A program made the position numbers and the translations under genes. 64,000 bases of DNA from a virus. The DNA is taken from positions 62,001 to 126,000 of the IMG/VR virus record IMGVR_UViG_3300020474_000001, one strand, 5' to 3'. How positions within the stretch are numbered: the stretch's first letter is position 1; the number at the start of each line of letters is the position of its first letter. Below, one piece after another: positions 1 through 64,000 of this stretch. Under the pieces are notes generated by a model. It did not search any database. It was not told where the DNA came from and saw only the letters and a program-made list of their open reading frames with translations.

Positions 1-1803
1 AGATACTCCAATTTCTTCATACAGATTGTTTGATCCGCTGAAAGTCACGTCTTCAGAACTAGTTGAAGAATCTTCAGTTTCCTCACTACTACTTTTAGTA
101 CTACGTCTGTTTTGTCTACGCTTATTCCAATTTGTAGAATTTGTAGAATTATCGCCACCTCCAGAATCGTCACTAAGAAGATCATCATCACGACGATCGA
201 AATAAACCCTAAGAAATTGTTCCCTAAAAATATTCTTTATAATATCACTAGTATATAACTCGGATATCTTTTCTTCACTAAGGAGATTATAATCCCTAAA
301 CATCAATAATAAACCGCTACTTATATTTTCATAATCTCTACCAACAATATTCTCATTATCTTTTTCATCAATAAAAGATTTTGCAGCTACTGTTAATATT
401 GGTCCAAAATATTTCATTGAAGAAACATCATTATATTTTTTAAGATCTTCAGAGTCAATATTAGATTCTTTTGAGAAGGAATATGGTTGAGGATCAATTA
501 TATTTGCACGAACATAATCACTTTTAATATCAGGAGTATCATCAGAAACCTCACCACCTTTGCTTCTAGCTTCAGTTCTAGAATCAAGTTTGACTTTTTT
601 ACCACCAAATATAGAATCGTATATAAATCCACCAAGAGACGCTCCGCCTTGACCGCCAAGATACATTCCTATCGCAGTTCCTACGCCTGGAATAGGAATC
701 AATGACCCCAGCAAACCACCTACCCAAATACCTATACCAGAACCAATTCCACGAAATGCTGCTTTACCTACTGGATCTCCAGCCGCCCAGGATAATACAA
801 ACTCCATAAGACCACCAATAAATGGTAGGTTTCTAACAATAGGTTTGAGTATTCCTGCAGCTGCTTTAATTGATTTTGCTGCGCCTCTTTTACCAAGAAC
901 CTTTACCGCAGCATTTCTACCAAAGTTGGAGATAGAAGATCTAGCATACTTGCCACCCAAACTCTTAACTGTATCAGAACCAAACCTTTGTATGGCAGCA
1001 TTTTTACCAAACCTAGAAGCATATCTTCGTGTGGCATCAACCGACACAGATCCTCGTTTAGCTCTACCAGGTCCTGATACTGACGGTCTATTTGAATTCT
1101 GTTTAGGTGGTCTAGTAGAAGCTGCAAGTAACCCAACTACAATAGCACCATTTAGAAATGTATTTAAAAGAGAAGATACCTTATCAAAATTTTCTACCCC
1201 ATCCTCTCCAAATAAATTTCCAACAATCCCACGAGTAAAATCATATGCTCTGTATCCAAAGTCAACAAGATTTACCAGTCCACTTAATATTCCCTTGCCT
1301 ATAGCATAACCACCAGAGACAAGAAAATTTACTGCAGGAGTAGCAATATTAACAATATTCGTGAGGTATGGTAAGAATTCAAGAAGTTTATAAATTAAAA
1401 ATCCAGAAGTAACATTAGCCAAAAACCCAAATAAAGAATCCCCTATGCCAAGATTTGGAACTTTAATTGGATTCTTTTTAATTATATTTTTAACAGAATT
1501 TTCAAAAGATTTTTCTCTTTTCGATCTAGTTATTCTTTCCTGATTTTGATTATTCTTTTTTTGAGATTCTTTTTCTATCTTTTTTTTCTTAGTATAGTAA
1601 TCTTTTCTTAAAACCAATACAGAAGAAATTTCTTGAGTAGTATTCAGAATTGGTGGAAGTATATTTTCTACAGATGTAAGTGTCCCTCTGATAGTATTTC
1701 CACTTAAAGGACTACTATTGATAATATTATTGCTAAGATTTCTATCTGTAGGTCTTGGTGTATACACACCCGTGCTACTAATGTTGCCTGTAATTCTAGC
1801 CAT
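1..1803 (-). CDS. Tape-measure-like tail structural protein (3' end cut by window)
   Basis: The frame stays open from an ATG one base after the preceding gene's stop to base 1, giving 601 residues without a stop. The N-terminus is polar and disordered, followed by a Lys/Glu-rich coiled-coil-like stretch around residues 75-110. Hydrophobic segments follow, then a Gly-rich zipper region around residues 330-380 typical of tail tape-measure and membrane-interacting phage proteins, and a Ser/Asp-rich acidic tail. It sits directly downstream of a second gene of the same architecture, after gp26 and gp51. In T4 the tape measure gp29 follows these genes, so a tape-measure or hub-associated role is an inference from position and composition. 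No catalytic motif is visible. Confidence 0.75.
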   Translation of the reverse strand, partial: MARITGNISSTGVYTPRPTDRNLSNNIINSSPLSGNTIRGTLTSVENILPPILNTTQEISSVLVLRKDYYTKKKKIEKESQKKNNQNQERITRSKREKSFENSVKNIIKKNPIKVPNLGIGDSLFGFLANVTSGFLIYKLLEFLPYLTNIVNIATPAVNFLVSGGYAIGKGILSGLVNLVDFGYRAYDFTRGIVGNLFGEDGVENFDKVSSLLNTFLNGAIVVGLLAASTRPPKQNSNRPSVSGPGRAKRGSVSVDATRRYASRFGKNAAIQRFGSDTVKSLGGKYARSSISNFGRNAAVKVLGKRGAAKSIKAAAGILKPIVRNLPFIGGLMEFVLSWAAGDPVGKAAFRGIGSGIGIWVGGLLGSLIPIPGVGTAIGMYLGGQGGASLGGFIYDSIFGGKKVKLDSRTEARSKGGEVSDDTPDIKSDYVRANIIDPQPYSFSKESNIDSEDLKKYNDVSSMKYFGPILTVAAKSFIDEKDNENIVGRDYENISSGLLLMFRDYNLLSEEKISELYTSDIIKNIFREQFLRVYFDRRDDDLLSDDSGGGDNSTNSTNWNKRRQNRRSTKSSSEETEDSSTSSEDVTFSGSNNLYEEIGVS

Positions 1804-1804
1804 T

Positions 1805-3712
1805 CTACATCACCCCAAGAGTCTTGAGTTTTCTTGAAGAAATAAAAGATGCATCCAGCATTTCAATATCGTTAGCAACTTCATCAGATGAAGGGATTAC
1901 AACTTGACCAGTATCACCTTCAGAAATAAATGTAACGACTGGTTCGCTCTTCACGGGTGGGTTTGGTATTAATGCACTTGAATTTTTACTTGCAAAAGAA
2001 GTGCCATCATCATACATGTTAATAATATTTTCAATATGATGGACAGCACCACGTTGGACAGCTTCGTTTGGAACAATTACATGCGCTTCACCTGGCTGAA
2101 CATTAAATGTATATTGTTGTCTATCTATAGTTGCACCTGGGATATCTATACCAGTATCCTCCTTTATCATATTGATTCTATCATTCCCAGTATCAGAAAC
2201 ACTGTTGAAGTATTTGTCTGTTTTGAAAGTATCTCCACTATAAGTATTGTTAAAGTAATTATTATTTTCAAGTAAATCTCTAAAATAATTATCAGTTTTA
2301 AAAGTATTCTTATCAGTGGTACGATTTATTATAGTATTCAAAACATTATGAACCACATTTGAACTATAATCATTTTCAGTTGATGTTGATGCGTCCATCA
2401 CAGTATCACGCATCGGAATATCAATTATAGGATCTACCTTGGGCATATTAAAAGAAGGAGAGATATTCAATCCCATCATAGAAGGATAGTTGAATTGATA
2501 CTTATCCTTACCTATAACACCGCCAGAAGCAGCATAATATACATTACCCTTAATCTTTGGTTTATTTGCATTTGGAGACCCATCCTCATTGAACTCTAGG
2601 GGATCTCTACCAGTCTCTAGTATGGCTTTATCACGAGCCTTCTCTGTTAATACAATCTCACCATCTGTTAACCAACCTAAATTCTTATCTTTACCTTTCT
2701 TACCCCTTACAACTCCACCTTCTTCAGCATCAAACATTTTCATATTGAGCATATCAGAATTGTTCATTCCTCCATTAAAAAATGCTGCCCCAATAGGATC
2801 TGCAGCAAACCCACCAAAATCAAGAGCATCATCAAATTGATTAGTTCCTGGGGAAGATTCTGGATCACTAGATGGAGAATTGATCATTTCACTGGACAAT
2901 GCAGAAGAAACTGCAGCGCCAGCAATCAAACCACCTCCCAATACAACAGCAGGAGACTTTAGTAAATTCCCAGCACCTAGTAAAAGTTTTTTCTTATTTA
3001 AATTAGCTATGCCACGTATTAAGGCAGCAACTGCTCTCACTGTTAGAGAAGTTATTGAGCGAATAAATTTACCAAAAGATGTGCCAAATAAAATATAGCT
3101 ACCAATTATTGCTGGCCACCAATCTTTTAGAAATCTTAATATATTACCGAGTTTACGTTGATTTTTTGGATCACCCATCCAGTTCAGTATATCAACAAAT
3201 ACCTTTCCAAGGAAAACATTCATAACATAATCAATGATTGTATCTAGAATGCTTTTAACAGGAGCTAACATACGCTTGCCTATTGACGTGAATAGGTTTA
3301 CCTTTTTCTCTGCATTATTCTCCCTAACTTCTCTTTCAGAATTTTCTTTATTTCGACGTTGCCTTGCTGCATTATTTTTTTTATCTTTGTTATCATCCCC
3401 CTTTTCACTTTCAAAATCTTTCTTCAGAATTTCCAATATAGCAATAGTGGACTGGTTGATATTTTCAAGCGTACTCACAATTGAATTAAAATCAACTTTC
3501 TTAACTGAAGTAGAAGTAGAACTGCCCGTTGAAGTATTGCTAGGAGTATTAGTAGGCGCAGGATTTTGATTAGTTCCCATAAACTTACCAGGGTTTATGG
3601 GATCCTTATTCTGACCAGTATACACATCAACTTTACCAGCAATTATATCATTCAAATATTGCTGAGCTTGTTGTCTTCTTGATGGGTCCATCCTACCACG
3701 TCTTCTAGCCAT
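1805..3712 (-). CDS. Tape-measure-like tail structural protein
   Basis: This 635-residue protein begins with a basic MARRRGRMDPSRR stretch. A Ser/Thr-rich linker, a charged coiled-coil-like region (about 100-140), hydrophobic helices (about 150-290) and a polar C-terminal half follow. The layout parallels the next gene downstream, and both begin MAR, which suggests paralogues or two parts of one tail-length or hub system. Its ATG overlaps the stop of the gp51-like gene (ATGGCTAG), so the two are translationally coupled. The position in a gp26-gp51 cluster supports a virion tail role; the exact T4 equivalent cannot be set from the sequence alone. Confidence 0.72.
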   Translation of the reverse strand: MARRRGRMDPSRRQQAQQYLNDIIAGKVDVYTGQNKDPINPGKFMGTNQNPAPTNTPSNTSTGSSTSTSVKKVDFNSIVSTLENINQSTIAILEILKKDFESEKGDDNKDKKNNAARQRRNKENSEREVRENNAEKKVNLFTSIGKRMLAPVKSILDTIIDYVMNVFLGKVFVDILNWMGDPKNQRKLGNILRFLKDWWPAIIGSYILFGTSFGKFIRSITSLTVRAVAALIRGIANLNKKKLLLGAGNLLKSPAVVLGGGLIAGAAVSSALSSEMINSPSSDPESSPGTNQFDDALDFGGFAADPIGAAFFNGGMNNSDMLNMKMFDAEEGGVVRGKKGKDKNLGWLTDGEIVLTEKARDKAILETGRDPLEFNEDGSPNANKPKIKGNVYYAASGGVIGKDKYQFNYPSMMGLNISPSFNMPKVDPIIDIPMRDTVMDASTSTENDYSSNVVHNVLNTIINRTTDKNTFKTDNYFRDLLENNNYFNNTYSGDTFKTDKYFNSVSDTGNDRINMIKEDTGIDIPGATIDRQQYTFNVQPGEAHVIVPNEAVQRGAVHHIENIINMYDDGTSFASKNSSALIPNPPVKSEPVVTFISEGDTGQVVIPSSDEVANDIEMLDASFISSRKLKTLGVM

Positions 3713-3881
3713 TAGATTGCTGTCGTTTTTGTTCTTCTTCTTCCAGATGTTGTTGCAATAACATCACATAAACGTCACGCTCCCATGGCATCATATTTTC
3801 AATTTCAGTCAATGAATATTTATGATACTGCATTAAAGAAAAATTAAGTTTAAAATAACTAATTAAATTCATGTGTACCAT
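3705..3881 (-). CDS. gp51-like baseplate hub assembly protein
   Basis: A 58-residue ORF lies between the gp26-like gene and the tape-measure-like gene. It contains the conserved cyanophage segment MQYHKYSLTEIENMMPWERD and then a Glu/Gln-rich helix. T4 gp51 is an assembly catalyst of the baseplate hub and is encoded next to gp26, so order and size both fit. The start at 3881 follows the gp26 stop directly; a second in-frame ATG at 3872 would give 55 residues. The stop overlaps the next ATG. Identity rests on order and a remembered family pattern. Confidence 0.68.
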   Translation of the reverse strand: MVHMNLISYFKLNFSLMQYHKYSLTEIENMMPWERDVYVMLLQQHLEEEEQKRQQSNG

Positions 3882-3883
3882 TC

Positions 3884-4603
3884 CTAGGCGAAAAAAGATG
3901 CAAGTCCCTCCAATAAAACTTCACTCTCAACTTTTGTTTTTGGATTCCTAATTGTAATCGTATGAGATAATTTTGGCATCGTCTCAAAGAATTTCTCAAT
4001 AGATTTAAACTGAGATGAATTCATGGACTCAAGAAATTCAAGCATTTCTTTCTTAGTACAATCTGAAGTAGACCAAGCTTCCTCTTCTGTAAAGATAGTC
4101 CCTATACATGATGCAATCAATTCAAAAGACTTTTCCATAGTATTTTTCTTAGTAAAGTCAAAGTTATTTTTTACAAACTGATCTAGAGATGGATATTTCA
4201 TCTGCAGCATTATATTTTCATCGACTTTTATCTGATCGGTATGCTCATCATTTTTCTTAACCTTGATATCATCTAAGTTAAGTTTGACATTTACTTCAGT
4301 CTCCTCATCATCTGGACAAATCAGGTTGACTTCGATTTGTTCTCCCACAGATTTACCACGAATATTTAAAAACAAATATTCAATATCAAATGTCGGAAGG
4401 TCCTGAACCTTTATGCCTGATGTTAGAATACAATTCTTTATCACATTTTTAATACCGGTGGTAATCTGCTTCATATCCTCGCTCTCAAGAGCAATGATTA
4501 AAAGCTTTTCTTCCTTGACAAGGAAAGGTCTATATTCAATAGTTTCTCCAGTTGAAGGCAATTCAAGTTCATATGTCGGAGCAACAATTTTTGGTAATGG
4601 CAT
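3884..4603 (-). CDS. gp26-like baseplate hub subunit
   Basis: This 239-residue protein begins MPLPKIVAPTYELELPSTG and has the family feature of an N-terminal beta-rich part (residues EYRPFLVKEEKLLIIALES) followed by an acidic central domain. Cyanomyovirus gp26 homologues have this size and this start. It acts in assembly of the central hub of the baseplate. A CTAAATA late-promoter-like element lies about 30 nt upstream. It is followed by gp51, as in T4. Confidence 0.75.
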   Translation of the reverse strand: MPLPKIVAPTYELELPSTGETIEYRPFLVKEEKLLIIALESEDMKQITTGIKNVIKNCILTSGIKVQDLPTFDIEYLFLNIRGKSVGEQIEVNLICPDDEETEVNVKLNLDDIKVKKNDEHTDQIKVDENIMLQMKYPSLDQFVKNNFDFTKKNTMEKSFELIASCIGTIFTEEEAWSTSDCTKKEMLEFLESMNSSQFKSIEKFFETMPKLSHTITIRNPKTKVESEVLLEGLASFFA

Positions 4604-4631
4604 AATAACCTATAGATATGTTCAGTATGAT

Positions 4632-4638
4632 TATTTAG
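4632..4638 (-). promoter_or_regulatory. T4-like late promoter motif (CTAAATA)
   Basis: CTAAATA on the minus strand lies 29-35 nt upstream of the gp26-like start. It matches the AT-rich T4/cyanophage late promoter type (TATAAATA) and precedes a virion gene. The short motif can occur by chance in AT-rich DNA. Confidence 0.4.
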
Positions 4639-4643
4639 TTGTG

Positions 4644-5441
4644 TCAGATACGATTTCCTTCGCGATCAGAGACTACTCTTCCTGTAGCATCTCTAAGTGG
4701 TTCTGACAATGGTCCCCTATAACCAGTAGCATTATCAGTTGAAATAAATCTTTCATCTTCTCCATTTGTGTTACCAACAATTGAATCGTTAATTTTAGAT
4801 GATCTCTTTTGTTCTTCAGGTAATGATTCTTGTTTTGAAGTTAGTTGTTGAAGATTTTTATTTGAAATGGCATATCTTGAATATGACATTGTTACAACAC
4901 ATTTCAATAAAGAAGAAGTATTGTAACTAATAGGCATTGAATTTATACTTAGTGGAAATGCATCAAAAAAGCTATATTCTAATCGTGCAGTATGTGTACC
5001 ACTTTTATTAATATCCCTTTCAAATTTATAAACTTTAAATTCATTCCTATAATACCTCGGATACTGCATTCTATATGCCGTAGCAGTATATTGAGAAATA
5101 TAATCCATCCAGTATTCGAAGTAAATTATTGGACCATATAGATCAGAATCCACGTAAAATTCTAATTCTATTTTATTATCAAACTGTCTCCTGTGTGCAT
5201 GAAATTCAGATACTCCAGTATGATCATTCATAATCTCATGTGTCATGAGACTTGATCCAGGTAGAGATGCAGATGAGCACAAAATACTAATAGATTCCTG
5301 ATCTACTTTAACTTTAACTTTACCATCGATAAATTTTCTCACTTTATCTGGAAGAGGTATATCAACCTTGTAAAGTGATGTTAGAGATGGACTGAGAATT
5401 GTATTCTTTAAGTCAGCAATACTTTTCTTTTTAATTGACAC
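4644..5441 (-). CDS. Tail-tube-fold baseplate protein (gp54/gp48-like tail tube initiator)
   Basis: This 265-residue protein has the tail-tube fold signature of T4-like phages: SSASLPGSSLMTHEI near residue 58, a VSEFHAHRRQFDNKIELEFY strand pair, and FEYWMDYIS near residue 105. The same pattern occurs in gp19 tail tube and in the tube initiator and cap proteins. With a gp48-like protein encoded nearby on the other strand, gp54 (tail tube initiator) is the best guess. It heads the minus-strand tail operon, and a shared intergenic region with a late-promoter motif separates it from the divergent gp4 gene. It could also be a second tube protein. Confidence 0.62.
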   Translation of the reverse strand: MSIKKKSIADLKNTILSPSLTSLYKVDIPLPDKVRKFIDGKVKVKVDQESISILCSSASLPGSSLMTHEIMNDHTGVSEFHAHRRQFDNKIELEFYVDSDLYGPIIYFEYWMDYISQYTATAYRMQYPRYYRNEFKVYKFERDINKSGTHTARLEYSFFDAFPLSINSMPISYNTSSLLKCVVTMSYSRYAISNKNLQQLTSKQESLPEEQKRSSKINDSIVGNTNGEDERFISTDNATGYRGPLSEPLRDATGRVVSDREGNRI

Positions 5442-5443
5442 TG

Positions 5444-5450
5444 CTAAATA
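5444..5450 (+). promoter_or_regulatory. T4-like late promoter motif (CTAAATA) upstream of gp4
   Basis: CTAAATA followed by a T-run lies 28 nt before the gp4 start, in the 36-bp gap between two divergent virion genes. The motif is close to palindromic (AAATATTT), so it could also serve the minus-strand tail operon. Confidence 0.45.
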
Positions 5451-5477
5451 TTTTTTTAGAATGTTTATATACTATGT

Positions 5478-5918
5478 ATGGGAGAAAGTAAGAAAAGTAT
5501 TTACCGACCTTCATTTCCTCAAAAATATAATGGAAATGTGAGCAATATTATCTGTAGAAGTAATTGGGAAAGAAAGTTTTGTAAATGGTGTGACACAAAT
5601 CCAAATATATTAGAGTGGAGTTCAGAAGAATTATGGATTCGTTATATATCACCAGTTGATAATAAATCTCATAGATACTTTCCAGATTTTATAATTAAAG
5701 TTAAAGAATCTGATGGGAAAGTTAAAAGGTATTTGATTGAAGTAAAACCAAAGAAACAAACAAAGCCACCAGTGCAAAAGAAGAAATCTAAAAAATCATA
5801 TATCTATGAGTGTACAACCTATGCAGTGAATCAAGCGAAGTGGAAAGCAGCAAAAGAATGGTGTGATGATCGCAAAATAGAATTTAAACTTATCACAGAA
5901 GAAGAATTAGGTCTATGA
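5478..5918 (+). CDS. 4: gp4 head completion protein
   Basis: This 146-residue protein has the TnsA-nuclease-like layout of T4 gp4 (gp50): CRSNWERKFCKWCDTNP near residue 27, RYFPDFIIKV near 66, and YLIEVKPKKQT near 85. The D and E-x-K residues match the PD-(D/E)XK nuclease core. In T4 gp4 is needed to complete the DNA-filled head before tail joining. It starts the plus-strand cluster and overlaps the next gene by 4 nt (ATGA). Confidence 0.85.
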   Translation: MGESKKSIYRPSFPQKYNGNVSNIICRSNWERKFCKWCDTNPNILEWSSEELWIRYISPVDNKSHRYFPDFIIKVKESDGKVKRYLIEVKPKKQTKPPVQKKKSKKSYIYECTTYAVNQAKWKAAKEWCDDRKIEFKLITEEELGL

Positions 5919-6433
5919 ATTTCTTTAAAGAAATAAACAGAGCCACTATAAGAGGATCATATGATAGGGCTGTTCAAATCACAAAAGCAGTTAGAAGAAG
6001 TGTAAGGGGATTTGTATCTAATAGAAAGTTAGGAGAAATTTCAAATACATCGGTTCCAACAGAACATGATATTCTAACAAAAAATAAAATCCTCCCAGTT
6101 ATCGATGATCTATTAAATGATAATATGTCGATAGATCAAAGAATGAATTTACTATTGAAAACACTTGGGACAGAAAGACAAACCTATTTTCCACAGATTG
6201 GTAGATATTATACTTATAAGTATGTGATAACAACAAAGCAAGAGAAGTGGGACTATCATCCTTTGATCATTTGCAATGGATACACAAAATCTGGATGGAA
6301 AGGTATCAGTATGCACTGGGATGAATTTAGAGATTACTCATTCAAAGGACTACAAACTCCTCTATATGAAATTTATGATGAAGAACTTAAATATATTATT
6401 GACGTAGACTACATGAAAATTGTATTTTCATAA
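5915..6433 (+). CDS. Conserved cyanophage virion-module protein of unknown function
   Basis: The 172 residues start MNFFKEINRATIRG and contain a basic helical N-terminal half. The C-terminal half carries the pattern QIGRYYTYKY and DYHPLIICNGY, seen in T4-like phage proteins of unknown function. It overlaps gp4 by 4 nt and precedes gp48, so a structural or assembly role is likely. I first considered gp53, but the gene at 8042 fits gp53 clearly better. No catalytic motif is visible. Confidence 0.72.
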   Translation: MNFFKEINRATIRGSYDRAVQITKAVRRSVRGFVSNRKLGEISNTSVPTEHDILTKNKILPVIDDLLNDNMSIDQRMNLLLKTLGTERQTYFPQIGRYYTYKYVITTKQEKWDYHPLIICNGYTKSGWKGISMHWDEFRDYSFKGLQTPLYEIYDEELKYIIDVDYMKIVFS

Positions 6434-6441
6434 GATAAATA
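6434..6441 (+). promoter_or_regulatory. Late promoter-like motif (GATAAATA)
   Basis: GATAAATAAATA lies in the 29-nt gap between the preceding stop and the gp48-like start and resembles TATAAATA of T4 late promoters. The spacing fits a leader of about 15 nt. Confidence 0.4.
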
Positions 6442-6462
6442 AATAAAAAAACTCATATCCAA

Positions 6463-8040
6463 ATGGCAAAGAGAAGCGTTGGAGAAAAAATAGATGTCCA
6501 AAGATTTGGATATGAAAGAGCGAGTGGATTGGACTTTGTAAAAAACGATGATCGCACATCAACAATATCATATGGAGATGGTGACAACAAGGAAACGAAA
6601 AAACTAAGTCTTGTTGTAACTCCTGAGATGGAGGTAGAAGAGGTGGATGCAGATGGAAATCCAACAAAGTTAAAACCAACAGGAAAACAAACTACAGTAA
6701 TTTATGACTGTGAAACTTATACTCAAGAAGGAAATAGAACTACAGGTGACCAGATTAAACAGAGGGCAGTAAGTCAAGAAAACATTGATAATGGTAAGTG
6801 TACAAAAATAGCATCTAAAACAACAAATCCAGAAAAAATTGGTGATACTGTAAATCCAGATTATAATGAAGAGACAAACAATAGATGGATTGTAGAAGAG
6901 GGTGTAGATATTCCTGAGCGTTTAAAGGATGAATTAGAAGCAGGAGGAACTACTACTGCATCTAGAAGTGTATCAGACTCCGAAAGGAAAATTAAAGAAG
7001 GAGACCGTAGAGTACGAGCAGAAGAACTAAAGAGTGATGATCCACTGATAAAAGCTACTGCTGAGGCACTGGAGGCACTGAAAGAAAAGGGAGAGTTGGA
7101 TCAAACTAGTGGTGGTCTAACAACAGCAAATACTAATGGTGTAGACGCTCTACTTAACGTAGGAAAAAAGAGAAGAGACAGTTATACAAATAGTGCGGGA
7201 ATATCATATCCAAAAGACTTAAAAAACCAAGACTATATCGAATTTAAAATTTATGAGTATAGTCCTAGAAAATTATCTACAACTAATACAAAGCAGGCTG
7301 GCATTGAAGACAGAACCCCAGCAACAAAAAGAGACGACAAGGGAACAATAAGATTACCAATACCAGGAAATATTCAAGATAGTAATGGAGTAGAGTGGGC
7401 AAAGGGAGATATAAATCCACTTCAAGCAGAAGTAGCAGCTGCTGCCTTAGGGTTTATTAGTGGTGGAGAAAATTCGGACACAGTGACGACGAACTTTAAA
7501 GAAAAAATAATGAACAATAAAATACTAGGAGATGCTAAAACTGTCACTGCAAATTTATTTACTGCAAGAGCGACTAAAACAAAAGGTCTCCTTAGTAGAG
7601 CAACTGGAGCAGTAATCAATCCAAATTCAGAACTGCTATTCAAGGGACCAAAGCTTAGAACATTCAACTTTTCGTATGAACTTTCTGCTAGAGATGAAGA
7701 TGAAGCTAAAATAATAGTAAATATCATTAGAGCATTTAAACAAGCATCCTCAGTACAAAAATCAAAGACGAGAATATTTCTAGGAGCTCCATGCACCTTC
7801 ACAATTAAATATAGGAATCCTGAAAATAAAGAACATAAATTTATTGGAAAAATAAAAGAATGTGCTCTAGTTAATATTGCAGTTAACTATGCACCAGCAC
7901 AATATTCAACATACAATGATGGATGTATGACAAAATACAATCTAACTTTACAATTCCAAGAACTTGAACCAGTACATAATAGTGATTATATGGAATGGGA
8001 TGAGGAAAATAAAGATAACATAAATTCAATAGGATACTAA
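6463..8040 (+). CDS. 48: gp48-like baseplate tail tube cap protein
   Basis: This 525-residue protein has a long variable, charged N-terminal half. Its C-terminal domain has the gp48 signature LLFKGPKLRTFNFSYEL, then a helix and IFLGAPCTFTIKY. The FxGPxLRxFxF pattern is the tail-tube-like fold that caps the tube on the baseplate. It is longer than T4 gp48 (364 residues), the extra length lying in the hydrophilic N-terminal region. The next gene, gp53, begins one base after its stop. Confidence 0.75.
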   Translation: MAKRSVGEKIDVQRFGYERASGLDFVKNDDRTSTISYGDGDNKETKKLSLVVTPEMEVEEVDADGNPTKLKPTGKQTTVIYDCETYTQEGNRTTGDQIKQRAVSQENIDNGKCTKIASKTTNPEKIGDTVNPDYNEETNNRWIVEEGVDIPERLKDELEAGGTTTASRSVSDSERKIKEGDRRVRAEELKSDDPLIKATAEALEALKEKGELDQTSGGLTTANTNGVDALLNVGKKRRDSYTNSAGISYPKDLKNQDYIEFKIYEYSPRKLSTTNTKQAGIEDRTPATKRDDKGTIRLPIPGNIQDSNGVEWAKGDINPLQAEVAAAALGFISGGENSDTVTTNFKEKIMNNKILGDAKTVTANLFTARATKTKGLLSRATGAVINPNSELLFKGPKLRTFNFSYELSARDEDEAKIIVNIIRAFKQASSVQKSKTRIFLGAPCTFTIKYRNPENKEHKFIGKIKECALVNIAVNYAPAQYSTYNDGCMTKYNLTLQFQELEPVHNSDYMEWDEENKDNINSIGY

Positions 8041-8041
8041 A

Positions 8042-8692
8042 ATGTCAAACTACTTTTCAAAACTACCAAACTTTGAATATGTAAGTCGTCTTCCTGACGC
8101 GAAGATATCTGACTATATTGCTGTAAAGAACTTATTTAAACGTGGAGCAATTCCAGAAGATATCTTAGATACTGTTGCACTATTCACCAAGTATCAGATT
8201 GTGGGAGATGATAGACCAGATAATGTAGCATTCTTCGAATATGGTGATCAGGATTTAGATTGGATCGTGCTGGCATGTAATAATATTATAAACATACAAT
8301 CAGAATGGCCTATGACACAGGAGGTATTTAATGATTATCTTCTAAGCAAATATGGGTCATATGAAAATATGAATCAAATTCATCATTATGAAACTGTAGA
8401 GTTAAGGACATTCGATGATTTGCTAATTCTTGAAGGTGGATTGATTGTAGACGAAGACTTCACATTCACACATAGTTACGGAGATATTCAAACACACTCT
8501 CCAGTGACTACTGTGACAAATTATGAATACGAAGAAATGCTAGAAGATAAGAAGAGATCTATATTTTTACTCAAACCAGAATATGTTGCAATCGTTAAAG
8601 ATGATTTCGAAAGTATCATGGGATATATGAAAGGTTCTGAGGGATATCTCAATAAAAATATGAAGAGAGGAGATAACATCAGACTCTACTAG
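8042..8692 (+). CDS. 53: gp53 baseplate wedge subunit
   Basis: The 216 residues align in pattern with T4 gp53. The start covers MSNYFSKLPNFEYVSRLPDA, then a DLDWIVLACNNIIN block corresponds to the T4 QLYWVLLMCND region. Next come EWPMTQEVFNDYL and a C-terminal KRSIFLLKPEYVAIVKDDFE corresponding to the T4 LRQIKIIAKSDINSF region. gp53 links wedge arms around the hub. It ends the plus-strand cluster and is followed by a hairpin shared with gp32 converging from the right. Confidence 0.85.
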   Translation: MSNYFSKLPNFEYVSRLPDAKISDYIAVKNLFKRGAIPEDILDTVALFTKYQIVGDDRPDNVAFFEYGDQDLDWIVLACNNIINIQSEWPMTQEVFNDYLLSKYGSYENMNQIHHYETVELRTFDDLLILEGGLIVDEDFTFTHSYGDIQTHSPVTTVTNYEYEEMLEDKKRSIFLLKPEYVAIVKDDFESIMGYMKGSEGYLNKNMKRGDNIRLY

Positions 8693-8701
8693 ACAATAAA
8701 A

Positions 8702-8721
8702 AACCACCCTTTCGGGTGGTT
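8702..8721. terminator. Bidirectional terminator between gp53 and gp32
   Basis: An 8-bp perfect stem AACCACCC/GGGTGGTT closes a TTTC loop, with A/T runs on the left side. It lies between two convergent genes and can end transcription of both strands. Confidence 0.8.
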
Positions 8722-8744
8722 CAACCTATTATTTATACACTTAA

Positions 8745-9683
8745 TTATGCATCAGCGAGTTTTTGGAAGTAACTCAGTGCATCATCTTCATCCTCGTCAC
8801 TAGTAGAAGTAGATTGAGGTGTGATATCAGTTGCATTGAAGTCATTCTCAACTGGTGCGGGTCGATCAAATTTTGGTTTGAAGGAACCACGACCTTCGCT
8901 TTCATCACTCAACTCCTCATCATAAACAGCAGGGCGGTTAACTGCTTTTTTAGCAAGAACTACATTCAAACGAGTCTGCAACTGTTCATATGTCTTGAAC
9001 TTATCAGGAGCAGTGATCTCTTCCAGGGAATACTCCTGGTTCCAGATTGCTTCCATTGCATCATCGTCATCAAGCAGAGGTTCAGATGCACTAAACTCTG
9101 ACTTATCGTAGTTCCAGTAACCATCCTTACGGACAATCTTCAGTTTGAAGTTTGCACCTTCCCAGAAATCAAAAGGATTGATGGGGGTTTCATCTTCAAA
9201 CTCTGGTTGCATGGCTTCCATGATCTTATCAAAGATCTTCTTTCCATACTTGAAGAGGAATACTCGTCCCTCATTTCCAGGATTTGATTTGTCCTGCACG
9301 ACATAGATATTGCTGTAATAGCTCAGCTTACGCTTCTGCTTACGAACAGTATCTTTATCGGATTCACTGCCGCTATTCCAAAGTTCACGATTGTATTCAC
9401 CAAGGGGATCTTTCTGACCAATGGTAGTCAGAGAGTTTTCAATATACCAACCACCAGGACCTTGGAATGCATGTGCATACATCTTTGCCCAAGGCAGTTC
9501 TTCCCCATCCGGCGGAGGAAGGAAACGGATAACGGCATAACCATTACCTGCTTTATCAACTTCTGGTTTCCAAAGACGCTCATCAGCGCCATTGCCAGAG
9601 TTATTCATTTTCTCTACTTCCTTTACCAATTTAGAAGTAAGGGAACCGAGACCGGACTGTTTCTTGAGATTTGCGAAAGACAT
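8745..9683 (-). CDS. 32: gp32 single-stranded DNA-binding protein
   Basis: The 312 residues match gp32: MSFANLKKQSGLGSLTSKLV at the start (the basic LAST-like N-terminus), an OB-fold core (AVIRFLPPPDGEELPWAKMY, GPGGWYIENS), and a disordered acidic C-terminus ending DEDEDDALSYFQKLADA. gp32 coats single-stranded DNA and loads the gp59/gp41 helicase, encoded just upstream. No Shine-Dalgarno sequence precedes the ATG. The leader instead holds repeated AATCCAAA units, which may serve autoregulation as gp32 does in T4. Confidence 0.95.
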   Translation of the reverse strand: MSFANLKKQSGLGSLTSKLVKEVEKMNNSGNGADERLWKPEVDKAGNGYAVIRFLPPPDGEELPWAKMYAHAFQGPGGWYIENSLTTIGQKDPLGEYNRELWNSGSESDKDTVRKQKRKLSYYSNIYVVQDKSNPGNEGRVFLFKYGKKIFDKIMEAMQPEFEDETPINPFDFWEGANFKLKIVRKDGYWNYDKSEFSASEPLLDDDDAMEAIWNQEYSLEEITAPDKFKTYEQLQTRLNVVLAKKAVNRPAVYDEELSDESEGRGSFKPKFDRPAPVENDFNATDITPQSTSTSDEDEDDALSYFQKLADA

Positions 9684-9728
9684 AGGATTTGGATTAGTTT
9701 GGATTTGGCTTGTGTTGACAAAGTTATT

Positions 9729-10073
9729 CTACAGGTCTGAACCTGTTTCGTCAATTTTACTTTTTAGTTTCTTTAGCATTTCCGTCATGTTGGAAAAGAC
9801 AACATTCATATCCATATCAGATGGCATACCTAGCATGGTTGCCGATTCAATAATCTTTTCCTTCATGACGATTGCATCTTTATCATCAGATAAACTTAAA
9901 CGAGTAAAGAGTATTTTTTGTTTCTCTAACAGATGTTCAAGTTTTTCTACATGCTGCATTTTGTCTTCTCTAGACATAGAAGAAAATCCAAATATATCAT
10001 TGTATATTTCTTCTTGAAGTTGACTTATGCGATGCATTTCTTCTCGAACAACTTCTGAATCAAAAAAACTCAT
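9729..10073 (-). CDS. DUF1825-like protein, shared with cyanobacteria
   Basis: This 114-residue helical protein begins MSFFDSEVVREEMHRI. It contains MSREDKMQHVEKLEHLLEKQ and a C-terminal MPSDMDMNVVFSNMTEML helix. This resembles the cyanobacterial DUF1825 family (starts like MAFFDSEIVQEEAKQL), whose function is unknown. It lies between gp32 and the gp59 operon, so it may be linked to replication. A host origin is likely because the family is otherwise cyanobacterial. This is recalled family knowledge, not a search result. Confidence 0.72.
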   Translation of the reverse strand: MSFFDSEVVREEMHRISQLQEEIYNDIFGFSSMSREDKMQHVEKLEHLLEKQKILFTRLSLSDDKDAIVMKEKIIESATMLGMPSDMDMNVVFSNMTEMLKKLKSKIDETGSDL

Positions 10074-10093
10074 TGTTCTACCCCCTTAAGGTG

Positions 10094-10363
10094 TCAAACT
10101 GCAGCAACTTCTTCGGTTACTGCTTCTGGTGCGTCAGTTGCATCTTCTGCAGATACTTCTTCGCCTTCTGGTGTTTCGACCTTGCTGTCCTCGATTTGAC
10201 CAAGAACTTCAAGTGCTCCGCTGATCTTGCCGTGCATGATGCGAAGACGCTCACATTCTTGCTCAAGCAGTTGCTTTTGGCTAGCAAATTGCTCGAATTT
10301 AGTTTCAATATCCTCTTTCTGCTTAGTGAGGTTTTCAATAACTTCAGTGTTTTCAAGTGCCAT
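10094..10363 (-). CDS. Small coiled-coil acidic protein
   Basis: An 89-residue protein with a Lys/Glu/Gln-rich coiled coil (about 5-50) and an Ala/Glu/Val-rich acidic tail. A strong ribosome site (AAAGGAGATT) lies before ATG. Its start overlaps the gp59 stop by 11 nt. It sits between gp59 and gp32 and may be part of the same transcript. No function is recognised. Confidence 0.7.
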   Translation of the reverse strand: MALENTEVIENLTKQKEDIETKFEQFASQKQLLEQECERLRIMHGKISGALEVLGQIEDSKVETPEGEEVSAEDATDAPEAVTEEVAAV

Positions 10364-10952
10364 GGATTACAATCTCCTTTAAAATAGTTTTATAATGAGT
10401 TGTGTTGATATTTAGGAAGGAAGAATACTTCCTTATTTTAAGACTTACGGATTCCCACACCGGGTCTTGGAGTTTAGTATCAAAGTCAGTTCGATACTCT
10501 AGTATTTTATCACATATCACAAGAGTTTCAAGTGATATGTCCCCACTCAAGTACATTTTAAGTATTAGTGGATGAGAGTTTGTTCTTGCAAATAATGAAT
10601 CTATATCAGAATTTGCAAGAATAGTTGACATTTCTTCTTTAAAAACATATGAAAGAGATTGTGTTCGCTTTTTCCATGATGTATAACGTTCTTCTCCTTC
10701 ACGGATCATTTCACCGATCCATAGTTTCCCAGGATCAGTGCAAGAAACAAAATTTGAAATAAAGAATTCTACGACTTCCTGATCACTTTTATTTCTTGCT
10801 AGTTTTTCAAACCAGAAACGGTCCTTTCGTTTATAAAATGTCTTTACTGTCGCACGAGTTTTACCACAATACTTGTGATAATCATATTTATCTTTGGTAA
10901 AGTGATTCTTCAGTGACAAATAGCATTTATATGCATCAAAGGGCATCATCAT
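10353..10952 (-). CDS. 59: gp59 loader of gp41 helicase
   Basis: About 199 residues with the gp59 pattern: MPFDAYKCYLSLKNHFTK at the start, RFWFEKLARNKSDQEVVEFF, FISNFV, and a C-terminal KIRKYSSFLNINTTHYKTIL close in pattern to T4 gp59 (KLKAYRKILNIDSQKAKNVF). It is an all-helical fork-binding protein that loads gp41 onto gp32-coated DNA. Three ATGs in a row (10952, 10949, 10946) follow a TTG. The first overlaps the gp33 stop TGA, so coupling to gp33 is likely and 10952 was chosen. Confidence 0.9.
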   Translation of the reverse strand: MMMPFDAYKCYLSLKNHFTKDKYDYHKYCGKTRATVKTFYKRKDRFWFEKLARNKSDQEVVEFFISNFVSCTDPGKLWIGEMIREGEERYTSWKKRTQSLSYVFKEEMSTILANSDIDSLFARTNSHPLILKMYLSGDISLETLVICDKILEYRTDFDTKLQDPVWESVSLKIRKYSSFLNINTTHYKTILKEIVIHGT

Positions 10953-11209
10953 CAAAGGGGTAGTTTCGCTCTGGATGTCTTCTTTAAGAAGTTAAGTTCC
11001 ATTGCTTCATACTTAATTTTTTCTTTCAATGGTTTTGAAATTAGCTTAGGAACTGATTCAATATCAATATTATTTTGTTCACAAAAATGAACAATTGCAT
11101 CAATGTACTTCATATCAGAATTGCACTGCACAATCTGCTCTATTTCTTGAACAAACCTAGCTGAACTAAAAAATTTTTTTTCCAGTTCCTTTTCTAATTC
11201 ATTTGTCAT
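10952..11209 (-). CDS. 33: gp33 late transcription coactivator
   Basis: About 85 residues starting MTNELEKELEKKFFSSARF and ending in the short hydrophobic tail KLPL. T4 gp33 bridges RNA polymerase and the sliding clamp through a hydrophobic C-terminus and is encoded next to gp59, as here. An upstream in-frame ATG (11239) would add ten residues inside the preceding gene; 11209 was preferred because family members start MTNEL. It would activate late promoters in the window. Confidence 0.75.
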   Translation of the reverse strand: MTNELEKELEKKFFSSARFVQEIEQIVQCNSDMKYIDAIVHFCEQNNIDIESVPKLISKPLKEKIKYEAMELNFLKKTSRAKLPL

Positions 11210-11885
11210 TGGTTGATAGTTGAGTATTGTGTTGTACAAATTCTTTAATATACCTCACTAATAGTTTAATATACTCGTCTTTATTCCTTTTGTCAAATAC
11301 CTTAACATCACCACCTGGTGTAACCATGAGGGTAATCAGTTTTTTGACAGGAATACCAGTCATTTCATAATATGCGGAAGCATAAAACATCTCTTGAACA
11401 AAGTAATTCTCTAACCACTTTTCTGGTTTAATTTTATCAGATGTTTTGAAGTCAATGACTGCAAGTTCACCTTCATATTCTCCAATGCAATCAACTCTAC
11501 CTGCCAATCCAAGATATTCTGAGTAAAGAGTACGTTCGATTGCATGGATATTATCAATACGATCAAGATAAGGTTTTGCATGCGCAAACATAATTTTAGT
11601 GAGTGGCATAAACTCACTCCAATCCATTTCAAGATTCATCATATATGCCTGGGCAGCTTCATGAAAATCAGTTCCTCTTGTCGTTGCCCTCTTTGTGATC
11701 CGGTCTGCTTCTGCATCCCCAACTTTCTTACGCCAATTAATAAAGATCTGTCGATTATAAAAAGAAGTTACAGAAGTAATTGAAGGAACCCAATCGCCAT
11801 TTGGCAAATTATATAATCTCATCCCTGAGGTCTCTCTTTTTGTGAGTTCAATGTCACCTAGGTGATTATGATGAATGAAGTTCAT
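11199..11885 (-). CDS. RecB-like PD-(D/E)XK exonuclease
   Basis: About 228 residues with the RecB/YqaJ-type nuclease core: TRGTDFHEAAQAYM (helix with His), LAGRVDCIGEY (motif II Asp) and LAVIDFKTSDK (Asp and Lys of the DxK catalytic motif). A Tyr-rich helix (QEMFYASAYYEMTG) takes the QxxxY position. It probably degrades or processes DNA ends in recombination or host DNA turnover. The ATG at 11885 was chosen because the promoter at 11908-11936 would start RNA about 16 nt upstream; the longer frame to 11936 would lie upstream of that site. Confidence 0.82.
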   Translation of the reverse strand: MNFIHHNHLGDIELTKRETSGMRLYNLPNGDWVPSITSVTSFYNRQIFINWRKKVGDAEADRITKRATTRGTDFHEAAQAYMMNLEMDWSEFMPLTKIMFAHAKPYLDRIDNIHAIERTLYSEYLGLAGRVDCIGEYEGELAVIDFKTSDKIKPEKWLENYFVQEMFYASAYYEMTGIPVKKLITLMVTPGGDVKVFDKRNKDEYIKLLVRYIKEFVQHNTQLSTNDK

Positions 11886-11907
11886 ATTGTAGGAAAGGTT
11901 CTTAATT

Positions 11908-11936
11908 ATTATACACCTTGATGAGGAATAATACAA
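11908..11936 (-). promoter_or_regulatory. Sigma-70-like promoter for the RecB-like nuclease
   Basis: On the minus strand TTGTAT, 17 bp and TATAAT precede the gene. The -10 is perfect and the -35 matches partly. Predicted RNA starts about 16 nt before ATG 11885. Confidence 0.6.
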
Positions 11937-11940
11937 GTCA

Positions 11941-12996
11941 TTAATCTAATAAAGAGAACAAACACTGCTCTTCAATCCATGCATAAGTCTTTTTAATTCC
12001 TTCTTCAAGTGTCATTTGATAGTCCCAATCAAGTTCTTCACGAATTACATCATTATTTGAGTTTCGACCACGAACACCAGTTGGACCATCAATATGCTTT
12101 GTGGCTACATATTTCTCTGCGACCTTCGCAGTAGTCTCTACCAATTGATTAATTGTAACCATTTCTTCTGACCCAATATTTATAGGACCAATGAACTCAG
12201 AATTCATTAACCTTCGAGTTGCTTCAATGCATTCGTCAATGAACAGGAAGGAACGAGTTTGTAAACCGTCTCCCCACACCTCGATAACTCCACCCTGGTC
12301 CGGGAGGAAAGCGATCTTACGGCAGATTGCAGCCGGTGCCTTCTCTCTTCCACCGTCCCAAGTTCCTTCGGGACCAAAGATGTTATGGTAACGAGCGATG
12401 CGAACAGGAATATCGTAATTCCTGTTGTATGCAAGATAGAGACGTTCGCTAAAAAGTTTCTCCCATCCATATTCTGAGTCTGGTGCTGCTGGGTATGCTG
12501 ATTCTTCACGGCAATCTGGGTTATCGGGATCAGTTTGATTATACTCTGGATACATGCAAGCAGAACTAGAGTAGAATATCTTTGTTTTATTTAACACAAG
12601 ATAATCATTAAATAATCTTTGAGATTCAAGAACATTTAGATTGATCTGTGCAGAGTTGTTCATGATAGCAGCATCATGCTCACCAGTAAAAACAAAACCG
12701 GCACCACCCATATCAGCGGCAAACTGATAGATCTCATCAAAACTATCATGATATTGCTGGGGAACCTCAGTATAAAAGTTACCAAGATATCCTTTAAATC
12801 TAATTACCTTATCTACAAAACTAGCAGAACGAAGATCACCTAAGACGAATTCATTCGCTTCAGATTCACAAAACTCTGGTTTCTTTACATCAACTCCTCT
12901 TACCCAGTAACCTTCGGATCGAAGTCGCTTTACCATATGACTTCCAATAAATCCACCAGCACCTAAGACAAGTGCTGTCTTTACATATTCACTCAT
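11941..12996 (-). CDS. GDP-mannose 3,5-epimerase-like nucleotide-sugar epimerase
   Basis: This 351-residue SDR protein has an NAD-binding GAGGFIGSH at residue 12. It then shows YQFAADMGGAGFVF, MNNSAQINLNVLE, SSSACMYPEY (Ser and catalytic Cys), YGWEKLFSE (Tyr-x3-Lys), YHNIFGPEGTWDGGREKAPA and WGDGLQTRSFLFIDEC. These blocks match plant-type GDP-D-mannose 3',5'-epimerase, including the SSAC-x-YPE catalytic cysteine, better than generic epimerases. It would convert GDP-mannose to GDP-L-galactose or a related sugar. In the phage it may modify sugars for LPS or virion glycans. Confidence 0.85.
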   Translation of the reverse strand: MSEYVKTALVLGAGGFIGSHMVKRLRSEGYWVRGVDVKKPEFCESEANEFVLGDLRSASFVDKVIRFKGYLGNFYTEVPQQYHDSFDEIYQFAADMGGAGFVFTGEHDAAIMNNSAQINLNVLESQRLFNDYLVLNKTKIFYSSSACMYPEYNQTDPDNPDCREESAYPAAPDSEYGWEKLFSERLYLAYNRNYDIPVRIARYHNIFGPEGTWDGGREKAPAAICRKIAFLPDQGGVIEVWGDGLQTRSFLFIDECIEATRRLMNSEFIGPINIGSEEMVTINQLVETTAKVAEKYVATKHIDGPTGVRGRNSNNDVIREELDWDYQMTLEEGIKKTYAWIEEQCLFSLLD

Positions 12997-13017
12997 GATA
13001 ATTAGATTCCTCCAGAA

Positions 13018-13767
13018 TTACAATCCAAGTTCATGTTTTGCAACCAAATATTCCTTACAAAGTCCAGATCTTACGATGTCATCTAAACCAAATTCAATGA
13101 TATCCATAGATGGCATATTCCGAAGAATATTCATAAAGTCAATGATGCCATTCTTTTCATTGGTCTTAATCAAATCAGTTTGAGTTGCATCACCACAGAA
13201 CATGATCTTTGCATCCTCACCTACACGAGTGATTATACTATCTAACTCATGAAAGTTCAAGTTCTGGAATTCGTCGATAATCAAAATAGAACGATCAAGT
13301 GTAGTACCACGAATGAATGATGTGCTCCAGAAACTAATAGTCTCTTGTGCTTTCAAATTTCCATAAAGCATTTCAAAGTCAGCTTGAGTGGGAAGTTCAA
13401 ACATAAACTTTACCATATTCTTATAAGGAATTTGATAAAGAGAACTCTTGTCCTCATGATCACCAGGTAAGAAACCAATCTCACGAGTTGCTACAAGAGA
13501 CCTTACGATGTAAATCTTATCATATGGTGTATTTGGATTTAAAACGTCTCTGAGGGCATTGTAGAGGGTAATGAAGGTCTTTCCTGTACCCGCTGCACCA
13601 TATGCAATGATGTTTTGCCCCTTCTTATATTGTTCAAATAATTTTTCTTGATTTTCTGTCAAAGGTTCGACAGTTTTCATCAAGTCTGCATTAAGCGGTT
13701 TCTTCCTTTTCATCTGTCGATTACTCATTCCAAAAGGTGATACTGACTTTGAATTCCTCTTTGGCAT
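13018..13767 (-). CDS. phoH: PhoH-like P-loop ATPase
   Basis: The 249 residues contain Walker A GAAGTGKT near residue 57, a Walker B-like ILIIDEFQNL near 157, and CGDATQTDL, all typical of PhoH. The protein is nearly ubiquitous in marine cyanophages; its role there is unknown and the link to phosphate stress is not proven. A basic N-terminal extension of about 30 residues precedes the ATPase domain. It lies downstream of the small gene at 13817. Confidence 0.92.
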   Translation of the reverse strand: MPKRNSKSVSPFGMSNRQMKRKKPLNADLMKTVEPLTENQEKLFEQYKKGQNIIAYGAAGTGKTFITLYNALRDVLNPNTPYDKIYIVRSLVATREIGFLPGDHEDKSSLYQIPYKNMVKFMFELPTQADFEMLYGNLKAQETISFWSTSFIRGTTLDRSILIIDEFQNLNFHELDSIITRVGEDAKIMFCGDATQTDLIKTNEKNGIIDFMNILRNMPSMDIIEFGLDDIVRSGLCKEYLVAKHELGL

Positions 13768-13816
13768 ACTCTTCTATCTGTTTGTTTAAAGTTGGGGGTG
13801 ATTGGAATGTTAGATC

Positions 13817-14059
13817 TTAATGTGGTCTAACATTTGAACCAGGCATTTTCCCAACCCTCCGCAACACATCATTGAATCCTGGATGAGACTTCTTCATCTT
13901 ATCCTGAAACTCTCCAACTTCTCCAACACCAGCAACACCAGCAGACCAATCCTTATCCCATTCTGGATTATCTTTTCTCCATTGATCATACTCACTCATT
14001 GTCATACGGAGCTCTTTTTTCTCTTTGCTCTCCTTATGAATTACAGGATACGTTGGCAT
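13817..14059 (-). CDS. Small conserved cyanophage protein
   Basis: Eighty residues starting MPTYPVIHKESKEKKELRM, with the pattern MSEYDQWRKDNPEWDKDWS and a C-terminal PGFNDVLRRVGKMPGS. The beginning is reminiscent of FmdB-type regulators but the cysteines are absent. The ATG at 14059 has AGGAG at good distance; another ATG at 14065 is too close to it. It lies between thyX and phoH. Function unknown. Confidence 0.78.
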   Translation of the reverse strand: MPTYPVIHKESKEKKELRMTMSEYDQWRKDNPEWDKDWSAGVAGVGEVGEFQDKMKKSHPGFNDVLRRVGKMPGSNVRPH

Positions 14060-14083
14060 ACTCATTCTCCTTTGTCTAGTTAT

Positions 14084-14812
14084 TTATTCAAGTGTGATGG
14101 CAGATTGATCAAAGCATTCTGGACAATCTGGTTTAGCTTCCCAACCTAGTGCTTCAGCAACTTCAGGAAACTGACAGATAAAGATACACTTACATCCTTC
14201 TGCAATGTCCATGTGCTCCTTCTGTGTACCGTTTGCAGACCTTAAATTGATGTAATGTATCCAAGACCTTACTGAACCTGTCATATAGATCCTTGTAGGT
14301 GTTGCTAAGGGCAATGCAAACCTAGCACACTCTTTTGCAATTCCCTCATCTATCATCTCACGATACAAGTCCATCCCTTCACGAAAATGTTTCTGAATTA
14401 AAATCTCATATCGTTGTCTTGTAAATGGATCAATATCATCAATACTGTTCTGACGATTCTTTGTATCCTGCCTTCTCAGATCTGGAAGAGGAATATCCTG
14501 TGCTAACAATGAACTATCAGCATAGCGTTGTGAAAATTCTTGATATGTAAATGATCTATGACGTAGAATTTGAGCTGCTAATCCCCTAGTAGTGTTGATC
14601 TCTAGAGTCATACTTGCTTGCTCAAAGATCGACCAGTGTTCATGTTTGATACAGTATCTAAGAAGACCTGCAGAAGTATCAAAGTTTAATTGATTATTTG
14701 GGTTGCTTACACGAGCAACATATGAAATAACTTCTTGTGCTGTTTTTCCAAGAAGTTCACCTGCACCTTTAGTTAGTGCAATAAGCTTTACTTGATCAGT
14801 CTGGATACCCAT
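14084..14812 (-). CDS. thyX: Flavin-dependent thymidylate synthase
   Basis: The ThyX motif RHRSFTYQEFSQRY (RHR-x7-S) is present. So are EHWSIFEQASMT for substrate binding and a C-terminal SVRSWIHYINLR. It makes dTMP from dUMP using FAD and methylene-tetrahydrofolate. The frame is open further upstream, but family length (about 240) and an AGGAG followed by three ATGs at 14818-14812 support a start there. It overlaps the small gene 14796-14981 in another frame. It works with NrdAB for dNTP supply. Confidence 0.93.
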   Translation of the reverse strand: MGIQTDQVKLIALTKGAGELLGKTAQEVISYVARVSNPNNQLNFDTSAGLLRYCIKHEHWSIFEQASMTLEINTTRGLAAQILRHRSFTYQEFSQRYADSSLLAQDIPLPDLRRQDTKNRQNSIDDIDPFTRQRYEILIQKHFREGMDLYREMIDEGIAKECARFALPLATPTRIYMTGSVRSWIHYINLRSANGTQKEHMDIAEGCKCIFICQFPEVAEALGWEAKPDCPECFDQSAITLE

Positions 14813-14981
14813 CATCATCTCCTGTATACACTTCATCATAGTCACTAATGTAGTTTGCAATCTCTGCATACTGATCACTTTGTGGTTTATATGCATCAAC
14901 ATCAGAATAAACTTCTGACTTTAATACTTCCACAAGAGACTCTAAGTTTTTTATGATAAGCTTAAGCTTTTCTCTGTTCAT
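14796..14981 (-). CDS. Small acidic protein upstream of thyX
   Basis: A 61-residue protein with a basic helical start (MNREKLKLIIKNLESL) and an acidic Tyr/Asp-rich end. A consensus promoter starts RNA about 17 nt upstream and a GATAAGA purine site precedes the ATG. Its last 17 nt overlap thyX, so it may couple thyX translation. Function unknown. Confidence 0.65.
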   Translation of the reverse strand: MNREKLKLIIKNLESLVEVLKSEVYSDVDAYKPQSDQYAEIANYISDYDEVYTGDDDGYPD

Positions 14982-15004
14982 TTCTTATCAACTCTGGCAT
15001 AGTT

Positions 15005-15033
15005 ATTATAGACAAAAAAAGAGGGTCTGTCAA
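15005..15033 (-). promoter_or_regulatory. Consensus promoter inside a terminator (thyX operon)
   Basis: TTGACA, 17 bp and TATAAT on the minus strand. The -35 lies on the loop of the hairpin 15021-15040 that ends the upstream gene. Predicted start is about 17 nt before ATG 14981. Confidence 0.82.
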
Positions 15034-15040
15034 GACCCTC
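15021..15040 (-). terminator. Terminator with a -35 hexamer in its loop
   Basis: An 8-bp stem GAGGGTCT/AGACCCTC with a GTCA loop is followed on the minus strand by seven T. It ends the 15050-15277 gene. The TTGACA of the next promoter spans the loop. Confidence 0.88.
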
Positions 15041-15049
15041 TGTATGAAT

Positions 15050-15277
15050 TTACCAATCTAGGTGCCACATATCTTTCGGACTTTTGCCCGTAGCTTTTTG
15101 GTAGAACCATTCAAGCGAGTTAACCATTACCCATTTCTGGTAGTTAACTCCGCGATAACAAAGATTCGCGTAAACATATTCTGGTTCTATTGGTCTATTG
15201 ACTTTTGTTGTTGCAAAATCCTTTGGTAATTGGTAATACATTAAGTTAGCTTCTTTGGGTGCATATAGCGATGCCAT
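15050..15277 (-). CDS. Small YRGV-motif protein
   Basis: A 75-residue ORF with LCYRGVNYQKW in its centre, similar to the cyanobacterial DUF4278 YRGVxY motif also present in the gene at 15438. The C-terminus is Trp-rich (MWHLDW). Its start overlaps the tiny membrane protein gene at 15246 by 32 nt, and a terminator follows. Family assignment is tentative. Confidence 0.58.
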   Translation of the reverse strand: MASLYAPKEANLMYYQLPKDFATTKVNRPIEPEYVYANLCYRGVNYQKWVMVNSLEWFYQKATGKSPKDMWHLDW

Positions 15278-15329
15278 AAAAAAGACTCATCACTACAACC
15301 ATTGCAAGACTAATTTCTAATACAAGCAT
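15246..15329 (-). CDS. 27-residue single-membrane-span protein
   Basis: The ORF MLVLEISLAMVVVMSLFYGI plus seven residues is one hydrophobic span with a short polar end. GGAGGAAGTA gives a strong ribosome site directly before the ATG. It overlaps both neighbours (15310-15441 and 15050-15277) in different frames, as in a coupled series. Length and composition resemble small photosystem or cytochrome b6f subunits, but there is no clear match. Confidence 0.5.
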   Translation of the reverse strand: MLVLEISLAMVVVMSLFYGIAICTQRS

Positions 15330-15441
15330 TACTTCCTCCCTGGCAGTGTCCTGCCATGCAGATTTGTGCTCTCAAAAGTTTTTCCTCTTTAATTTTTTTC
15401 TGCTTAATGATCTCTAAAATATTGATAGAGACTTTTTTCAT
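15310..15441 (-). CDS. 43-residue Cys-containing protein
   Basis: The ORF starts MKKVSINILEIIKQKKIK and ends with a Cys/His-rich AQICMAGHCQGGSNACIRN. GGAGGTAGCAAA gives a strong ribosome site. The start overlaps the stop of the YRGV gene (ATGA). The Cys and His residues could bind metal. Function unknown. Confidence 0.55.
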   Translation of the reverse strand: MKKVSINILEIIKQKKIKEEKLLRAQICMAGHCQGGSNACIRN

Positions 15442-15611
15442 TTTGCTACCTCCACACCACGATACTTAAGAATTCTCTTAGGTTGTGATGCCTCACCAAG
15501 TACTTTATTAGTGTACTCTGTGCTGTCATATCCTACACCACGATATGTGGTGCTGTAACCGGAATTGCGGTTCTGAACATGAACATTGATGAGTTCTTGT
15601 AGTGTATTCAT
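15438..15611 (-). CDS. Small protein with two YRGV motifs (DUF4278-like)
   Basis: A 57-residue protein with TYRGVGY at residue 22 and KYRGVEV near the end, like cyanobacterial DUF4278 proteins. CAGGAGTAAACC precedes the ATG. The stop TGA overlaps the next ATG. The shared YRGV motif in this gene and 15050-15277 suggests a small host-derived cluster. Function unknown. Confidence 0.6.
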   Translation of the reverse strand: MNTLQELINVHVQNRNSGYSTTYRGVGYDSTEYTNKVLGEASQPKRILKYRGVEVAK

Positions 15612-15652
15612 TGGTTTACTCCTGAAGTAGTTGGATTTTTAGGTCCGTTCCT

Positions 15653-15814
15653 TCAGTCGTTTGCGTCCCATTTACACTCAGGTGTTGCTTCCTTTACAGT
15701 CTCAATCACCTCAGACTTAATAATTTTACTTACACTACTACTTGCTTCAATACGTTGGATCACATCCTCAGCATCGGTGCAATGTATAGCAGAGTAGAGA
15801 AAAAATTCAAACAT
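15653..15814 (-). CDS. Small conserved cyanophage protein
   Basis: A 53-residue ORF starting MFEFFLYSAIHCTDAEDVIQ and ending TPECKWDAND. The hydrophobic start with Cys and the ESTPEC-like end recur in cyanophage short ORFs as I recall them. The leader just upstream contains CGTTCATCCCATG, repeated almost exactly before the gene at 15850. Function unknown; the hydrophobic start may be a signal segment. Confidence 0.55.
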   Translation of the reverse strand: MFEFFLYSAIHCTDAEDVIQRIEASSSVSKIIKSEVIETVKEATPECKWDAND

Positions 15815-15849
15815 GGGATGAACGCCCCGTTCCGCGACTTACTTGCGTC

Positions 15850-16053
15850 TCAAAGCAAATTACACTCACCTTCGACTTTGCTTCTAAGATATCTAATTAG
15901 AAATCTTTTGGAGCCATAGTCCAAATTATCATCTTCGATAATCTCTGCTGCTCTTTCTTGCCACCTTTCACATGGCATATGCCAGTTATAAGGTTTAGTC
16001 AAATGATCAGCGTGAGAAGCGAAAATTGTTAATCCGAGTAAGATAGTTTGCAT
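15850..16053 (-). CDS. Small exported protein, cyanophage-conserved
   Basis: From ATG 16053 the product begins MQTILLGLTIFASHADH, which looks like a short signal peptide. It continues with PYNWHMPCERWQERA and FLIRYLRSKVEGEC; two Cys may form a disulfide. The promoter at 16073-16101 puts the RNA start about 13 nt upstream, which supports 16053 over the longer frame. It probably acts in the periplasm or membrane. Function unknown. Confidence 0.7.
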   Translation of the reverse strand: MQTILLGLTIFASHADHLTKPYNWHMPCERWQERAAEIIEDDNLDYGSKRFLIRYLRSKVEGECNLL

Positions 16054-16072
16054 TGGGATGAACGTATGGTTA

Positions 16073-16101
16073 TTATAACCGTTACTAACTATATAGTCAA
16101 A
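16073..16101 (-). promoter_or_regulatory. Consensus promoter for the 15850-16053 gene cluster
   Basis: TTGACT, 17 bp, TATAAT on the minus strand, with predicted start 13 nt before ATG 16053. The cluster of tiny genes down to 15050 lies downstream. Confidence 0.78.
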
Positions 16102-16125
16102 TAGCAATGTAACATACGATACAAT

Positions 16126-16806
16126 TTAATAATTTCTCCCATATCCACCAGATCTTCCTTTACTAGTGTTTCTTTGAGTCCTATTTGTGTGATTATAGTT
16201 ACCAGAAACTCTCATTCCGGAATTTTCTCCAGCAGGAGAAGGTATGTTTCTAAGACTTCCAGAACTCCCTCTAGTATCTCTAGGTTTAGATCCATATCCA
16301 GTATTCTTCTGAACCTCTACTTCCTTTCTCTGAGGTCTATCATCACTATTACTTGCCTTAGATTTTTTCTGCGCGTCCTTCAATTTTTTAATTTGCACCA
16401 TCGTGCTTACCTGGTCCTGAGGACTGCCACCTCTTTTTCTTCCAAGTGAAGCAATCCTCGACGAGATCTTGTCATTGCCACCACCCTTTCCCCAGAAAGG
16501 TTTTTTCTCCTCTACAATCTTTGGAGATGACCTACGCTTAGACACTGGAAGTATAGGCTTAGTCGGCAATCTAAGTTCAGGTGGTTTAAATCCAGAATAT
16601 TCTTTATCAGATGCTATGATTTTATTTTTAATCGCTTCAAAATCTTTTATCTGCTCTTTACGAGCAATATGATCCATTGGATCTAACTTTCTGTTCTTTA
16701 TCTCATTCATCTTTGCACATGCAACCTTACGGCCAGCAGTCCAATACTGCTGACCTGGGCACGTATATTTACTAGATTCCGAAATAAATTCCTTGAAGGT
16801 TCTCAT
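16126..16806 (-). CDS. Basic disordered probable virion protein with prohead-type N-terminus
   Basis: About 226 residues, starting MRTFKEFISESSKYTCPGQQ. The M-x-T/R-F-x-E-F-x-x-E start recurs in cyanophage head-associated proteins and contains a possible gp21 prohead protease site. The rest is Lys/Arg/Ser/Gly-rich and disordered, ending with a Gly/Arg/Tyr-rich RSGGYGRNY. A late-promoter motif lies upstream, in contrast to the early-type promoters nearby. Packaging in the head is inferred. Confidence 0.65.
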   Translation of the reverse strand: MRTFKEFISESSKYTCPGQQYWTAGRKVACAKMNEIKNRKLDPMDHIARKEQIKDFEAIKNKIIASDKEYSGFKPPELRLPTKPILPVSKRRSSPKIVEEKKPFWGKGGGNDKISSRIASLGRKRGGSPQDQVSTMVQIKKLKDAQKKSKASNSDDRPQRKEVEVQKNTGYGSKPRDTRGSSGSLRNIPSPAGENSGMRVSGNYNHTNRTQRNTSKGRSGGYGRNY

Positions 16807-16827
16807 TCGCAAGAACATTACTTCAAG

Positions 16828-16836
16828 TATTTATCA
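16828..16836 (-). promoter_or_regulatory. Late promoter-like motif (GATAAATAC)
   Basis: GATAAATAC lies 22-30 nt upstream of the basic protein start at 16806 and overlaps the end of the preceding gene. It fits the late pattern seen before other virion genes here. Confidence 0.4.
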
Positions 16837-17148
16837 GTCTCTTTGTCTCCAATCATCAGGTTTATCTCGCTTAAACCAATCTTTAATGTCTTCTGCACCA
16901 TCAAATCCACTCTTGTAGTTAGATGGATCTGGATCGCCCAACCCCATTTTATTCATAAAATCATCCATAGATCCCTCTTGGATGTCTTGTGCTGCTTGAC
17001 GACGTGCTTTATTTAACCAGTCTCTAGCAGTGGTATGAGATTTGGCAAGCTTCTCTGCCCAGATCATATCCTCTAGAGGAACTTGTTGCTTGTTTGCAAT
17101 ACATTGGCATATTGATTCCAGTCTAAGGCGATACTGAGTTGAAAGCAT
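16834..17148 (-). CDS. Conserved cyanophage protein, unknown function
   Basis: This 104-residue, mostly helical protein starts MLSTQYRLRLESICQCIAN and contains VPLEDMIWAEKLAKSHTTAR. Its C-terminal part is acidic and Pro/Asp-rich with paired Trp. It begins one base after the stop of the next-upstream gene. Similar ORFs occur widely in cyanomyoviruses. No domain is recognised. Confidence 0.75.
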   Translation of the reverse strand: MLSTQYRLRLESICQCIANKQQVPLEDMIWAEKLAKSHTTARDWLNKARRQAAQDIQEGSMDDFMNKMGLGDPDPSNYKSGFDGAEDIKDWFKRDKPDDWRQRD

Positions 17149-17149
17149 A

Positions 17150-17341
17150 TTAGTCTCGTAGTTTAAGTTCTAGGTCTTCTAATTTGTGATACTCTGCATG
17201 AGCTCGTTCTTGACGAGCGCATATAATATCTAGGATATCATTGACGATAATGTCATTATCGACATAATCATCAAGGTACTTGTCGATTGCTTCCTTTAAG
17301 TAGCGGTGTCTATGCCACTCAGGACTGTATGGTTTGTACAT
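17150..17341 (-). CDS. Small conserved cyanophage protein
   Basis: Sixty-three residues starting MYKPYSPEWHRHRYLKEAI, with an acidic YLDDYVDNDIIVNDILDII middle. The promoter at 17364-17392 would start RNA 16 nt upstream. The helical charged nature and small size give no function. Confidence 0.72.
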   Translation of the reverse strand: MYKPYSPEWHRHRYLKEAIDKYLDDYVDNDIIVNDILDIICARQERAHAEYHKLEDLELKLRD

Positions 17342-17363
17342 AATGAAGTCAATGTATGTTCAT

Positions 17364-17392
17364 ATCATAGGATGGATTTGCCTGTTTGTCAA
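17364..17392 (-). promoter_or_regulatory. Promoter overlapping the speD 3' end
   Basis: TTGACA, 17 bp, TATGAT on the minus strand; predicted start 16 nt before ATG 17341. The -35 overlaps the speD stop region. Confidence 0.68.
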
Positions 17393-17715
17393 CGTTCTAT
17401 TTGTCCAATGGAATGATCTCCTGCTTTTAACATATCTATAATCTTATAGCAACCCAATTCTGGTCTAGATAGTCCACAAGTGCAAATATCTGCCATAGCG
17501 CTACCAGTTTCTGGCCAAGTATGAATAGATATATGACTCTCAGACAGTAGACCCAAAACAGTAACTCCTTGAGGATGAAACTTCTTGCTTACTGCAGAAA
17601 TCAAAGTTGCACGACTTGCTATAGAAGCTTCTGTAATTACTCGTTTGAGAAATATTTCATTATCTAAAAGTTCATATGGGCAATCATATAAGTTTAGCAT
17701 ATAATGCTTGCCCAT
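17389..17715 (-). CDS. speD: S-adenosylmethionine decarboxylase
   Basis: A 108-residue prokaryotic-type SpeD. LSESHISIHTWPE holds the Glu-Ser self-cleavage site that forms the pyruvoyl group and the catalytic His; ADICTCG holds the conserved Cys. It supplies decarboxylated AdoMet for spermidine synthesis. ATG 17715 (MGKHYMLNLYDCP) fits the family start better than an upstream ATG at 17736. Polyamines may help DNA packaging or infection physiology. Confidence 0.92.
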   Translation of the reverse strand: MGKHYMLNLYDCPYELLDNEIFLKRVITEASIASRATLISAVSKKFHPQGVTVLGLLSESHISIHTWPETGSAMADICTCGLSRPELGCYKIIDMLKAGDHSIGQIER

Positions 17716-17738
17716 TATAGGATGTCCTTTGTTCACTT

Positions 17739-18086
17739 TTATTTCTTTTTATCCTCCTTATTTTTAGACTTGTATCCCCACAACTTGGGACTTACAGATC
17801 CATATCCAAAATCAATTTTTTGAACCGCACCTACACCATATTTGTCGTAGTACATATCAAATAGTTCGGATGTCTTTCTGCATCGGACCAAATCAACATA
17901 CTCAATGCCGTCAACTTTATACCAAATTAACCTTGCATCTGTTGGATAATTTTTGTCATTAGCTTGATGAAGTGTAGTCTTCTCTAGAAGAACTTGGCAA
18001 CAATATACCTTTTCATCAATAAAAACTGATTCTACTGGTTGGAGATCTCCTTGCATATCATTTTCCTGTTGTAAGCTTGCTGTCAT
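17739..18086 (-). CDS. Conserved cyanophage protein, unknown function
   Basis: About 115 residues from ATG 18086, which overlaps the preceding stop (ATGA). It contains VYCCQVLLEKTTLHQAND, a DARLIWYKVDGIEYVDLVRC beta-type region and GYGSVSPKLWGYK, with a basic tail. It is next to speD. No enzyme motif is visible. Confidence 0.72.
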   Translation of the reverse strand: MTASLQQENDMQGDLQPVESVFIDEKVYCCQVLLEKTTLHQANDKNYPTDARLIWYKVDGIEYVDLVRCRKTSELFDMYYDKYGVGAVQKIDFGYGSVSPKLWGYKSKNKEDKKK

Positions 18087-18640
18087 GAACGGCCACCCCA
18101 CTGAATATCTGGATACGCATCCTGTACTAAAGCAGAAGTAATTTTGTATTTACTAGATAATTTTTTGTCCTTTACCAAGATTAGAATTTCAGCTTCCTTC
18201 GGATGGAGGCTTCTCAATATATTGATAAACATCATTTCACGACGTATTGTGGTCAGACTATCATTACCACCCTTTACAAAATTATAGAGATTTGCATATT
18301 CTCTACGCAGGGATGTTTTCGCTCTTCCATCTAAATCCTGACCAGTTGCTGATTCGCCACCTTTCGCTTCTCTAGCAATGTTCTCAGATAATGTTCCTGA
18401 GTATACTGTCTGATCTTCAATATCAGAATATGGGACATCTCCCTCAGGGAGAAGCGATACCACAGACTCATCAAAATTCCAAACAAAGATAATCTTTAAA
18501 GAATCGTGTTCATACTTTTGCAACAATTCTATTTTTTTCGCTTTTGTTCTTTGCTTAGAAACTAACTCTAGAATTTCATACAGAAATGGGTTAATAGGTA
18601 ATTCCTCAACCTTCTCTGTCTTCGTCTTCGTTGTCTTCAT
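18083..18640 (-). CDS. DUF6433-like conserved cyanophage protein
   Basis: About 185 residues with PINPFLYEILELVSKQRTKA, IIFVWNFDESVVSLLPEG, REYANLYNFVKGGND and a C-terminal PKEAEILILVKDKKL and DAYPDIQWGGRS. This set matches the T4-like family recalled as DUF6433, common in cyanophages and pelagiphages and of unknown function. The start overlaps the upstream membrane gene; 18640 or 18652 are both possible. Confidence 0.78.
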   Translation of the reverse strand: MKTTKTKTEKVEELPINPFLYEILELVSKQRTKAKKIELLQKYEHDSLKIIFVWNFDESVVSLLPEGDVPYSDIEDQTVYSGTLSENIAREAKGGESATGQDLDGRAKTSLRREYANLYNFVKGGNDSLTTIRREMMFINILRSLHPKEAEILILVKDKKLSSKYKITSALVQDAYPDIQWGGRS

Positions 18641-18830
18641 AACTGTTTTCAAACCTCACTGCTAAAATTTCATCGGGAAGAATATTCCCATTTTCATCAA
18701 ACATCTCTGGATGGGTGTAAACTGGTTGTGACATATAAAAGTGTTCTTTAGCCAACCAACCTACTACTCCTCCAACAAAAAAGAACATAATAGAAACTAA
18801 AGTTCCGATTGTAAGAGATACTGCTAACAT
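18606..18830 (-). CDS. Small membrane protein
   Basis: A 74-residue protein with an N-terminal membrane span (VSLTIGTLVSIMFFFVGGVV, about 4-27). The soluble acidic part follows: THPEMFDENGNILPDEIL. This NGN-P-DE pattern is common in cyanophage small ORFs. It overlaps the downstream gene by 35 nt. Confidence 0.78.
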   Translation of the reverse strand: MLAVSLTIGTLVSIMFFFVGGVVGWLAKEHFYMSQPVYTHPEMFDENGNILPDEILAVRFENSYEDNEDEDREG

Positions 18831-18849
18831 TTTCCTTCCCTCCAGAGAG

Positions 18850-19056
18850 TTACTTTTTCCTAATGTCTAAGTAAAAGTTTAGATGAATGACACATTCTCT
18901 ACGGAAGAGAGAAATCATTTTACCAAACTTCATTTGAAGCGTCTTCGGTGTTTCTGATTTCTTCCCCCTTTGTCTTAAGAGCAATTCGACACCCCGATTT
19001 GTATGGGATTCGTAATTATTTAGTTTGTTTCTTTCGTCTTCCTGGCTTTCGCTCAT
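18850..19056 (-). CDS. Small basic protein overlapping its upstream neighbour
   Basis: From ATG 19056 (GGAGGTATAGTC ribosome site) the 68-residue product starts MSESQEDERNKLNNYESHTN and ends with a basic and hydrophobic part. The first 41 nt overlap the end of the 19016-19351 gene in another frame. The strong ribosome site supports it being real. Function unknown. Confidence 0.6.
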   Translation of the reverse strand: MSESQEDERNKLNNYESHTNRGVELLLRQRGKKSETPKTLQMKFGKMISLFRRECVIHLNFYLDIRKK

Positions 19057-19351
19057 GACTATACCTCCATGCATCTTCAAGTATACCATAAAGATACTCT
19101 TTTATCTGTCTTGCTTTTGACTTTGACAGATACCCGTATGCTTCAACTAATTCTTTTTCGCCACCCTTCAAATAACCTTCTAATTGTAAAACGGTATCGC
19201 TCAAATTTGCTGCAGTAGAGCTTTCAATAAACTGCTCGACTTCATATCTCTTTACTTTATTTGATTTTAGATATTGATAAAAATCTAAAACATATCTGCC
19301 ATCGAAAGCATAGTCAATGGCAGTTTCGACTATTTGATAGGTGTCTTCCAT
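19016..19351 (-). CDS. Conserved cyanophage protein, unknown function
   Basis: A 111-residue helical protein with VETAIDYAFDGRYVLDFYQY near the start, GEKELVEAYGYLSKSKARQI and a basic RKPGRRKKQTK end, which is a pattern seen in other cyanophages. Its start overlaps the grx stop by one base. The basic end could bind nucleic acid. Confidence 0.75.
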   Translation of the reverse strand: MEDTYQIVETAIDYAFDGRYVLDFYQYLKSNKVKRYEVEQFIESSTAANLSDTVLQLEGYLKGGEKELVEAYGYLSKSKARQIKEYLYGILEDAWRYSHERKPGRRKKQTK

Positions 19352-19590
19352 TAAATTAAATTTTGTTCTTGCAAATACTTAACAGTTTCTGTACACCCTC
19401 CAAGTTTTTCTTGATCATTCAATATAACTTGAGGGAATGTAGATCCCGATCCAAACTCTTCATAGAATTCTTCCCGAGTGAAATCTCTGTTAAGTTTATA
19501 TATGACATGTTTAAGTTCTACAAGTTGCATTACTTGTTGAATCTTAGTGCAGAATGGACATCCATCCTTAGAATAAATTAAAAAATTCAC
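19351..19590 (-). CDS. grx: Glutaredoxin
   Basis: Seventy-nine residues with CPFC at the N-terminus, a FPQVIL cis-Pro strand, and GGCTETVKYL for glutathione binding, in the classic order. It reduces disulfides, most likely those of NrdA. The 4-nt overlap with talC puts it in the same transcript. Confidence 0.92.
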   Translation of the reverse strand: MNFLIYSKDGCPFCTKIQQVMQLVELKHVIYKLNRDFTREEFYEEFGSGSTFPQVILNDQEKLGGCTETVKYLQEQNLI

Positions 19591-20231
19591 TTTTTAACAC
19601 TCTCCCAATCCTTTTCAAAGATTTCCATACCCTTATCGGTAAGAATATGATCATACATCTGCTCAAGAATTTTAGGTGGCATAGTGCAAATATCTGCACC
19701 ATTATACCAAGACCGAATAGCACGTTGAACGCTACGAATAGAAGCAGAAAGAACTTTAGTTTCCATCCTATGAATCTGATATAGTTCAGAGATAGAACGT
19801 ACAACCTCCAGACCTGCCACTGACTGGTCGTCTAAGCGTCCTACAAAGGGCGAGACATATGTTGCCCCTGCCTTCGCTGCAAGGACTGCCTGAGAGGCAC
19901 AGAATATCAATGTGACGTTAGTGCGAATCTTTTCCTTAGAAAGCTCATTACATACTCGCAATCCTTCACGAGTGCATGGAACTTTGATTGTAGAAACAGA
20001 TCCAAACTTATCAACCAATCGAATTGATTCATCAAGCATTTCCTGAGCATTGCCCATGACTTCCATGCTGATGTCGGTAATACCAATATCTGCAATTTCT
20101 TGATATACATCATCTGGATTACGACCAGACTTCATGATCAAAGTTGGGTTTGTGGTAACTCCATCGACAAATCCAGTCTCGTAATACTTACGAATGACTT
20201 CAGTGTCTGCTGTGTCAAGAAAAATTTTCAT
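19587..20231 (-). CDS. talC: Transaldolase
   Basis: The 214-residue TalC/FSA type: MKIFLDTADTEVIRKY start, VTTNPTLIMKSG, TIKVPCTREGL with the Schiff-base Lys, TNVTLIFCASQAVLAAKAGA and SPFVGRLDDQS. It moves a three-carbon unit in the pentose phosphate pathway. In cyanophages it acts with Zwf and Gnd to shift host carbon to NADPH and ribose. It overlaps its neighbours by 4 nt on both sides. Confidence 0.95.
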   Translation of the reverse strand: MKIFLDTADTEVIRKYYETGFVDGVTTNPTLIMKSGRNPDDVYQEIADIGITDISMEVMGNAQEMLDESIRLVDKFGSVSTIKVPCTREGLRVCNELSKEKIRTNVTLIFCASQAVLAAKAGATYVSPFVGRLDDQSVAGLEVVRSISELYQIHRMETKVLSASIRSVQRAIRSWYNGADICTMPPKILEQMYDHILTDKGMEIFEKDWESVKK

Positions 20232-20377
20232 AATTTTTTCAAATACTCCTTTTCTGATTTATACAAAAGTTTGTGGTCCTTATCAAGATATATCTGAATA
20301 CCTTGATAGAGGTCTGGAATTAACCACTGATCAACCCGATAGCAGTATTGCCAATTCGCTGGTTGAATACAGTTCAT
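20228..20377 (-). CDS. Small ORF coupled to talC
   Basis: A 49-residue frame (MNCIQPANWQYCYRVDQWL start) that ends TTATGA into the talC ATG. The ATG lies on the -10 of the talC promoter, so RNA from this promoter could not carry the start codon. The frame extends to another ATG at 20425 and must be read from upstream transcripts. Either the ORF is expressed only by read-through or it is a remnant. Confidence 0.5.
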   Translation of the reverse strand: MNCIQPANWQYCYRVDQWLIPDLYQGIQIYLDKDHKLLYKSEKEYLKKL

Positions 20378-20404
20378 TATAACAACAGACCAGAAAGCAG
20401 TCAA
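20376..20404 (-). promoter_or_regulatory. Consensus promoter upstream of talC
   Basis: TTGACT, 17 bp, TATAAT on the minus strand. RNA would start near 20369, about 138 nt before talC, and would give a long leader that contains the body of the small ORF without its start. Confidence 0.75.
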
Positions 20405-20408
20405 GTGG

Positions 20409-20600
20409 TTAATGATCGTAAGCATTTAATTTTTTTTTAGAATTGTTCCTGATTACCACTTTGGAATCGATGACCTCAACTTCGACATCATCATAGCAGT
20501 CCCAGCTAAGATCTTCCATCGACTTCATAATTTTTTCCAAAACTCCCTGGTTATACAGGATCTGTCTTGATTTTCTTTTTGAAATAGAATTACTGATCAT
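20409..20600 (-). CDS. Small protein of unknown function
   Basis: Sixty-three residues, starting MISNSISKRKSRQILYNQGV with a VEVEVIDSKVVIRNN strand region. Its first 11 nt overlap the LOG-family gene. The small charged product has no recognised domain. Confidence 0.55.
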   Translation of the reverse strand: MISNSISKRKSRQILYNQGVLEKIMKSMEDLSWDCYDDVEVEVIDSKVVIRNNSKKKLNAYDH

Positions 20601-21135
20601 TCAAAAGTCCTCTTAATAAACAAGTTGCTTCGCTAAATCTATCTACATAATGGATTAATTCCATCTCGTCGTTATTTAAAAAACCATTATCCAACATTTC
20701 ATCCTCTAACCAATTCTTGAGTGTCCTCCACATTCTACCAACACAAATGATTGGCTTCTTTTCAATGTGATTTACCTGAACTAGTTGGTAAATCATTGCC
20801 ATTTCAAGAAGTGTTCCAATACCACCAGGACTGACAATGAAAGCATCACATCTGGAAAAGGTATCCAACCTTGTAAAGAAATCATCATGCTTTGTATACT
20901 CATGAACATACTCATTTACTTTCTCCTCGAACGGCAAATAAATCGCTTCTGCTTCTGATAGGTTGATGTCAATAGAAGATGCTCCTTTATTTGCTGCTTC
21001 CATTGTACCAGGTCCACCGCCAGTGACAACTACCCAACCATGAGATGCAAAATCTTTACCCATCTTTTCTACTGCTCCATACAATCCAGATTCTGGGTCT
21101 GTTCTGGATGAACCAAAAATTGCTACTTTTTTCAT
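20590..21135 (-). CDS. LOG-family (Rossmann, TIGR00730-type) nucleotide phosphoribohydrolase-like protein
   Basis: This 181-residue protein has GGGPGTMEAANKGA near residue 39 and the signature PGGIGTLLEM near 103. These are the substrate-binding and catalytic motifs of LOG (cytokinin riboside 5'-monophosphate phosphoribohydrolase) proteins, once annotated as lysine decarboxylases. The family removes ribose-phosphate from nucleotides such as AMP derivatives. In the phage it may salvage bases or act in signalling. Confidence 0.85.
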   Translation of the reverse strand: MKKVAIFGSSRTDPESGLYGAVEKMGKDFASHGWVVVTGGGPGTMEAANKGASSIDINLSEAEAIYLPFEEKVNEYVHEYTKHDDFFTRLDTFSRCDAFIVSPGGIGTLLEMAMIYQLVQVNHIEKKPIICVGRMWRTLKNWLEDEMLDNGFLNNDEMELIHYVDRFSEATCLLRGLLNDQ

Positions 21136-21210
21136 GCTTCTTTCAATTAAAAGGGGGGCATATAAAGACCCCTATTTCCAACTTATTTATTGATATTAAG
21201 ACAATAAAAA

Positions 21211-21228
21211 AGAGACCCGAAGGTCTCT
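21211..21228 (-). terminator. psbA terminator
   Basis: A 7-bp stem AGAGACC/GGTCTCT with CGAA loop is followed on the minus strand by five T. It lies 28 nt after the psbA stop. Confidence 0.88.
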
Positions 21229-21255
21229 ATTTTGTTTATTCGGTTTTTAGGAAAC

Positions 21256-22335
21256 TCAACCGATGCTAGGAGCAGTAAGTGCCACAGGAGTGGACTCAGC
21301 AGTAGCAAGATCAAGAGGGAAGTTGTGTGCATTACGCTCATGCATAACTTCCATACCGAGGTTGGCACGATTCAAGACATCTGCCCAGGTGTTTACCACA
21401 CGACCTTGACCTTCAATAACGGATTGATTGAAGTTGAATCCGTTGAGGTTGAATGCCATGGTGCTGACGCCGAGGGCGGTAAACCAGATTCCCACGACTG
21501 GCCATGCTGCGAGAAAGAAGTGCAGTGAACGGGAGTTGTTGAACGAAGCATACTGAAAGATGAGACGACCAAAGTAACCATGAGCGGCAACGATGTTATA
21601 GGTCTCTTCTTCTTGACCGAACTTGTAACCATAGTTCTGAGATTCAGACTCAGTGGTTTCACGAACCAGTGAAGATGTAACCAAAGAACCATGCATTGCA
21701 CTGAACAGAGAACCGCCAAAGATACCAGCCACACCAAGCATGTGGAAGGGGTGCATCAGGATATTGTGTTCAGCTTGAAAAACCAGCATGAAATTAAAGG
21801 TGCCAGAAATGCCCAGAGGCATGCCGTCACTAAAACTTCCTTGACCAAAAGGATAGACGAGGAAGACTGCGGCAGCTGCTGCAACAGGTGCAGAGTAAGC
21901 AACACAGATCCAAGGGCGCATACCGAGACGGTAAGACAGTTCCCACTCACGGCCCATATAACAGAAGATACCGATGAGGAAGTGAAAGACAACCAACTGG
22001 TAAGGACCGCCATTATAAAGCCACTCATCGAGAGAGACTGCTTCCCAGATAGGGTAGAAATGAAGTCCGATTGCATTTGAAGAAGGAACAACTGCGCCAG
22101 AAATAATATTGTTGCCATAGATAAGTGAACCAGCAACAGGTTCACGAATGCCATCAATATCAACCGGAGGTGCTGCCACGAAGGCAGTGATAAAACAGAT
22201 GGTTGCTGCGAGGAGCGTTGGAATCATAAGAATTCCAAACCATCCAACATAAAGACGGTTATTTGTAGAAGTTACCCAGGAGCAGAAATCCTCCCAAGTG
22301 GTTGTCTGATTGCTTTTTAAAGTTGAAATAGTCAT
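21256..22335 (-). CDS. psbA: Photosystem II D1 protein
   Basis: The 359-residue product carries the key D1 residues in place: Tyr161, Asp170, Glu189, His190, His198, His215, Ser264, His272, His332, Glu333, His337, Asp342 and Ala344, where the C-terminus is processed. Residue 130 is Glu (CYMGRE), the high-light D1:2 type. The ATG at 22335 ([10 protein letters not shown]) gives the family length; the frame is open further upstream but that part is a leader. No intron is present. It keeps PSII repair going in the infected host, next to PTOX and plastocyanin. Confidence 0.97.
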
Positions 22336-22381
22336 TTGAAAAAGGGTAGGTAATAGTGCAGGGAACACTAATGGTGATATT

Positions 22382-22404
22382 TCCACGACACCCTCCATCG
22401 TGGA
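22382..22404 (-). promoter_or_regulatory. psbA leader hairpin
   Basis: TCCACGA and TCGTGGA form a perfect 7-bp stem around a 9-nt loop, about 47 nt upstream of the psbA ATG. No terminator T-run follows directly, so an RNA stability or translation control role is possible. A second inverted pair (ATACACC 22421-22427 and GGTGTAT 22446-22452) lies just upstream in the same leader. Confidence 0.5.
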
Positions 22405-22497
22405 TATTAGAGACGTGTTTATACACCCCATAGGTCTCGGTTGATGGTGTATCATCGGATCAAGCAACTTCACATTTCTTAACCCGTTGATGTAACT

Positions 22498-22526
22498 ATA
22501 ATATCAAAGAACCCAGGTCTTGTCAA
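22498..22526 (-). promoter_or_regulatory. psbA promoter
   Basis: TTGACA, 17 bp, TATTAT on the minus strand; RNA would start near 22491 and carry a leader of about 155 nt. The -35 lies between AACCCAG and CTGGGTT arms of an inverted repeat at about 22508-22533. Confidence 0.78.
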
Positions 22527-22583
22527 CTGGGTTGTGCCAGTTAAAAAACTGAACATGTATCATTACGAACAGTCGTTATTATG

Positions 22584-22590
22584 CTAAATA
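22584..22590 (+). promoter_or_regulatory. Late promoter-like motif (CTAAATA)
   Basis: TATTATGCTAAATA precedes the plus-strand exported protein gene at 22615 by about 24 nt. It diverges from the early-type psbA promoter. Confidence 0.4.
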
Positions 22591-22614
22591 GATATGTTCA
22601 CTTTGCGTAGGTAG

Positions 22615-23103
22615 ATGAAAAAAGCATTAGTTGCTTTCGCGATGTTAATGATGGCGGCACCAGCACATGCCGATATAGTTCATAAACTCACATCAAGCAT
22701 TCAATTAACAGTAAATGCTCCAGCAACACAGGTAGAAAGGATCGGAAGTAGCTTCTCGATTTCGGGCAATGGAGTTAGCACAACCGATGGTAGCACTGCT
22801 GGAACAATTTCCGCAGGAACAATCACTTCTGGAGTATATGCTCCTGGGACAATTGCTGCTACTCAACATACTAATGGAAACTCATTTAGTTTCTCGCAGT
22901 CATATACACAGGCTGATGCAGTCAGCACCTCTGCCCCAACAGTAGGCGCAGTCGGAAACTTCTCGACTCAGACCAGTACTGCCGCCGGAACTGCTGGAGA
23001 TCTAGCAGGTACAATTGGCACCACTGGTGCAATTACTGTGACTGCTGGTGGAGCCGGAACACTTGGAACCGGACAATTTGTCACTGAGCTCACCGTGAAA
23101 TAA
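22615..23103 (+). CDS. Exported Ser/Thr/Gly-rich protein
   Basis: A 162-residue protein with a clear signal peptide (MKKALVAFAMLMMAAPAHA, cleavage after AHA). The mature part is Thr/Gly/Ser-rich with repeated short strands and ends VTELTVK. Low charge and beta-rich composition suggest a secreted or surface beta-protein. Similar exported ORFs occur as a set in cyanomyoviruses, with the two genes that follow. Function unknown. Confidence 0.8.
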   Translation: MKKALVAFAMLMMAAPAHADIVHKLTSSIQLTVNAPATQVERIGSSFSISGNGVSTTDGSTAGTISAGTITSGVYAPGTIAATQHTNGNSFSFSQSYTQADAVSTSAPTVGAVGNFSTQTSTAAGTAGDLAGTIGTTGAITVTAGGAGTLGTGQFVTELTVK

Positions 23104-23113
23104 GGAATCGTTT

Positions 23114-23269
23114 ATGGAGAATACTAACCATGATTTCTGGGCGGATAAAATTGAAGTATGTGATGATTGTGGTGGGTGCAAGTGCCATACTTGCGCCTGC
23201 CCAGGCGGTCCCCGTGGTCCCAAACTTCACCCAGGGCTCGATGACCAGCCACACGGAGACGACATCTAA
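23114..23269 (+). CDS. 51-residue Cys-rich protein overlapping the next gene
   Basis: The ORF starts MENTNHDFWADKIEVCDDCG and continues with CKCHTCACPGGPRGP. Six Cys and a His in 14 residues suggest a small zinc- or metal-binding knuckle. AAGGAATCGTTT precedes the ATG. It overlaps the start of the exported gene at 23130 in another frame over 140 nt. Both frames look like plausible proteins, which is unusual. No function is recognised. Confidence 0.55.
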   Translation: MENTNHDFWADKIEVCDDCGGCKCHTCACPGGPRGPKLHPGLDDQPHGDDI

Positions 23270-23600
23270 AGTAACTGAAACTATAAATTCAATTGATTAT
23301 AATACAGGATGGCAATATACAGTAACTGGAACGAACGTGGACAATGGTGGAGAGGCATTAAATCCATCAAACATAAACAACAGTGTGATGGTAAATCCTC
23401 TTGGTGGAATCGAGGGGCAAGTATCGAGCACAAACTCTTCTGCCAATCTCGGACTTGTAAAGTACAAGATAACAACCCCAGGGGAAGCATTTCAGTTCAC
23501 TCAAACCTATCAAGGTCCGGGGATTTCCAATCAAACAATTATTCAAAGAGTAACCGAGGTCACAAGCGTAACAGATACAACAAGTGTCTTTACCCAATAA
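23130..23600 (+). CDS. Exported protein, cyanophage-conserved
   Basis: A 156-residue frame. A signal peptide is read as MIVVGASAILAPAQAVPVV (start at 23163) or with an 11-residue extension from 23130. The mature part begins VVPNFTQGSMTSHTETT and has beta-rich Thr/Asn segments, ending VTDTTSVFTQ. This PNFTQG-SHTETT start is recalled from other cyanophages. It overlaps the Cys-rich ORF at its start, and its stop abuts the next gene's frame. Function unknown. Confidence 0.75.
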   Translation: MISGRIKLKYVMIVVGASAILAPAQAVPVVPNFTQGSMTSHTETTSKVTETINSIDYNTGWQYTVTGTNVDNGGEALNPSNINNSVMVNPLGGIEGQVSSTNSSANLGLVKYKITTPGEAFQFTQTYQGPGISNQTIIQRVTEVTSVTDTTSVFTQ

Positions 23601-24598
23601 TTGCATTGCTAATAGCATCACCAGTGAGAGCGAACGTAGGTGGTGTATCAGCAACAGCAAACCCAATCGCGAACAGCTCTGGCTCAGTGACCAATCAAGC
23701 TATTCAGGTTTTACAAGGTCCATATGTAACAAATAGTTACGGAAATGGAATTAGTTGCCAAGGACCAACTGCAAATATAACACCATTTGTTACTCATAGT
23801 AGAAGTTATCAGCATCCGTTTGAGGGAATTTACTATGAACCACAATATGATGGCAGAGATGTGAAGGGACGGAAAGTAGAAATACAGCAGCAAGTTAAAA
23901 ACTACCCTTGGGAAGAATGGTATGACAATCGTACCTATATCTCAGATGGTAGTGATGGCAATGAAGTTGGAAGTGAGCAGAGATGGTTTCCGGATGGTGC
24001 TGATATGACAATTGTCGTAGAGGACATTCAACCGGATGGTATTCCAGATAGACCTGGCCGAGTGGTGTGGGATAAACCAGTAAGAACTGGTCAGCAAGAT
24101 AATCTCAGCACAAACATTGGATTATCTGCAACATTGTCCTTCCCTCTTGATGGTGGATTGCAGGAGCGTTGTAAAGCAGCAGCAGATACTCAAACCGCAT
24201 TAATGAGACAAACGGTTGCTAATAAAAGATTAGATTTTGAGATTGCTCGTCTTAAGAATTGTGGCGAATTATTAAAAGCTGGAATCAGTTTTCATCCAAA
24301 GAGTCCATATTATGTTATATGTGCTGATGTCGTAGTTCAAAATGTAAATACCATTCCACCACATAAACATAAAATTCCTAACGTTTCTTCTTCTTCGGGT
24401 CCTTCAAAGATGGCAGCCCCCGCTTCTCTCGATATCGGTTCGCAATCACCTCTTGGTGAGTCAATCTCCGGGGTTTCTTTCCCAATAAGGACTGGACCTT
24501 TGTCAGTGCCTTCTTCACAACAGGTTTCACCACTCTTAACAAAAGATCAGCAAGAGGTTTTGCAAATATTGCCGAAGACGTTGCCACAACAGCAATAG
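23600..24598 (+). CDS. Exported conserved cyanophage protein with unclear start codon
   Basis: The recognisable protein begins with a signal-type segment PIIALLIASPVRANVGGVSA. It continues with SSGSVTNQAIQVLQGPYVTN, CQGPTANITPFVTHS, an Asp/Gly-rich DIQPDGIPDRPGRV region and FPLDGGLQERCKAAA. No ATG, GTG or TTG lies just before the signal segment in this frame. ATT at 23600 overlaps the upstream stop and is given as a placeholder. The nearest ATG (23309) would add a poor, antihomologous stretch. A non-standard start or a -1 frameshift from the preceding gene is possible. The last 220 nt overlap the convergent gene at 24378. Confidence 0.62.
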   Translation: MALLIASPVRANVGGVSATANPIANSSGSVTNQAIQVLQGPYVTNSYGNGISCQGPTANITPFVTHSRSYQHPFEGIYYEPQYDGRDVKGRKVEIQQQVKNYPWEEWYDNRTYISDGSDGNEVGSEQRWFPDGADMTIVVEDIQPDGIPDRPGRVVWDKPVRTGQQDNLSTNIGLSATLSFPLDGGLQERCKAAADTQTALMRQTVANKRLDFEIARLKNCGELLKAGISFHPKSPYYVICADVVVQNVNTIPPHKHKIPNVSSSSGPSKMAAPASLDIGSQSPLGESISGVSFPIRTGPLSVPSSQQVSPLLTKDQQEVLQILPKTLPQQQ

Positions 24599-25169
24599 AA
24601 GCAGTAGCAGTTACCGCACCTGCTGATGGAATATTACCTACGATTTGTTCGGTTATCCCAATATCTTCTGTAACCTGAATACACTCTCTGCCAACTAAAC
24701 GATAATCAATAACTTTTTGATCCCCTTTTACAAATCCTACAGGTTCCTTGAGATCTTGTGCTTCTGTAGGGCAGGGGATATCTTTATTTGGTGTGTTAGG
24801 AACAGCAGGTGTTTGTGGTGTTGGTGGGTCGGGTTGCTCAGGAGGTTCTGGTGATCTGACTGGAGGAACTTCCTGTGATTTTTTTTCAGTTTCATATTGC
24901 AATCTTCTAGCATCATAGTTAATTGGAGCAAAGCTTGGCATTTCTCCATCACAAAATACCCTTACCTGATCCGGGTCATTATTTGCCAAGTTAACATTTT
25001 TATCACTATCCTTATGAGATTCTACACATCCTGGCATATTAACAATAGGAATACCCACCTGTGATGTCACGGGTGGGTATATAGGAACAGCGATAGGGGG
25101 ATCTATCGCCCAAGTTGGAATTGAGTTAACACTTAAATCTCTTATGTTAATCTCAGGTATGTTTGGCAT
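24378..25169 (-). CDS. Conserved cyanophage protein with Pro-rich middle and membrane span
   Basis: About 263 residues, starting MPNIPEINIRDLSVNSIPTW, with VTSQVGIPIVNMPGCVE, an acidic Cys region, a Pro-rich linker (residues about 100-125), and ECIQVTEDIGITEQIVGNI. An Ala/Val membrane-like span (AVTATASIAVVATSSAIFA) and a very basic C-terminus follow. The ATG lies in TAATG with the upstream stop. This pattern recurs in cyanomyoviruses; the role is unknown. Its 3' end overlaps the plus-strand gene by about 220 nt. Confidence 0.78.
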   Translation of the reverse strand: MPNIPEINIRDLSVNSIPTWAIDPPIAVPIYPPVTSQVGIPIVNMPGCVESHKDSDKNVNLANNDPDQVRVFCDGEMPSFAPINYDARRLQYETEKKSQEVPPVRSPEPPEQPDPPTPQTPAVPNTPNKDIPCPTEAQDLKEPVGFVKGDQKVIDYRLVGRECIQVTEDIGITEQIVGNIPSAGAVTATASIAVVATSSAIFAKPLADLLLRVVKPVVKKALTKVQSLLGKKPRRLTHQEVIANRYREKRGLPSLKDPKKKKR

Positions 25170-25411
25170 TACTTTTTCCAGCCACCTTTCAATACCCACT
25201 CATCATGATATTGATTCTTCCAGTTCTTACCAATTCCGTAAGATGGTTGAACTACTTGCTCAATATATCTTCTGTTCTCTTCCGCAACCTTAAGACTTTT
25301 AGTTTCTAAAGTTTTTAATCTGCCATCAACCTGGGATGCCCACCATATGGCACCACTAAGTTGAACCGCAAGGAATGAGATAACAGCAAATGGAATTTTA
25401 AGGTCTTTCAT
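25169..25411 (-). CDS. Small membrane protein
   Basis: Eighty residues starting MKDLKIPFAVISFLAVQLSG, a membrane span ending at IWWASQ. A short coiled coil and a C-terminal YGIGKNWKNQYHDEW follow. A TTG lies just before, but ATG 25411 overlaps the preceding TGA and is the better start. The stop overlaps the next ATG. It belongs to a run of coupled small genes. Confidence 0.78.
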   Translation of the reverse strand: MKDLKIPFAVISFLAVQLSGAIWWASQVDGRLKTLETKSLKVAEENRRYIEQVVQPSYGIGKNWKNQYHDEWVLKGGWKK

Positions 25412-25614
25412 CAATCTCCAAAGTATTTTTCAATTACAGAAATCCTTTCCTCTTCGTGAGCAATAATATCAATCTGCTCTTGAATAGCAGCAAGAACATC
25501 AGGATGCTCACCAATTCCAACAGGATTCTTGAGATAAATTTCAATATTCATTTTTGCTTTCTTAATTGCACCAAGAGAATTTAAAGTTAGTGCTTCTATA
25601 ATATCTCGTCTCAT
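25411..25614 (-). CDS. Small conserved helical protein
   Basis: A 67-residue helical protein starting MRRDIIEALTLNSLGAIKKA, with IEIYLKNPVGIGEHPDVLAA, a motif common among cyanophages. Both ends overlap neighbours by 4 nt. Function unknown. Confidence 0.77.
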   Translation of the reverse strand: MRRDIIEALTLNSLGAIKKAKMNIEIYLKNPVGIGEHPDVLAAIQEQIDIIAHEEERISVIEKYFGD

Positions 25615-25751
25615 AAGAAAAGTGCTCCAATCAGAAAACCTTTAGCGAATGTAACCCATGACATCTGATATCCACTCAACCCAAACTTTCTCTTAATAGG
25701 TCGGAATATTTTTTTACGATGCCACTTGAATAATCTTATGCCATACTTCAT
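25611..25751 (-). CDS. 46-residue basic membrane peptide
   Basis: The product starts MKYGIRLFKWHRKKIFRPIK and ends with the hydrophobic WVTFAKGFLIGALFL. ATGA overlaps link it to both neighbours. The basic front and hydrophobic end suggest membrane insertion. No function is recognised. Confidence 0.62.
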   Translation of the reverse strand: MKYGIRLFKWHRKKIFRPIKRKFGLSGYQMSWVTFAKGFLIGALFL

Positions 25752-26203
25752 ACTAATGTCCCCTTTGCTTTACGAATTTCTCTTAACTCTTGGAAGTCTT
25801 TTTTCTTGGTTCCACCATCATATCCCCAAGCATATCCTTCCTCAATCATCAACTCATTCAACGATACTTCTGCATCTCCCATATATAACCAACCAAGAAG
25901 GCGACCGTACTTACCCATACCACCAACAAGTTCAGTTCTAATAATGAGTTCATCATCCCCATTGATAGCTCCCTCTAGTTTTTCTTTCATCCAATTTGTC
26001 GCATCAATACCAAGCTCCTTTTCTTCAGGATCTCTAGTGCGCTTCTCTGGCGTATCTACACCAGCAATTCTAACCCTCTCCTTCTTGTATAAATCAAATC
26101 CAAGATCAATAGTGACATCAATAGTATCACCATCAACAACTCTGTTTATTTCTACTACACGGAAATTGTAGCAAGACTTTCTACTTGGCGGTTTTAAACT
26201 CAT
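25748..26203 (-). CDS. SNase-like (thermonuclease family) nuclease
   Basis: This 151-residue protein has the OB-fold nuclease core: VVDGDTIDVTIDLGF, RVRIAGVDTPEKRTRD with catalytic Arg and Asp, and a final YGRLLGWLYMGD and EEGYAWGYDG. This is the staphylococcal nuclease family. The protein has no obvious signal peptide, so it probably acts in the cytoplasm on DNA or RNA. It sits in a coupled run of small membrane genes. Confidence 0.88.
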   Translation of the reverse strand: MSLKPPSRKSCYNFRVVEINRVVDGDTIDVTIDLGFDLYKKERVRIAGVDTPEKRTRDPEEKELGIDATNWMKEKLEGAINGDDELIIRTELVGGMGKYGRLLGWLYMGDAEVSLNELMIEEGYAWGYDGGTKKKDFQELREIRKAKGTLV

Positions 26204-26337
26204 TCTTCACCTCCTTCATCATTCATCTCTTGGAATGCCATCCTTAATATATAGGCGACACAATAAGATACGCCAAATAGAAAAACAAGTAGACCAATAA
26301 TAATACTCCAAGTTGGAGAACCAAGACTTTCGTACAT
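26200..26337 (-). CDS. 45-residue membrane protein
   Basis: The product starts MYESLGSPTWSIIIGLLVFL and continues with one membrane span (to YILRM) and a short acidic end. The stop overlaps the nuclease ATG (ATGA). Its end carries the ribosome site (GAAGGAGGTG) for the nuclease. Function unknown. Confidence 0.65.
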   Translation of the reverse strand: MYESLGSPTWSIIIGLLVFLFGVSYCVAYILRMAFQEMNDEGGEE

Positions 26338-26353
26338 ATTAAAAATGCAGCTC

Positions 26354-26590
26354 TTAACTATCTAGGGCATAATCCAATGCTTGCTTAGCACTATGTGTGA
26401 TTCTGATGACTTGCCTCTGTCTGACTACATGAAAACCAAGTAAATCTGCTTTGGGGTCTTCTGGCAATCCAAATGGTTGCACGAAATATAATCCAGCATG
26501 TGCTACACATCTCCAACCAATATCAACAAACCCCAATTCTCTCAACGCACATTCCAACTTGAGTGAGTAACATCCGTCCTCTAAGGTCAT
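26354..26590 (-). CDS. Small protein of unknown function
   Basis: Seventy-eight residues starting MTLEDGCYSLKLECALRELG, with a beta-rich middle and VVRQRQVIRITHSAKQALDY at the end. No ribosome site stands out. It fills a gap in a tightly packed minus-strand run, which supports it being real. Confidence 0.58.
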   Translation of the reverse strand: MTLEDGCYSLKLECALRELGFVDIGWRCVAHAGLYFVQPFGLPEDPKADLLGFHVVRQRQVIRITHSAKQALDYALDS

Positions 26591-26611
26591 GTGGTGATAA
26601 CCGAACTAGAA

Positions 26612-26782
26612 TTATTTATCGTTAGGATAACTGGAACATAATTGTTCAGCCATTTTATCTCTTAGGGCATTAATCCTTTCATCATCATATTGTTGAAAGT
26701 TTCCTCTCTTTTCAACTTTCTTATAGTAGTGGAGAGCATTAAGGATTATAGTATAATCTTCTATTGTTAATTCAAAATTCAT
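26612..26782 (-). CDS. Small conserved protein
   Basis: The 56-residue ORF starts MNFELTIEDYTIILNALHYY and contains a basic helix and an acidic QQYDDERINALRDKM. The start overlaps the upstream stop (ATGA). This LHYYKK-type ORF recurs in cyanophages as I recall. Confidence 0.66.
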   Translation of the reverse strand: MNFELTIEDYTIILNALHYYKKVEKRGNFQQYDDERINALRDKMAEQLCSSYPNDK

Positions 26783-26946
26783 TCTTCGGTCAAATCAATA
26801 GTAAAGTCAACATCAATCTCAAAATCAGAATCCATGTCCTTAAGTTTTACCTTGGGATCGTCTTCTACTTCAATATCTTCAATTTCAATTCTTTTAATCA
26901 TCTTATCATACTGATGATTTGCAAGATTATCTAAAAAATCATTCAT
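26779..26946 (-). CDS. Small acidic protein
   Basis: The 55-residue ORF starts MNDFLDNLANHQYDKMIKRI and is acidic in its second half (Asp/Glu/Val). It overlaps neighbours at both ends with ATGA, so it is read as part of the coupled run. Function unknown. Confidence 0.62.
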   Translation of the reverse strand: MNDFLDNLANHQYDKMIKRIEIEDIEVEDDPKVKLKDMDSDFEIDVDFTIDLTEE

Positions 26947-27089
26947 GGGTTTTTGGGGTCTATTCCTAAACTAATTAAATACTCAGTCCACCAATCTGGG
27001 TCTTTCTTGACCCTCCAATTAGGCACATCTTTTCCCTGATCAGAATAATGTCTGAACAGGACTTCATCGATAGTCTGTGCGATCTCCAT
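26943..27089 (-). CDS. Small conserved protein
   Basis: From ATG 27089 the 48-residue product starts MEIAQTIDEVLFRHYSDQGK and continues DVPNWRVKKDPDWWTEYLI. The upstream 39 codons of the open frame overlap the membrane gene and are unlikely to be coding. AGAGGATGAAGA gives a ribosome site. Confidence 0.7.
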   Translation of the reverse strand: MEIAQTIDEVLFRHYSDQGKDVPNWRVKKDPDWWTEYLISLGIDPKNP

Positions 27090-27270
27090 ATTCTTCATCC
27101 TCTTCGTCAAGGTCAGCATATGCGTTTTCCACATAGGGTCCTCGTTTCCTGAAAGGTTCTTTTCGAACATAAGATTGTTCTGAATTAACGGCTGAGATCC
27201 ATACAATGAATTTCATCAAGACAAAAATAACCACTAGTGGAGACAAACATAGTAATAAAGTATAGTTCAT
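27064..27270 (-). CDS. Small membrane protein
   Basis: A 68-residue protein with an N-terminal membrane span (MNYTLLLCLSPLVVIFVLMK) and a soluble end RKRGPYVENAYADLDEEDEE. The PYVENAYADLDEEDEEYGDR motif is strongly conserved in cyanophages as I recall. It overlaps both neighbours. Function unknown. Confidence 0.78.
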   Translation of the reverse strand: MNYTLLLCLSPLVVIFVLMKFIVWISAVNSEQSYVRKEPFRKRGPYVENAYADLDEEDEEYGDRTDYR

Positions 27271-27419
27271 ATAAAATCTCCAAAATAGTTTGGTTCTTCA
27301 TCATCATCCAAGTCGTCATACAATGAACATGGTTCTTCAAACAACTTATCCATTCTCAGTTGTTTTATCCTCTCCCTCAACTGTTTGTGTAGTTCTCTTT
27401 GATCGTCTTCGTTTAACAT
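27267..27419 (-). CDS. Small acidic protein
   Basis: From ATG 27419 the 50-residue product starts MLNEDDQRELHKQLRERIKQ and has an acidic SLYDDLDDDEEPNYFGDFI end. It overlaps the upstream membrane gene by 74 nt in another frame and the next gene by 4 nt. An ATG at 27464 would extend it further into the overlap and is less likely. Confidence 0.6.
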   Translation of the reverse strand: MLNEDDQRELHKQLRERIKQLRMDKLFEEPCSLYDDLDDDEEPNYFGDFI

Positions 27420-27564
27420 CTTTGTGTTTTGTGAATGGTTCCCAATGCTCCCAACCATGTTCATGGACAGCTGACATACCTAAAATAGGCACAACGACTA
27501 ACAAAAAGCAGAGAGCACCTAAAGTATATGAATTATTTAGCACCCAAGCAGAAAAATGTATCAT
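27346..27564 (-). CDS. Small membrane protein downstream of zwf
   Basis: From ATG 27564, which overlaps the zwf stop (ATGA), the 72-residue product starts MIHFSAWVLNNSYTLGALCF. It has one membrane span and a basic, Thr-rich end. It is in the zwf transcript. Function unknown. Confidence 0.66.
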   Translation of the reverse strand: MIHFSAWVLNNSYTLGALCFLLVVVPILGMSAVHEHGWEHWEPFTKHKDVKRRRSKRTTQTVEGEDKTTENG

Positions 27565-28898
27565 GATGGATAGTCCCAATTTGTAATGCCATCTACTTTG
27601 TGACTTGGTCCCCAAAGTCCTTCTTTATAAATGTAAGGCGTTGTTCTAATCTGGCAGTAGTCCCCAGTACACAACAAGTCATCAACAATCCTCCATGATT
27701 CTATCACTTCTTCGGAATGAACAAAGTGAGATTGATCTCCCTCAATCGCGTCATAAAGAAGTTTTTCATAACCATCAACACCCAACCAATCAGGATAGCG
27801 ATGAGTCAAAGTAGCTGATTCAACACCATCACCAAGTCCAGGAGACTTAACGTCTATACGAATATCAAGATGAGCATCTGGTTGAAGTCTCATTACAATA
27901 CGATCTTTTGTTTCTCCATCAAATAAACTAAGCGGAGGTGATTTTAGTTTAATCACAACTTCAACGCACTGATAAGGCATCTTCTTTCCTGTCATGAAGT
28001 AGAATGGAACACCTTTCCATCTCCAGTTATCAATATAAAGATCACCAGCAACAAAGGTTTGTGTCATTGACTCTGGAACAACACCTTGTTCATCACGATA
28101 TCCTTCATATTGACCCGTGATAAACTTCTTACCCAGTCTAGTTGCAGATAGGACCTTAACCTTTTCTCTACGAATCTCTTTTGCATCCATACGGCAAGGA
28201 GCTTCCATTGCAATCAACGAAAGAACCTGAAGCATATGATTCTGCAACATGTCTCTTACAACACCTGCAGTTTCATAGTATTGGGAACGTCCTTCACAAC
28301 CAATAGTTTCAGTAGCAAAGATTTGAACTTCTTCTATATAATCCCTGCTCCAAAGTGGTTCAAGAAGAATATTACCAAACCGAGTGGCAAGGATATTGTT
28401 AACAGTATCTTTACCGAGATAATGGTCAATACGATATACCTGTTTCTCGCGTAGATGTCTGCTAACCACTGACTGTAGATGATTAGCAGATTGAAGATCG
28501 TGCCCAAAGGGTTTTTCAATAACCACACGGGATGTTTCTGGATCGTCGAGGAGTTCTGTTCTTTTGAGACTTGTGATGGCATTTTCGTACCTCTCTGGGG
28601 GAACAGATAAGAAATAAGTTGTGTCATCTGTTTCTGGAAGATGATACAGACTTTCCGGGTCATCTAAATCACATGAAACATAGTCAAGATGATTAGTAAA
28701 TTCTTCAGGGTATTCTCCCAAACTTTTCAACCAATCATCTCTACTAGGATCTCTTCTGGAAGCACCTGTAATTAAAAACCTATGTGGAAGGAGATTTTTC
28801 TCCCACAGTTTATAAAGCGCAGGTATTAGTTTTCTTTTACACAAATCTCCAGTAGCACCGAAGATTACTATACCTTTAGTGAGCGGTTCCGTTTCCAT
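27561..28898 (-). CDS. zwf: Glucose-6-phosphate dehydrogenase
   Basis: About 445 residues. GATGDLCKRKLIPAL binds NADP near the start, EKPFGHDL follows, and RIDHYLGKDTVNN holds the catalytic His and substrate Lys. It catalyses the first step of the oxidative pentose phosphate pathway. ATG 28898 (METEPLTKGIVIFG) fits the family start; the open frame further upstream overlaps a small membrane gene. With gnd and talC it supplies NADPH and pentose phosphates for dNTP synthesis. Confidence 0.95.
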   Translation of the reverse strand: METEPLTKGIVIFGATGDLCKRKLIPALYKLWEKNLLPHRFLITGASRRDPSRDDWLKSLGEYPEEFTNHLDYVSCDLDDPESLYHLPETDDTTYFLSVPPERYENAITSLKRTELLDDPETSRVVIEKPFGHDLQSANHLQSVVSRHLREKQVYRIDHYLGKDTVNNILATRFGNILLEPLWSRDYIEEVQIFATETIGCEGRSQYYETAGVVRDMLQNHMLQVLSLIAMEAPCRMDAKEIRREKVKVLSATRLGKKFITGQYEGYRDEQGVVPESMTQTFVAGDLYIDNWRWKGVPFYFMTGKKMPYQCVEVVIKLKSPPLSLFDGETKDRIVMRLQPDAHLDIRIDVKSPGLGDGVESATLTHRYPDWLGVDGYEKLLYDAIEGDQSHFVHSEEVIESWRIVDDLLCTGDYCQIRTTPYIYKEGLWGPSHKVDGITNWDYPS

Positions 28899-29004
28899 TA
28901 TATTTGTCTGTTTCGTAGTAGTTATTTTCACCTTTTCGTACCCCGAAATATATTGTGGATAGTACGAATGGTATTGCGACGATAAGAAGGACATTAGCGA
29001 ACAT
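28876..29004 (-). CDS. 42-residue membrane protein between gnd and zwf
   Basis: The ORF starts MFANVLLIVAIPFVLSTIYF and ends with a polar RKGENNYYETDKYNGNGTAH. GGAGGTCATC precedes the ATG. It overlaps the gnd stop by 11 nt and the zwf start by 23 nt. The compact strong-ribosome-site arrangement makes it a likely real gene. The GENNYYETD-type end is seen in cyanophage small ORFs as I recall. Function unknown. Confidence 0.65.
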   Translation of the reverse strand: MFANVLLIVAIPFVLSTIYFGVRKGENNYYETDKYNGNGTAH

Positions 29005-30016
29005 GATGACCTCCGAACATAAATCTCATACCGTTTAGGATTTTGTTTGCGAATTCTCCGAGTCTCCTTGAATTAAATCGTTCAAATAGTGCTGCAGATA
29101 TAACAGGTGAGGGTACACCAAGATCCACAGCAGCGTGGACAGTCCAACGACCCTCACCACTATCGCTAACTCCCCCACCGAACTTGCTAAGCTCTCGATC
29201 GCTGCGTAGTACATCAGCGGTAAGATCAAGCAACCAAGACCCAACCACGCTACCACGACGCCATAACTCAGCCACTTCAGCACAGTCAATATCATAGCAA
29301 TAATCTGCCGGATTTTCCATCGGAGCCACCTCAGCATCACCCTCCTTGACATACTTACTCCCAGCATTTGCTTCATGCAGGATATTAAATCCCTCTGCGT
29401 ATGCTTGCATGATCCCATATTCAACTCCGTTGTGAACCATCTTTACGAAGTGACCCGCCCCAGGTCCACCACAGTGGAGCCAACCGTACTCAGCGGAAGT
29501 TGCACCTGAGAGAGGGTCAGTTCTGTCAACGGCCCCGATACCTGGTGCGAGTGCCCTAAAGATTGGAGAGCAAGTGGATACTGCGCAATTTGTACCGCCA
29601 ACCATAAGACAGTATCCACGGTCCAAACCATAAACACCACCAGAAGTGCCGCAGTCAATATATTCGATGCCCAAGTCTGCCAAGTATTCTGCCCGTCTCC
29701 GTGAGTCCTTAAAATTGCTATTGCCATGATCGATAACAATATCTCCAGGACCAAGTAGTGGTAATAAGTCATTAATAGTGTCCTCAACTAATTCTGCTGG
29801 AATGACGAGTTGAAATATTCCTGGGACCCCGTCAGATTTTACTACTTGAACAAGGCTTTCCAAAGAATCTGCAGCTGCAGTAATATACCCACTGTCCGCT
29901 GCTTCGCATGCTTTGGCATAGTTTCTTCTGTATCCATAGGTTTCAATTCCCTCCTTTAACATTCGACGAGACATTCCCTCGCCCATTCGTCCCAATCCAA
30001 TAATTCCTACTTTCAT
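28994..30016 (-). CDS. gnd: 6-phosphogluconate dehydrogenase (short type)
   Basis: A 340-residue GntZ/short-form Gnd. GLGRMGEGM binds NADP at the start. DHGNSNFKDSRRRAE, CGTSGGVYGLDRGYCLMVGG and VKMVHNGVEYGIMQAYAEG carry the substrate and catalytic Lys/Asn residues. It yields ribulose-5-phosphate, CO2 and NADPH. The start overlaps the upstream stop (ATGA) and the end overlaps the 42-residue gene. It forms a gnd-zwf operon. Confidence 0.94.
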   Translation of the reverse strand: MKVGIIGLGRMGEGMSRRMLKEGIETYGYRRNYAKACEAADSGYITAAADSLESLVQVVKSDGVPGIFQLVIPAELVEDTINDLLPLLGPGDIVIDHGNSNFKDSRRRAEYLADLGIEYIDCGTSGGVYGLDRGYCLMVGGTNCAVSTCSPIFRALAPGIGAVDRTDPLSGATSAEYGWLHCGGPGAGHFVKMVHNGVEYGIMQAYAEGFNILHEANAGSKYVKEGDAEVAPMENPADYCYDIDCAEVAELWRRGSVVGSWLLDLTADVLRSDRELSKFGGGVSDSGEGRWTVHAAVDLGVPSPVISAALFERFNSRRLGEFANKILNGMRFMFGGHHVR

Positions 30017-30258
30017 CCTTTTACCTCATTTTGAAAATATTCGGGGAGCGGACACCCCTTAAAATCGTTTACAGTATCAACTGCTAAAACAAACATACAT
30101 ACGAACCCCAGACAGAAAGCAAATAGCATCTGTGGAAAATTATAATTCCCCATATTTGCAGTTGGATCCGGTTCATCGTCATGCGGATGAATCATTTTAC
30201 TGATCTCTTCCGCCCTCTTTTTCCTTTCCTTTTCCTTCTCTTCTGGGGTCTTTGCCAT
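30013..30258 (-). CDS. Small membrane protein upstream of gnd
   Basis: From ATG 30258 the 81-residue product starts MAKTPEEKEKERKKRAEEIS, a highly charged helix. A membrane span (about FPQMLFAFCLGFVCMFVLAV) and a short polar end follow. TAATG overlaps link it to the gene before and ATGA to gnd. Function unknown. Confidence 0.75.
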   Translation of the reverse strand: MAKTPEEKEKERKKRAEEISKMIHPHDDEPDPTANMGNYNFPQMLFAFCLGFVCMFVLAVDTVNDFKGCPLPEYFQNEVKG

Positions 30259-30413
30259 TATTCCCAATCCATGGCAGTCATTGTTTTTGTACGAAGCTCA
30301 GTTAAAATTTCTTCGTATTCATTATACATTTTATCACCAACATAGTAATGCGATTGAACCTTTTCAATAGCTTCAATCATAATTTTATATTGATGTTTGT
30401 TAAACTTAGTCAT
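30258..30413 (-). CDS. Small charged protein
   Basis: The 51-residue ORF starts MTKFNKHQYKIMIEAIEKVQ and contains YYVGDKMYNEYEEILTELRT. It overlaps both neighbours. Helical and charged. Function unknown. Confidence 0.62.
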   Translation of the reverse strand: MTKFNKHQYKIMIEAIEKVQSHYYVGDKMYNEYEEILTELRTKTMTAMDWE

Positions 30414-30591
30414 GTGAATCATTCCTCATTAACTCTTCAATTCTTTTACGCATTCTTGCAATATCACGCTTGTGATCATTTTGTTTGTATCCATCCTTTT
30501 CATGAAGAATCATGTATCCATGATAATACATAGTAATTGCAAAAATAATTGCTAAAAAAATACCAACAATTTCTACAAAATCTACTGTCAT
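30406..30591 (-). CDS. Small membrane protein
   Basis: Sixty-one residues with an N-terminal membrane span (VEIVGIFLAIIFAITMYYHG) and a charged helical tail (RDIARMRKRIEELMRND). Coupled to neighbours by short overlaps. Function unknown. Confidence 0.72.
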   Translation of the reverse strand: MTVDFVEIVGIFLAIIFAITMYYHGYMILHEKDGYKQNDHKRDIARMRKRIEELMRNDSHD

Positions 30592-30845
30592 GATAGAGAA
30601 TTTATAAGTTCTTGTTTTATACCATCAATGACATTATGTATTACATTCACATCAAGTCCCATAAATGGAGGAATCAACCCAATAGCACGAAAGAAACCTT
30701 CAGCAAACAGGGCAAAAAATATGATTCCCAGAATCATACTAATCATAGAAGCATTGCGATTGTGCTTGTTTATGGCAAAGTCAATCATTGCTTGAACTTC
30801 TTCTTTAGTCGCATAATGATCCGACTGATTAAGATTACTGTCCAC
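30588..30845 (-). CDS. Small membrane protein
   Basis: Eighty-five residues with a soluble start (MDSNLNQSDHYATKEEVQAM), one membrane span (SMISMILGIIFFALFAEGFF) and an amphipathic end. It is the first of the coupled run that leads to gnd and zwf. Function unknown. Confidence 0.72.
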   Translation of the reverse strand: MDSNLNQSDHYATKEEVQAMIDFAINKHNRNASMISMILGIIFFALFAEGFFRAIGLIPPFMGLDVNVIHNVIDGIKQELINSLS

Positions 30846-30895
30846 AGGTTGTCTCCGATATCTAAGGATTAACTACTCATATTTATTTTATCATA

Positions 30896-30923
30896 CCTAA
30901 CAATTTTTGCAATTTATGTTAGG
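30896..30923 (-). terminator. Inverted repeat at the PTOX stop
   Basis: CCTAACA and TGTTAGG form a 7-bp stem around 14 nt. It overlaps the PTOX stop codon and lacks a T-run on the minus strand, so termination or RNA protection are both possible. Confidence 0.45.
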
Positions 30924-31431
30924 ATTTTGAATTAATCAATTCTATTGCATCATGCAATTCTTTTGAGTGATGCAATTCATCATTCAAAATCTCAAGGATC
31001 TTGTCGTCATGCCCATTGATAGCAAGAAACTTACCATAAGTTTCTGCTGCGTGAATCTCTACTTCGTAAGAGAGATGGTAAGCATTGCGAGGAGATACCC
31101 AATAATAAACCACGTTAACCCAATAGTAGATAAAGACGAGATGCTTGGCAACAAAACGATCGATATAATAAGTGTTGCCGCCCCGACTTTCCATGTACTC
31201 CAGATGCTCTGTTTCATTGACTGACTGTTCGAAGTGCTGTTTCATCAAATATAGATGTTCGGGACCACGAAGTCCCATAGATTCTCGAAAGTGCAAGACA
31301 CTTAAGAAAGCGAAATAAGGTGCCCGAGCAATTTCCTCAAGCACCCAGAAACGCTGAAAGTCGCGTCCCTCATAAAGAAAATCCAAAATTGCAACAGTGA
31401 TATTTAAAACAATACTGTTAAGTGTTTTCAT
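30919..31431 (-). CDS. Plastoquinol terminal oxidase (PTOX/AOX family)
   Basis: A 170-residue di-iron protein. The four Glu/His helices are visible: LEEIARAPYFAFLSVLHFRE, NETEHLEYMES, YEVEIHAAETYGKF and ILNDELHHSKELHDAIE. The family oxidises plastoquinol and reduces oxygen to water at the thylakoid membrane. It can relieve over-reduction during infection and complements psbA and plastocyanin. An AGAGGTAAA site precedes the ATG. The hairpin at 30896-30923 overlaps the stop. Confidence 0.92.
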   Translation of the reverse strand: MKTLNSIVLNITVAILDFLYEGRDFQRFWVLEEIARAPYFAFLSVLHFRESMGLRGPEHLYLMKQHFEQSVNETEHLEYMESRGGNTYYIDRFVAKHLVFIYYWVNVVYYWVSPRNAYHLSYEVEIHAAETYGKFLAINGHDDKILEILNDELHHSKELHDAIELINSKS

Positions 31432-31438
31432 TTTACCT

Positions 31439-31516
31439 CTAATATGCGCTATTTAAACCCCATACCATCAAGAGTATTATGGGTCCATAAATTAAAACTG
31501 TCTTTAGGAATAACAT
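31439..31516 (-). CDS. 25-residue membrane peptide between plastocyanin and PTOX
   Basis: The ORF starts MLFLKTVLIYGPIILLMVWG and ends LNSAY. It is one hydrophobic span. It lies 7 nt after the petE stop and 7 nt before the PTOX ATG, on the same strand. Size and place beside electron-transport genes resemble single-span cytochrome b6f or photosystem subunits, but identity is not shown. A weak GAG-type ribosome site lies upstream. Confidence 0.45.
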   Translation of the reverse strand: MLFLKTVLIYGPIILLMVWGLNSAY

Positions 31517-31523
31517 TTTCAGA

Positions 31524-31847
31524 TCACTCAACATGAATTGTTCCAGTCATGCCTGCACCTTTATGTGGGGCACACCAAAAATTATAATCGCCAGCTTCAG
31601 AAAATGCAATCTCAAAGTCTTCACCTGGTAACATTACCAGGGCATCATGACTTAACTCTGGATGATCTTCCACAACTACATTGTGTGGTGGAAGCATATT
31701 ATTGATAAAATGAACTGTATCACCGGCAGAAATAGTAACCTCTGAAGGTTCAAATATAAGATTTCCGCTGGCACCCATCACCACATCTGCGGCAAACACA
31801 GGAGTAGCAAAAAATAGTGTAGCAATTAGTGCAAATAAAAACTTCAT
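31524..31847 (-). CDS. petE: Plastocyanin
   Basis: About 107 residues with a signal peptide (MKFLFALIATLFFATPVFAA) and type 1 copper ligands. The first His is in PPHNVV and Cys, His and Met are in WCAPHKGAGM. Plastocyanin carries electrons from cytochrome b6f to photosystem I in the thylakoid lumen. It forms an electron-flow group with PTOX downstream. Confidence 0.95.
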   Translation of the reverse strand: MKFLFALIATLFFATPVFAADVVMGASGNLIFEPSEVTISAGDTVHFINNMLPPHNVVVEDHPELSHDALVMLPGEDFEIAFSEAGDYNFWCAPHKGAGMTGTIHVE

Positions 31848-31917
31848 AATAGTCATACAACTACAGTATCTAGTCGTAATATTTGATATAAATTATGAAT
31901 AGTTTTCAGTTCCTGAC

Positions 31918-32349
31918 TTACTTAAATGATGGATTTACAGGAGGTTCTCCATCCTTAGTTTCAAATTTTATTGGTGCCTGTTCTATGCGTATTGTCTGCG
32001 ATGGTGCAGTCTGAGAAGCAGCTTCAATAAGTCTCTCCATGTCTGCTTTAGTTACTCCACTACCGCTTCCACCATTGCCATTATTCTTCTTCGCTGTCTG
32101 GACCCCGAAAGTAGCTAAAACCCCAGTAAAAACCGAGGCTATGAAAGTCGGATCCAGCTTCTGTTCTGGAATTCCTAATGCAGGTGGCAATTTAATATAT
32201 GCCAGTGTAAGTATTCCTCCACTCCAAATCAGAATACCTAGACGAACAAATGTAGAGAGAATAGCGAGTTGCTCTTCTTTGTCATCCATTCCCTCTTTAA
32301 GTCTTTCGAGGAGACCCTTCTTCTCCTCTTCCCCTACTTTCTTTTCCAT
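31918..32349 (-). CDS. Two-span membrane protein, possible holin
   Basis: The 143-residue protein has a highly charged start, two membrane spans (about 30-55: LAILSTFVRLGILIWSGGIL; about 68-86: FIASVFTGVLATFGVQTA) and a Gly/Ser linker with a polar tail. The two-span topology with charged ends would fit a holin, and a lipoprotein lysozyme is encoded 2 kb upstream. The role is inference only. Confidence 0.62.
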   Translation of the reverse strand: MEKKVGEEEKKGLLERLKEGMDDKEEQLAILSTFVRLGILIWSGGILTLAYIKLPPALGIPEQKLDPTFIASVFTGVLATFGVQTAKKNNGNGGSGSGVTKADMERLIEAASQTAPSQTIRIEQAPIKFETKDGEPPVNPSFK

Positions 32350-32359
32350 TTTATTTTTG

Positions 32360-32554
32360 CTATGGGACCAAACAATCCACAGTTATATTAGTAGAATGTA
32401 TTTTGTTGTAACGATCACAGAGTTCTTCACTTGAGACGTGTTCCCATTTATGATATGTGCTCTTTAAAACTTTGATATACTCTTGCCCATTGATACCACT
32501 GAGTTCAGTGGCAACGATGTTTTTGACAAGAACATCCCTTGTTAAATTAGACAT
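32360..32554 (-). CDS. Small conserved protein
   Basis: Sixty-four residues starting MSNLTRDVLVKNIVATELSG, with INGQEYIKVLKSTYHKWEHV. The DILVKNIVATELSGI pattern recurs in cyanophages as I recall. It lies just before the two-span protein. Function unknown. Confidence 0.68.
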   Translation of the reverse strand: MSNLTRDVLVKNIVATELSGINGQEYIKVLKSTYHKWEHVSSEELCDRYNKIHSTNITVDCLVP

Positions 32555-32659
32555 ACGATTGAATTGATTCCCAACAAAAAATTTAGTAATGAAATTTAAA
32601 AAAAAATTAATAAAATCGAAAATTTTTCTTGGCTGATCTCACATGGACATAATGTTCAA

Positions 32660-33337
32660 TTATTTAGGAATATATCCACTCTCAACCAACCATTTTTGGG
32701 TCAATGGAGTAGGTGAATATACTTCCCACATAGGTCCATTTGCGCATGCAGAGAGTGCTTTTTCAGTCATACCTTCAGTTTTACCTGCCCAAGTTGCTTC
32801 TGCTTCCCAAGGAACTGCGTGCGCAGGATATGTCTGTTCTACTATTTCTTGCCAAATTCTTGGCACAGATTCTGTAGGAAGTATGACTGCTATAATATTA
32901 TTTTTAATTGTTCCTGCCATACAATCTTGAGCTGCATGCCATCCTTCATGTCTGACTACTGACATCAATGTTGCTGGTCTACCCATATGAACAGTATTCA
33001 GAAAAAAGTTATTTCCTACTGTATGATACACACCTCTGTGACCCATTGGGAAATATCTAGGGTGCCCTAGAAACACTTTAACTCCGATTTTGGTAAGAGA
33101 GGACAGCATCCTGTCAAACTCATCAGCAATAAGAGAGTAATCAGAATTGGGATGAAACTTCTGCACATCAGAAATATTTTTAATTTGATGAACATCCCTT
33201 GTACACTCCCTTACTATCATACACCCTAAAGAATCGTATGTATGATATCCTTTTTTTAAATTTTCTTCTGCCTTTACTGGAACAGTCATACCATGAGCTG
33301 CACCAAAAAGCAATCCTGCAAGTATATATTTAATCAT
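32660..33337 (-). CDS. Exported HExxH metallopeptidase-like protein
   Basis: A 225-residue protein with a signal peptide (MIKYILAGLLFGAAHG). HEGWH in VVRHEGWHAAQDCMAG matches the HExxH zinc motif, and a downstream WEAEATW offers the third ligand Glu. Four or more Cys suggest disulfides. The frame ends with an overlap with the upstream small exported gene. A periplasmic or wall-associated protease is likely. The family is not recognised by name. Confidence 0.75.
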   Translation of the reverse strand: MIKYILAGLLFGAAHGMTVPVKAEENLKKGYHTYDSLGCMIVRECTRDVHQIKNISDVQKFHPNSDYSLIADEFDRMLSSLTKIGVKVFLGHPRYFPMGHRGVYHTVGNNFFLNTVHMGRPATLMSVVRHEGWHAAQDCMAGTIKNNIIAVILPTESVPRIWQEIVEQTYPAHAVPWEAEATWAGKTEGMTEKALSACANGPMWEVYSPTPLTQKWLVESGYIPK

Positions 33338-33561
33338 AATAATGGCAATGCAGGTCCAGTTACGCTAGGCAGTTCTGGAATTGCACCCTCAACAGCTCCT
33401 GAAACAGAATCTGTTATCATCTCTGTGATCATATCTGTTGCCTTTTCTTTTGCCATATCCATAAGAGCAGTTCTATTGAGATAGACGTAAAGTCCTCCAC
33501 CAAGAATAGAAGCTGACATTATGAAAGATGCAAGAGACAGCACATTGAATAAAATTTTCAT
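33334..33561 (-). CDS. Small exported or membrane protein
   Basis: Seventy-five residues starting MKILFNVLSLASFIMSASIL, a membrane span to about 28. A helical acidic part and a Pro-rich VTGPALPLL end follow. This LPxVTGPxLPL end recurs in cyanophages as I recall. Overlaps both neighbours by 4 nt. Confidence 0.74.
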   Translation of the reverse strand: MKILFNVLSLASFIMSASILGGGLYVYLNRTALMDMAKEKATDMITEMITDSVSGAVEGAIPELPSVTGPALPLL

Positions 33562-33779
33562 TGTTCTGAGTAATAATTGTTCTTGAAATAATCTAAAATC
33601 CCATCACAATCATTATTACCTTGAGAGACCCAATCATGGGCACACTCATAAATTGCTTGACTCTTGTATTTAGACAAGCGACTAGAATTTAAGTCGCAAC
33701 CGTAACACTTTAACAAAATTGATAACGCCTCTCCACGAATTGCAAGGCGTTCATCGGTATACCTCCAATCTTCAGTCAT
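33558..33779 (-). CDS. Small Cys-containing protein
   Basis: From ATG 33779 (overlapping the upstream stop) the 73-residue product starts MTEDWRYTDERLAIRGEALS. Five Cys residues (KCYGCDL, YECAHDW, DCDG) suggest disulfides or metal binding. Function unknown. Confidence 0.68.
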   Translation of the reverse strand: MTEDWRYTDERLAIRGEALSILLKCYGCDLNSSRLSKYKSQAIYECAHDWVSQGNNDCDGILDYFKNNYYSEQ

Positions 33780-34083
33780 TTGCATCCTCACGAAATTGTC
33801 CAATACCAGTCCCAGATTGCCACAGTGGTGGTGAATTCCTTTCAATTGATGCCCAAGGAAGTTGTTGGGCAGTCATTCCATCTGAATATGCTCTGTACAT
33901 CAAATCATGAATATTATCAGGTTCCTTACTGTTTCCATTTTTGTCATAAACCTTTTTCATATCATTTTCAAATTTTTGAATAAGATAGTCCTTTGCTTCA
34001 TCAGAAATGACTGCTGGACCAAACCAAGGATCATCAGAAAGAACTCTGGGAGCAGGGACAGTTTTGTGTTGTTTGTTGTCCAT
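33772..34083 (-). CDS. Conserved protein, unknown function
   Basis: From ATG 34083 the 103-residue product starts MDNKQHKTVPAPRVLSDDPW and contains IQKFENDMKKVYDKNG. The longer frame would lie inside the lysozyme gene and is unlikely. It lies 2 nt after the lysozyme gene stop in the same direction. Function unknown. Confidence 0.66.
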   Translation of the reverse strand: MDNKQHKTVPAPRVLSDDPWFGPAVISDEAKDYLIQKFENDMKKVYDKNGNSKEPDNIHDLMYRAYSDGMTAQQLPWASIERNSPPLWQSGTGIGQFREDAND

Positions 34084-34084
34084 T

Positions 34085-34657
34085 TCAATACCTCTCAAGT
34101 TTGTTGTAGTATCCGTAAGCATATTTAGATCTATTTCCCTTAATTCCCCACCCCAACCAATTATATGCCGCTCCCATAAAATAATCGTTGTTGCCAATAG
34201 ACCGTTCAAACTTCTTTAGATTTCTTAAAAAAACTGGTTCGACAATCATATAACCAACCTGACATTCTAGTGAACTTGGATCACAGTTATTTTTTTGAGC
34301 ATATTCGCCCAACCCAAAGTATCTACTCGGAGTTGTCCACTGAATAATTCCATAACCACCTTTCCTGCAATTTTCGTAAGTAACTCTTGTTCCACCCTCA
34401 CAAATGTTTGCATTAAACCCACTCTCTTGCTTAATATTGCCCAAGATTACAGCAAGTGAATTTCTACTCTTTATATTAGTTTCTTCTTGCAGCTTTCTCA
34501 GCACAAACTTCTCTGAACTAGAGCAACTATCACATCTCCATCTAGGAGAGTATGTCTCTGCAGACAAACTTTTTGGCATCTCCTGAGAAGCAGTGATCTT
34601 GTCAGCACATGATGTCAGTACTATTGATCCCATTAGGATCATTAAACGAAAAAGCAT
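34085..34657 (-). CDS. Lipoprotein lysozyme-like endolysin
   Basis: From ATG 34657 the 190-residue product has a lipoprotein signal (MILMGSIVLTSC with lipobox LTSC). A lysozyme-like domain follows: AVILGNIKQESGFNANI with the catalytic Glu, and KGGYGIIQWTTPSRYFGL. This fits the phage_lysozyme2-type fold. Cys pairs suggest disulfides. A promoter starts RNA about 16 nt upstream of 34657, while the ATG at 34669 lies too near that start. It would hydrolyse peptidoglycan from the periplasm. Confidence 0.78.
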   Translation of the reverse strand: MLFRLMILMGSIVLTSCADKITASQEMPKSLSAETYSPRWRCDSCSSSEKFVLRKLQEETNIKSRNSLAVILGNIKQESGFNANICEGGTRVTYENCRKGGYGIIQWTTPSRYFGLGEYAQKNNCDPSSLECQVGYMIVEPVFLRNLKKFERSIGNNDYFMGAAYNWLGWGIKGNRSKYAYGYYNKLERY

Positions 34658-34679
34658 TGCTTGATCCATATCTCACCAA

Positions 34680-34708
34680 AGTATATGACAAAAAAAGAGG
34701 GGTGTCAA
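34680..34708 (-). promoter_or_regulatory. Promoter with -35 in the preceding terminator loop
   Basis: TTGACA, 17 bp, TATACT on the minus strand. The -35 is exactly the loop of the hairpin 34697-34714. Predicted start is about 16 nt before ATG 34657. Confidence 0.8.
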
Positions 34709-34714
34709 CCCCTC
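34697..34714 (-). terminator. Terminator after the outer-membrane-like gene
   Basis: A 6-bp stem GAGGGG/CCCCTC with a TGTCAA loop is followed on the minus strand by seven T. It lies just after the 34728-35111 gene. Confidence 0.87.
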
Positions 34715-34727
34715 AACACACTTCTTA

Positions 34728-35111
34728 TCAGAAGTCAAATTTCACTCCAACTTTACCGCCCCAATCAATGATCTCATCGCCATCACTATCTTCGCCGTTG
34801 GTGATACCCGCAAGTTCACCATAGAGACCCAGGGAATCCGTAGCAGCGTAAGTTACGCCAACCTTGCCAGACAGTTCGGTCTCGGTGTCATCAGCTGCTT
34901 CACTATGAATAAATGAAGGGCCGCCTTGAACATAGAAACCAACAGCATCTCCAGCAGTGCCTTCGAATCCCAGGTGAAAATCTGTAACTGCACCGATGTA
35001 CTCGCCATCGGGATACGCAGCATTCGCTTCCACATTGATGTAGGGTCCAGCAACAGCAGATCCAGCTGACAGAGAAAGAGCAGCAGATGCTGCGATTAAA
35101 GATTTGAACAT
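34728..35111 (-). CDS. Exported outer-membrane-like beta-protein
   Basis: A 127-residue protein with a signal peptide (MFKSLIAASAALSLSAGSAVA, cleavage after AVA). The mature part has alternating beta strands with Asp/Gly/Glu-rich turns and ends with WGGKVGVKFDF, a terminal Phe as in outer-membrane beta-barrels. The small size suggests a porin-like or OmpA-like fragment. Similar exported short proteins exist in cyanobacteria and cyanophages. Transcribed alone between a promoter and a terminator. Confidence 0.75.
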   Translation of the reverse strand: MFKSLIAASAALSLSAGSAVAGPYINVEANAAYPDGEYIGAVTDFHLGFEGTAGDAVGFYVQGGPSFIHSEAADDTETELSGKVGVTYAATDSLGLYGELAGITNGEDSDGDEIIDWGGKVGVKFDF

Positions 35112-35180
35112 TTAAATACCTCACTAGATAAAAAGAAATTAGACTTACTCAAATAATTGCGGAGGTTGTCTACAGTGGTT

Positions 35181-35209
35181 AGTATAATTGCTTACCTATG
35201 TTTTGTCAA
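35181..35209 (-). promoter_or_regulatory. Promoter for the outer-membrane-like gene
   Basis: TTGACA, 17 bp, TATACT on the minus strand. The -35 overlaps the stop of the GT25-like gene. Predicted start leaves a leader of about 63 nt. Confidence 0.72.
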
Positions 35210-35997
35210 GCTGGTTGGTTTGAACTTTCTGATACTCTAAACAAATAAGGATTATAGTCCATATACTCCTTGATATTGATATGTGGTCCATGCTTCTTCC
35301 AGAATCCCAGCAGAGCGTCATGAGATCCCCTGTGAAAGGTATTAATATGATCTTGGTGTATATTAGACCTAAAGTCTATATTATACAAGAAAATAGGAAA
35401 TGTAAAAGTTCTTCCAGATTCAAAAACTAAATCTTCAGATACTGCTCTAGGTTTTACTCCGTTATCAAGTTTAAATTTGTCTCCTTGAATATGGGTTTTA
35501 ATAATTTTCTCTGCATGATGTCGAGTAATTAGATACACTGCAGCAGAAAAATCATTAATAAATTTCAAGTGAAGTCTTGTGTGGATATCTCCTGTGCATA
35601 TTGTAGTTAATTGTATGCAGTCCCAGTACAATGGAAGATTGTCAATAATATCATTCCAACTGAAAGACCAAAACCCTGCGACTCCAAAGTTCACATCATC
35701 CTCAACAATCATGCAATACTCATCGTCAGTATTATCATAAAAGTCTTTAATAGCTTTTAGATGACTCATACAGCATCCAATCTCACTAGTTGTAACATTA
35801 TCTGGATATTTGCCACACAAAAATTGTTGGACATTTCCAACTCTCCCATCATATGCAGATACTCGAACATGATCATCGATTCCCCAATATGAAAACTGAT
35901 CTTCCATATATCTACGACGACGAACATCAGAATCGAGATTTATCCAATAAACCTTTGGGAGTCCATCTAATTTATAAGCGGATTTATTTTTATCCAT
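35206..35997 (-). CDS. Glycosyltransferase family 25-like protein
   Basis: About 263 residues. VYWINLDSDVRRRRYM at the start, TTSEIGCCMSHLKAIK and YCMIVEDDVNFG with the Asp-x-Asp-type metal site match the GT25 family of LPS glycosyltransferases. It would transfer a sugar to LPS or another glycan. It lies beside a second GT-like gene and a sulfotransferase. The start at ATG 35997 overlaps the next gene; the previous base-triplet ATG at 36000 is also possible. Confidence 0.85.
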   Translation of the reverse strand: MDKNKSAYKLDGLPKVYWINLDSDVRRRRYMEDQFSYWGIDDHVRVSAYDGRVGNVQQFLCGKYPDNVTTSEIGCCMSHLKAIKDFYDNTDDEYCMIVEDDVNFGVAGFWSFSWNDIIDNLPLYWDCIQLTTICTGDIHTRLHLKFINDFSAAVYLITRHHAEKIIKTHIQGDKFKLDNGVKPRAVSEDLVFESGRTFTFPIFLYNIDFRSNIHQDHINTFHRGSHDALLGFWKKHGPHINIKEYMDYNPYLFRVSESSNQPA

Positions 35998-36728
35998 CAC
36001 TTAAAATAATTAACAAGTTTTTCTCTATCATTTTTAATATGAGATAAAACAACTCTTAAGTCCTCTGGAAGATTTTCCCACAATTTTCTCATCTCTTGAG
36101 CTGCAGATGACTTATTATATGCAGTTCCTTTGTCATGTTCTACAACATGATTGTAATCTCGTATTACAGGACGTTTTTTTAAGAAGCATATCCCATTCAT
36201 AACTAGATCCCAACCCCAACCCATCTTCATTTGCTCGTGAGTCATAAATGAATCTAAATTACGAGAATAATACTCATCGATAATATCTCTATGAATAAAC
36301 CACACTGTTTCATCAGTGCATGCCACCATTTTTATATTAGGGTCATTAGCAACAATACCATTAATATCAGTATTTTCTGGAGTATACCAAATGTTAGTAA
36401 TATCTGGAGCATAGACACCCCAATCATAACTATCAAAGTAATGTATAGCATCTTTCACAAGAGTCTTGTAATTATCAAATACAGTATCTCCCTGACAATG
36501 CATCAAAACTTTCTTATCATCTCGGAATAGTTCTAGTGCTTTACGAAACTGAGATGTAAAATATGCCTCATCACCAAGATCAATCCATCCTTCACGAGTA
36601 TTATTATCATCGCTATTGATAACAAGAACATCATCAAAGATTTCTTTTAACTGATCTTCTATGACACATGTCTTCTCAAATTTATTCTTCCAGTTGAAAA
36701 TGAAAGGTTGTATATCTTTTATTTCCAT
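35997..36728 (-). CDS. Glycosyltransferase-like protein (GT-A type)
   Basis: A 243-residue protein with LMHCQGDTVFDNYKTLVKD, YDWGVYAPDITNIWY, VACTDETVWFIHRDII and GWGWDLVMNGICF. This resembles a GT-A fold glycosyltransferase: a nucleotide-sugar-binding core with acidic positions and a late Gly-Trp-Gly-Trp. The family is found in cyanophages, but the exact sugar is unknown. It overlaps the GT25-like gene by one base and is one base from the sulfotransferase. Confidence 0.7.
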   Translation of the reverse strand: MEIKDIQPFIFNWKNKFEKTCVIEDQLKEIFDDVLVINSDDNNTREGWIDLGDEAYFTSQFRKALELFRDDKKVLMHCQGDTVFDNYKTLVKDAIHYFDSYDWGVYAPDITNIWYTPENTDINGIVANDPNIKMVACTDETVWFIHRDIIDEYYSRNLDSFMTHEQMKMGWGWDLVMNGICFLKKRPVIRDYNHVVEHDKGTAYNKSSAAQEMRKLWENLPEDLRVVLSHIKNDREKLVNYFK

Positions 36729-37610
36729 TTAAATGTCAAATGCTTCTTCAATTATATCACAATAACCCATTTCCGTCATTGGTCGATGGTACATATCAAC
36801 AAAGTCCCTACATGCTTTTTTAGAAAAGTAGTTCTTCCAGTATCCAGTTTTCATCTTCGAGTAAAAATTATCACCGCTCTTCTTTTTATCTTTAGCAAAC
36901 TCTGATTGCTTTTTAAATCCTGCTAGAACATGACCACGATCTACTTGTAAGAAGTCGGAAATTATGTTTGAAGTTGACTCTTGATTGTTAACCAAATCTT
37001 CATACTTAATACTCAGAACAGGGACATCTGCAGAATCATAACTCTGAGCAAAACTACACCAAGGACCAGAAGTTACATAGAAATTATAAAATACTGTGCC
37101 GCTAGACGCAAACCGATATAAAACATCATCAAGACAAATTTTTTCCCTCAATGTATCAATTTTCATATCCTCCAAAAAATTGCCCCTAGTATAATCATAC
37201 TCTGGCATCAATCTATTAAGTGCTATAGCGGATACTTGAGGCAATCCACCATACTCTGCCCACTGAACCCTAAAGTAGTTCAATCCACTAAGAAGAGTAT
37301 CAAAAGGATTTCTAACAATTGTTATGACCTCACTAACTCCACCAAAATATGAGGTGCTAAGATTCTCCGAGTACAAATTATATTGATGAGATTTAACGCA
37401 AACTCTACTCCCCTCAAACAATGGATTTGAAGGAGGTACACTTTTCATTTGATAAACATCATAAAATTTTGAAGGAGAATTGGAATCACACTTATGAGAC
37501 CTATCACAATAATCCCAAGTAGGATCTACCTCTTTCCCAGCATAAAGAAAAGAATGTCCGATTAAAGTATTACCTGATTTTGGATATCCAGCAAATAGTA
37601 CTGTTTTCAT
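36729..37610 (-). CDS. Sulfotransferase
   Basis: A 293-residue protein with the PAPS 5'-phosphosulfate loop GYPKSGNT at residue 8 and the 3'-phosphate motif IVRNPFDTLLSGLNYF near residue 97. This order and spacing define the sulfotransferase family. It would sulfate a sugar or other acceptor, using PAPS from the host. Next to two glycosyltransferase-like genes it could build a sulfated glycan on LPS or virions. Confidence 0.9.
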   Translation of the reverse strand: MKTVLFAGYPKSGNTLIGHSFLYAGKEVDPTWDYCDRSHKCDSNSPSKFYDVYQMKSVPPSNPLFEGSRVCVKSHQYNLYSENLSTSYFGGVSEVITIVRNPFDTLLSGLNYFRVQWAEYGGLPQVSAIALNRLMPEYDYTRGNFLEDMKIDTLREKICLDDVLYRFASSGTVFYNFYVTSGPWCSFAQSYDSADVPVLSIKYEDLVNNQESTSNIISDFLQVDRGHVLAGFKKQSEFAKDKKKSGDNFYSKMKTGYWKNYFSKKACRDFVDMYHRPMTEMGYCDIIEEAFDI

Positions 37611-37634
37611 TGCACAATAAAAGATAAAATAAAA

Positions 37635-37652
37635 GGAGAGATTTCTCTCTCC
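37635..37652 (-). terminator. Terminator after the coiled-coil gene
   Basis: A 7-bp stem GGAGAGA/TCTCTCC with a short loop is followed by TTTTATTTTA on the minus strand. It ends the gene 37659-37922. Confidence 0.72.
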
Positions 37653-37658
37653 ATGTGT

Positions 37659-37922
37659 TCAAAGATTTTTAGAACCTGATAGATTCTTTTGAAGGAGTTC
37701 TACAATTCTATCAACTCTCGCCTCCAGATCTGAGGTTCCACCAGAGGAAGTAGACTTTGCAGATTCAAGTGATTTTACTTTTGTTTCAAGAGTTTTTACT
37801 TTGCGAGAAAGTCTTTGAATTTCTCCGTTCAGAGTATCAATCTCACTTGTGGTATCAACCTTGACTTCGGGTTTTGGTTGAAGTTTGATTTCAGTTTTTT
37901 TGCTGTCCATTTTGAGTTTCAT
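37659..37922 (-). CDS. Small coiled-coil protein
   Basis: Eighty-seven residues with a Lys-rich start and a long heptad-like coiled coil (TLNGEIQRLSRKVKTLETKV, about 28-55), then a Ser/Gly break and a second helix. A second ATG at 37910 gives an 83-residue form. Function unknown; oligomerisation is likely. Confidence 0.66.
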   Translation of the reverse strand: MKLKMDSKKTEIKLQPKPEVKVDTTSEIDTLNGEIQRLSRKVKTLETKVKSLESAKSTSSGGTSDLEARVDRIVELLQKNLSGSKNL

Positions 37923-37970
37923 AATTCTTTGTTATTTATAAAAGGGTACTTGACTCCACCAGGGCAGGTT

Positions 37971-38246
37971 TCAGGTCACTCCGCGACCGCGAGCAGTAAC
38001 TACATCATCAGTTACATAGCATGGAACACCATCAGGATCTAACCAACAGGTGTAATCGTGATCTTCCATAGCAGTCATCAACTGCATTTCATTATCACAA
38101 AGATACATGTCTTTGTAACGTCCAGTGTAAGAGTCTACTTTCTGGATACGACAATCTGGTTTTCCATTAATTTCCAAGGTGCCAACTTGAATATAACGAT
38201 AAGGGAAACGCTCAAGGAGAATGGTGGGTTTTTTGATAAGTTCCAT
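37971..38246 (-). CDS. Conserved small protein
   Basis: Ninety-one residues starting MELIKKPTILLERFPYRYIQ, a mostly beta protein with CRIQKVDSYTGRYKDMYLCD. The start abuts the preceding stop with no gap. Function unknown. Confidence 0.68.
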   Translation of the reverse strand: MELIKKPTILLERFPYRYIQVGTLEINGKPDCRIQKVDSYTGRYKDMYLCDNEMQLMTAMEDHDYTCWLDPDGVPCYVTDDVVTARGRGVT

Positions 38247-38462
38247 TCAATATGCTCCAACTGCTTGAAGATCTTCGTAAATATAATCAATCAGCATTTC
38301 ATAATCATCTTCTGGATCCCCAGAGAAAACTACTCCTTCTGATTGATAGTATTTCATAACTTTCTTGTAAAGTTTTGGATTCTTTACACCAAGGTGAACT
38401 TCTCCATTTGCTACCTCTCGGAGGAGGTTTACATCTTTCTTGAACTTTTCTACCAGTGTCAT
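38247..38462 (-). CDS. Conserved small protein
   Basis: Seventy-one residues starting MTLVEKFKKDVNLLREVANG, then LKNPKLYKK-type and DDYEMLIDYIYEDLQAVGAY. The promoter at 38486-38514 starts RNA about 17 nt upstream. Function unknown. Confidence 0.7.
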   Translation of the reverse strand: MTLVEKFKKDVNLLREVANGEVHLGVKNPKLYKKVMKYYQSEGVVFSGDPEDDYEMLIDYIYEDLQAVGAY

Positions 38463-38485
38463 TTTAAATGAATGTTGACTTTACT

Positions 38486-38514
38486 ATTATAAAGGATGAC
38501 AGATTTACTGTCAA
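38486..38514 (-). promoter_or_regulatory. Consensus promoter downstream of tRNA-Met
   Basis: TTGACA, 17 bp, TATAAT on the minus strand; predicted start 17 nt before ATG 38462. It begins one base after the tRNA-Met 3' end. Confidence 0.82.
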
Positions 38515-38587
38515 TGGGGGTCGCGAGGATCGAACTCGCCTTAGCCGAATTATGAGTTCGGTGCATTCACCAGATTGCTAGACCCCC
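38515..38587 (-). tRNA. tRNA-Met (anticodon CAT)
   Basis: A 73-nt cloverleaf: acceptor GGGGGTC/GACCCCC, anticodon stem CCGAA/TTCGG with loop CTCATAA, and TTCGATC T-loop. The elongator form is likely because the acceptor is fully paired; a CAT anticodon modified to lysidine for Ile cannot be excluded. Confidence 0.9.
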
Positions 38588-38593
38588 AGAAAA

Positions 38594-38779
38594 TCATGAT
38601 GCTTCGTTGTGATCAGTATACATCTTGATCATATCAAAGTGATCTGCAGGGACCATAACTGCTTTGTTGTTATCTTCACCTATTATACCAAGAACTTCTC
38701 CATTTTCAACTCTTTGCATAAGTTCATCCCAGTTTTGTTGCCAATATTCTACTGTGTGAAACTCAATGTTTTCTTCCAT
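38594..38779 (-). CDS. Phd/YefM antitoxin-like protein
   Basis: A 61-residue ORF with TVEYWQQNWDELMQRVENGE, a typical Phd/YefM N-terminal fold. VLGIIGEDNNKAVMVPADHF follows, with the conserved VMVP strand. No toxin gene is seen beside it, so it may act as a regulator or as an antidote against host toxins. It lies between two tRNA genes. Confidence 0.7.
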   Translation of the reverse strand: MEENIEFHTVEYWQQNWDELMQRVENGEVLGIIGEDNNKAVMVPADHFDMIKMYTDHNEAS

Positions 38780-38799
38780 TTAAAAAGTCAATAAAAAAA

Positions 38800-38873
38800 T
38801 CGGGATGATAGGATTCGAACCTACGGCCACTCGCTCCCAAAGCGAGTGCTCTACCAAACTGAGCTACATCCCG
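38800..38873 (-). tRNA. tRNA-Pro (anticodon TGG)
   Basis: 74 nt. Acceptor CGGGATG/CATCCCG, anticodon stem CTCGC/GCGAG with loop TTTGGGA, T-arm with GTTCGAATC. No encoded CCA. Confidence 0.92.
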
Positions 38874-38896
38874 ATAAAATGAGTATAAATCAAAAA

Positions 38897-39058
38897 TCAA
38901 GATTCGTCAAGACTATCATTCTCTTCTATTTCTTTTAGATCCTCTTCATTTAAAAGATCAATCCACTCCTCATCAGGAGTGAAGAGGATTGGACCCTCCT
39001 CAATCCTCTCCTGAAGTTCTTCTAATAAAGGATCTCTTTTTTCTTTATTGTTTTCCAT
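38897..39058 (-). CDS. Small acidic protein
   Basis: The 53-residue ORF starts MENNKEKRDPLLEELQERIE and is Glu/Asp-rich to the end, with ILFTPDEEWIDLLNEED. The ATG overlaps the stop of the next-upstream gene (GTGATGG). Function unknown. Confidence 0.6.
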   Translation of the reverse strand: MENNKEKRDPLLEELQERIEEGPILFTPDEEWIDLLNEEDLKEIEENDSLDES

Positions 39059-39348
39059 CACAAATCAATATCCTTTTTTAATTGAGCAAAAGCATCTTGC
39101 CTACCTTTTATCATTCCCTCAATAAAACCTGCCCTTTTCTCCCAGGTATCTCCAGTATCTGATCCCCTCTTAGGATTAATACACCTATGATCACCCAACT
39201 TATTGCAAACTAATCCTGCAAGATCTTCTTCAGAATTTTCACTTGAAGCACCAGTTGCCCATACATGTTTTCCATTTAACCACACCGCTTCACACTTCTC
39301 ACATTGCTTTCTTTCCAATTTAAAATCAGAAAATTCTTTATCAGACAT
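39058..39348 (-). CDS. Conserved Cys-containing protein
   Basis: From ATG 39348 the 96-residue product starts MSDKEFSDFKLERKQCEKCE. It has CEKC, CNKLGDHRCINPKRG and GDTWEKRAGFIEGM. The four Cys residues suggest a zinc site. This AVWLNGKHVW block recurs in cyanophages as I recall. The upstream ATG would overlap the membrane gene. Confidence 0.7.
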   Translation of the reverse strand: MSDKEFSDFKLERKQCEKCEAVWLNGKHVWATGASSENSEEDLAGLVCNKLGDHRCINPKRGSDTGDTWEKRAGFIEGMIKGRQDAFAQLKKDIDL

Positions 39349-39553
39349 GATTTTTCTCCTGTTGAGATTTAAATTCCTTTCTATCCTTTTCCAGTTCCCT
39401 TTCAATCTTTTTCTTGAACATCCACAGTCTAAAGTTTAAAAAGGCATACCGAGTATTAAGGTCAATAAAAGCAATTAATCTCATAGTAGCATTATATCCT
39501 CCATCAAGCAATAATACAATAACGATTAAGACAAGCAGATAGAATAGTGTCAT
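39341..39553 (-). CDS. Small membrane protein
   Basis: Seventy residues with an N-terminal membrane span (MTLFYLLVLIVIVLLLDGGY), a middle and a basic charged tail. It overlaps the next gene by 8 nt. A TATTTAG (minus CTAAATA) lies about 21 nt upstream. Function unknown. Confidence 0.66.
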   Translation of the reverse strand: MTLFYLLVLIVIVLLLDGGYNATMRLIAFIDLNTRYAFLNFRLWMFKKKIERELEKDRKEFKSQQEKNHV

Positions 39554-39586
39554 ATAATTTAATTACTTGTAGATATTTAGTTGTAA

Positions 39587-39673
39587 CGGAAGAGAGAGGA
39601 TTCGAACCTCCGGAGGACTTGCACCCTCGCCAGTTTTCAAGACTGGAGCCATAAACCACTCGACCACTCTTCC
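39587..39673 (-). tRNA. tRNA-Ser (anticodon TGA)
   Basis: 87 nt with the long variable arm of tRNA-Ser. Acceptor GGAAGAG/CTCTTCC, anticodon stem CCAGT/ACTGG with loop CTTGAAA, GTTCGAATC T-loop. Confidence 0.92.
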
Positions 39674-39919
39674 TTATCGCTCTTCGAAATCAATACGACG
39701 AACTTTACGTTGTCGTCTTGCCTCCTGATAAGCAAGATCAGAAGCAGAAAGTTGATCACCAACCTTTTGCTTTGTATAGTTTAACATAACAACCTCATTT
39801 AAGTCAACTGCTGATACTTTATCTTCTTTGACTGTCATCATATTTTGACATCCACAAACCTGAGTTTTTGTATTACTTACTATTTCTGTATTACATACTT
39901 TGCATCTTACGATAATCAT
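39674..39919 (-). CDS. Zinc-ribbon-like small protein
   Basis: Eighty-one residues starting MIIVRCKVCNTEIVSNTKTQ, then VCGCQNMMTV: CxxC plus CGC form a zinc ribbon. The end is basic with RRQRKVRRIDFEER. The stop lies directly next to the 5' end of the tRNA-Ser gene. Function unknown. Confidence 0.74.
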   Translation of the reverse strand: MIIVRCKVCNTEIVSNTKTQVCGCQNMMTVKEDKVSAVDLNEVVMLNYTKQKVGDQLSASDLAYQEARRQRKVRRIDFEER

Positions 39920-39943
39920 TTTTCATGGTCCTCCTATTAGGAA

Positions 39944-40015
39944 TGCAAGATGAGGGATTCGAACCCCCGACAACCTCGGTGTAAACGAGACACTCTACCA
40001 CTGAGTTAATCTTGC
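39944..40015 (-). tRNA. tRNA-Val (anticodon TAC)
   Basis: 72 nt. Acceptor GCAAGAT/ATCTTGC, anticodon loop TTTACAC, T-loop GTTCGAATC. Confidence 0.92.
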
Positions 40016-40018
40016 AAG

Positions 40019-40090
40019 CTGGCCCGGCTGGGATCGAACCAGCGACAACTTGATTAACAGTCAAGCGTTCTACCGCTGAACTACAGGCCA
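40019..40090 (-). tRNA. tRNA-Asn (anticodon GTT)
   Basis: 72 nt. Acceptor TGGCCTG/CGGGCCA with one G-T pair, anticodon stem CTTGA/TCAAG, loop CTGTTAA. It lies 3 nt from tRNA-Val. Confidence 0.92.
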
Positions 40091-40109
40091 TTGTACTCCC
40101 CGAAGGGAA

Positions 40110-40181
40110 AGCGGAATACCGGATTCGAACCGGTGACGTTCAGCTTGGAAGGCTGACATTCTACCGCTGAATTAATTCCGC
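40110..40181 (-). tRNA. tRNA-Gly (anticodon TCC)
   Basis: 72 nt. Acceptor GCGGAAT/ATTCCGC, anticodon loop CTTCCAA, T-loop GTTCGAATC. The promoter at 40194-40222 begins RNA about 6 nt upstream. Confidence 0.92.
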
Positions 40182-40193
40182 AGCGATATGGTA

Positions 40194-40222
40194 ATTATAA
40201 AGTATTACCAAACCTTTGTCAA
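40194..40222 (-). promoter_or_regulatory. Consensus promoter for the tRNA-Gly/Asn/Val run
   Basis: TTGACA, 17 bp, TATAAT on the minus strand. The -35 region abuts the stop of the HNH gene. RNA would start just before tRNA-Gly and run through tRNA-Asn and tRNA-Val. Confidence 0.82.
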
Positions 40223-40687
40223 CTATTCAAAAATAAACTCTCTCCATTCTGATACTTTTGTTCTTTCCAATTCCAACATGACTTTGCTGAGTGGTGCTTT
40301 TGGTTTTGAGCGAAGTTTCATGTTTGTCTCGTGCAAATATTTATTACCCTTTGCAACATTACATTTATCACAACAGGCAACCAAATTATCCCAGGTGTCC
40401 CCACCACCTTTACTTCGTGGAATTACATGATCGATTGTTAAATTTCTTGTTGATCCACAATACTGACAAGAGTATCCATCTCTTTTATAAATCATATTCC
40501 TTGTCGGTGTAGTTTCAGAAAATCGTAAAAACGGTATTCTGACAAAATTGACAAGTCTAATCACCCTCTTCGATATGAGTTTTGCTTTTTCCTTAAACAA
40601 AAGAACTACAGCTCTTTTCCAATTTGTGAATTGAAGCGGTTCATAAGAACTATTCAGAACTAAAATCGTAGAGTGCGGTTCTACCAT
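40223..40687 (-). CDS. HNH endonuclease of cyanobacterial type
   Basis: About 154 residues, starting MVEPHSTILVLNSSYEPL. The N-terminal part (WKRAVVLLFKEKAKLISKRV) and the HNH core (CQYCG, LTIDHVIPRSKGGGDTWDN, CCDKCNVAKGN) match the cellular HNH family common in cyanobacteria. It differs from phage I-Hmu/Seg types. Two CxxC pairs bind zinc. It lies between tRNA-Gly and tRNA-Arg and may be a mobile or acquired nuclease. Confidence 0.85.
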   Translation of the reverse strand: MVEPHSTILVLNSSYEPLQFTNWKRAVVLLFKEKAKLISKRVIRLVNFVRIPFLRFSETTPTRNMIYKRDGYSCQYCGSTRNLTIDHVIPRSKGGGDTWDNLVACCDKCNVAKGNKYLHETNMKLRSKPKAPLSKVMLELERTKVSEWREFIFE

Positions 40688-40730
40688 TTCCATAAGAATT
40701 CTTTCATCCTCAAATGTATTTATTGGGGAA

Positions 40731-40804
40731 CGACTCAGGTAGGATTCGAACCTACGACCGACTGCTTAGAAGGCAGTTGCTCTATCCAGCTGAGCTACTG
40801 AGTC
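40731..40804 (-). tRNA. tRNA-Arg (anticodon TCT)
   Basis: 74 nt. Acceptor GACTCAG/CTGAGTC, anticodon loop CTTCTAA, T-loop GTTCGAATC. Confidence 0.92.
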
Positions 40805-40812
40805 AAAAAAGG

Positions 40813-40886
40813 CGGGATAGATGGGGCTCGAACCCACGACCCCCAGCGTGACAGGCTGGTGCTCTAACCAACTGAGCTACTACCCC
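40813..40886 (-). tRNA. tRNA-Asp (anticodon GTC)
   Basis: 74 nt. Acceptor GGGGTAG/CTATCCC with one G-T pair, anticodon stem CCAGC/GCTGG with loop CTGTCAC, GTTCGAGCC T-loop. Confidence 0.92.
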
Positions 40887-41111
40887 TTAACTGATTCCAT
40901 CATTCATGTAATCAACATAATCATTATACTGCTCCTCGCTGATCCTGTCAATAATAATGATCTCTTGCCCCTCTAAATCCATGTTCAACCACTCATGAAA
41001 CTCATCGACAATAGAAAGCTTGTCATAGATCTGATCAACGCAATCCATTTCATCGATACGATTCTTTGCCCATTTTACTGTATTGTCAACTAGATCTTCA
41101 GTCTTTTTCAT
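40887..41111 (-). CDS. Small acidic protein
   Basis: From ATG 41111 the 74-residue product starts MKKTEDLVDNTVKWAKNRID and is acidic, with EGQEIIIIDRISEEQYNDYV. The promoter at 41149-41177 begins RNA about 31 nt upstream. The longer frame would overlap the GIY-YIG gene and is unlikely. The stop is directly next to tRNA-Asp. Function unknown. Confidence 0.68.
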   Translation of the reverse strand: MKKTEDLVDNTVKWAKNRIDEMDCVDQIYDKLSIVDEFHEWLNMDLEGQEIIIIDRISEEQYNDYVDYMNDGIS

Positions 41112-41538
41112 AGTAGTCCTTTCGGAAGTACCTTGAGAGGATGTTGCTATTGTAGAACGCTGGTTCCCCTGTGTCAAGTGATTCTGTGAGGACCCCATTG
41201 ATGAATAACTGTCTCGTTTCCTCAAAATTAGTTCTTCCTGCCGTCTTATGTAATGAGAGAATGGTTCTACTAAAATTTTCCTTTCCAAATTTTTCAACAT
41301 CCTCTTTAAGTTCTGGGCAAGACCCATAGTATTTCCTCCAATCAGATTCTTTTTTTACTCTTCGTTTTTTTCCTGGCGGTTTTCTGAATGACCAAAAATA
41401 CTTTCTACCAATATATTTCCGTCCGTTTTGTATGTTTGTGATGAGATAAACAAAACCAAAATAATCCCCAATATCCTCCCCAGTAAAAGCCACACCATTA
41501 TATTGCCAAGGATTTTCATAATCAATATCTATACTCAT
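41098..41538 (-). CDS. GIY-YIG-type endonuclease
   Basis: This 146-residue protein has FGFVYLITNIQNGRKYIGRK near the start. FVYLITN and KYIGRKYF correspond to the GIY and YIG halves, and an Arg-rich loop and YYGSCPELKEDVEKFG follow, as in T4 Seg-like and cyanophage endonucleases. It may act as a homing endonuclease close to nrdAB and the tRNA genes. Its end contains the promoter for the next gene. Confidence 0.8.
   Translation of the reverse strand: MSIDIDYENPWQYNGVAFTGEDIGDYFGFVYLITNIQNGRKYIGRKYFWSFRKPPGKKRRVKKESDWRKYYGSCPELKEDVEKFGKENFSRTILSLHKTAGRTNFEETRQLFINGVLTESLDTGEPAFYNSNILSRYFRKDYYEKD
41149..41177 (-). promoter_or_regulatory. Promoter inside the GIY-YIG gene
   Basis: TTGACA, 17 bp, TACAAT on the minus strand, within the C-terminal coding part. 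It would serve the 40887-41111 gene, tRNA-Asp and tRNA-Arg. Confidence 0.7.
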
Positions 41539-41683
41539 TTAGTAAATCTAACACCTTATTCATATATTTATGAGCAAATTTCTTTTCTCCTGGCCATACC
41601 GTTGATGGTTCTTCATCAATATCTTTCTTCAATTTTAGCATTTTTACAATGAACTCATCTCTAGTAAGCGGATTACGAGGCAT
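41522..41683 (-). CDS. Small basic protein
   Basis: The 53-residue ORF starts MPRNPLTRDEFIVKMLKLKK and is basic and helical. It overlaps the GIY-YIG gene by 17 nt. Short ORFs with this start occur in cyanophages. Function unknown. Confidence 0.64.
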   Translation of the reverse strand: MPRNPLTRDEFIVKMLKLKKDIDEEPSTVWPGEKKFAHKYMNKVLDLLNEYRY

Positions 41684-41708
41684 TTGTAATTCAAGCGTCT
41701 TATACTAT

Positions 41709-41840
41709 TTAAGCAGCAAATTGATCATCTTTCAAGTTAGGTCTTGATTCTCCGATAATAGGAGTCAATGGTTCAATAGAATCCATCTCCTCCCATATCT
41801 CCTCAAAGCTTAAATCCTGAGAATGTGTCTTCTTTGACAT
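41709..41840 (-). CDS. 43-residue acidic protein overlapping nrdB 3' end
   Basis: The ORF starts MSKKTHSQDLSFEEIWEEMD and has a short acidic helical body. GGAGG stands 11 nt before the ATG inside nrdB. It overlaps nrdB's last 38 nt in another frame. Function unknown. Confidence 0.55.
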   Translation of the reverse strand: MSKKTHSQDLSFEEIWEEMDSIEPLTPIIGESRPNLKDDQFAA

Positions 41841-42933
41841 CTTGGTTAAGTCCTCCGACAACATAACTTTCTACCTCCGTTTCTTGTGGTGCTACTTGAA
41901 GTCCTTTAGAAGAAATCCAATGCTGTGTCCATGGAAGTGGATTATTCTTTGCAGCAATATCATACTGCGGTCTCAAACCAATCGCTTTTAATCGACGGTT
42001 AGCAATCCACTCAACATACTTCTTAAGCAATTTATCATTAAGTCCAATCATACTACCGTCCTTAAATAGATATTCTGCCCATCTCTTCTCTTCATTAACG
42101 GCACGATCAAACATTTTATATGTCCAATCAGTTTCTTCTTCCATGATCTTCTTCATCTCAGGATCATCTCCTTGTCTCCACTTGTTGAGGATATTTTGAG
42201 TGATCGCAAGATGCTGGTTCTCATCTCTGGCGATAAGTGAGATAATTTTTGCGGACCCTTCCATAAGTTTAAGTTCGCCAAATGCAAAGCTGCAAGCGAA
42301 ACTAACATAGAAACGAATACCCTCTAAAATATTTACATTCGCCATTGCTCGGTAAAGCTTTCGTTTGATCTCATACCGTTCAACTTGACCAGTATAGTGA
42401 CCCTCAGCAGCAAGCTCCCACATGATGCCATTATCATATTGATGAGCACTCTGAATGAAGTCATCATATGCTTCTGTAACACTCTTGGCTCGCTCTAGAA
42501 TATGTTTATCAGTGACAATATGATCAAACACCTCAGATGGGTCAGAATAAATGTTTTTAATGACATAAGTATAGGAACGACTATGAATCATTTCCATGAA
42601 ACCCCAAGCTTCCATACAAGCCTCTAACTCTGGAAGAGAGCAGTATGGAATAAATGCCATTCCAGGACCACGTCCTTGAATAGAATCAAGCATAATCTGA
42701 TACTTCAAATTAGAAGTATAGATGTGCTTTTGCTCTGGACGAAGAGTTTGATAATCTCCACGATCTTTTTGTAGAGACACTTCCTCTGGTCTCCAGAAAT
42801 AACTCAATTGTTGAGTAGTGAGTTTATCAAATACTGGGTATTTGTATGAATCGTATCTTTGTACTCCTAAAGGTTTGCCTAGAAACATTGGTTGTTTCTT
42901 AATATTCACTTGTTCTGTGTTAAAAACTGTCAT
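41803..42933 (-). CDS. nrdB: Ribonucleotide reductase small subunit
   Basis: About 376 residues. The di-iron ligands are visible: LEACMEAWGFMEMIHSRSY (Glu, His), EGIRFYVSFACSFAFGE and RDENQHLAITQ. A conserved Tyr on the radical pathway is likely in the family fold. An upstream GTG (42990) overlaps the nrdA end; ATG 42933 (MTVFNTEQVN) is preferred. It generates the tyrosyl radical for NrdA. Confidence 0.95.
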   Translation of the reverse strand: MTVFNTEQVNIKKQPMFLGKPLGVQRYDSYKYPVFDKLTTQQLSYFWRPEEVSLQKDRGDYQTLRPEQKHIYTSNLKYQIMLDSIQGRGPGMAFIPYCSLPELEACMEAWGFMEMIHSRSYTYVIKNIYSDPSEVFDHIVTDKHILERAKSVTEAYDDFIQSAHQYDNGIMWELAAEGHYTGQVERYEIKRKLYRAMANVNILEGIRFYVSFACSFAFGELKLMEGSAKIISLIARDENQHLAITQNILNKWRQGDDPEMKKIMEEETDWTYKMFDRAVNEEKRWAEYLFKDGSMIGLNDKLLKKYVEWIANRRLKAIGLRPQYDIAAKNNPLPWTQHWISSKGLQVAPQETEVESYVVGGLNQDVKEDTFSGFKL

Positions 42934-42970
42934 GCCTTTAACACCTGTTACATCTTCTACGGAAGAAACT

Positions 42971-45268
42971 TTAAACTGAACAGGATTCACACTCCCCCTC
43001 CTCTGATTGTAGTATATCGTTTACTAAATCTTTCAACTGTGGTTTTTCTACATCAATTTCATCTGATTTAAGATCATATGTATTTTGATAGTAAGAAGTT
43101 TTCCACCCATACTTATATGTAGTTAAAAGATCGGTTGCCATTTGAGAAACTGGAACTTCATTATCTGTATAATTTTCAGGATTGTAGCTCCAGTTACCAG
43201 ATATGGCTTGGTCAAAAAACTTTTGCATAACAGAAACTACATTAATATATCCTCTGTTATCTTTCATATCCCAAAGAAGTGTATAGTTATTCTTCAGGGT
43301 AGAATATTGTGGAACAATTTGTTTAAGAGGCCCCTTCTTTGATTTTTTAACGGACAAGTATCCTCTAGGTGGTTCGATTCCGTTTGTTGCATTTGACACA
43401 ACGGAACTGCTCTCTGATGGCATTTGTGCGGACAGTGTTGAGTGCCGTAAACCGTGTTCCAATATAGACTTTCTAAGACCCTCCCAATCATGCTCATACT
43501 TAATACTCGTAATTTCATCAACATCTTTTTTATATGTATCGATTGGTAAGATACCATCAGAATATTTTGTACGTCCAAAATTTTCACAATGACCCTTTTC
43601 TTTAGCAAGTTTATTTGATGCTTTAAGAAGAAAGAATTGAAAAGACTCTGACAATAAATGCACAGAATTCCAAGCTTCCTGAGAATCATAATTGAAACCC
43701 AACTTGGCAAGATAGTGCGCTAAACCAATAAAACCTATTCCAAGGGATCTACGTGCCTTTGTAGCGTCTCCTGCAGCCCTTACAGGATACTCTTGATAGT
43801 CAATCAGTTCGTCCAATGACCTTACAGAAAGTTCACACAACTCCTCCAACTCATCATCAGATTTTACTTTACCAACATTAATAGCAGAAAGAATACAAAG
43901 TGCAATTTCTCCAGACGGATCATCAATATGCTGGATTGGATATGTGGGAAGAGTGATCTCTTGGCAGAGATTACTCATCTCAATCTTATCCTTAAAAGAA
44001 GAATGAGAATTACAATGATCAATATTCATAATGTAAATACGACCAGTCTCTGCTCTCTCCTTTAAGATGTCTAGAATGAGTTTTTGAGCTCCGATAGTTT
44101 TTCTCGGAATAGACTGATCTCGCTCATAACCCACATATAAGCTATCAAATCTATCAGTGCCAAAAGAATCATGGAGACCAGGAACATCGTGCGGACTGAA
44201 GAGAGTAATTTCTTCATTTGAAATGAAACGCTCATAAAACAGTTTACTAATTTGAATACTATAATCTAACTTACGAACACGATTATCTTCTGTTCCCTTA
44301 TTGTTCTTAAGAACGATAATATCTTCTATTTCTTGGTGCCAGATTGGGAAGTGGACAGTCGCTGAGCCACCTCGAATTCCATTTTGTGTACAGCAGCGGA
44401 CAGTTGATTCAAACTTTTTAAGGAATGGTATAACACCTGTGTGTTGAACTTCGCCGCCTCGGATTTTACTGTTGATGCCACGGATTCTGCCTGCGTTGAT
44501 GCCGATGCCCGCCCTTTGTGCAACATATTTGCCAATAGCCATATCAGAGCTAAAGATGCTATCGAGGGTGTCATCAACATCAACAAGAACACAGCTAGCA
44601 AATTGTCGAAGTGGAGTTCGCACTCCTGCCATGATAGGTGTGGGAATGTTGATTTTGTGCTTGCTGATTGCGTTGTAGTATCGTCGGACATAGTCGAGCC
44701 TCGTTTCTTTTGGATAATCTGCAAAGATAGTCAAAGCGATCATCATATACATGAACTGAGGTGTCTCATAAACACCACCAGTACTGCGATCTTGTACTAG
44801 ATATTTATCAACAACTTGACGTAAACCAGCATAAGTAAACAAGAAGTCTCTATCGTGATCAATAAAAGTATCGACCTTTTGTATTTCTTCTTGAGAATAC
44901 TTGATGAAAATTTCCTTATCATAAACGTCGATTGACGTACAGTTGATAATATGATCTTCTATGGAAGGAAACTCTCTCATTTTCCCATACAACTGCTTTC
45001 TAAGAGAGAACAGAAGTAATCTAGCAGCAACGTATTGATAGTTTGGATGATCCAAATCAATCAAATCTGAAGCAGCACGAATGAGAATCTTTTGAATTTC
45101 TTCTGTTGTGATGCCATCATAAAATTCTATACCAGATTTCATCTCAACCTGACTCGCAGATACACCAGCAAGATTCTTGCAGGCTTCATCCACCATCAGA
45201 TGCATCTTGTCCAAATCAAGAATTTCAATTTGACCATTTCTCTTTTTAACTTTCAAGTTACTAGTCAT
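42971..45268 (-). CDS. nrdA: Ribonucleotide reductase large subunit, class Ia
   Basis: About 765 residues. The N-terminal ATP cone begins VKKRNGQIEILDLDK. NLCQEITLPT and CILSAINVG carry active-site residues, and the C-terminal CESC pair accepts electrons from glutaredoxin. It makes dNDPs from NDPs. The start at 45268 overlaps the primase stop by 4 nt. With glutaredoxin, ThyX and the pentose phosphate genes it forms the dNTP supply. Confidence 0.96.
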   Translation of the reverse strand: MTSNLKVKKRNGQIEILDLDKMHLMVDEACKNLAGVSASQVEMKSGIEFYDGITTEEIQKILIRAASDLIDLDHPNYQYVAARLLLFSLRKQLYGKMREFPSIEDHIINCTSIDVYDKEIFIKYSQEEIQKVDTFIDHDRDFLFTYAGLRQVVDKYLVQDRSTGGVYETPQFMYMMIALTIFADYPKETRLDYVRRYYNAISKHKINIPTPIMAGVRTPLRQFASCVLVDVDDTLDSIFSSDMAIGKYVAQRAGIGINAGRIRGINSKIRGGEVQHTGVIPFLKKFESTVRCCTQNGIRGGSATVHFPIWHQEIEDIIVLKNNKGTEDNRVRKLDYSIQISKLFYERFISNEEITLFSPHDVPGLHDSFGTDRFDSLYVGYERDQSIPRKTIGAQKLILDILKERAETGRIYIMNIDHCNSHSSFKDKIEMSNLCQEITLPTYPIQHIDDPSGEIALCILSAINVGKVKSDDELEELCELSVRSLDELIDYQEYPVRAAGDATKARRSLGIGFIGLAHYLAKLGFNYDSQEAWNSVHLLSESFQFFLLKASNKLAKEKGHCENFGRTKYSDGILPIDTYKKDVDEITSIKYEHDWEGLRKSILEHGLRHSTLSAQMPSESSSVVSNATNGIEPPRGYLSVKKSKKGPLKQIVPQYSTLKNNYTLLWDMKDNRGYINVVSVMQKFFDQAISGNWSYNPENYTDNEVPVSQMATDLLTTYKYGWKTSYYQNTYDLKSDEIDVEKPQLKDLVNDILQSEEGECESCSV

Positions 45269-46230
45269 ATTTTTTTCCAAGTGTTAAATTTAACGAGAGC
45301 TTCGAGTCCTGAGTATATATTCGATTCTATCAGAGATTGAATATCGTGTCCAGATACCACCATATCATTTATGTCCTTCTCAACAATATTTGAAGGCCAT
45401 ATCACTATGGAGTCTCCGGATTCGATTGTTTTTCTAATTCTGGTGACAATCTCTCTATTCCGTGGTTCATTATCATAGATCCAGACAGGATTGCAAATAC
45501 CCCAACGGCGCACATCAGCATCAGCTCCGCACATAGCAATCGCGTTGCGAACGAACGTCGAGTCAAACGGACCTTCGGTAACGAATACATTTTTATCCTT
45601 TTGTACTTGATCAATCCCGTAGATTTTTGGTGAATCATCGTTTAGCATTATGGTGATGTACTTGATTGAGTCAGATCTTAAGGATCTACCTTGAAACCCA
45701 ATAAGATTTTTCTCAAAATATAGTGGAATTATTATTCTACTCTCTTTGTACAAGTTGTCATGATCTATATTGAAGGATCTTACAAACTCTGAAAAATCTT
45801 CTGCGTAGTAAAATTCCTTGGGATTTATCTTTCTTTTCTTTAAGTAATCTGATGCCACATCTACTTCAGAACAACGTGGTAGATTTACCTTCTTTTTAAA
45901 GACCGGTCTCTTGCATTCAAATTTAGGTTCTTCAACAATTGTGCCTTTCCCGGTAAACCCACCCTTAAATCTTTCCATAAGATATTGGCTATGGACTGCT
46001 GGATCAACTTTTTTTAAAAAATTATTAAAAGTTGTTGACGCACCACAATTATGACACTTATAAAATGCATCAGACTTTGCCCCGTAGATATACCCTCTGG
46101 CCTTTGATTTATTCTTCTTAGAATCTCCGCAAATAGGACAGCGGAAATTATAAAGATTTGGTTTAACCTTCTTAAACTTGTCTAGCCTTGAAGAGATGAT
46201 ACTGATGAATTTGGAATCAATATGATTCAT
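45265..46230 (-). CDS. 61: gp61 DNA primase
   Basis: A 321-residue DnaG-type primase. CPICGDSKKNKSKARGYIYG and FYKCHNCGAS form the N-terminal zinc finger. VFVTEGPFDSTFVRNA and WIYDNEPRN hold the TOPRIM acidic residues. It primes lagging-strand synthesis with gp41. A promoter lies just upstream. Confidence 0.92.
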   Translation of the reverse strand: MNHIDSKFISIISSRLDKFKKVKPNLYNFRCPICGDSKKNKSKARGYIYGAKSDAFYKCHNCGASTTFNNFLKKVDPAVHSQYLMERFKGGFTGKGTIVEEPKFECKRPVFKKKVNLPRCSEVDVASDYLKKRKINPKEFYYAEDFSEFVRSFNIDHDNLYKESRIIIPLYFEKNLIGFQGRSLRSDSIKYITIMLNDDSPKIYGIDQVQKDKNVFVTEGPFDSTFVRNAIAMCGADADVRRWGICNPVWIYDNEPRNREIVTRIRKTIESGDSIVIWPSNIVEKDINDMVVSGHDIQSLIESNIYSGLEALVKFNTWKKI

Positions 46231-46252
46231 TAATTAAGTTTTCTCTTCTGAG

Positions 46253-46281
46253 ATTATAGCAAAGAACCTACGCTTGGTCAA
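46253..46281 (-). promoter_or_regulatory. Promoter for primase and nrdAB
   Basis: TTGACC, 17 bp, TATAAT on the minus strand; predicted start 16 nt before ATG 46230. nrdA follows by overlap, so all three genes can share it. Confidence 0.78.
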
Positions 46282-46429
46282 TATCCCAGTACTCCGCCAA
46301 TAATACGAAATTTCCATCCATTTCTGAATAATCAGATATCAAAGAAGTTATTACCGATGTCCACTTAACAACAACATTAGATGCCACTATCAAACAATAA
46401 TCCTGTTTTGTTTGATTTGACTTTTCCAT
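46268..46429 (-). CDS. Small protein of unknown function
   Basis: The 53-residue ORF starts MEKSNQTKQDYCLIVASNVV, with a mostly beta middle and an acidic DIDQA end. The stop overlaps the primase promoter region. Function unknown. Confidence 0.58.
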   Translation of the reverse strand: MEKSNQTKQDYCLIVASNVVVKWTSVITSLISDYSEMDGNFVLLAEYWDIDQA

Positions 46430-46433
46430 TTTC

Positions 46434-46814
46434 CTATCTCACTTGTTGTATTGTTGTTTGTGGTGGTGATGTTCGTATAATCCTTGGACCTATGATCTGT
46501 AAGACATTTAGTATAACCATTCCAGAAGCTACTACTCCCAAGGTTACCCATCTAAACTTAGATAAGGACTCTACCTTTGACTCTAAGGAATTAAAGTCTG
46601 CTTGCATCTTATCTACTAGTTTTAAGGTAGCATCAGACGCCTTTTCTCCTTCATCCAAGCGATTCTCATGTCTTTCCAAAATAATCGCAACCTTATTGCT
46701 ACTTTCTTGAATTGATGATACTGCTCTTTCTAACTTATCAAGCATCTCTTTCGAAAGATCCTCGTAGATTGATAATTTTGATTCTAAAACTTCTAGTTTT
46801 CCTAGACCGAACAT
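46434..46814 (-). CDS. Coiled-coil protein with C-terminal membrane span
   Basis: A 126-residue protein with a long charged coiled coil (about 5-85). A single membrane span follows (WVTLGVVASGMVILNVLQII) and a short polar tail. This arrangement recurs in cyanophages. It may anchor a tail, lysis or membrane complex; no function is known. Confidence 0.72.
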   Translation of the reverse strand: MFGLGKLEVLESKLSIYEDLSKEMLDKLERAVSSIQESSNKVAIILERHENRLDEGEKASDATLKLVDKMQADFNSLESKVESLSKFRWVTLGVVASGMVILNVLQIIGPRIIRTSPPQTTIQQVR

Positions 46815-46815
46815 G

Positions 46816-47043
46816 TTACTTTCCTAAAGATTTGACCCATTTTTTATAATTAGATGGAACTTTTCTAAAGTCAGTTTTTCCTTTTTTTCCTCTAAATTTA
46901 ACTAATGGGTCATATCCTGCGACAGGACCTTTAGGATCAGAGTTTGACGAAAAACCAGCAGCACCAGGAGTACTTTGAGTAGTCATGCCACTCATCATCT
47001 CCTTCAAATTATTTATTATTTTATTATGGTTACGATCTGTCAT
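46816..47043 (-). CDS. Conserved cyanophage protein
   Basis: Seventy-five residues starting MTDRNHNKIINNLKEMMSGM, a Gly/Pro/Ser linker, PVAGYDPLVKFRGKKGKTDF and a basic end. The PVAGxDPL block is shared with small cyanophage virion-associated proteins. The ATG overlaps the preceding gene's end. Confidence 0.68.
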   Translation of the reverse strand: MTDRNHNKIINNLKEMMSGMTTQSTPGAAGFSSNSDPKGPVAGYDPLVKFRGKKGKTDFRKVPSNYKKWVKSLGK

Positions 47044-47416
47044 TATAAGACATCTCTAGTATTTGTAAGCAGTTTTTATCGACCGGAATATCATGTATAT
47101 AACACTTCGGATATTCCGGTAGACGATCCAAGAATATGATAAAAGTTTTCATGGTAGACCACATGTCCTCATCTATTTTAAAAAATAGCATAGGTGTAGC
47201 GGCCTCACCAAATATATTATATAAAACAATAAAGTGATTTATGATCAAGTGAGTTTTGAGCTCTCCCGTTTTGTTATATCTTTTCAACAACCTCTTGATG
47301 TATTTAAAGTGATTTAGATCTTTGTCAAAATCATCCTTAGTTACAGCCTGAGGGTTCTCATAATTTTTTATCGCAAACAGAAGAAAATTTTCTTCATTCA
47401 ACTCACTGAAAATCAT
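47030..47416 (-). CDS. DUF7207-like conserved T4-like protein
   Basis: A 128-residue helical protein starting MIFSELNEENFLLFAIKNYE. It contains HFKYIKRLLKRYNKTGELKT and IINHFIVLYNIFGEAATPML, a block conserved among cyanophages and pelagiphages under the name DUF7207. It sits with virion genes, so a structural or assembly role is inferred. Confidence 0.75.
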   Translation of the reverse strand: MIFSELNEENFLLFAIKNYENPQAVTKDDFDKDLNHFKYIKRLLKRYNKTGELKTHLIINHFIVLYNIFGEAATPMLFFKIDEDMWSTMKTFIIFLDRLPEYPKCYIHDIPVDKNCLQILEMSYNDRS

Positions 47417-47427
47417 ATATCATACTG

Positions 47428-47937
47428 TCAACTAGGTGGATATGCTGGATCATTACCAGTTGTTATTCCTGACATTGATACCAGGATTTCTTTCTTAACT
47501 CTCAATTCTCCCTGAGCATCTGTGTATGTTGTAACACCAACCCAGCCTACACCAGTTTCGTACTGAGTTCCAGTAGAAACACCATCCTTGTTTACACCGT
47601 AAACAAATGAATCGTAGTCGCTGTGAGTTTCATTAAAGTGTGAGTCAAGCACAGTAAACTTAGGACACTGGCTTACAGTGAATGGTTCATCAGCGATTGC
47701 TGCACCACTAAGTCCTGCAGTAGAATCAATCTTCAATTCGGTTGCACTTTCAATGCTGATAATTACAGCATCTCCAAAGTAAGTTGCACTACGATCACCA
47801 AAACGAATGACATCTCCAACTGCAGCTGAACCTGCATCCCCAAACGCTGTTCCACTTCCGGTTACAACGCCGGTATCATAATTTAAAGATACTGTTCCTG
47901 CAGAGGTAACAGCATCACTATTTCCCCAAAGTGCCAT
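47428..47937 (-). CDS. Beta-rich virion-module protein
   Basis: A 169-residue protein starting MALWGNSDAVTSAGTVSLNY with repeated short strands. The MALWGN start is shared with T4-like cyanophage structural proteins. A late-promoter motif (GATAAATAC) lies about 30 nt upstream. No domain is recognised beyond a beta sandwich-type pattern. Confidence 0.7.
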   Translation of the reverse strand: MALWGNSDAVTSAGTVSLNYDTGVVTGSGTAFGDAGSAAVGDVIRFGDRSATYFGDAVIISIESATELKIDSTAGLSGAAIADEPFTVSQCPKFTVLDSHFNETHSDYDSFVYGVNKDGVSTGTQYETGVGWVGVTTYTDAQGELRVKKEILVSMSGITTGNDPAYPPS

Positions 47938-47967
47938 ATGCTTGTCCTGAAAATAATTTTCTATTAG

Positions 47968-47976
47968 TATTTATCT
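47968..47976 (-). promoter_or_regulatory. Late promoter-like motif (GATAAATAC)
   Basis: GATAAATAC on the minus strand is about 30 nt upstream of the MALWGN gene start, between two virion-module genes. Confidence 0.42.
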
Positions 47977-47980
47977 TTTA

Positions 47981-48181
47981 TCATTCTTCTCTAGTTTTGA
48001 TTGCTTCTGCAACCGCTTCCAGAAGTTTATCATCCATATCAGTCTTAGTAAGCTTTACTGCCTTACCAAGAATAACCAGACAAATATCAATCAGCTTCTC
48101 CCCAAGTTCTTCATTTTCGGGAATTTGGGCAACTGCATCAGTAATAATTTTAGATGCAATTGGCAGCAAGAATGCAAACAT
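47981..48181 (-). CDS. Small conserved protein
   Basis: Sixty-six residues starting MFAFLLPIASKIITDAVAQI with a hydrophobic front and an acidic helical end (KLTKTDMDDKLLEAVAEAIK). The layout is conserved near virion genes of cyanophages. Function unknown. Confidence 0.68.
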   Translation of the reverse strand: MFAFLLPIASKIITDAVAQIPENEELGEKLIDICLVILGKAVKLTKTDMDDKLLEAVAEAIKTREE

Positions 48182-48242
48182 TGTTTTTACCTCAAGTACT
48201 ATATTCTATATAGTCGATTAATCTATTCTTGGAATATTTGCA

Positions 48243-50774
48243 TCAGTCCGTTCTGGTAGCACCACCTGGACCTTTACGAGGAGATGCATATGCATCTGCC
48301 ATCTTCTGGGTGTCTGTTCTAGTGTCCGGCTTAGGGGGAACTTTTGGTGTGTTACCCATTACTCTCTTGTTTGCTGCTTTCTTCTCCTCAGGTGTCAGTC
48401 TATTATAATCCTGAGAGATTTTCATCTGCTGATCAATCGACAGTTCCTCGGTGGCGGTAGAAACCTTTGGTTTTTTATTCGCAAATGAAGGCAAGGTCGC
48501 AATCCCCCTCTTCGTTGCTATCCTTTCACCATTTTCAACTCCTGTATCACCAGCTTTAGCAATTCTAAAATTTCTTTCGTTTTTCCTTGTATTCTGTTTT
48601 TGATCTATTTTTCCTTTATCAAAAGGAGAATCAACTTCCTCCATTGCATCTACCTTTTTCATCCCCCTCAATCTAGCAGCAGCAACCTTTCCAGATGGAG
48701 TTCCTGCACGATTCATTCCATCAATTTTTCTATTATAACTTGTCTTTTCTCTCTGCTTCTCCTTCTTATTAATATCTGCTTTTACTTTATCTGCAGATGG
48801 TGCATTTGATGATCTCTTCTTTGCTTCTCTTGTTTTTTGAACTTGAAAAGCACCCTGATTACCGTACTCTCTCCCCCTTCTTTCTTTAGATTGATTAGCA
48901 CCTTTTCTAGTTAAATTGTCACCACTCACAACCTTCTTTTCTCTTTTAATTGTAACATCATCTTCTGGTTTACCATCACCATGCGTATATGATTTGGATA
49001 CTACACGATACCCTTCATCTACTACGTAAGGAGAAGTAACCTCATATGCAGCCTTCATCCTTTCTTTAAGACGAATCCTCATATCATCCTCTCCCGTTTC
49101 CACCTGATTAGTCAGATGGTCAGCAGCCTTATATCGCTTATCACCTGATTTCAATCTCTGATAGGCAGGAGTGTTTCCTTTCTTATCGGCATTGGTAACA
49201 GTCATGGGAGTGTCTGTTTTCTTTTTAGGAGTGCCACCGTAAACTGCTTCATGAACATTCTCTTCCGTCGCTACTTTATTAGCAATCTTAGCAGCTTTCC
49301 CTGCCATCTTCACGCCTTCTCCAGCGCCTTTGGCAACTGCACCTGCAACCTTTCCTGCTTTCTTAAGAGTTTTACCCGTTTCGTTGGATAATTTCTTAGC
49401 AGTAGCCATTGCTTTATTGTGGCGTTCAATTCCTTTTACAACAGCATTTCCAACTCTATCGAGCAAACCTTTCCTTTTAGGTTGCTGCTTCTTAGCAGTT
49501 TTAACTGCATGTGCTCTAGCAGATTGACTCTTCAGGGCTGCTGCCATTCCTGATGGTTTGGAACTACCAGATTCTGAATCTCTTCTTGCCTGCTTCTCTT
49601 TACGAAGTCTCTTGATTGCTGATGTTCTAGCACCCCCTCTGAGGGAACCAACAGATTTACCAGTCTTGGTTACTGGTTCCACTCTAACACCACCTGCTCT
49701 TGCTTCTGTAAGAACTTCCTCACCAAGTTCATAAACATAATCTACAAATGATTCGAGACCAAGTTCCTCAATCAGAATTTCGATACCATCTTCATTAAGA
49801 CCTTCCTCAACGAAATATTCTGCTGCTGTATTTGCTACCCACTGAACCTCTTCATCATGCTGCAAAAAGTTTACATATTTCTCATGCTCTTTCTGCTTGA
49901 GTTTCTTTGAAGCAATCTTTCCAGCATCACGATTCAATCTTTGTTGTGGCGTAGGTTTTTCTCTATCTTCCCCTTCAGAAACCTCAGTGAATTCCAAAAT
50001 GGTCCCACCCAGATATTCAATACCTTCTTTAAAATCTGGATTTATTTTAATGATTGATGAATTATTTACTTGACCATCAGTGATCTTTTCTGAATTATTC
50101 TTCAGAGATTTTTTTTTTTCAACCTCTATAAGAATACCTTCACCTAAAGTTTCAGTTAATTCTGATCTCCAATCAGAGTATCCGTCCATCACATTACTAT
50201 CCCTCATCTTGTCAAAACGCTCTTTCTCTTTCTGGCGGGAGATTGCACTTACGATCTTGCCAGACTTATCCTGTGCTTTAGAACCTACCTCAGTAGACAG
50301 TCCTTTGCTAAGTGCATCACGACTTAGGTTACCTGCTCTACGATACATCGCAGTTTCTTTTTTCTTGTCGATAGGTTTGTAACCCTCTACCATATCACCT
50401 TCTGGTTCATGACTTGACTTTACACAATTAGGAACCGATCTACCATTCTTCATCTTAGTTCCCTTTGCCTTATAACCAGTCCAGCAAGATGGTTTATCCG
50501 GATCCATGCCAATATTTTTACGTGCTTGCTTCAGGCTAGCTTTTTTAGATTCATCAACTGGCTTTTTCTTACTCTTCTTTTTATCCTTATCCTTGTCCTT
50601 ATTAGGGAACTCACCATCTACTTCGCCTGGTTCATATCCGATGCCATCACCATCATCGTCCCACCAGCGTGGTTTTTTATTCGTATCCTTACTCTTTTTT
50701 TCATCATCTTTACACTTTTTCTCTTGAATATTATTCAAGTATACGCTAGATAGATCATTCAGATGCACAGTCAT
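48243..50774 (-). CDS. Large basic disordered protein, probable head-internal protein
   Basis: About 843 residues, very rich in Lys, Arg, Ala, Gly, Asp and Glu. The N-terminal part has an acidic DDDGDGIGYEPGEVDGEF segment. A helical acidic domain (WVANTAAEYFVEEGLNEDGI) follows near the middle. Then VLTEARAGG, a likely prohead protease site, starts long Lys/Ala-rich histone-like stretches (KTLKKAGKVAGAVAKGAG). It lies with a similar gene (52200) and a late promoter. A DNA-binding role inside the head is inferred. ATG 50774 is preferred over an upstream TTG. Confidence 0.66.
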   Translation of the reverse strand: MTVHLNDLSSVYLNNIQEKKCKDDEKKSKDTNKKPRWWDDDGDGIGYEPGEVDGEFPNKDKDKDKKKSKKKPVDESKKASLKQARKNIGMDPDKPSCWTGYKAKGTKMKNGRSVPNCVKSSHEPEGDMVEGYKPIDKKKETAMYRRAGNLSRDALSKGLSTEVGSKAQDKSGKIVSAISRQKEKERFDKMRDSNVMDGYSDWRSELTETLGEGILIEVEKKKSLKNNSEKITDGQVNNSSIIKINPDFKEGIEYLGGTILEFTEVSEGEDREKPTPQQRLNRDAGKIASKKLKQKEHEKYVNFLQHDEEVQWVANTAAEYFVEEGLNEDGIEILIEELGLESFVDYVYELGEEVLTEARAGGVRVEPVTKTGKSVGSLRGGARTSAIKRLRKEKQARRDSESGSSKPSGMAAALKSQSARAHAVKTAKKQQPKRKGLLDRVGNAVVKGIERHNKAMATAKKLSNETGKTLKKAGKVAGAVAKGAGEGVKMAGKAAKIANKVATEENVHEAVYGGTPKKKTDTPMTVTNADKKGNTPAYQRLKSGDKRYKAADHLTNQVETGEDDMRIRLKERMKAAYEVTSPYVVDEGYRVVSKSYTHGDGKPEDDVTIKREKKVVSGDNLTRKGANQSKERRGREYGNQGAFQVQKTREAKKRSSNAPSADKVKADINKKEKQREKTSYNRKIDGMNRAGTPSGKVAAARLRGMKKVDAMEEVDSPFDKGKIDQKQNTRKNERNFRIAKAGDTGVENGERIATKRGIATLPSFANKKPKVSTATEELSIDQQMKISQDYNRLTPEEKKAANKRVMGNTPKVPPKPDTRTDTQKMADAYASPRKGPGGATRTD

Positions 50775-50778
50775 TTTG

Positions 50779-52017
50779 TCAATCAACTAACTTTTTCCTG
50801 TATTTATTTATAAAAATCTTAACACCTGCACTATCAATAGGTGGTTCATAATAATATTCATAATATTCACATACATCTCTTATCCAAGACTTAAACATTT
50901 TTTGCTCTTCTGTAACACAAATCAGATGATTAGTTCCTCTGCGAATAATCTCTCCAACTAAACCAGTATTCATATTCTGAACAGTGTCCCCGATATTATA
51001 AATTTCATCACCCAAGTACTTTTCCCTCAATATTTGCGGATAAAGCTTTGGAGCAACTTCCCACTCCTCAACAACTCTACCCTTAGCCTTCTGCTTTCTT
51101 CTATTCTCATCTTTCTTTTCTTTCTGCTTTTTAGTTCTCTTCGGAGATGCTGTCATACCCTGCTGAACAGCATCGAACAGTCCCATTGCATCTTCATCAT
51201 CAAGAGACTTAGGAGTTCCTCTGCGGAATGTTTTAAAATCATTATTCAAAACTGCTTTTCTCATCTTAGATGCAGACATACCTTCCACGCCTTCAGCATC
51301 AGCATCACGAACACCAGCAGATATCACACGAATCTGCTCAAAATTATATAAACTATTCTCCTCTTTACCATTGTACTTTTTCGCCAAACTCTCAAACTCT
51401 GCCTGACGATCAGAACCAACAACAATATTGATATTAACATATCCATCCTCAGCAGCGAGAACAAGGACATTGAAAATTGTATCCATCTTCTTGTCGTTAA
51501 TGATATTCTCCTCAAAATCTGGGAACATCTTCTTCATATACTGAACTTTGATGTTTGTGTCCAAAGGATTTTTCTTTGGATCCACAGTTCTAGATGGATA
51601 AATCTTTAGATCAGCATCAACAGAAAGTCTCTGTGCAGTTTTAAATAGACGCTCATGACCGATTGTTGGTGGATTGAACCGACCAAATACAATAGTAACT
51701 GTATCAGAAGTCTCTCCCTCACCAGTTGTAGTATCTTTGGTAGCACCCTTTGGTGTAGTAGGAGTAATTGCTTTTCTTTGCCTAGGTGCGGACTGCTGCA
51801 CTGCAGTAGCCCTCGACATCTGTGGCTGCTGCTCCTGCTTCTTCTCTCTGGGTGTCATGTAAAGAAGCTTTCCCTTCTCGGTTCTAGCAATGAGTTCACC
51901 GTTCACTGGGTTAATCCAACCTGCCTTCTGCCTATCATACACCAAACCCTTCTGCATTGCTTCCTTTGCAGCACCGGTTTTATTAGCTTCGACAAGAAAT
52001 TCTGTAAACCTTTTCAT
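50779..52017 (-). CDS. Nucleotidyltransferase-domain protein with prohead-type N-terminus
   Basis: A 412-residue protein. The start MKRFTEFLVEANKTGAAKEA resembles N-termini of cyanophage head proteins cut by the prohead protease. VTIVFGRFNPPTIGHERLF near residue 106 is the HxGH-type nucleotidyltransferase motif (T-I-G-H), and MSASKMRKAVLNN near 245 is the second signature (ISxSxxR-like). The C-terminal domain (GDTVQNMNTGLVGEIIRRGT) recurs in other cyanophage head proteins. The substrate may be NMN- or CTP-type but is unknown. A late motif is upstream. Confidence 0.76.
   Translation of the reverse strand: MKRFTEFLVEANKTGAAKEAMQKGLVYDRQKAGWINPVNGELIARTEKGKLLYMTPREKKQEQQPQMSRATAVQQSAPRQRKAITPTTPKGATKDTTTGEGETSDTVTIVFGRFNPPTIGHERLFKTAQRLSVDADLKIYPSRTVDPKKNPLDTNIKVQYMKKMFPDFEENIINDKKMDTIFNVLVLAAEDGYVNINIVVGSDRQAEFESLAKKYNGKEENSLYNFEQIRVISAGVRDADAEGVEGMSASKMRKAVLNNDFKTFRRGTPKSLDDEDAMGLFDAVQQGMTASPKRTKKQKEKKDENRRKQKAKGRVVEEWEVAPKLYPQILREKYLGDEIYNIGDTVQNMNTGLVGEIIRRGTNHLICVTEEQKMFKSWIRDVCEYYEYYYEPPIDSAGVKIFINKYRKKLVD
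50805..50812 (-). promoter_or_regulatory. Late promoter TATAAATA
   Basis: A perfect T4 late promoter TATAAATA, continuing AATACAGG, lies inside the end of the 50779-52017 gene, about 31 nt upstream of ATG 50774. Confidence 0.55.
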
Positions 52018-52044
52018 TAATTTAACACTTCCCCCTATACTTGG

Positions 52045-52051
52045 TATTTAG
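52045..52051 (-). promoter_or_regulatory. Late promoter-like motif (CTAAATA)
   Basis: CTAAATA on the minus strand is about 28 nt upstream of the nucleotidyltransferase gene, between it and tRNA-Ala. Confidence 0.45.
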
Positions 52052-52072
52052 TTAAATTAAAATTGAATAAAA

Positions 52073-52145
52073 TGGAGAATAGGAGACTCGAACTCCTGAC
52101 AGCCTGCTTGCAAAGCAGGTGCTCTACCAACTGAGCTAATTCCCC
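52073..52145 (-). tRNA. tRNA-Ala (anticodon TGC)
   Basis: 73 nt. Acceptor GGGGAAT/ATTCTCC with one mismatch-type G-T position, anticodon stem CCTGC/GCAGG with loop TTTGCAA, GTTCGAGTC T-loop. It is separate from the other eight tRNAs and has its own promoter. Confidence 0.9.
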
Positions 52146-52155
52146 GATATAAAAT

Positions 52156-52184
52156 ATTATAAGACCCTCAAGACTATCTGTCAA
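52156..52184 (-). promoter_or_regulatory. Consensus promoter for tRNA-Ala inside a hairpin
   Basis: TTGACA, 17 bp, TATAAT on the minus strand. The -35 lies in the loop of the 52162-52192 hairpin and the spacer forms its other arm. RNA would start about 4 nt before the tRNA. Confidence 0.85.
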
Positions 52185-52192
52185 GAGGGTCT
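52162..52192 (-). terminator. Hairpin after the histone-like gene
   Basis: An 8-bp stem AGACCCTC/GAGGGTCT with a 15-nt loop, 8 nt after the 52200-53267 stop. A T/A-rich tract follows. It is both the likely terminator of that gene and the site of the tRNA-Ala promoter. Confidence 0.72.
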
Positions 52193-52199
52193 ATCAATA

Positions 52200-53267
52200 T
52201 CAGTTGTATGCATTTACAATGGTATCAATATCTTCTCTATCAAGTTCGTTGACCATAAGCACTCTTGCTTCATCCAGAGATTCTGCGAAACCTTCAGTCT
52301 GAAGAAACTCAAGAACGAGATCATACTGATCATACTCTTCACTCATTCTCCTGGCAAGACCAGATGCACGATTAGCAACACTTGTTGCTGCTCTTCTAAT
52401 CATTCCCTTGAGACCACTCTTTGCCTGCTTTGCTTTTCCTGCTACAGCTTTCTCTGCTCTATCAGTTCCCCTTGCAGCTGACCTTGCAGCACTATTAGCA
52501 GCATCACCAGCTTTCTTTACAGTGCCACTTGCAGTGCTTTGAACCTTTTTACTTGCACTTGCAAAAGATTTTCCAGTTTTTTCAGCTGCTTTATTAAACT
52601 TATCACCAGCTTTGGAGATTGCACCTGAAACTCTCTTTCTGATATTATTGATCTTAATTCCTTTCTTTGGAGATAAAGATGAAGTTGGAGTATTTGGTCT
52701 ATCAGTTGCTCTTGGCTTGTATTTTCCACTAGCACTTACATTACCAGTAACTTTACTAACACTTTTCTTAACTCTAGATGATGATGCAAGTGCTCTACCC
52801 ATAGCAGCATTTTTACTCCTTCTCACCGCATCAGAATGATCACTATCAGTGGTCTTAGATGATTTGGCGGTCTTTGGAGATGGAGAAGGTTTAGATGCAC
52901 CAGCTAACCTTTGAGCTCTCATATCGGCCTGCTTTTGTGCCTTTTTGCTAAGTGGTTTCCCAGCATTTTTTTTCGCTTCCTCATCGTCCTGCTTGGCCTT
53001 CACCTGATCCTCGGATTCTGGATTCCTACTTCTCTTAGCCGCTCTTACTTTTTCTGTTATCAGGGACTCATCAAAATCTTCAAATGCTTCGTTAATATCT
53101 TCTAAAGTATATCCCTCTTCAAGAAGTTCTACTACAGCACCTTCAACGACAATATCGAGTTGCTCATCAGATAGCAACTCGATTTCTTCATGAATAAAAA
53201 TTGGTGAATTTTCCGGATATACTTCTCGATAAGCTTCCGTTAAGTGTCTAATCTGAGTAGAATTCAT
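52200..53267 (-). CDS. Histone-like basic protein, probable head-internal protein
   Basis: A 355-residue protein. The N-terminal acidic helical domain (residues 1-75) ends with SLITEKVRAAKRS, a possible prohead protease cut (L-I-T-E). A long Lys/Ala/Ser-rich histone H1-like part follows (GTVKKAGDAANSAARSAARG). The end is an acidic helical domain (EEYDQYDLVLEFLQTEGF) like the domain in the middle of the 48243 protein. Probable DNA-binding capsid protein. A late motif lies upstream. Confidence 0.68.
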   Translation of the reverse strand: MNSTQIRHLTEAYREVYPENSPIFIHEEIELLSDEQLDIVVEGAVVELLEEGYTLEDINEAFEDFDESLITEKVRAAKRSRNPESEDQVKAKQDDEEAKKNAGKPLSKKAQKQADMRAQRLAGASKPSPSPKTAKSSKTTDSDHSDAVRRSKNAAMGRALASSSRVKKSVSKVTGNVSASGKYKPRATDRPNTPTSSLSPKKGIKINNIRKRVSGAISKAGDKFNKAAEKTGKSFASASKKVQSTASGTVKKAGDAANSAARSAARGTDRAEKAVAGKAKQAKSGLKGMIRRAATSVANRASGLARRMSEEYDQYDLVLEFLQTEGFAESLDEARVLMVNELDREDIDTIVNAYN

Positions 53268-53294
53268 TCTCTGATATGCCTTTAATTAATAAAA

Positions 53295-53303
53295 GTATTT
53301 ATG
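53295..53303 (-). promoter_or_regulatory. Late promoter-like motif (CATAAATAC)
   Basis: CATAAATAC on the minus strand is about 30 nt before the histone-like gene. It fits the other late motifs here. Confidence 0.45.
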
Positions 53304-53305
53304 TA

Positions 53306-53551
53306 TCAAAGCTTTCCATCTACGACTGCATTACCAACAACTCTAGTGTATTTCTCTAGGGTTCCTTCCTGTTCACACTTTAAATGCCATCTACTCATAT
53401 CAAGAACAGCTTCAAAGGTTGCACCAGTAAGAAAATCTTTCTCCGTATCTTTTCTTACACTAGTAAACAATCCAAATCTTGTCTTGCGAATATAGAAAGC
53501 ATCATCAATCCAATCAACTTCTGTGATTTCGGGATGTTCAGTCTGCTCCAT
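53306..53551 (-). CDS. Small conserved protein
   Basis: From ATG 53551 the 81-residue product starts MEQTEHPEITEVDWIDDAFY and contains TRFGLFTSVRKDTEKDFLTG. AAGGAGGATA gives a ribosome site. The longer frame overlaps the upstream gene and is not real. Function unknown. Confidence 0.7.
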   Translation of the reverse strand: MEQTEHPEITEVDWIDDAFYIRKTRFGLFTSVRKDTEKDFLTGATFEAVLDMSRWHLKCEQEGTLEKYTRVVGNAVVDGKL

Positions 53552-53750
53552 TATCCTCCTTTTTATTAAATCCAAATGGTCCTTCTTTGTCTTCGAGGGC
53601 AACTTTGAGTGCGATCCCACCAACCGCTTCCATAACTCTGAGAATGTCTTCTGCTCTTGCTCCTTCACCAAGTTCTTTGGCAACATACCAATATTTAGGC
53701 CAGAATGTCTCTCCTGCCTTTTCATAATCTTCAAGTGTAAGTAGTTTCAT
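53538..53750 (-). CDS. Small conserved protein
   Basis: Seventy residues starting MKLLTLEDYEKAGETFWPKY, with WYVAKELGEGARAEDILRVM and the common cyanophage end GPFGFNKKEDN. It overlaps the next gene by 14 nt and the previous by 4 nt. Function unknown. Confidence 0.76.
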   Translation of the reverse strand: MKLLTLEDYEKAGETFWPKYWYVAKELGEGARAEDILRVMEAVGGIALKVALEDKEGPFGFNKKEDNGAD

Positions 53751-53890
53751 TTTCCAACTCCATGATCAGGTGCTTCTTTTTCAAGTTTACGAATATCTTG
53801 ATGCAATCTTTCTACTGCCTTACGAGTTTCTTCAGTCTCTTCCCATTCCCAAGTATCTCCAGACTTGGTTACAAAAGTTCTTTTAGTCAT
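53747..53890 (-). CDS. Small acidic/basic helical protein
   Basis: The 47-residue ORF starts MTKRTFVTKSGDTWEWEETE and continues as a charged helix. ATGA overlaps connect it to mazG above and the 53538 gene below. Function unknown. Confidence 0.64.
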   Translation of the reverse strand: MTKRTFVTKSGDTWEWEETEETRKAVERLHQDIRKLEKEAPDHGVGK

Positions 53891-54324
53891 AGATCCCCCT
53901 CCTTACGATTTTCAGAATAATGAACATCAAACTCTCCGCCAGGATAACGACCGACAAGTTTATCGACATTCATCTCAAGCACTTCATCGAATGTTGTATC
54001 CAGAGCAATACATGCTTGAGCAAGATACCAACATACATCTCCCAGTTCGCGCTTCATATGAAACACATTTTCTTCGGTATATGGTTTACCTTGGAATACA
54101 ATCTTCTTTACAATCTCAGTAAACTCACCAGATTCTGCACATAAACCAACAGCAGCAGTCATTAGTCGTTCTGGTTGTGCGCCATTACCAGAGAGTTCCT
54201 GAAGACGATAGATCATTGCTTCAGTGTCTTTAGATGGTTGACTGGTCACACCATCAACAAAATTTAGATACCTATTAGTATCAACTTTATGAGACATACC
54301 TTCTTTACTGATTGAAATAGTCAT
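53887..54324 (-). CDS. mazG: MazG nucleotide pyrophosphohydrolase
   Basis: A 145-residue single-domain MazG. GLCAESGEFTEIVKKIVFQG and KRELGDVCWYLAQACIALD carry the ExxE and ExxD metal ligands. It hydrolyses nucleotides, and in cyanophages acts on ppGpp-like or NTP pools in an unresolved way. It overlaps gp41 by one base and the small gene by 4 nt. Confidence 0.9.
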   Translation of the reverse strand: MTISISKEGMSHKVDTNRYLNFVDGVTSQPSKDTEAMIYRLQELSGNGAQPERLMTAAVGLCAESGEFTEIVKKIVFQGKPYTEENVFHMKRELGDVCWYLAQACIALDTTFDEVLEMNVDKLVGRYPGGEFDVHYSENRKEGDL

Positions 54325-55700
54325 TAAAATTTGAACCCCTCAAATGATTTTTTGATTGTGGACTCTTCGTAACTATACTCTTCTTCTTCTCCTTTGTCAA
54401 GTATATCCTCCTGAGCACTCTGCTCACAATCATACAATCTCATCTTTGCACGATCAATACCAATCACAAATCTCTTGAAGAAATTGACATCGTTGTATCG
54501 ATTCTTCAACTGCTTTACCATAATTTGTCCGAGCCCCTCAAGCTCATCTGAAGAAATAAGGGCAAACATAAGATCAGCAGTAGCAGGGAGACCAAAGGAC
54601 TCACTAGTATCAGTAATGTCAACATCGGAGCTCCCATAGCCAGAACGAGTGGTCTGCGTGGCAGAAACGATAGGGACGTTTGCTTCAACAGCCAGTCCTC
54701 TAAGCTCTTCTGCAACCGACTTAATATAAGAATATGAATTGACATTGCCGTTTGAGCGATACCTGCTGGAAGCACATATATTAAGGTAATCAATGAAAAT
54801 AATATCAGGTCTAAATGACTTCTTAAGTGCAAGTTCGTTAAGAAGTGACTTAAAGTGTCCACTGTGAGCACTGGCTGTAGGATACTCTTTAATTATAAGT
54901 GTTCCCTGGGTTTTATTTGCTAAACTTGTTACCTTATTCTCAAACATTACTTTTGGCAATTTTGAGATTTCTTGAATGGGTACATTAAGGAGGTTCGCAT
55001 CAATTCTCTCTGCAATCTTTTCTTCAGCCATCTCAAGCGTAATGTAGAGAACGTTACTTCCTTGAAGGAGGACTGAAGAAGCAACGTGGCACATGAACAA
55101 AGACTTACCGACACCTGTACCAGCAAGAGCGACGTTGAGACTCTTGTTAACCAAACCACCCTGTGTAATTCTGTTAAAATATTCCAGATCGAATGAGATT
55201 CGGTCTTCCTTCTGTGTGTAAAACTTAAATCGCTCTTCATAATCGTTTAAATAATCGTGACCAATATTGGAATCAAATGACACTGCTAAGGCATCAGATA
55301 GGATACCAGGAATAGCATCTCTACCTTTCTGCTCATCACTTCCATCAGCGAGAGCAATTGATTCCATAAGTGCAAGATATATAGCACGATCTCGACACCA
55401 CTTTTCTGTAGTATCGATTAACCAATCATAATCTGTCGGTTCATCCTCCAAGTAGCTGATAAGTTTTGTCACCTCTTTAAACGAGGTGTCGTTGATATCA
55501 GTGCGCTTCTCTGCTTCAATACAAAGGACTTCCTTCGTACTCAAAGAATTATACTGATTGACATAATTAGAGATCTCTTCATAGACAACCTTTTGGTTTG
55601 AATCTTCGAAGTAATCTGATTTGATGAAAGGAATTACCTTTCTTAAATACTCTTCATTATATAATAGGTTTCTAAGAATTAGAACCTCAATTTTGTCCAT
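54324..55700 (-). CDS. 41: gp41 replicative DNA helicase
   Basis: About 458 residues. Walker A GTGVGKSLF near residue 200, IIFIDYLNICASSR (Walker B and H2-like), and a DnaB-type N-terminal half. ATG 55700 (MDKIEVLILRNL) fits family starts and overlaps the uvsX stop by 14 nt. It unwinds the fork and works with gp59 and gp61. Confidence 0.94.
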   Translation of the reverse strand: MDKIEVLILRNLLYNEEYLRKVIPFIKSDYFEDSNQKVVYEEISNYVNQYNSLSTKEVLCIEAEKRTDINDTSFKEVTKLISYLEDEPTDYDWLIDTTEKWCRDRAIYLALMESIALADGSDEQKGRDAIPGILSDALAVSFDSNIGHDYLNDYEERFKFYTQKEDRISFDLEYFNRITQGGLVNKSLNVALAGTGVGKSLFMCHVASSVLLQGSNVLYITLEMAEEKIAERIDANLLNVPIQEISKLPKVMFENKVTSLANKTQGTLIIKEYPTASAHSGHFKSLLNELALKKSFRPDIIFIDYLNICASSRYRSNGNVNSYSYIKSVAEELRGLAVEANVPIVSATQTTRSGYGSSDVDITDTSESFGLPATADLMFALISSDELEGLGQIMVKQLKNRYNDVNFFKRFVIGIDRAKMRLYDCEQSAQEDILDKGEEEEYSYEESTIKKSFEGFKF

Positions 55701-56694
55701 AACTAAATTCCCTCTGTGCAATTTGTTCGAGTTGATCCATCACTTCTGGAGTGAAGTATTGTTCTGGGTCCTTATAAATTGCTTTTGCATAGACTTTTTT
55801 ACCATCTATCTCATATCGACCAGCAATGTTTTTCCAAAGTCCGCCAATCTCACCGAGTTCAAGAAGACCATAATATCGATCAAGACCACGCTCATCGTAA
55901 TACAAACGCACCGTAACATCTTTATTCTCCTTACTTAAACGCGACTTAGCAGTCTTTGCCTTGATAAGGTTTCCAACGACTTCCGTTCCATCCTTTTCTT
56001 TTTTCTTGCTGAGATAAATGATTGTAGAAGAAGCATACTTAAGTCCACTGCCTCCTCCCATTTCTTTTGTAGGAACATAAGATCCGATTACATCATAGGT
56101 ATGATTTGTGACGATTAAAGGAATTTTTGCTTGACCCAATTTAAGAGTCAGCATGCGGAATGCACCTTTAATAAGCTGAGATTTAGTCATGTCTCTAACC
56201 TGCTTATCATCAATAGCATCTTTGATTTCTTTTTCTGTAGAGAGCATTCCTAAAGAGTCTAGCACAAACATAACAGGTTTGCGTTCATCTTCAGGTTTTT
56301 TAAGATACATATCAACTGCTCTCAATGCCTGACTTCTAAACTGCTCAACTGTCACAACATTAGCAACTACGACACGATTTAGATCTAATCCCCTACCTGA
56401 GAGAAGAGACTTGTTAACAGCGGATTCAGTGTCAAAATATAAGCAATAACCATCAGGGTTAGAATCAAGGAAGTTCTTGACGACAGCAAGAGAGAAAAAA
56501 GTTTTTCCAGTACTAGACTCACCAGCAATGGCAGTAATCTTATTGCCAGATACGCCGCCAAAAATGGAACCTGAAACAAGTCCGTTAAAAATATACGAAC
56601 CAGTATCAACGAACTCTTCAGTTTCTTCAATATCGGATGCAAGTTTTGTGTACTCATTGCCGACCTCCTTAATAATTTCTTTCAGAAAATCCAT
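55687..56694 (-). CDS. uvsX: UvsX RecA-like recombinase
   Basis: A 335-residue protein. Walker A GESSTGKTFFSLAV near residue 56, DSLGMLSTEKE Walker B, TNHTYDVIGSYVPTKEMGGG L2-like loop. It drives strand exchange and recombination-dependent replication. GAGGTAAAGCA precedes the ATG. It lies between gp43 and gp41 as in other cyanophages. Confidence 0.95.
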   Translation of the reverse strand: MDFLKEIIKEVGNEYTKLASDIEETEEFVDTGSYIFNGLVSGSIFGGVSGNKITAIAGESSTGKTFFSLAVVKNFLDSNPDGYCLYFDTESAVNKSLLSGRGLDLNRVVVANVVTVEQFRSQALRAVDMYLKKPEDERKPVMFVLDSLGMLSTEKEIKDAIDDKQVRDMTKSQLIKGAFRMLTLKLGQAKIPLIVTNHTYDVIGSYVPTKEMGGGSGLKYASSTIIYLSKKKEKDGTEVVGNLIKAKTAKSRLSKENKDVTVRLYYDERGLDRYYGLLELGEIGGLWKNIAGRYEIDGKKVYAKAIYKDPEQYFTPEVMDQLEQIAQREFSYGQN

Positions 56695-56733
56695 TGCTTT
56701 ACCTCGAAAATATAATGTGGGTTTTGGGATTCA

Positions 56734-59229
56734 TCAACCAAAGAATGAATCTAGATTTACAGTTTTTTCAACTTTCCATCCTATAGAATCCAATATAGTT
56801 TTAAGTGGCTCAAGAAAAGACTTCTCAAATTGTAAGTCATAGTCAATATATTTGTCAATACCAAGCTCTTTTGGAAAGTCTTGAATGAAGGAAATAACAT
56901 TCTCCCTCAAAGTATTTGGTGTCTTCAAGTAACAAAACTTAATCTTCTCACCATTCTGAATTAGAGAGTATTTGTTATCCAACTTATTTTGTTTTATATA
57001 ATGATTGAATAGGAGTGCTCCACGAACATGAATAGGAGTTCCCTTTGTGTAGATATCTGATGATGATCTGTATTTTACAACATCAGATACGGATCTTGGG
57101 AATGAAATCTGCTCTGGTGGGAGTTTTTTAAAATCTTTACGACTACTCTCAATAAAGTCAATCACCTCATCTTCGGTGCCACTCATCATCAACTTGAGAG
57201 CATCCTTAATCATCTTACGACAAGGTGCTGGTGTAGAAGACTTCACGGCCTCAATACCCATCATCTTAAGTTTAGGTTCTTCGTAACGAACACCCTCACT
57301 ATCCCATACGTTTAGGATATATCGTTTCTTAGCAGTCCAGATACCGCGATCAGCGATATTCTCCCGCTTCATTTGCATCTTCTGGTCATATGCCGACACA
57401 TAGTCCGAAAGTTCCTCATAACACTTGTCGATATATGGTTCCAATTTATCACGGCAGACCATATCAAGTAAGTCCACAACTTTTGCTTTGTCGCTAGACC
57501 TATTAGCAAGAAATTTATCAACAAGAGGTCCAAGATTAAGATATATCGAATCAGTATCTGATGCGATGACATAATCCTCTTCTTTTGTTTGTAACAATTT
57601 ATTTAGGTATGCGTTCATTTTATTCTCAATCCAGCGGATACTTACCTGCCCAGATAGAGTAATTGCTTCTGCATTTGCTAGTTTGTAATACCTGAAGTAT
57701 TGATTACCAATAGCACCATAAGCAGAGTTAAGAGAAATCTTCTTCGCCATTTGAATGTTGTTGCATCTAGAGATTTCTTTCTCAAGTGCAACAGTAGGCG
57801 TCTTCTCATACTGCTGTTTGGCTGCAAGCATTTTCTTCTTAAAGATAACACGGTCTCCATACATCTTCTCCATCAATTCAGGCAAGAACCCACGAACATC
57901 TTTGCGGAACATAGCACCATTAGCACATACCGCATAGTCCTTATACATCTCAAAAGTAATGTCCTCATTCAGAATACGATCTACAGATACTGTAGGATGT
58001 TTCTCCTCAAGTAATGTCTCTGGTGAGATATTATATTGCATAATCAAGTGAGGATATAGTGAGTTCAAGTCAAAACTCACAACCCAATCATACTTACCAG
58101 GAATAGGTTCTTTGACATATGCACCAGCATACTTCTCGCTTTTCTCTGAAGAATTATTGGGAGGAATAACAATATTCCTTTTCTTCAAATAATTATAAAT
58201 GATATTGTCCCACATTCTTACCTGATAGAACACATCGATATAGTTGACTTTGGCAGTATATGCCATGGTGATTGCAAGTTCAATCAATTTCATCTTGTCT
58301 TCCAAGCGGTCAACAAGTTCTACGTCAACAATATTATATTCAATATACTTCTGCCACCCATGAGTATAAAAATCTTTAAATGTATCAAACTCTGAGTGAT
58401 CTAGTTTCTTCTGCCCAAGTTCAACTTCTGCAATATAGTCAAGACGATATGATTCTTGTGCTTTATAAGTAAACTTCTTATAAAGATCAAGATAATCCAG
58501 TTGAGTTATACCACCGATATCATAGATATAATTTTTTCTTCCCTGAATATATGTTTCTTTTTCTGATACCAAACCCCAAGGAGAGAAAGTTTTCATAGTC
58601 CTCTTTCCAAGAACTCTTTCCATCCTTCTACAAATATATGGAATATCATACAATTGAATATTCCAACCAGTCACAACGTCTGGTATGTCCAGCATCCATT
58701 CATTCAAAAATGAACCAAGAAGTTCACGCTCAGTTGGTTTATAGTGATATGTAACATTCTTTTGCTTATTATCAAATGGTTTTACTCCCCAGGTAGTAAT
58801 TTCCTTTGTGGCATAATTCTGCATTGTAATTGCAAGAATTTCCTCCGAGCAAGATTCAACGTCAGGGAATCCATATTCAGACGCAACTTCGATATCTATT
58901 GTTACTAACTTAATCTGTTTTGTATCAAACTTGATTTCTTCTTCCGGGTAATTTTCTGAAATATATTGGTAGATATATCTCTCATTACCATAGATATCAA
59001 ATCCATCTACATTCTCATACTTTTTATAAAATTCTCTACAGTCACGAACTGTCCCCGGATTTATTTCATCAACAAATTCACCAGTCAAAGTCTTATACTT
59101 AGACTTCTTGTTTGATTTTATATAAAGAGTAGGATTGAAGCTATCGCGAGAATGAAATCGTCTTCCATTTTCAACACCACGAACAAGGAATTCATTACCA
59201 ATCATCTGAACGTTTGTGTAAAATTTCAA
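56734..59229 (-). CDS. 43: gp43 DNA polymerase, family B
   Basis: An 831-residue polymerase. Exonuclease motif VTIDIEVASEYGF, ExoII-type VTGWNIQLYDIPY, polymerase motifs DLNSLYPHLIMQYN, KISLNSAYGAIGN and ASDTDSIYLN are all present in order. The end EKTVNLDSFFG is a clamp-binding tail. It is the intact replicative polymerase. No split gene is seen. Confidence 0.96.
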   Translation of the reverse strand: MKFYTNVQMIGNEFLVRGVENGRRFHSRDSFNPTLYIKSNKKSKYKTLTGEFVDEINPGTVRDCREFYKKYENVDGFDIYGNERYIYQYISENYPEEEIKFDTKQIKLVTIDIEVASEYGFPDVESCSEEILAITMQNYATKEITTWGVKPFDNKQKNVTYHYKPTERELLGSFLNEWMLDIPDVVTGWNIQLYDIPYICRRMERVLGKRTMKTFSPWGLVSEKETYIQGRKNYIYDIGGITQLDYLDLYKKFTYKAQESYRLDYIAEVELGQKKLDHSEFDTFKDFYTHGWQKYIEYNIVDVELVDRLEDKMKLIELAITMAYTAKVNYIDVFYQVRMWDNIIYNYLKKRNIVIPPNNSSEKSEKYAGAYVKEPIPGKYDWVVSFDLNSLYPHLIMQYNISPETLLEEKHPTVSVDRILNEDITFEMYKDYAVCANGAMFRKDVRGFLPELMEKMYGDRVIFKKKMLAAKQQYEKTPTVALEKEISRCNNIQMAKKISLNSAYGAIGNQYFRYYKLANAEAITLSGQVSIRWIENKMNAYLNKLLQTKEEDYVIASDTDSIYLNLGPLVDKFLANRSSDKAKVVDLLDMVCRDKLEPYIDKCYEELSDYVSAYDQKMQMKRENIADRGIWTAKKRYILNVWDSEGVRYEEPKLKMMGIEAVKSSTPAPCRKMIKDALKLMMSGTEDEVIDFIESSRKDFKKLPPEQISFPRSVSDVVKYRSSSDIYTKGTPIHVRGALLFNHYIKQNKLDNKYSLIQNGEKIKFCYLKTPNTLRENVISFIQDFPKELGIDKYIDYDLQFEKSFLEPLKTILDSIGWKVEKTVNLDSFFG

Positions 59230-59266
59230 TGAAATTCCTCCAATAACATAGTTTAGTGTTTAAAAA

Positions 59267-59503
59267 TCAGTCGTCGTCATCGTCAGAAAAAAATGGACCA
59301 AAGATTCCACTGCTCCCCGGTTTTCTATTTTCAACTGTATCCAGTATACCATCCATAGATTTTACTGTTTCAATTTTTGAAATCATTTCTGCAATACAAG
59401 TGCATACCATAGGACGCTCTTGCCTAGCAGCAAACGCGAGTGCATTGCGAAGATTGAGTTCTGCTTCTTTGAGAGAATCTTCAACTGAATTAGATAATGC
59501 CAT
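59267..59503 (-). CDS. Small conserved protein
   Basis: Seventy-eight residues starting MALSNSVEDSLKEAELNLRN and continuing ALAFAARQERPMVCTCIAEM. The MALS-SVEDSLKEA start is common in cyanomyoviruses next to gp43. The C-terminus is a poly-Asp tail. Function unknown. Confidence 0.8.
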   Translation of the reverse strand: MALSNSVEDSLKEAELNLRNALAFAARQERPMVCTCIAEMISKIETVKSMDGILDTVENRKPGSSGIFGPFFSDDDDD

Positions 59504-59505
59504 AA

Positions 59506-59763
59506 TTACTTTGTTTCTTGTAGGTATTTTTCGAGGAGTGTTGGAGTCGGATCAGCAAGTGTAATGATCTTATCCGAACTGATCATGAATGTATTCTGCA
59601 TAGTAACTTCTACCATCCAAGGAGAGAGCATATTACCCTCACAAATTTCCATAGGATCGATCAACTTGCAGTCAGGTTCGCCAATGTCAGCACCAACTTC
59701 TTCGATCTTACTGATAAGTCTCTCACCGTTGGTGATCTGCATAATTTTTACTAGGTTTTCCAT
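59506..59763 (-). CDS. Small conserved protein
   Basis: From ATG 59763 the 85-residue product starts MENLVKIMQITNGERLISKI, then EPDCKLIDPMEICEGNMLSP and ADPTPTLLEKYLQE. It is highly conserved in cyanophages as I recall. Two residues longer from 59769 is also possible. A promoter starts RNA just upstream. Confidence 0.8.
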   Translation of the reverse strand: MENLVKIMQITNGERLISKIEEVGADIGEPDCKLIDPMEICEGNMLSPWMVEVTMQNTFMISSDKIITLADPTPTLLEKYLQETK

Positions 59764-59785
59764 TGGCATATTCAAGGTCAATAAC

Positions 59786-59814
59786 AGTATAGCAAAAAAA
59801 TAGGGGGGCGTCAA
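59786..59814 (-). promoter_or_regulatory. Promoter inside the terminator arm
   Basis: TTGACG, 17 bp, TATACT on the minus strand. The -35 lies within the right-hand part of the 59803-59837 hairpin. RNA would start about 16 nt before ATG 59763. Confidence 0.75.
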
Positions 59815-59837
59815 CTGGATTTTGCCAGTTGCCCCCC
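59803..59837 (-). terminator. Strong terminator after the ParB-like gene
   Basis: GGGGGG/CCCCCC and AACTGG/CCAGTT arms form a long hairpin, followed on the minus strand by TATTTTTTT. The next promoter's -35 is in it. Confidence 0.88.
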
Positions 59838-59883
59838 AGAGGCGACGATATTTAAAAGGTAGCCGCAATTATTTATTCGGTTA

Positions 59884-60954
59884 TCAATAATTTTCAATAT
59901 TTACAAAACGATATCCCCTAGCATAAGAATCATGCTTACCAATGACTTGAGGTATGCATCCCAAAATCTTGTAAGGAACTGACTTAACAGGGAGTTTCAG
60001 TTCTCCCATCGTCCAACCAGGAGCATAATCCTTCTCAACCATTAGGTAAGACGCATCCAGAAAAAATTTCACGTTATCTTGGAACTTTTCAATGTTCTTA
60101 CGTGCTTCTGCAGGAATGTGATTGTTTGAGAATAGAATAATCTCAATAGGAGAATCGTTTTTCACAATTGAAGGGAGAATATGCTGGCACCATGCACGAT
60201 ATGCATATGTATCACTATCAGCAGAAAGCAAAAATACAGTCTTGTTATCGACTTTCTTACCAGATTTCTCGCAATACGCTTCCCATTTCTTACGATCCTT
60301 AACATGAACTAGGGGATCACCACCAGCAACACCACGCTTAAGAATTGAATTAATAATCTTAGTGATATTGCCCGTGGAAAAACTTTTTTCAATATTCAAT
60401 TCATTGTGAAGATAATTCCGAATACCAACTTCGTTAAGAGCAAGTTCACCACACTTAATAATGTAAAGGCAACCAATGACAACCGACTCCATTGTTGCCG
60501 TAAAAGATGCTGGGTGACGCAAGTTTTGTGTTAGTCCATCACTGACGCGACTCTTTTCAGAATCGTCCTCAATGACATAATAGAAGGCAGGGATGAATTT
60601 TTCACCACGACGCTTCGCGGCGATGACTCTTCCACGACCATCTCGTGGTTTACCATCAGTTCCTATCATAGGAGGAACAAAGTCAGTATTGAATCCTTCT
60701 ACCTCATAGGTATTTTCAAAGGTTTCAATACGATCCCTGGTATTACCCTCTTCGCGGATACCAACGTTTTCCCACATGGGGTCGTTTTCATCTACAATGC
60801 TGAGGTCAAGAGATCCGATGTGAGAAAATTTTCCAGCAAGGATTCTAGGTGGCAACACCATTTTTTTTATGTAATCTTCCAGGTTAATCTCACCAACTCC
60901 ATTAAAACCAGGAATCTGATGAGGACCTTCGATGTGTGACATTTCGTAAGTCAT
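59884..60954 (-). CDS. ParB/sulfiredoxin-like domain protein
   Basis: From ATG 60954 about 356 residues. DGRGRVIAAKRRGEKFIPAF near residue 95 resembles the ParB/Srx G-x-H/R-R-x-x-A-x4-G core that binds nucleotides. RVSDGLTQNLRHPASFTATM then a helical domain follow. Nuclease-like or DNA-binding roles are known for phage ParB-like proteins. The longer frame starts at the RNA start of the promoter, so 60954 is preferred. Its terminator and promoter are composite. Confidence 0.68.
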   Translation of the reverse strand: MTYEMSHIEGPHQIPGFNGVGEINLEDYIKKMVLPPRILAGKFSHIGSLDLSIVDENDPMWENVGIREEGNTRDRIETFENTYEVEGFNTDFVPPMIGTDGKPRDGRGRVIAAKRRGEKFIPAFYYVIEDDSEKSRVSDGLTQNLRHPASFTATMESVVIGCLYIIKCGELALNEVGIRNYLHNELNIEKSFSTGNITKIINSILKRGVAGGDPLVHVKDRKKWEAYCEKSGKKVDNKTVFLLSADSDTYAYRAWCQHILPSIVKNDSPIEIILFSNNHIPAEARKNIEKFQDNVKFFLDASYLMVEKDYAPGWTMGELKLPVKSVPYKILGCIPQVIGKHDSYARGYRFVNIENY

Positions 60955-61017
60955 AAGAAACGTTTGCAATTTTGCTTTTGTTGAACTTCGCGGTGCAGTG
61001 CGGTGCGAGATATTCAT

Positions 61018-61046
61018 ATTATATAGGAAAACCCCAGGAGTGTCAA
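61018..61046 (-). promoter_or_regulatory. Promoter in the hsp20 terminator
   Basis: TTGACA, 17 bp, TATAAT on the minus strand; the -35 lies in the loop of the 61030-61061 hairpin. It serves the ParB-like gene. Confidence 0.82.
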
Positions 61047-61061
61047 TCACGTCCTGGGGTT
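61030..61061 (-). terminator. hsp20 terminator
   Basis: A 10-bp stem AACCCCAGGA/TCCTGGGGTT around a 12-nt loop, with a T-rich tract (TCCTATATAAT) on the minus strand. It lies 35 nt after the hsp20 stop. Confidence 0.8.
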
Positions 61062-61095
61062 CTGGTTTCCGACTTTTGAAAAGTTTGTTTCTATA

Positions 61096-61530
61096 TCAAA
61101 ACCAATCTTTACGAATATGATGCTCGGGAACGACTCGTCCCATCTCAATAGTCAGAAGCCCCTCCTCAAATTTAACTGATCTAACTTCCGTATCCTCTGC
61201 CATGGTCCAAGATCTTGTGAATGATCGTTGAGCCACTCCTCTATGGACATAGTTGGTTTCTGTTTCTCCGTCTTCTCGTTGTCCTTCAATGAAAAGTTTT
61301 CCATCTTGTGTGTAGACATTTACTTGTTCCTTTTTAAATCCAGCAAGTGCTAGTTCCAGTCGTGATTCCGTATCACTGACTTGGATCAGGTTATAAGGTG
61401 GGTAATTTGTCGTTGTTTCATGCAGAGTAAACAAACGATTAAAATACTCATCCATACCAATACTGTTTCTATTTATACGTTCCAACAGCTGATTCATGTT
61501 GGCAGCATTGTACCTCGTTAGGTCTCCCAT
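61096..61530 (-). CDS. Hsp20 small heat-shock protein
   Basis: A 144-residue protein with an N-terminal extension and an alpha-crystallin domain (LELALAGFKKEQVNVYTQDG, LFIEGQRED, GLLTIEMGRVVPE). Cyanophage Hsp20 is common and may help fold proteins under stress. It is placed between two promoter-terminator composites. Confidence 0.92.
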   Translation of the reverse strand: MGDLTRYNAANMNQLLERINRNSIGMDEYFNRLFTLHETTTNYPPYNLIQVSDTESRLELALAGFKKEQVNVYTQDGKLFIEGQREDGETETNYVHRGVAQRSFTRSWTMAEDTEVRSVKFEEGLLTIEMGRVVPEHHIRKDWF

Positions 61531-61595
61531 TTGATAGCTCCTTAGTTAAGCGAGTTTGTGTTTTGTGGTCCCCGAAGGCAACCATCAATATTTAT

Positions 61596-61624
61596 ATTAT
61601 AGCATAAAAAAACGGGGTAGTGAA
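61596..61624 (-). promoter_or_regulatory. Promoter for hsp20 inside a terminator
   Basis: A weak TTCACT -35, 17 bp and TATAAT on the minus strand. The -35 is the loop of the 61613-61629 hairpin. RNA would start about 59 nt before hsp20. Confidence 0.6.
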
Positions 61625-61629
61625 CCCCG
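61613..61629 (-). terminator. Terminator after the DNA methyltransferase gene
   Basis: A 6-bp stem CGGGGT/ACCCCG with an AGTGA loop is followed on the minus strand by seven T. It ends the methyltransferase gene. Confidence 0.86.
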
Positions 61630-61644
61630 CATATTTTTGTTCGG

Positions 61645-62481
61645 TTATATCCTGTTGAAGAATGCGTCTAGCGTTCCATCACCTTTATTATATTTCTTCT
61701 CAATCACCCGCGTTAATCCCAATCGTTGTGTTGCAAAATCAATGTAATCTTTATCTATATCATATCCAATATAATCCCACCCAATATTGACTGCTGCAAC
61801 AGCAGTAGATCCTGTTCCCATAAACGGATCAAGAACTATACCAGATTGTTTTCCAGTTAATTTCAAGCAATCTTCAACTAATTTGACGGGAAATACTGCT
61901 GGATGCTTTTTATCTTCTCTCTTCATCCAAAGAGTTTCATATGGAATAAACCAACAATTACCTTTATCCCTAAGATTTGGTTTTGTATCATTCAAAGACT
62001 TACTGTGTCTCAGGTTTTCCTTGTAGTATTCATAAGGGACACCCACAGATAGACGATCTACATCTATACTACCATCTTTAGTAAAGTGGAAAAGATGTTC
62101 CCATGTTGGAGATAAAAATCTTTTACTGTTAATTGGTTTTGCATGACCACTAGTCTTACCATTTACATGAATAGACTTGACCCAATTAATATGATTTTGC
62201 AATATCCAATCCTGCCTAAGAGCAAGACCCACTTCCATGCCAATCCATGGATCAACATTAGAGTATCCCATATTGACAAATAAATGCCCATCATCTTTAA
62301 GAACTCGTTTTCCTTCTCGGAAGATTTCTACCAACCAGTCAAGATACTCCTGACGTGGTTTATTGTCATCATACTTACCGTATTTAATTTTAAGATTATA
62401 CGGAGGAGACGTAACGATAGCATCAATACTACTATCCTCCAGTTTTTTCATACCCTCTAAACAATCAAGCAAATAAAGCAT
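61645..62481 (-). CDS. DNA methyltransferase, beta-class (N4-cytosine/N6-adenine)
   Basis: From ATG 62481 about 278 residues. The catalytic motif TSPPYNLKIKYG lies near the start and the AdoMet motif LDPFMGTGSTAVAAV near the end, the beta-class order. The target recognition part is between. N4-cytosine or N6-adenine specificity cannot be set here. Its start overlaps the nuclease-like gene, so the two are coupled and may form a modification and defence pair. Confidence 0.88.
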   Translation of the reverse strand: MLYLLDCLEGMKKLEDSSIDAIVTSPPYNLKIKYGKYDDNKPRQEYLDWLVEIFREGKRVLKDDGHLFVNMGYSNVDPWIGMEVGLALRQDWILQNHINWVKSIHVNGKTSGHAKPINSKRFLSPTWEHLFHFTKDGSIDVDRLSVGVPYEYYKENLRHSKSLNDTKPNLRDKGNCWFIPYETLWMKREDKKHPAVFPVKLVEDCLKLTGKQSGIVLDPFMGTGSTAVAAVNIGWDYIGYDIDKDYIDFATQRLGLTRVIEKKYNKGDGTLDAFFNRI

Positions 62482-62902
62482 CACGATCTTTGAATGGAAT
62501 GGAACCTTTGACGTATTTGGTGAGATCAGATCCGCGTTTGAATACAACGCTAACCTTAGGAAATTCAACAACGTCACAAAAAATATAAATCATGCCAGTA
62601 GCATGTTCCCAAAGTTTTTCTTCATCCACATATCGACCAGCACCTTGCATCACACTAGGAGAGAACTTAGAACCACCCTTAGTAAAACACTTAGCATCAA
62701 ACAACTCTTTCATGTATTTGTAACGATGATCATACCCCCTACCATCTTCAAAGACAAGACCTTCAAACCACTCTTCAAGTTGCAATTCAAGAAACCTAGA
62801 TGCACAGCGACCATCAGTGAACAATCTATTCACACGTTCTTGAGATAAAGTGCCAAAAGATGCAGGGCACTCAAAATCATATACTTTATTGAGTTGTAGC
62901 AT
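62465..62902 (-). CDS. PD-(D/E)XK-like nuclease next to methyltransferase
   Basis: A 145-residue protein. CASRFLELQLEEWFEGLVFE has a Glu-rich helix, GYDHRYKYMKELFDAKCFTK carries a possible catalytic D-x-K (DAK), and FSPSVMQGAGRYV and IYIFCDVVEF follow. This pattern resembles T4-like phage proteins of restriction-endonuclease type. Coupled with the methyltransferase gene, it could be a restriction partner or a repair nuclease. Activity is not shown by the sequence alone. Confidence 0.62.
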   Translation of the reverse strand: MLQLNKVYDFECPASFGTLSQERVNRLFTDGRCASRFLELQLEEWFEGLVFEDGRGYDHRYKYMKELFDAKCFTKGGSKFSPSVMQGAGRYVDEEKLWEHATGMIYIFCDVVEFPKVSVVFKRGSDLTKYVKGSIPFKDRDALFA

Positions 62903-62925
62903 AAATTAAATCTCTTTACAAATTT

Positions 62926-62954
62926 ATTGTAGCAAAAAAAGACCTCCCAGTCAA
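62926..62954 (-). promoter_or_regulatory. Promoter with -35 in the regA terminator loop
   Basis: TTGACT, 17 bp, TACAAT on the minus strand. The -35 is exactly the AGTCAA loop of the 62941-62962 hairpin. RNA would start about 17 nt before ATG 62902. Confidence 0.75.
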
Positions 62955-62962
62955 GGGAGGTC
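62941..62962 (-). terminator. regA operon terminator
   Basis: An 8-bp stem GACCTCCC/GGGAGGTC with the 6-nt loop AGTCAA is followed on the minus strand by seven T. It ends the gp62-regA transcript. Confidence 0.9.
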
Positions 62963-63010
62963 TTCGGGTTTCCGACATTCGTAGAGTCTGCACGAAAGAC
63001 TCAAAAATAT

Positions 63011-63442
63011 TTATACACTTTCTTCCTGAGGTTTGGTTTTTTTCCCAATATTATATTTCTGCTCAAGCACCCAATCTGGTTTGTCTTTATAAGCTAAAAC
63101 TTTAATCTGATTCAAAGGTGCAATGTCAGCGATTGCATCTTCACTTGATACTTGAACAAGACCCCAATCAGAAATAAGTTTAATGATTCTATTACGTCTT
63201 TGCACATCGTTAATAGTAAGGTTTGTATTCTTACCGTCAAGAGCAAACAACTCTTTAAAGTGAACGATAAAATACCTTCCCTGCTTATGAAGGATATGAC
63301 AAGATTGATATAACTTCTTTTCTTTTCTCGAAGCAACACCTATTCTCGTCAAGGTCTCTCTAACTTTCAAAAAGTCATCAGGTTCACTGAGAAAGATTTC
63401 AACCATCTTATCTTGTGACCAATCATATATTGGTTCAGTCAT
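63011..63442 (-). CDS. regA: RegA translational repressor
   Basis: A 143-residue protein with the RegA pattern: DDFLKVRETLTRIGVASRKE, KLYQSCHILHKQGRYFIVHF and KELFALDGKNTNLT. It binds ribosome sites of early phage mRNAs. A second ATG (63406, MVEIFLSEPD) gives a core-length form close to T4 RegA. The start overlaps gp62 by 4 nt. Confidence 0.93.
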   Translation of the reverse strand: MTEPIYDWSQDKMVEIFLSEPDDFLKVRETLTRIGVASRKEKKLYQSCHILHKQGRYFIVHFKELFALDGKNTNLTINDVQRRNRIIKLISDWGLVQVSSEDAIADIAPLNQIKVLAYKDKPDWVLEQKYNIGKKTKPQEESV

Positions 63443-63822
63443 TTCATTCCTCCAATTTCAAGTTTTTTCTTTATATAACTAAGTTGTTCTTTGGTGAGGA
63501 TCTTCAACGCTTGAAATGCTTTCTCATTACTATAACCATAGTATTCTTTTACACATTCTAAGTCTTGAATGGAATCCTTTCGGATCCAAGGAGAGAATCT
63601 CTTCCTTTTCCTCAAACTATTTAGATAAAAAGAATATTGCATATCTTTCTGTAAAAATGAATACTTATTCATTTCATTGGCAAACATGACACAATCAATG
63701 TGGCCAGACAAACAACGATTAACGATATATGGAGGGTAAGAGCTAATGTTTTCACTTAAGTCAGTTTTCGTAAAATTGATCGATTGTAACCAGTCTTTCA
63801 GTTCTGGATTTATTTGGTTCAT
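63439..63822 (-). CDS. 62: gp62 clamp loader small subunit
   Basis: From ATG 63822 about 127 residues. ISSYPPYIVNRCLSGHIDCV, MFANEMNKYSFL and LRKRKRFSPWIRKD match cyanophage gp62. It forms the clamp loader with gp44. A TTG at 63876 would lengthen it but lies inside the upstream gene. Confidence 0.88.
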   Translation of the reverse strand: MNQINPELKDWLQSINFTKTDLSENISSYPPYIVNRCLSGHIDCVMFANEMNKYSFLQKDMQYSFYLNSLRKRKRFSPWIRKDSIQDLECVKEYYGYSNEKAFQALKILTKEQLSYIKKKLEIGGMK

Positions 63823-64000
63823 AGTTAAAAAGTAGAAGTTCTTTACGTTCTTTTTGATCTCGCATATATTCTCCAACAGACCTCATTGTATATGTGAGGT
63901 CGAACTCTCCTGTTTTGTATCCTTTAAATCGTTCTTTAATAAGTTGAGACGAATTGTAAGAAATAAGTTGAGGACCAGCAGAGCTAGAGCAAGAGGAAGC
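63761..64000 (-). CDS. Partial gene at the right edge, possibly gp44
   Basis: An open frame enters from the right edge and ends at 63761, giving 79 visible residues (GPQLISYNSSQLIKERFKGY, then TYTMRSVGEYMRDQKERKEL and IDQFYEN at the end). It overlaps gp62 by 62 nt. gp44, the clamp loader ATPase, is expected upstream of gp62 in T4-like phages. The visible C-terminus has no diagnostic motif, so the identity rests on position. Confidence 0.55.
   Translation of the reverse strand, partial: ASSCSSSAGPQLISYNSSQLIKERFKGYKTGEFDLTYTMRSVGEYMRDQKERKELLLFNYEPNKSRTERLVTIDQFYEN

Follow-up and report, generated by a model that had tools for sequence, protein, structure and literature searches.

The locus upstream of thyX raises the question of whether the terminator of one gene and the early promoter of the next can share the same bases, and whether such an overlap is a recurrent regulatory element of this virus and its relatives or an accident of A+T-rich DNA. 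The window, by which we mean the whole stretch of 64,000 bases that was analysed, comprises bases 62001-126000 of a virus record totalling 207,655 bases. It carries psbA, thyX (whose product was identified through Pfam Thy1), regA, gp43, hsp20, a gene for a DnaB-like helicase and nine tRNA genes, and its nucleotide matches are Synechococcus and Prochlorococcus phages. From this gene content and these matches the virus is a T4-like cyanophage with a genome of 207 kb.

Architecture of the terminator-promoter sites

Read on the minus strand, site 1 has the layout AGAGGGTCT-TGAC-AGACCCTCT-TTTTTT-GTC-TATAAT. A preliminary description of the window had given it exactly so, with a hairpin, a T-run, TTGACA across the loop and TATAAT 17 bp further on, and it is the sole match to all 12 promoter consensus positions within 10-25 kb. 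The same description listed seven such sites on the minus strand, all of which are real; at each of the seven a -35-like hexamer inside the hairpin lies exactly 17 nt ahead of a TATAAT-like -10. The loops that it read as TGTCAA, AGTCAA and AGTGAA are the plus-strand readings of TTGACA, TTGACT and TTCACT.

Other parts of that list needed correction. The T-run is absent from site 3 and is only TTTT at composite 5, and the -35 of composite 4 sits outside the loop, in a 3'-arm bulge. Site 1, presented as the promoter of the thyX operon, leads into a 61-aa ORF that overlaps thyX and not directly into thyX. A similar, weakly T-tailed site before psbA had been missed; it is the eighth site of Table 1. 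The PhotoRC-II leader lies directly 3' of this promoter, so that the two together span 22369-22533.

Table 1. Coordinates of the terminator-promoter sites and associated features in the window
Feature	Position	Strand	Hairpin and T-tract	-35	-10	Context
Composite 1	15005-15041	minus	15041-15020, T-tract	TTGACA 15033-15028, spans loop	TATAAT 15010-15005	61-aa ORF downstream, overlapping thyX
PhotoRC-II RNA leader of psbA	22369-22462	minus				Rfam RF01717, 66.3 bits
Eighth, weaker site	22498-22533	minus	22533-22510, weak T-tract	TTGACA 22526-22521, in loop	TATTAT 22503-22498	Promoter of PhotoRC-II leader and psbA
Composite 2	34680-34714	minus	34714-34697, T7	TTGACA 34708-34703	TATACT 34685-34680	Neighbours: cyanophage OMP-like gene, phage-lysozyme gene
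tRNA-Ala	52073-52145					Downstream of site 3
Site 3	52156-52192	minus	Palindrome AGACCCTC/GAGGGTCT, 15-nt loop	TTGACA 52184-52179, in loop	TATAAT 52161-52156	Upstream of tRNA-Ala
Composite 4	59786-59837	minus	Bulged hairpin 59837-59803, T7	TTGACG 59814-59809, in bulge	TATACT 59791-59786	Between hsp20 and DUF6561 gene
388-aa ORFan	59884-61050	minus				Bracketed by composites 5 and 4; absent from most relatives
Composite 5	61018-61061	minus	10-bp stem, 12-nt loop, T4 tract	TTGACA 61046-61041, in loop	TATAAT 61023-61018	Start of inserted ORFan
Composite 6	61596-61629	minus	61629-61613, T7	TTCACT 61624-61619	TATAAT 61601-61596, overlaps late-type ATAAATA	hsp20 downstream
Two-gene module	61645-62902	minus				145-aa ORFan and N6/N4 DNA methyltransferase; flanked by composites 7 and 6
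Composite 7	62926-62964	minus	62964-62939, T-tract	TTGACT 62954-62949	TACAAT 62931-62926	regA on one side, two-gene module on the other

Measured against a sigma70-type promoter (TTGACA and TATAAT 16-18 nt apart), the sites match 10-12 of the 12 consensus positions and have a 17-nt spacer. Measured against a Rho-independent terminator (a G+C-rich hairpin followed by a T-tract), six of the seven have both parts, one of them with a weak T-tract. The exception is site 3, where the T-tract is absent and the 3' arm abuts TATAAT; on these grounds it was ruled out as a terminator, and a promoter palindrome in front of tRNA-Ala is the best reading of it. Composite 2 was also found in three related loci (L091, L092 and L094). 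All composites of the genome are on the minus strand and within the window, and a scan of the rest of the 207-kb genome yielded no additional clear early composite, the remaining strong terminators having plain loops.

Proposed function of the composites

We consider it probable (roughly 0.85) that the sites apart from site 3 act as composite regulatory cassettes at which a host sigma70-type RNA polymerase ends one transcription unit and begins the next. In RNA made from the upstream gene, the sequence would fold into a G+C-rich hairpin with U's behind it, and transcription would stop. As a duplex, the same DNA would serve as a strong early sigma70 promoter. Placing the -35 TTGACA over the hairpin loop or the 3'-arm bulge, where no pairing is needed, would cost few base pairs, while the 17-bp spacer would be built from the 3' arm and the T-tract with the -10 right after. 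The new start lies beyond the hairpin, which would therefore be excluded from the new RNA and would not weaken the new transcript. One unit could in this way be closed and the next opened within about 40 bp, and an accessory gene or a small block could be gained or lost with its neighbours undisturbed. From the sequence we infer both termination and initiation in infected cells, as well as early timing and a fitness value for the arrangement.

Excess over shuffled controls

Among 164 metagenomic cyanophage loci, retrieved around regA, thyX and one lysozyme gene, 253 unique strong terminators were identified by a rule that combined a perfect stem, a loop of up to 8 and a T-tract. Each was given a score for a promoter with a -35 beginning inside the hairpin, and a promoter score of 10/12 or better defined a composite. 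Composites made up 64 of the 253 terminators, a count that is not fully independent because the loci are related by descent and were deduplicated for exact copies only. The preliminary description had proposed that -35 hexamers in cyanophage terminator loops be counted against shuffles, and the outcome favoured it by a wide margin: shuffling the loop and the downstream DNA with the hairpins kept left 1.9 +/- 1.4 composites (maximum 6 in 200). Loop-only shuffling left 13.6 +/- 2.9 (maximum 24), and swapping the downstream DNA left 23.9 +/- 4.2. In the phage's own genome, the strict perfect-stem rule gave 4 composites among 23 terminators versus 0.2 +/- 0.4 (maximum 2) after shuffling. Under the same rule there were no composites among 111 terminators of cyanobacterial host loci or among 27 of phage RB49. 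A general habit of the cyanobacterial hosts taken over by the phage was ruled out by the host count.

The details of the arrangement were equally regular. TTGAC occurs in 53 of the cyanophage terminator hairpins and its reverse complement in 8; the centre of the hexamer coincides with that of the loop in 46 of the 64 composites; and when the -10 was searched freely over 10-26 nt, 17 nt was the best spacing in 44 of 57 cases. The converse check, which started from promoters picked without regard to hairpins, found stems centred on the -35, within 2 nt in 32 of 49. The test, run in both directions, thus supports the proposal that terminator and new early promoter may form one composite module. 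Also in keeping with the claim that these sites end one gene and start the next, a composite stands before 52 of 159 same-strand genes versus 3 of 42 convergent ones (p=7e-4, with a simple ORF model). As a separate observation, promoter-associated stems in L011-L174 also form two minor clusters, one centred 10-12 nt before the -35 (9 cases) and the other about 24 nt beyond it (10 cases).

Crowding of terminators and promoters

Compact phage genomes force terminators and promoters close together anyway. The strongest competing explanation, to which we give a substantial but clearly less than even chance, is therefore pure economy of space, with terminator and promoter selected separately and the overlap arising from short gaps, with no function of its own. 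The distances are indeed short, with medians of 19.5 nt from stop codon to stem and 38 nt from stem to start codon. Late-type promoters ([CA]TAAATA) also lie within 30 nt after strong terminators, at 5 of 23 in the phage's own genome (expected 0.14) and at 24 of 272 in L011-L174 (expected 1.9), and crowding of terminators and promoters is therefore general. These late-type cases are the local flavour of an ordinary intrinsic terminator followed by a promoter, and they resemble the composites in that both elements lie within tens of bases. They differ in that no bases are shared, no -35 is needed and the promoter abuts the T-tract; the shared -35 is specific to early-type promoters. Crowding alone, moreover, would scatter the -35 around the hairpin, whereas it is centred on the loop or bulge in a fixed 17-nt register, and the fall from 64 to 13.6 on loop-only shuffling points the same way. 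S-CRM01, which is equally crowded, has another solution without a -35 in the loop. The composite could nevertheless have arisen in evolution through economy of space, an account that is compatible with both parts working.

The overlap might also be functional in itself. A polymerase that has terminated in the T-tract would already be positioned over the spacer of the following promoter; if sigma were held or regained, it could re-initiate there by recycling, so that polymerase would be handed from early gene to early gene with the RNAs kept separate. E. coli polymerase shows such post-termination recycling in vitro and re-initiates at nearby promoters, with retention dropping with distance (PMC6978380); by analogy, a promoter that overlaps the terminator would be the limiting case. 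We regard this extension as speculative and rather improbable, and the cassette offers a compact natural test for on-the-spot re-initiation by a terminated polymerase.

Composites at gene insertions and homology breakpoints

In most relatives hsp20 is followed by the composite-4 element, directly or after a small gene (in L059 it runs straight to it), and in relatives such as L033 regA adjoins hsp20 with a single terminator between them. The present genome has extra genes at both places, two between regA and hsp20 and one ORFan between hsp20 and composite 4, and each extra block has a composite at both ends. Neither the 388-aa ORFan nor the 145-aa ORFan (62465-62902, minus strand) had a Pfam or PHROG match. 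Among 68 loci, the promoter-bearing form stands directly after regA in 8 of 25 with an insert versus 0 of 43 without (p=1.5e-4), although two of the eight lack a clear hairpin; at the other 17 junctions with an insert, no composite could be recognised immediately behind regA. Composites 1, 5 and 7 and site 3 mark points where homology to relatives begins or ends, and at composite 1 it starts exactly. The link between composites and insertions is an association, and recombination within or between cassettes would be one way in which the insertions arose.

These breakpoints and bracketed inserts could also mean that the composites are mainly recombination sites, that is, short repeats for module exchange with regulation secondary. 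Such a role has been proposed for the promoter-early stem-loops (PeSLs) of T4-like phages, as cited in a passage of PMC4503421. We think this unlikely. The stems differ between sites, so that shared runs are short (sites 1 and 2, for example, have CCCTCTTTTTTTGTC in common); composite 4 holds a fixed core position in 242 records and is not mobile; and inserts without composites exist. A regulatory cassette at which exchange may also occur remains the preferred reading. Separately, a conserved hsp20 leader, GGATGCCTTCGGGGTCCACAAAACACAAACTCGCTT, was noticed in L033 (2300-2440), L012 (8940-9070) and L021 (3430-3660) and is a possible 5'-UTR hairpin.

The conserved composite upstream of the DNA polymerase gene

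Composite 4 is located downstream of hsp20 and ahead of the DUF6561 gene, itself followed by the DNA polymerase gene gp43; it is conserved as part of the core. Its element matches 242 phage records, all of them cyanophages, and is present in P-SSM7 too; the matched stretch is without an annotated feature in nearly all listed records, Bellamy included. The invariant core of the bulged hairpin is CTGGCAAAATCCAG. A comparison of 32 sequences gave 27 distinct hairpin cores, in which the outer stems vary and can even be offset by 2 nt against the -35. The variants were folded one by one in preference to counting pairs on the MAFFT alignment, where the outer stem is displaced by 2 columns from one variant to another against a fixed -35. 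Among variants with the -35, the -10 was kept in 27 of 27, in 26 of them at 17 nt. L078 and L081 have kept the hairpin and lost both the -35 and the consensus -10.

Some of the invariant bases, namely the upstream TATCGTCG and the hairpin core CTGGCA[AC]AA[TA]CCAG, go beyond what a terminator or promoter needs, and they are possibly a binding site for a protein or RNA near the DNA polymerase gene. Together with the missing T-tract of site 3, they are what would be expected if the hairpins were protein-binding operators or single-stranded hairpin promoters and not terminators. For the sites as a class we find that account very improbable: a canonical T-tract stands behind nearly all other hairpins, the stems and loops outside TTGAC vary freely from site to site, and TATAAT follows at 17 nt, as it would in an ordinary sigma70 promoter. 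As an observation in its own right, TATCGTCG[GC]CGC is invariant upstream in the composite-4 element (59786-59868, minus strand) across L011-L090 and the 242 phage records.

Chance overlap in A+T-rich DNA has next to no probability for the class, being contradicted by the shuffles, the host and reverse-complement controls and the conservation, even though promoter-like matches alone are only slightly above expectation in 10-25 kb (52 versus 42.8 +/- 6.5 shuffled) and a single site such as composite 6 could still be weak.

Comparison with PeSLs and other phages

PeSLs of T4-like phages are reportedly the subject of work by Arbiol et al. in 2010 and by Comeau, Arbiol and Krisch in 2014. A passage of PMC4503421 calls them 'composite conserved promoter-terminator motifs' of T4-like myoviruses, and the same source gives only sparse PeSL candidates for S-PM2. 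For T4-like phages, the concept of a combined promoter and terminator is already in the literature, a precedent that the preliminary description left out; the cyanophage geometry and the canonical terminator tail are what differ. Our literature search found no transcript-end mapping in T4-like cyanophages.

The likeness to PeSLs is considerable. In both, a stem-loop and a sigma70-like early promoter are fused in the gaps between the small early genes of a T4-like phage, the element is tied to gene gain and loss, and the idea of a shuffling cassette is common to both. The cyanophage composites have the strong sigma70-like early promoter and the stem-loop overlapping it, and they occur in variable regions and at module junctions, as the regA junctions and breakpoints indicate, though composite 4 has a core position. 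Similarity among copies is limited to shared runs of about 15 nt. In contrast, the geometry is different. In RB49, as read directly from its sequence and not from the definition in the PeSL papers, the centre of the stem lies either 11-12 nt downstream of the -35, with the stem filling the spacer (TTGACA-GGGGATCGGTGATCCCC-TATAAT), or 20-22 nt downstream of it, with the -10 in the loop, and there is essentially no T-tract. In the cyanophages the stem has its centre at 0, on the -35 itself, and the spacer is taken up by the T-tract; a T5 run was found in the spacer of 46 of 207 cyanophage promoters picked blind to hairpins, versus 0 of 43 in RB49. The RB49-type geometry (a stem in the spacer or around the -10, no T-tract) was absent from the cyanophage composites, and site 3 alone resembles it. 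Identity with the RB49 PeSLs was ruled out on geometry.

The cyanophage cassette thus appears, from its sequence, to work like a PeSL with a geometry of its own. Two groups of T4-like phages merge a terminator and an early promoter, each with a geometry of its own, which suggests that such cassettes were selected for independently. Among cyanophages the form described here is widespread, and most of it lacks annotation. The rule of TTGAC in a terminator loop followed at 17 nt by TATAAT can be used to predict early transcription units, and insertion junctions as well, in these abundant viruses of the ocean.

Segments of T4 and KVP40 contain few such promoters and none with a stem on the -35. 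Under the same rule, the segments of S-PM2, syn9 and S-CRM01 yielded no composites, while S-SCSM1 has a perfect one before the thyX leader genes, so the density varies by lineage. Cassettes were placed at about position 146705 of the S-SCSM1 record and at 136412-136486 in Bellamy. S-CRM01 has instead a unit of its own, ACTG[TG]CAC followed by a hairpin and TTTTTGTGTTAGAAT, which resembles the composites as a repeated terminator plus -10-like unit of a cyanophage and differs in having a loop without a -35 and a short upstream repeat instead. Four copies of this unit were noted in L261 (8806-8830, 12921-12945, 27089-27111 and 35689-35712), some with an inverted ACAGT...ACTGT upstream.

Follow-up and report, generated by a model that had tools for sequence, protein, structure and literature searches.

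The 64,000-nt window analysed here comes from a T4-like marine cyanophage of the Kyanoviridae, whose relatives lead us to infer a cyanobacterial host. A sequence-only reading of this DNA had singled out three open reading frames, P0001, P0002 and P0003, and all three are present where it placed them, on the minus strand (Table 1). A tRNA-Ala gene lies between P0002 and P0003, and likewise adjoins the corresponding locus in S-SM2, S-SCSM1 and SynMITS9220M01. The genome of the window phage contains a T4-type gp21/gp22/gp23 module, including a gp21-family prohead protease gene (Peptidase_S77, E 1.9e-34), and its own MCP has a matching protease site, MLTE/T (a slash marks the cut). As the earlier reading had noticed, late-promoter-like motifs lie about 28–38 bp upstream of each of the three starts, that of P0002 being ACTAAATA. 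Such a motif is found 15–60 bp upstream in just 13 of the 89 minus-strand ATG genes of the window, and at random positions at a rate of 3%. The motifs suggest that P0001–P0003 may be expressed late.

Table 1 Features of the P0001–P0003 cluster, with positions in the 64,000-nt window
Feature	Position	Strand	Remark
P0001, mosaic basic protein, 843 aa	48243..50774	-	Blocks occur separately in neighbours in other cyanophages
P0001 acidic helical segment, residues 296-357	49704..49889	-	Ends at predicted prohead-protease site VLTE/ARAGG
Late-promoter-like TATAAATA	50805..50812	-	Upstream of P0001
P0002, TxGH-type nucleotidyltransferase, 412 aa, T4-GC190 family	50779..52017	-	Homologs in 529 phage records
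GHGGW-type N-terminal module, ~residues 11-58 of P0002	51844..51987	-	
Capsid-targeting-like sequence MKRFTEFLVE	51988..52017	-	First 30 bases of the P0002 gene
Late-promoter-like CTAAATA	52045..52051	-	Upstream of P0002
tRNA-Ala (tgc)	52073..52145	-	Between P0002 and P0003
P0003, basic protein, 355 aa	52200..53267	-	
Late-promoter-like CATAAATA	53296..53303	-	Upstream of P0003

The gene between the two basic proteins had been read as a nucleotidyltransferase, and its product indeed matches phrog_395 (E 1.6e-91) and is of the HxGH type. In P0002 a CTS-like sequence (residues 1–10) is followed by a GHGGW-type module (~11–60), a variable linker (~60–105), the nucleotidyltransferase domain (~106–290) and a conserved C-terminal domain (~320–390). 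P0002 itself scores 16.1 bits against PF01467, under the Pfam cut-off of 21, and 51 of 66 homologs match this profile at E <= 0.01 (best 2.3e-10); T118-I-G-H121, S248 and R253 are invariant in the alignment of homologs. The profile match through homologs, together with the (H/T)xGH and SxxxxR motifs, assigns P0002 to the HxGH-motif nucleotidyltransferase superfamily on sequence grounds. The nearest named families are NMN adenylyltransferases, with every score under the curated cut-off. Like NadM, NadR, NadD and CoaD, P0002 has GxFxPxxxGH and a C-terminal SxxxxR-type motif (GMSASKMR). It differs from them in carrying TxGH for HxGH, in matches far under the curated cut-offs, so that no curated NMNAT family was reached (NF006479, 17.6 bits versus a cut-off of 164; TIGR01526, 17 versus 341), and in matching solved structures no better than E 0.35: a PDB sequence search gave no match for P0002, and the homolog profile gave only E 0.35–0.72. 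Pfam and NCBIfam searches returned no family above cut-off for P0001, P0002 or P0003, and a NAD salvage partner (NAMPT/NAPRTase) was not found in the record.

The N terminus of P0002, MKRFTEFLVE/A, had been thought to look like a prohead protease substrate, and its conservation falls at the residues important in T4, with a predicted cut after E10. Among 66 homologs, M1, K2, F7 and E10 are invariant, F4 occurs in 94% and A11 in 88%, position 8 is restricted to L/I/F/V, and positions 3, 5, 6 and 9 are free to vary (entropy 2.1–2.8 bits). In the T4 capsid-targeting sequence (CTS), targeting depends on residues 4 and 7 and processing on residues 8 and 10 (PMC9026906). P0002 thus has an N-terminal sequence of about ten residues whose conservation fits a T4 CTS, because the determinants fall at the same positions, 4, 7, 8 and 10. 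In the 207,655-base record, the CTS DNA pattern stands at one gene start only, that of P0002; a second match is antisense, within a clamp-loader gene. Eight phage genomes gave eight matches, all on the gene strand and five at the P0002-type gene, and the reversed-pattern control gave none in the same genomes. Across 790 kb of homologous loci, 78 ORF starts were CTS-like versus 4 with a reordered control. Fourteen of the 78 were not called enzyme by our filter; one of these is the enzyme (L033), and the others are mostly small basic proteins. The enzyme occurs without a CTS in some cyanophages (S-PM2, Syn1, MED4-213 and S-RIM32), so head loading is not universal; the jumbo-phage homologs Ettore and RaK2 also do without it.

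The flanking proteins carry the sites that had been proposed for them, V-L-T-E/A ending at residue 357 of P0001 and L-I-T-E/K ending at residue 72 of P0003. In P0001, the acidic segment 296–357 (pI 4.05, net −18) gives way to the Lys/Ala-rich segment 358–505 (pI 11.3, net +27), and L[TN]E/AR is kept at the predicted cleavage place in several relatives. In P0003, the acidic segment 12–72 (pI 4.05, net −19) precedes a Lys/Ala-rich segment, 73–308 (pI 11.3, net +42), and an acidic C-terminal module, 309–355. Its N terminus is conserved (MNSTQIRHLTE/AYREVY); the P0003 relative S-SCSM1 gp089, a virion protein, begins MDSKTFNSLSEAYAAVY. LxE stands at the acid-to-base switch in 16 of 19 relatives versus 10.8 expected from shuffles, and LxE is common in acidic helices; the P0001 and P0003 sites therefore rest on conservation across relatives, as LxE at the switch is not beyond chance alone. 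The N-terminal VYLNNIQE/K of P0001 was dropped as a cleavage site, as the stretch LNDISKVYLEQ is conserved but its Glu is not. The acidic domain that the two proteins were said to share shows no recognisable homology (BLASTP E 0.31 over it), and homology between P0001 and P0003 was rejected, the E 0.03 match lying over low-complexity K/A sequence; they are alike in kind only. The basic tails described as H1-like are real as Lys/Ala-rich segments, but their likeness to H1 is one of composition, and no linker-histone Pfam match places either protein with histone H1. A match of P0003 to tape-measure proteins (phrog_167, E 8.9e-6) was taken as compositional. A tblastn search of P0003 against phages returned nothing at 1e-5; relatives of its N terminus do occur in viral contigs.

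Virion data from others bear on all three proteins. Enzyme homologs with a CTS-like N terminus were found in purified virions of S-SM1, S-SCSM1, S-SZBM1 and S-CREM2 by four groups, which, with the N terminus of P0002, agrees with the suggestion that the enzyme may be packaged in the head. Similarly, the flanking genes had been taken to encode head proteins, and their relatives S-SCSM1 gp280 and gp089 and S-SZBM1_139 are virion proteins, the last laid out in a like manner, acid–LLSE–Lys/Ala. The CTS-bearing gene products S-SCSM1 gp030 and S-SZBM1_191 were not detected in virions.

We consider it likely that the P0001–P0003 cluster encodes late-made head cargo, with a T4-type CTS on the enzyme and basic internal proteins alongside. 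CTS-type conservation, the charge layout, the late-promoter motifs, the gp21 gene with its matching MCP site and the homologs in virions were all observed, the last by others. MKRFTEFLVE would dock P0002 onto the prohead core, and the gp21-type protease would cut after Glu10; mature P0002 would then stay beside the DNA inside the head and enter the host at infection. The acidic segments of P0001 and P0003 would hold both proteins core-bound and off the DNA until the protease cut at LTE/ITE, freeing the Lys/Ala-rich segments to bind and neutralise the packaged DNA. In an early role, P0002 would most likely sustain the NAD pool of the host through NMN/nicotinate-nucleotide adenylyl transfer.

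The authors of the mass-spectrometry studies note that abundant proteins may co-purify (PMC10665884; PMC9602691), and few enzyme peptides were recovered (two for S-SZBM1_140, three for S-CREM2 gp154). The enzyme and the basic proteins might accordingly be abundant late products that stick to particles, with the N-terminal motif a domain of other role. This seems to us quite improbable, given conservation only at the T4 targeting and processing positions with variation between them, the same N terminus on unrelated virion-detected proteins, and the fact that the sole CTS-less homolog compared, that of S-PM2, is the undetected one.

Were the enzyme indeed packaged, it could act in head assembly or DNA packaging and not in the next host. 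In S-PM2, Syn1 and MED4-213 the CTS-less domain is either fused to a KxDG-motif DUF6267 protein or overlaps with one, as would suit a nucleic-acid or nucleotide role inside the cell. T4-type CTS proteins of known activity, such as IPI, work after ejection, however, and it is not obvious what use the head would have for a small-molecule enzyme loaded late. We regard a role in assembly or packaging as unlikely. A comparably low probability attaches to P0001 and P0003 belonging to the core or scaffold and being broken down when the head matures, as T4 gp22 and gp67 are, and not staying with the DNA as internal proteins. Their acidic segments are scaffold-like and T4 core proteins have many such cut sites, but relatives of the same layout (S-SZBM1_139, S-SCSM1 gp280 and gp089) occur in mature particles, and large basic segments suit DNA-filled heads.

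The N-terminal elements of P0002 are not confined to its family. The 45-residue GHGGW-type module recurs on kinases and 'Cas9-like' proteins of cyanophages and on phrog_3561 proteins. Either the CTS-like tag or the module is carried by the SAM hydrolase, kinase and 'Cas9-like' proteins detected in S-CREM2 virions, and also by small basic proteins. Virion-detected S-CREM2 proteins begin MKDFDSFLEE (SAM hydrolase), MKRFDAFLTE (kinase), MKDLHSFLTE (gp13) and MKNFSSFLTE (cytidylyltransferase). A search of viral contigs for relatives of the kinase confirmed none. With moderate confidence, we propose that T4-like cyanophages load unrelated enzymes into the head by means of a portable N-terminal tag and eject them as a payload when infection starts, the P0001–P0003 cluster being one instance. 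The tag would be the CTS, often with the 45-residue GHGGW-type module behind it, and the payload an NMNAT-like nucleotidyltransferase, a protein kinase, a SAM hydrolase and nuclease-like proteins.

The closest parallel is the T4 set IPI–IPIII and Alt: P0002 shares with it the propeptide-like N terminus of about ten residues with determinants at 4, 7, 8 and 10, and the cluster shares predicted cleavage after Glu and probable basic or enzymatic head cargo. It differs in a cargo that is an HxGH-type nucleotidyltransferase, whose tag is followed by a GHGGW-type module, in the large acidic pro-segments of P0001 and P0003, in its presumed cyanobacterial host and in cleavage that is here predicted. 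P0002 belongs to the same family as the T4-GC190 virion proteins of S-SM1, S-SCSM1, S-SZBM1 and S-CREM2, and the layout of CTS, nucleotidyltransferase and C-terminal domain is common to most members compared. In the giant phages phiKZ and SPN3US, many internal proteins have propeptides cut after Glu and are ejected with the DNA; that phage group differs in its long propeptides and cleavage motif, and the accounts consulted mention no nucleotidyltransferase of the P0002 kind.

Papers on the T4-GC190 cytidylyltransferase/NMNAT-like protein report its presence in virions and speculate on a NAD role, and action of the virion-borne enzyme on host NAD was already proposed for S-SCSM1 (PMC9602691). 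A literature search on cyanophages and capsid targeting found no report connecting the two for this enzyme; the CTS assignment and the tag common to unrelated enzymes are new, and virion presence and the possible NAD role are already published. Enzymes classed as 'non-structural' (cytidylyltransferase/NMNAT, kinases, SAM hydrolase, 'Cas9') turn up repeatedly in cyanophage virion proteomics, whose authors cannot tell cargo from contaminant. The presence on these very enzymes of an N terminus of the T4 head-targeting type favours cargo and opens that reading to test. The shared tag, as judged from N-terminal sequences, suggests a common system that delivers enzymes into the host. If true, this would provide a sequence rule predicting the ejected payload of T4-like phages of Synechococcus and Prochlorococcus.

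The N-terminus of the enzyme P0002 and its homologs fits the T4 capsid targeting sequence (CTS) position by position, as read from the protein sequences. In an alignment of P0002 with 65 homologs (66 sequences; effective number ~35 for conservation and entropy), M1, K2, F7 and E10 were invariant, F4 and A11 were kept in 94% and 88%, respectively, and position 8 was L, I, F or V only, with entropies of 2.1–2.8 bits at positions 3, 5, 6 and 9. According to the CTS passages of a T4 review (PMC9026906), the first ten residues of IPIII are enough for head targeting, residues 4 and 7 mainly for targeting and 8 and 10 for processing; the cyanophage N-terminus agrees with T4 at both pairs. A CTS DNA pattern with aromatic-type codons at positions 4 and 7 matched the enzyme gene in the record containing the window (207,655 bases), along with one antisense site within a clamp-loader gene. 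Across eight phage genomes it gave 8 matches, all on the gene strand and five of them the enzyme gene, and the reversed-pattern control gave zero matches in the same genomes. The loci around homologs, 790 kb in total, contained 78 distinct ORFs with a CTS-like start, versus 4 for a reordered-residue control. Fourteen of the 78 were not classed as the enzyme by our filter; one of these (at locus L033) nevertheless proved to be it, and the others are mostly small basic proteins next to the enzyme (MKTFSEFIAEA..., MKTFDEFLTEA..., MKTFEQFLSEA...).

P0002 matched phrog_395 ('cytidyltransferase', E 1.6e-91), and its family occurs in 529 phage records, cyanophages in the majority. Its catalytic domain looks intact, given the strong conservation of GRFNPPTIGH and GMSASKMR across the alignment. 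NMN adenylyltransferases (nadR 32, TIGR00482 27) led CoaD (4) among NCBIfam matches of the 66 members, and NMNAT-like activity is the best guess from these matches; they do not fix the substrate, since P0002's own matches lie far under curated cut-offs. In S-SKS1, the homolog is seemingly split over two frames, one with the CTS and the GHGGW-type module directly behind it (MKSFFQFLFESAAQQ...), the other with the catalytic domain, unannotated.

Mass spectrometry has placed the family in particles of S-SM1 (PMC3037559), S-SCSM1 (PMC9602691), S-SZBM1 (PMC9146016) and S-CREM2 (PMC10665884), and all four detected homologs have a CTS-like start (MKKFSAFLNEA, MKSFLQFLKEA, MRFRQFIIEA and MKNFSSFLTEA, respectively). 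Whether they are cargo or contaminants was left undecided by the authors of PMC9602691 and PMC10665884. The S-PM2 homolog, which has no CTS-like N-terminus and is joined to a piece of another protein, is listed as not detected in S-PM2 particles (PMC3037559); as negative evidence this is weak, coming from a single older study.

Unrelated enzymes carry the same tag. A search among phages with the first 61 residues of the S-SM2 homolog recovered its own family and 'serine/threonine kinases' of cluster C cyanophages; a module HMM matched these kinases (often two copies), large phrog_3561 proteins of S-N03, S-H34, MC09 and ACG-2014f, and S-CRM01 g128. PMC10665884 states that S-CRM01 particles contain a kinase, and the S-CRM01 kinase matched here starts MISFDQFLSE. 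A full virion list exists for S-CREM2; of 42 genes covered there in two stretches, six have CTS-like starts, and five of these were virion-detected versus 8 of the 36 others (Fisher p 0.007, biased because the stretches were picked for holding the enzymes). The five are a SAM hydrolase, a 'Cas9-like' protein, gp13, the kinase and the cytidylyltransferase; the GHGGW-type module is also on the kinase and the 'Cas9-like' protein. A less biased whole-record scan, widened to Leu at position 4, gave three matches, all virion proteins (gp6, gp13 and gp154), where Leu was allowed only after gp13 had been seen and the original pattern would give gp6 and gp154. Counter-examples are S-SCSM1 gp030 and S-SZBM1_191, with CTS-like starts yet no virion report in the portions of the sources covered. 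Both lie close to terminase genes and, with a protein at locus L066 that likewise had no virion report in those portions, are small (~105 residues).

Coordinates of the features discussed (L-numbers are loci, with positions inside each locus)
Feature	Locus	Position	Detail
Basic protein P0001	window	48243-50774 (-)	843 aa
Enzyme P0002	window	50779-52017 (-)	412 aa, MKRFTEFLVEA
Basic protein P0003	window	52200-53267 (-)	355 aa
Split S-SKS1 homolog	L113	about 2436-3891	
DUF6267 protein	L118 (G000:C1 about 200,100)	904-1815	KxDG motif
Variable-slot protein	L002	11341-12675	
Variable-slot protein	L001	12298-13617	
Variable-slot protein	L003	11966-13126	
Protein upstream of enzyme	L030	3164-5728	855 residues
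S-CREM2 detected CTS-like set	L139	838-9847	
S-CREM2 detected CTS-like set	L140	5609-6469	
S-SCSM1 gp030	L109	2716-3036	MKTFKQFMSE
Small CTS-like protein	L066	from 8883 (+)	MKSFKQFLSE
S-SZBM1_191	L098	14312-14629	MKSFKSFLSE

In the sequence-only reading, acidic domains were common to both basic proteins; their likeness proved to be of kind only (BLASTP P0001 versus P0003, E 0.31 over the acidic part). In P0003, residues 12–72 (pI 4.05, net charge -19) are followed by LITE↓K (arrow, predicted cleavage) and residues 73–308 (pI 11.3, +42); in P0001, residues 296–357 (pI 4.05, -18) are followed by VLTE↓A and residues 358–505 (pI 11.3, +27). LxE by itself at the charge switch is not above chance. 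The P0001 site, VLTE↓ARAGG, lines up with L(T/N)E↓AR of several relatives, and the P0003 start, M(D/N)S...LxEAYxxVY, is kept in relatives and in virion protein S-SCSM1 gp089. Virion protein S-SZBM1_139 has the same order of acidic segment, LLSE and Lys/Ala-rich segment, and MLTE↓T and VITE↓N lie near the N-termini of the major capsid protein and prohead protease gp21, respectively, of the genome that encodes P0001 and P0003. P0001 is a mosaic, with blocks in separate neighbours in S-SM1 (SSM1_191, SSM1_192) and elsewhere.

DNA and protein comparison assigned the window to a T4-like marine cyanophage, with S-SM2, S-SCSM1 and SynMITS9220M01 as nearest annotated relatives (~77–78% identity over part of the region). 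The three ORFs, whose previously reported positions and motifs were correct on re-check, are flanked by mazG/gp41/uvsX/gp43 on one side and gp61/nrdA on the other, an arrangement shared with other cyanomyoviruses. All three do carry the proposed late-promoter motifs (TATAAATA/CTAAATA-type, ~28–38 bp upstream of the start), a type found at 13 of 89 minus-strand ATG genes of the window and at 3% of random positions. A DUF6267 protein (at locus L118) has a KxDG motif typical of nucleotidyltransferase/ligase active sites; its family directly precedes the enzyme gene in other cyanophages and in S-PM2 is seemingly fused to it in part, which suggests a functional tie. The slot upstream of the enzyme, held here by P0003, is filled elsewhere by highly variable proteins, including S-SCSM1 gp282, a virion protein of unknown family, and is a possible cargo hot spot. 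One protein upstream of the enzyme (at locus L030) carries a GHGGW-like module and weakly matches an HNH endonuclease (E 0.0056).

The enzyme's virion presence and the NAD idea are already published. A full-text search for cyanophage and capsid targeting gave one T4 review (PMC9026906), its CTS passages free of cyanophages, and a related search gave no report linking the two, subscription papers being mostly outside the coverage of both. The CTS assignment and the tag common to unrelated enzymes appear to be a new variation on the T4 system.

We propose, as the likeliest mechanism, that the cluster proteins would be made by late transcription and tethered to the prohead core by the CTS or acidic segments, and that a gp21-type protease would then cleave after Glu and the propeptides depart. 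With no NAMPT/NAPRTase match in the record, nothing points to a full NAD salvage pathway of the phage. The mature basic proteins and the enzyme would stay with the DNA into the next host, where the enzyme's role is a matter of speculation, NAD support being the published idea (PMC9602691).
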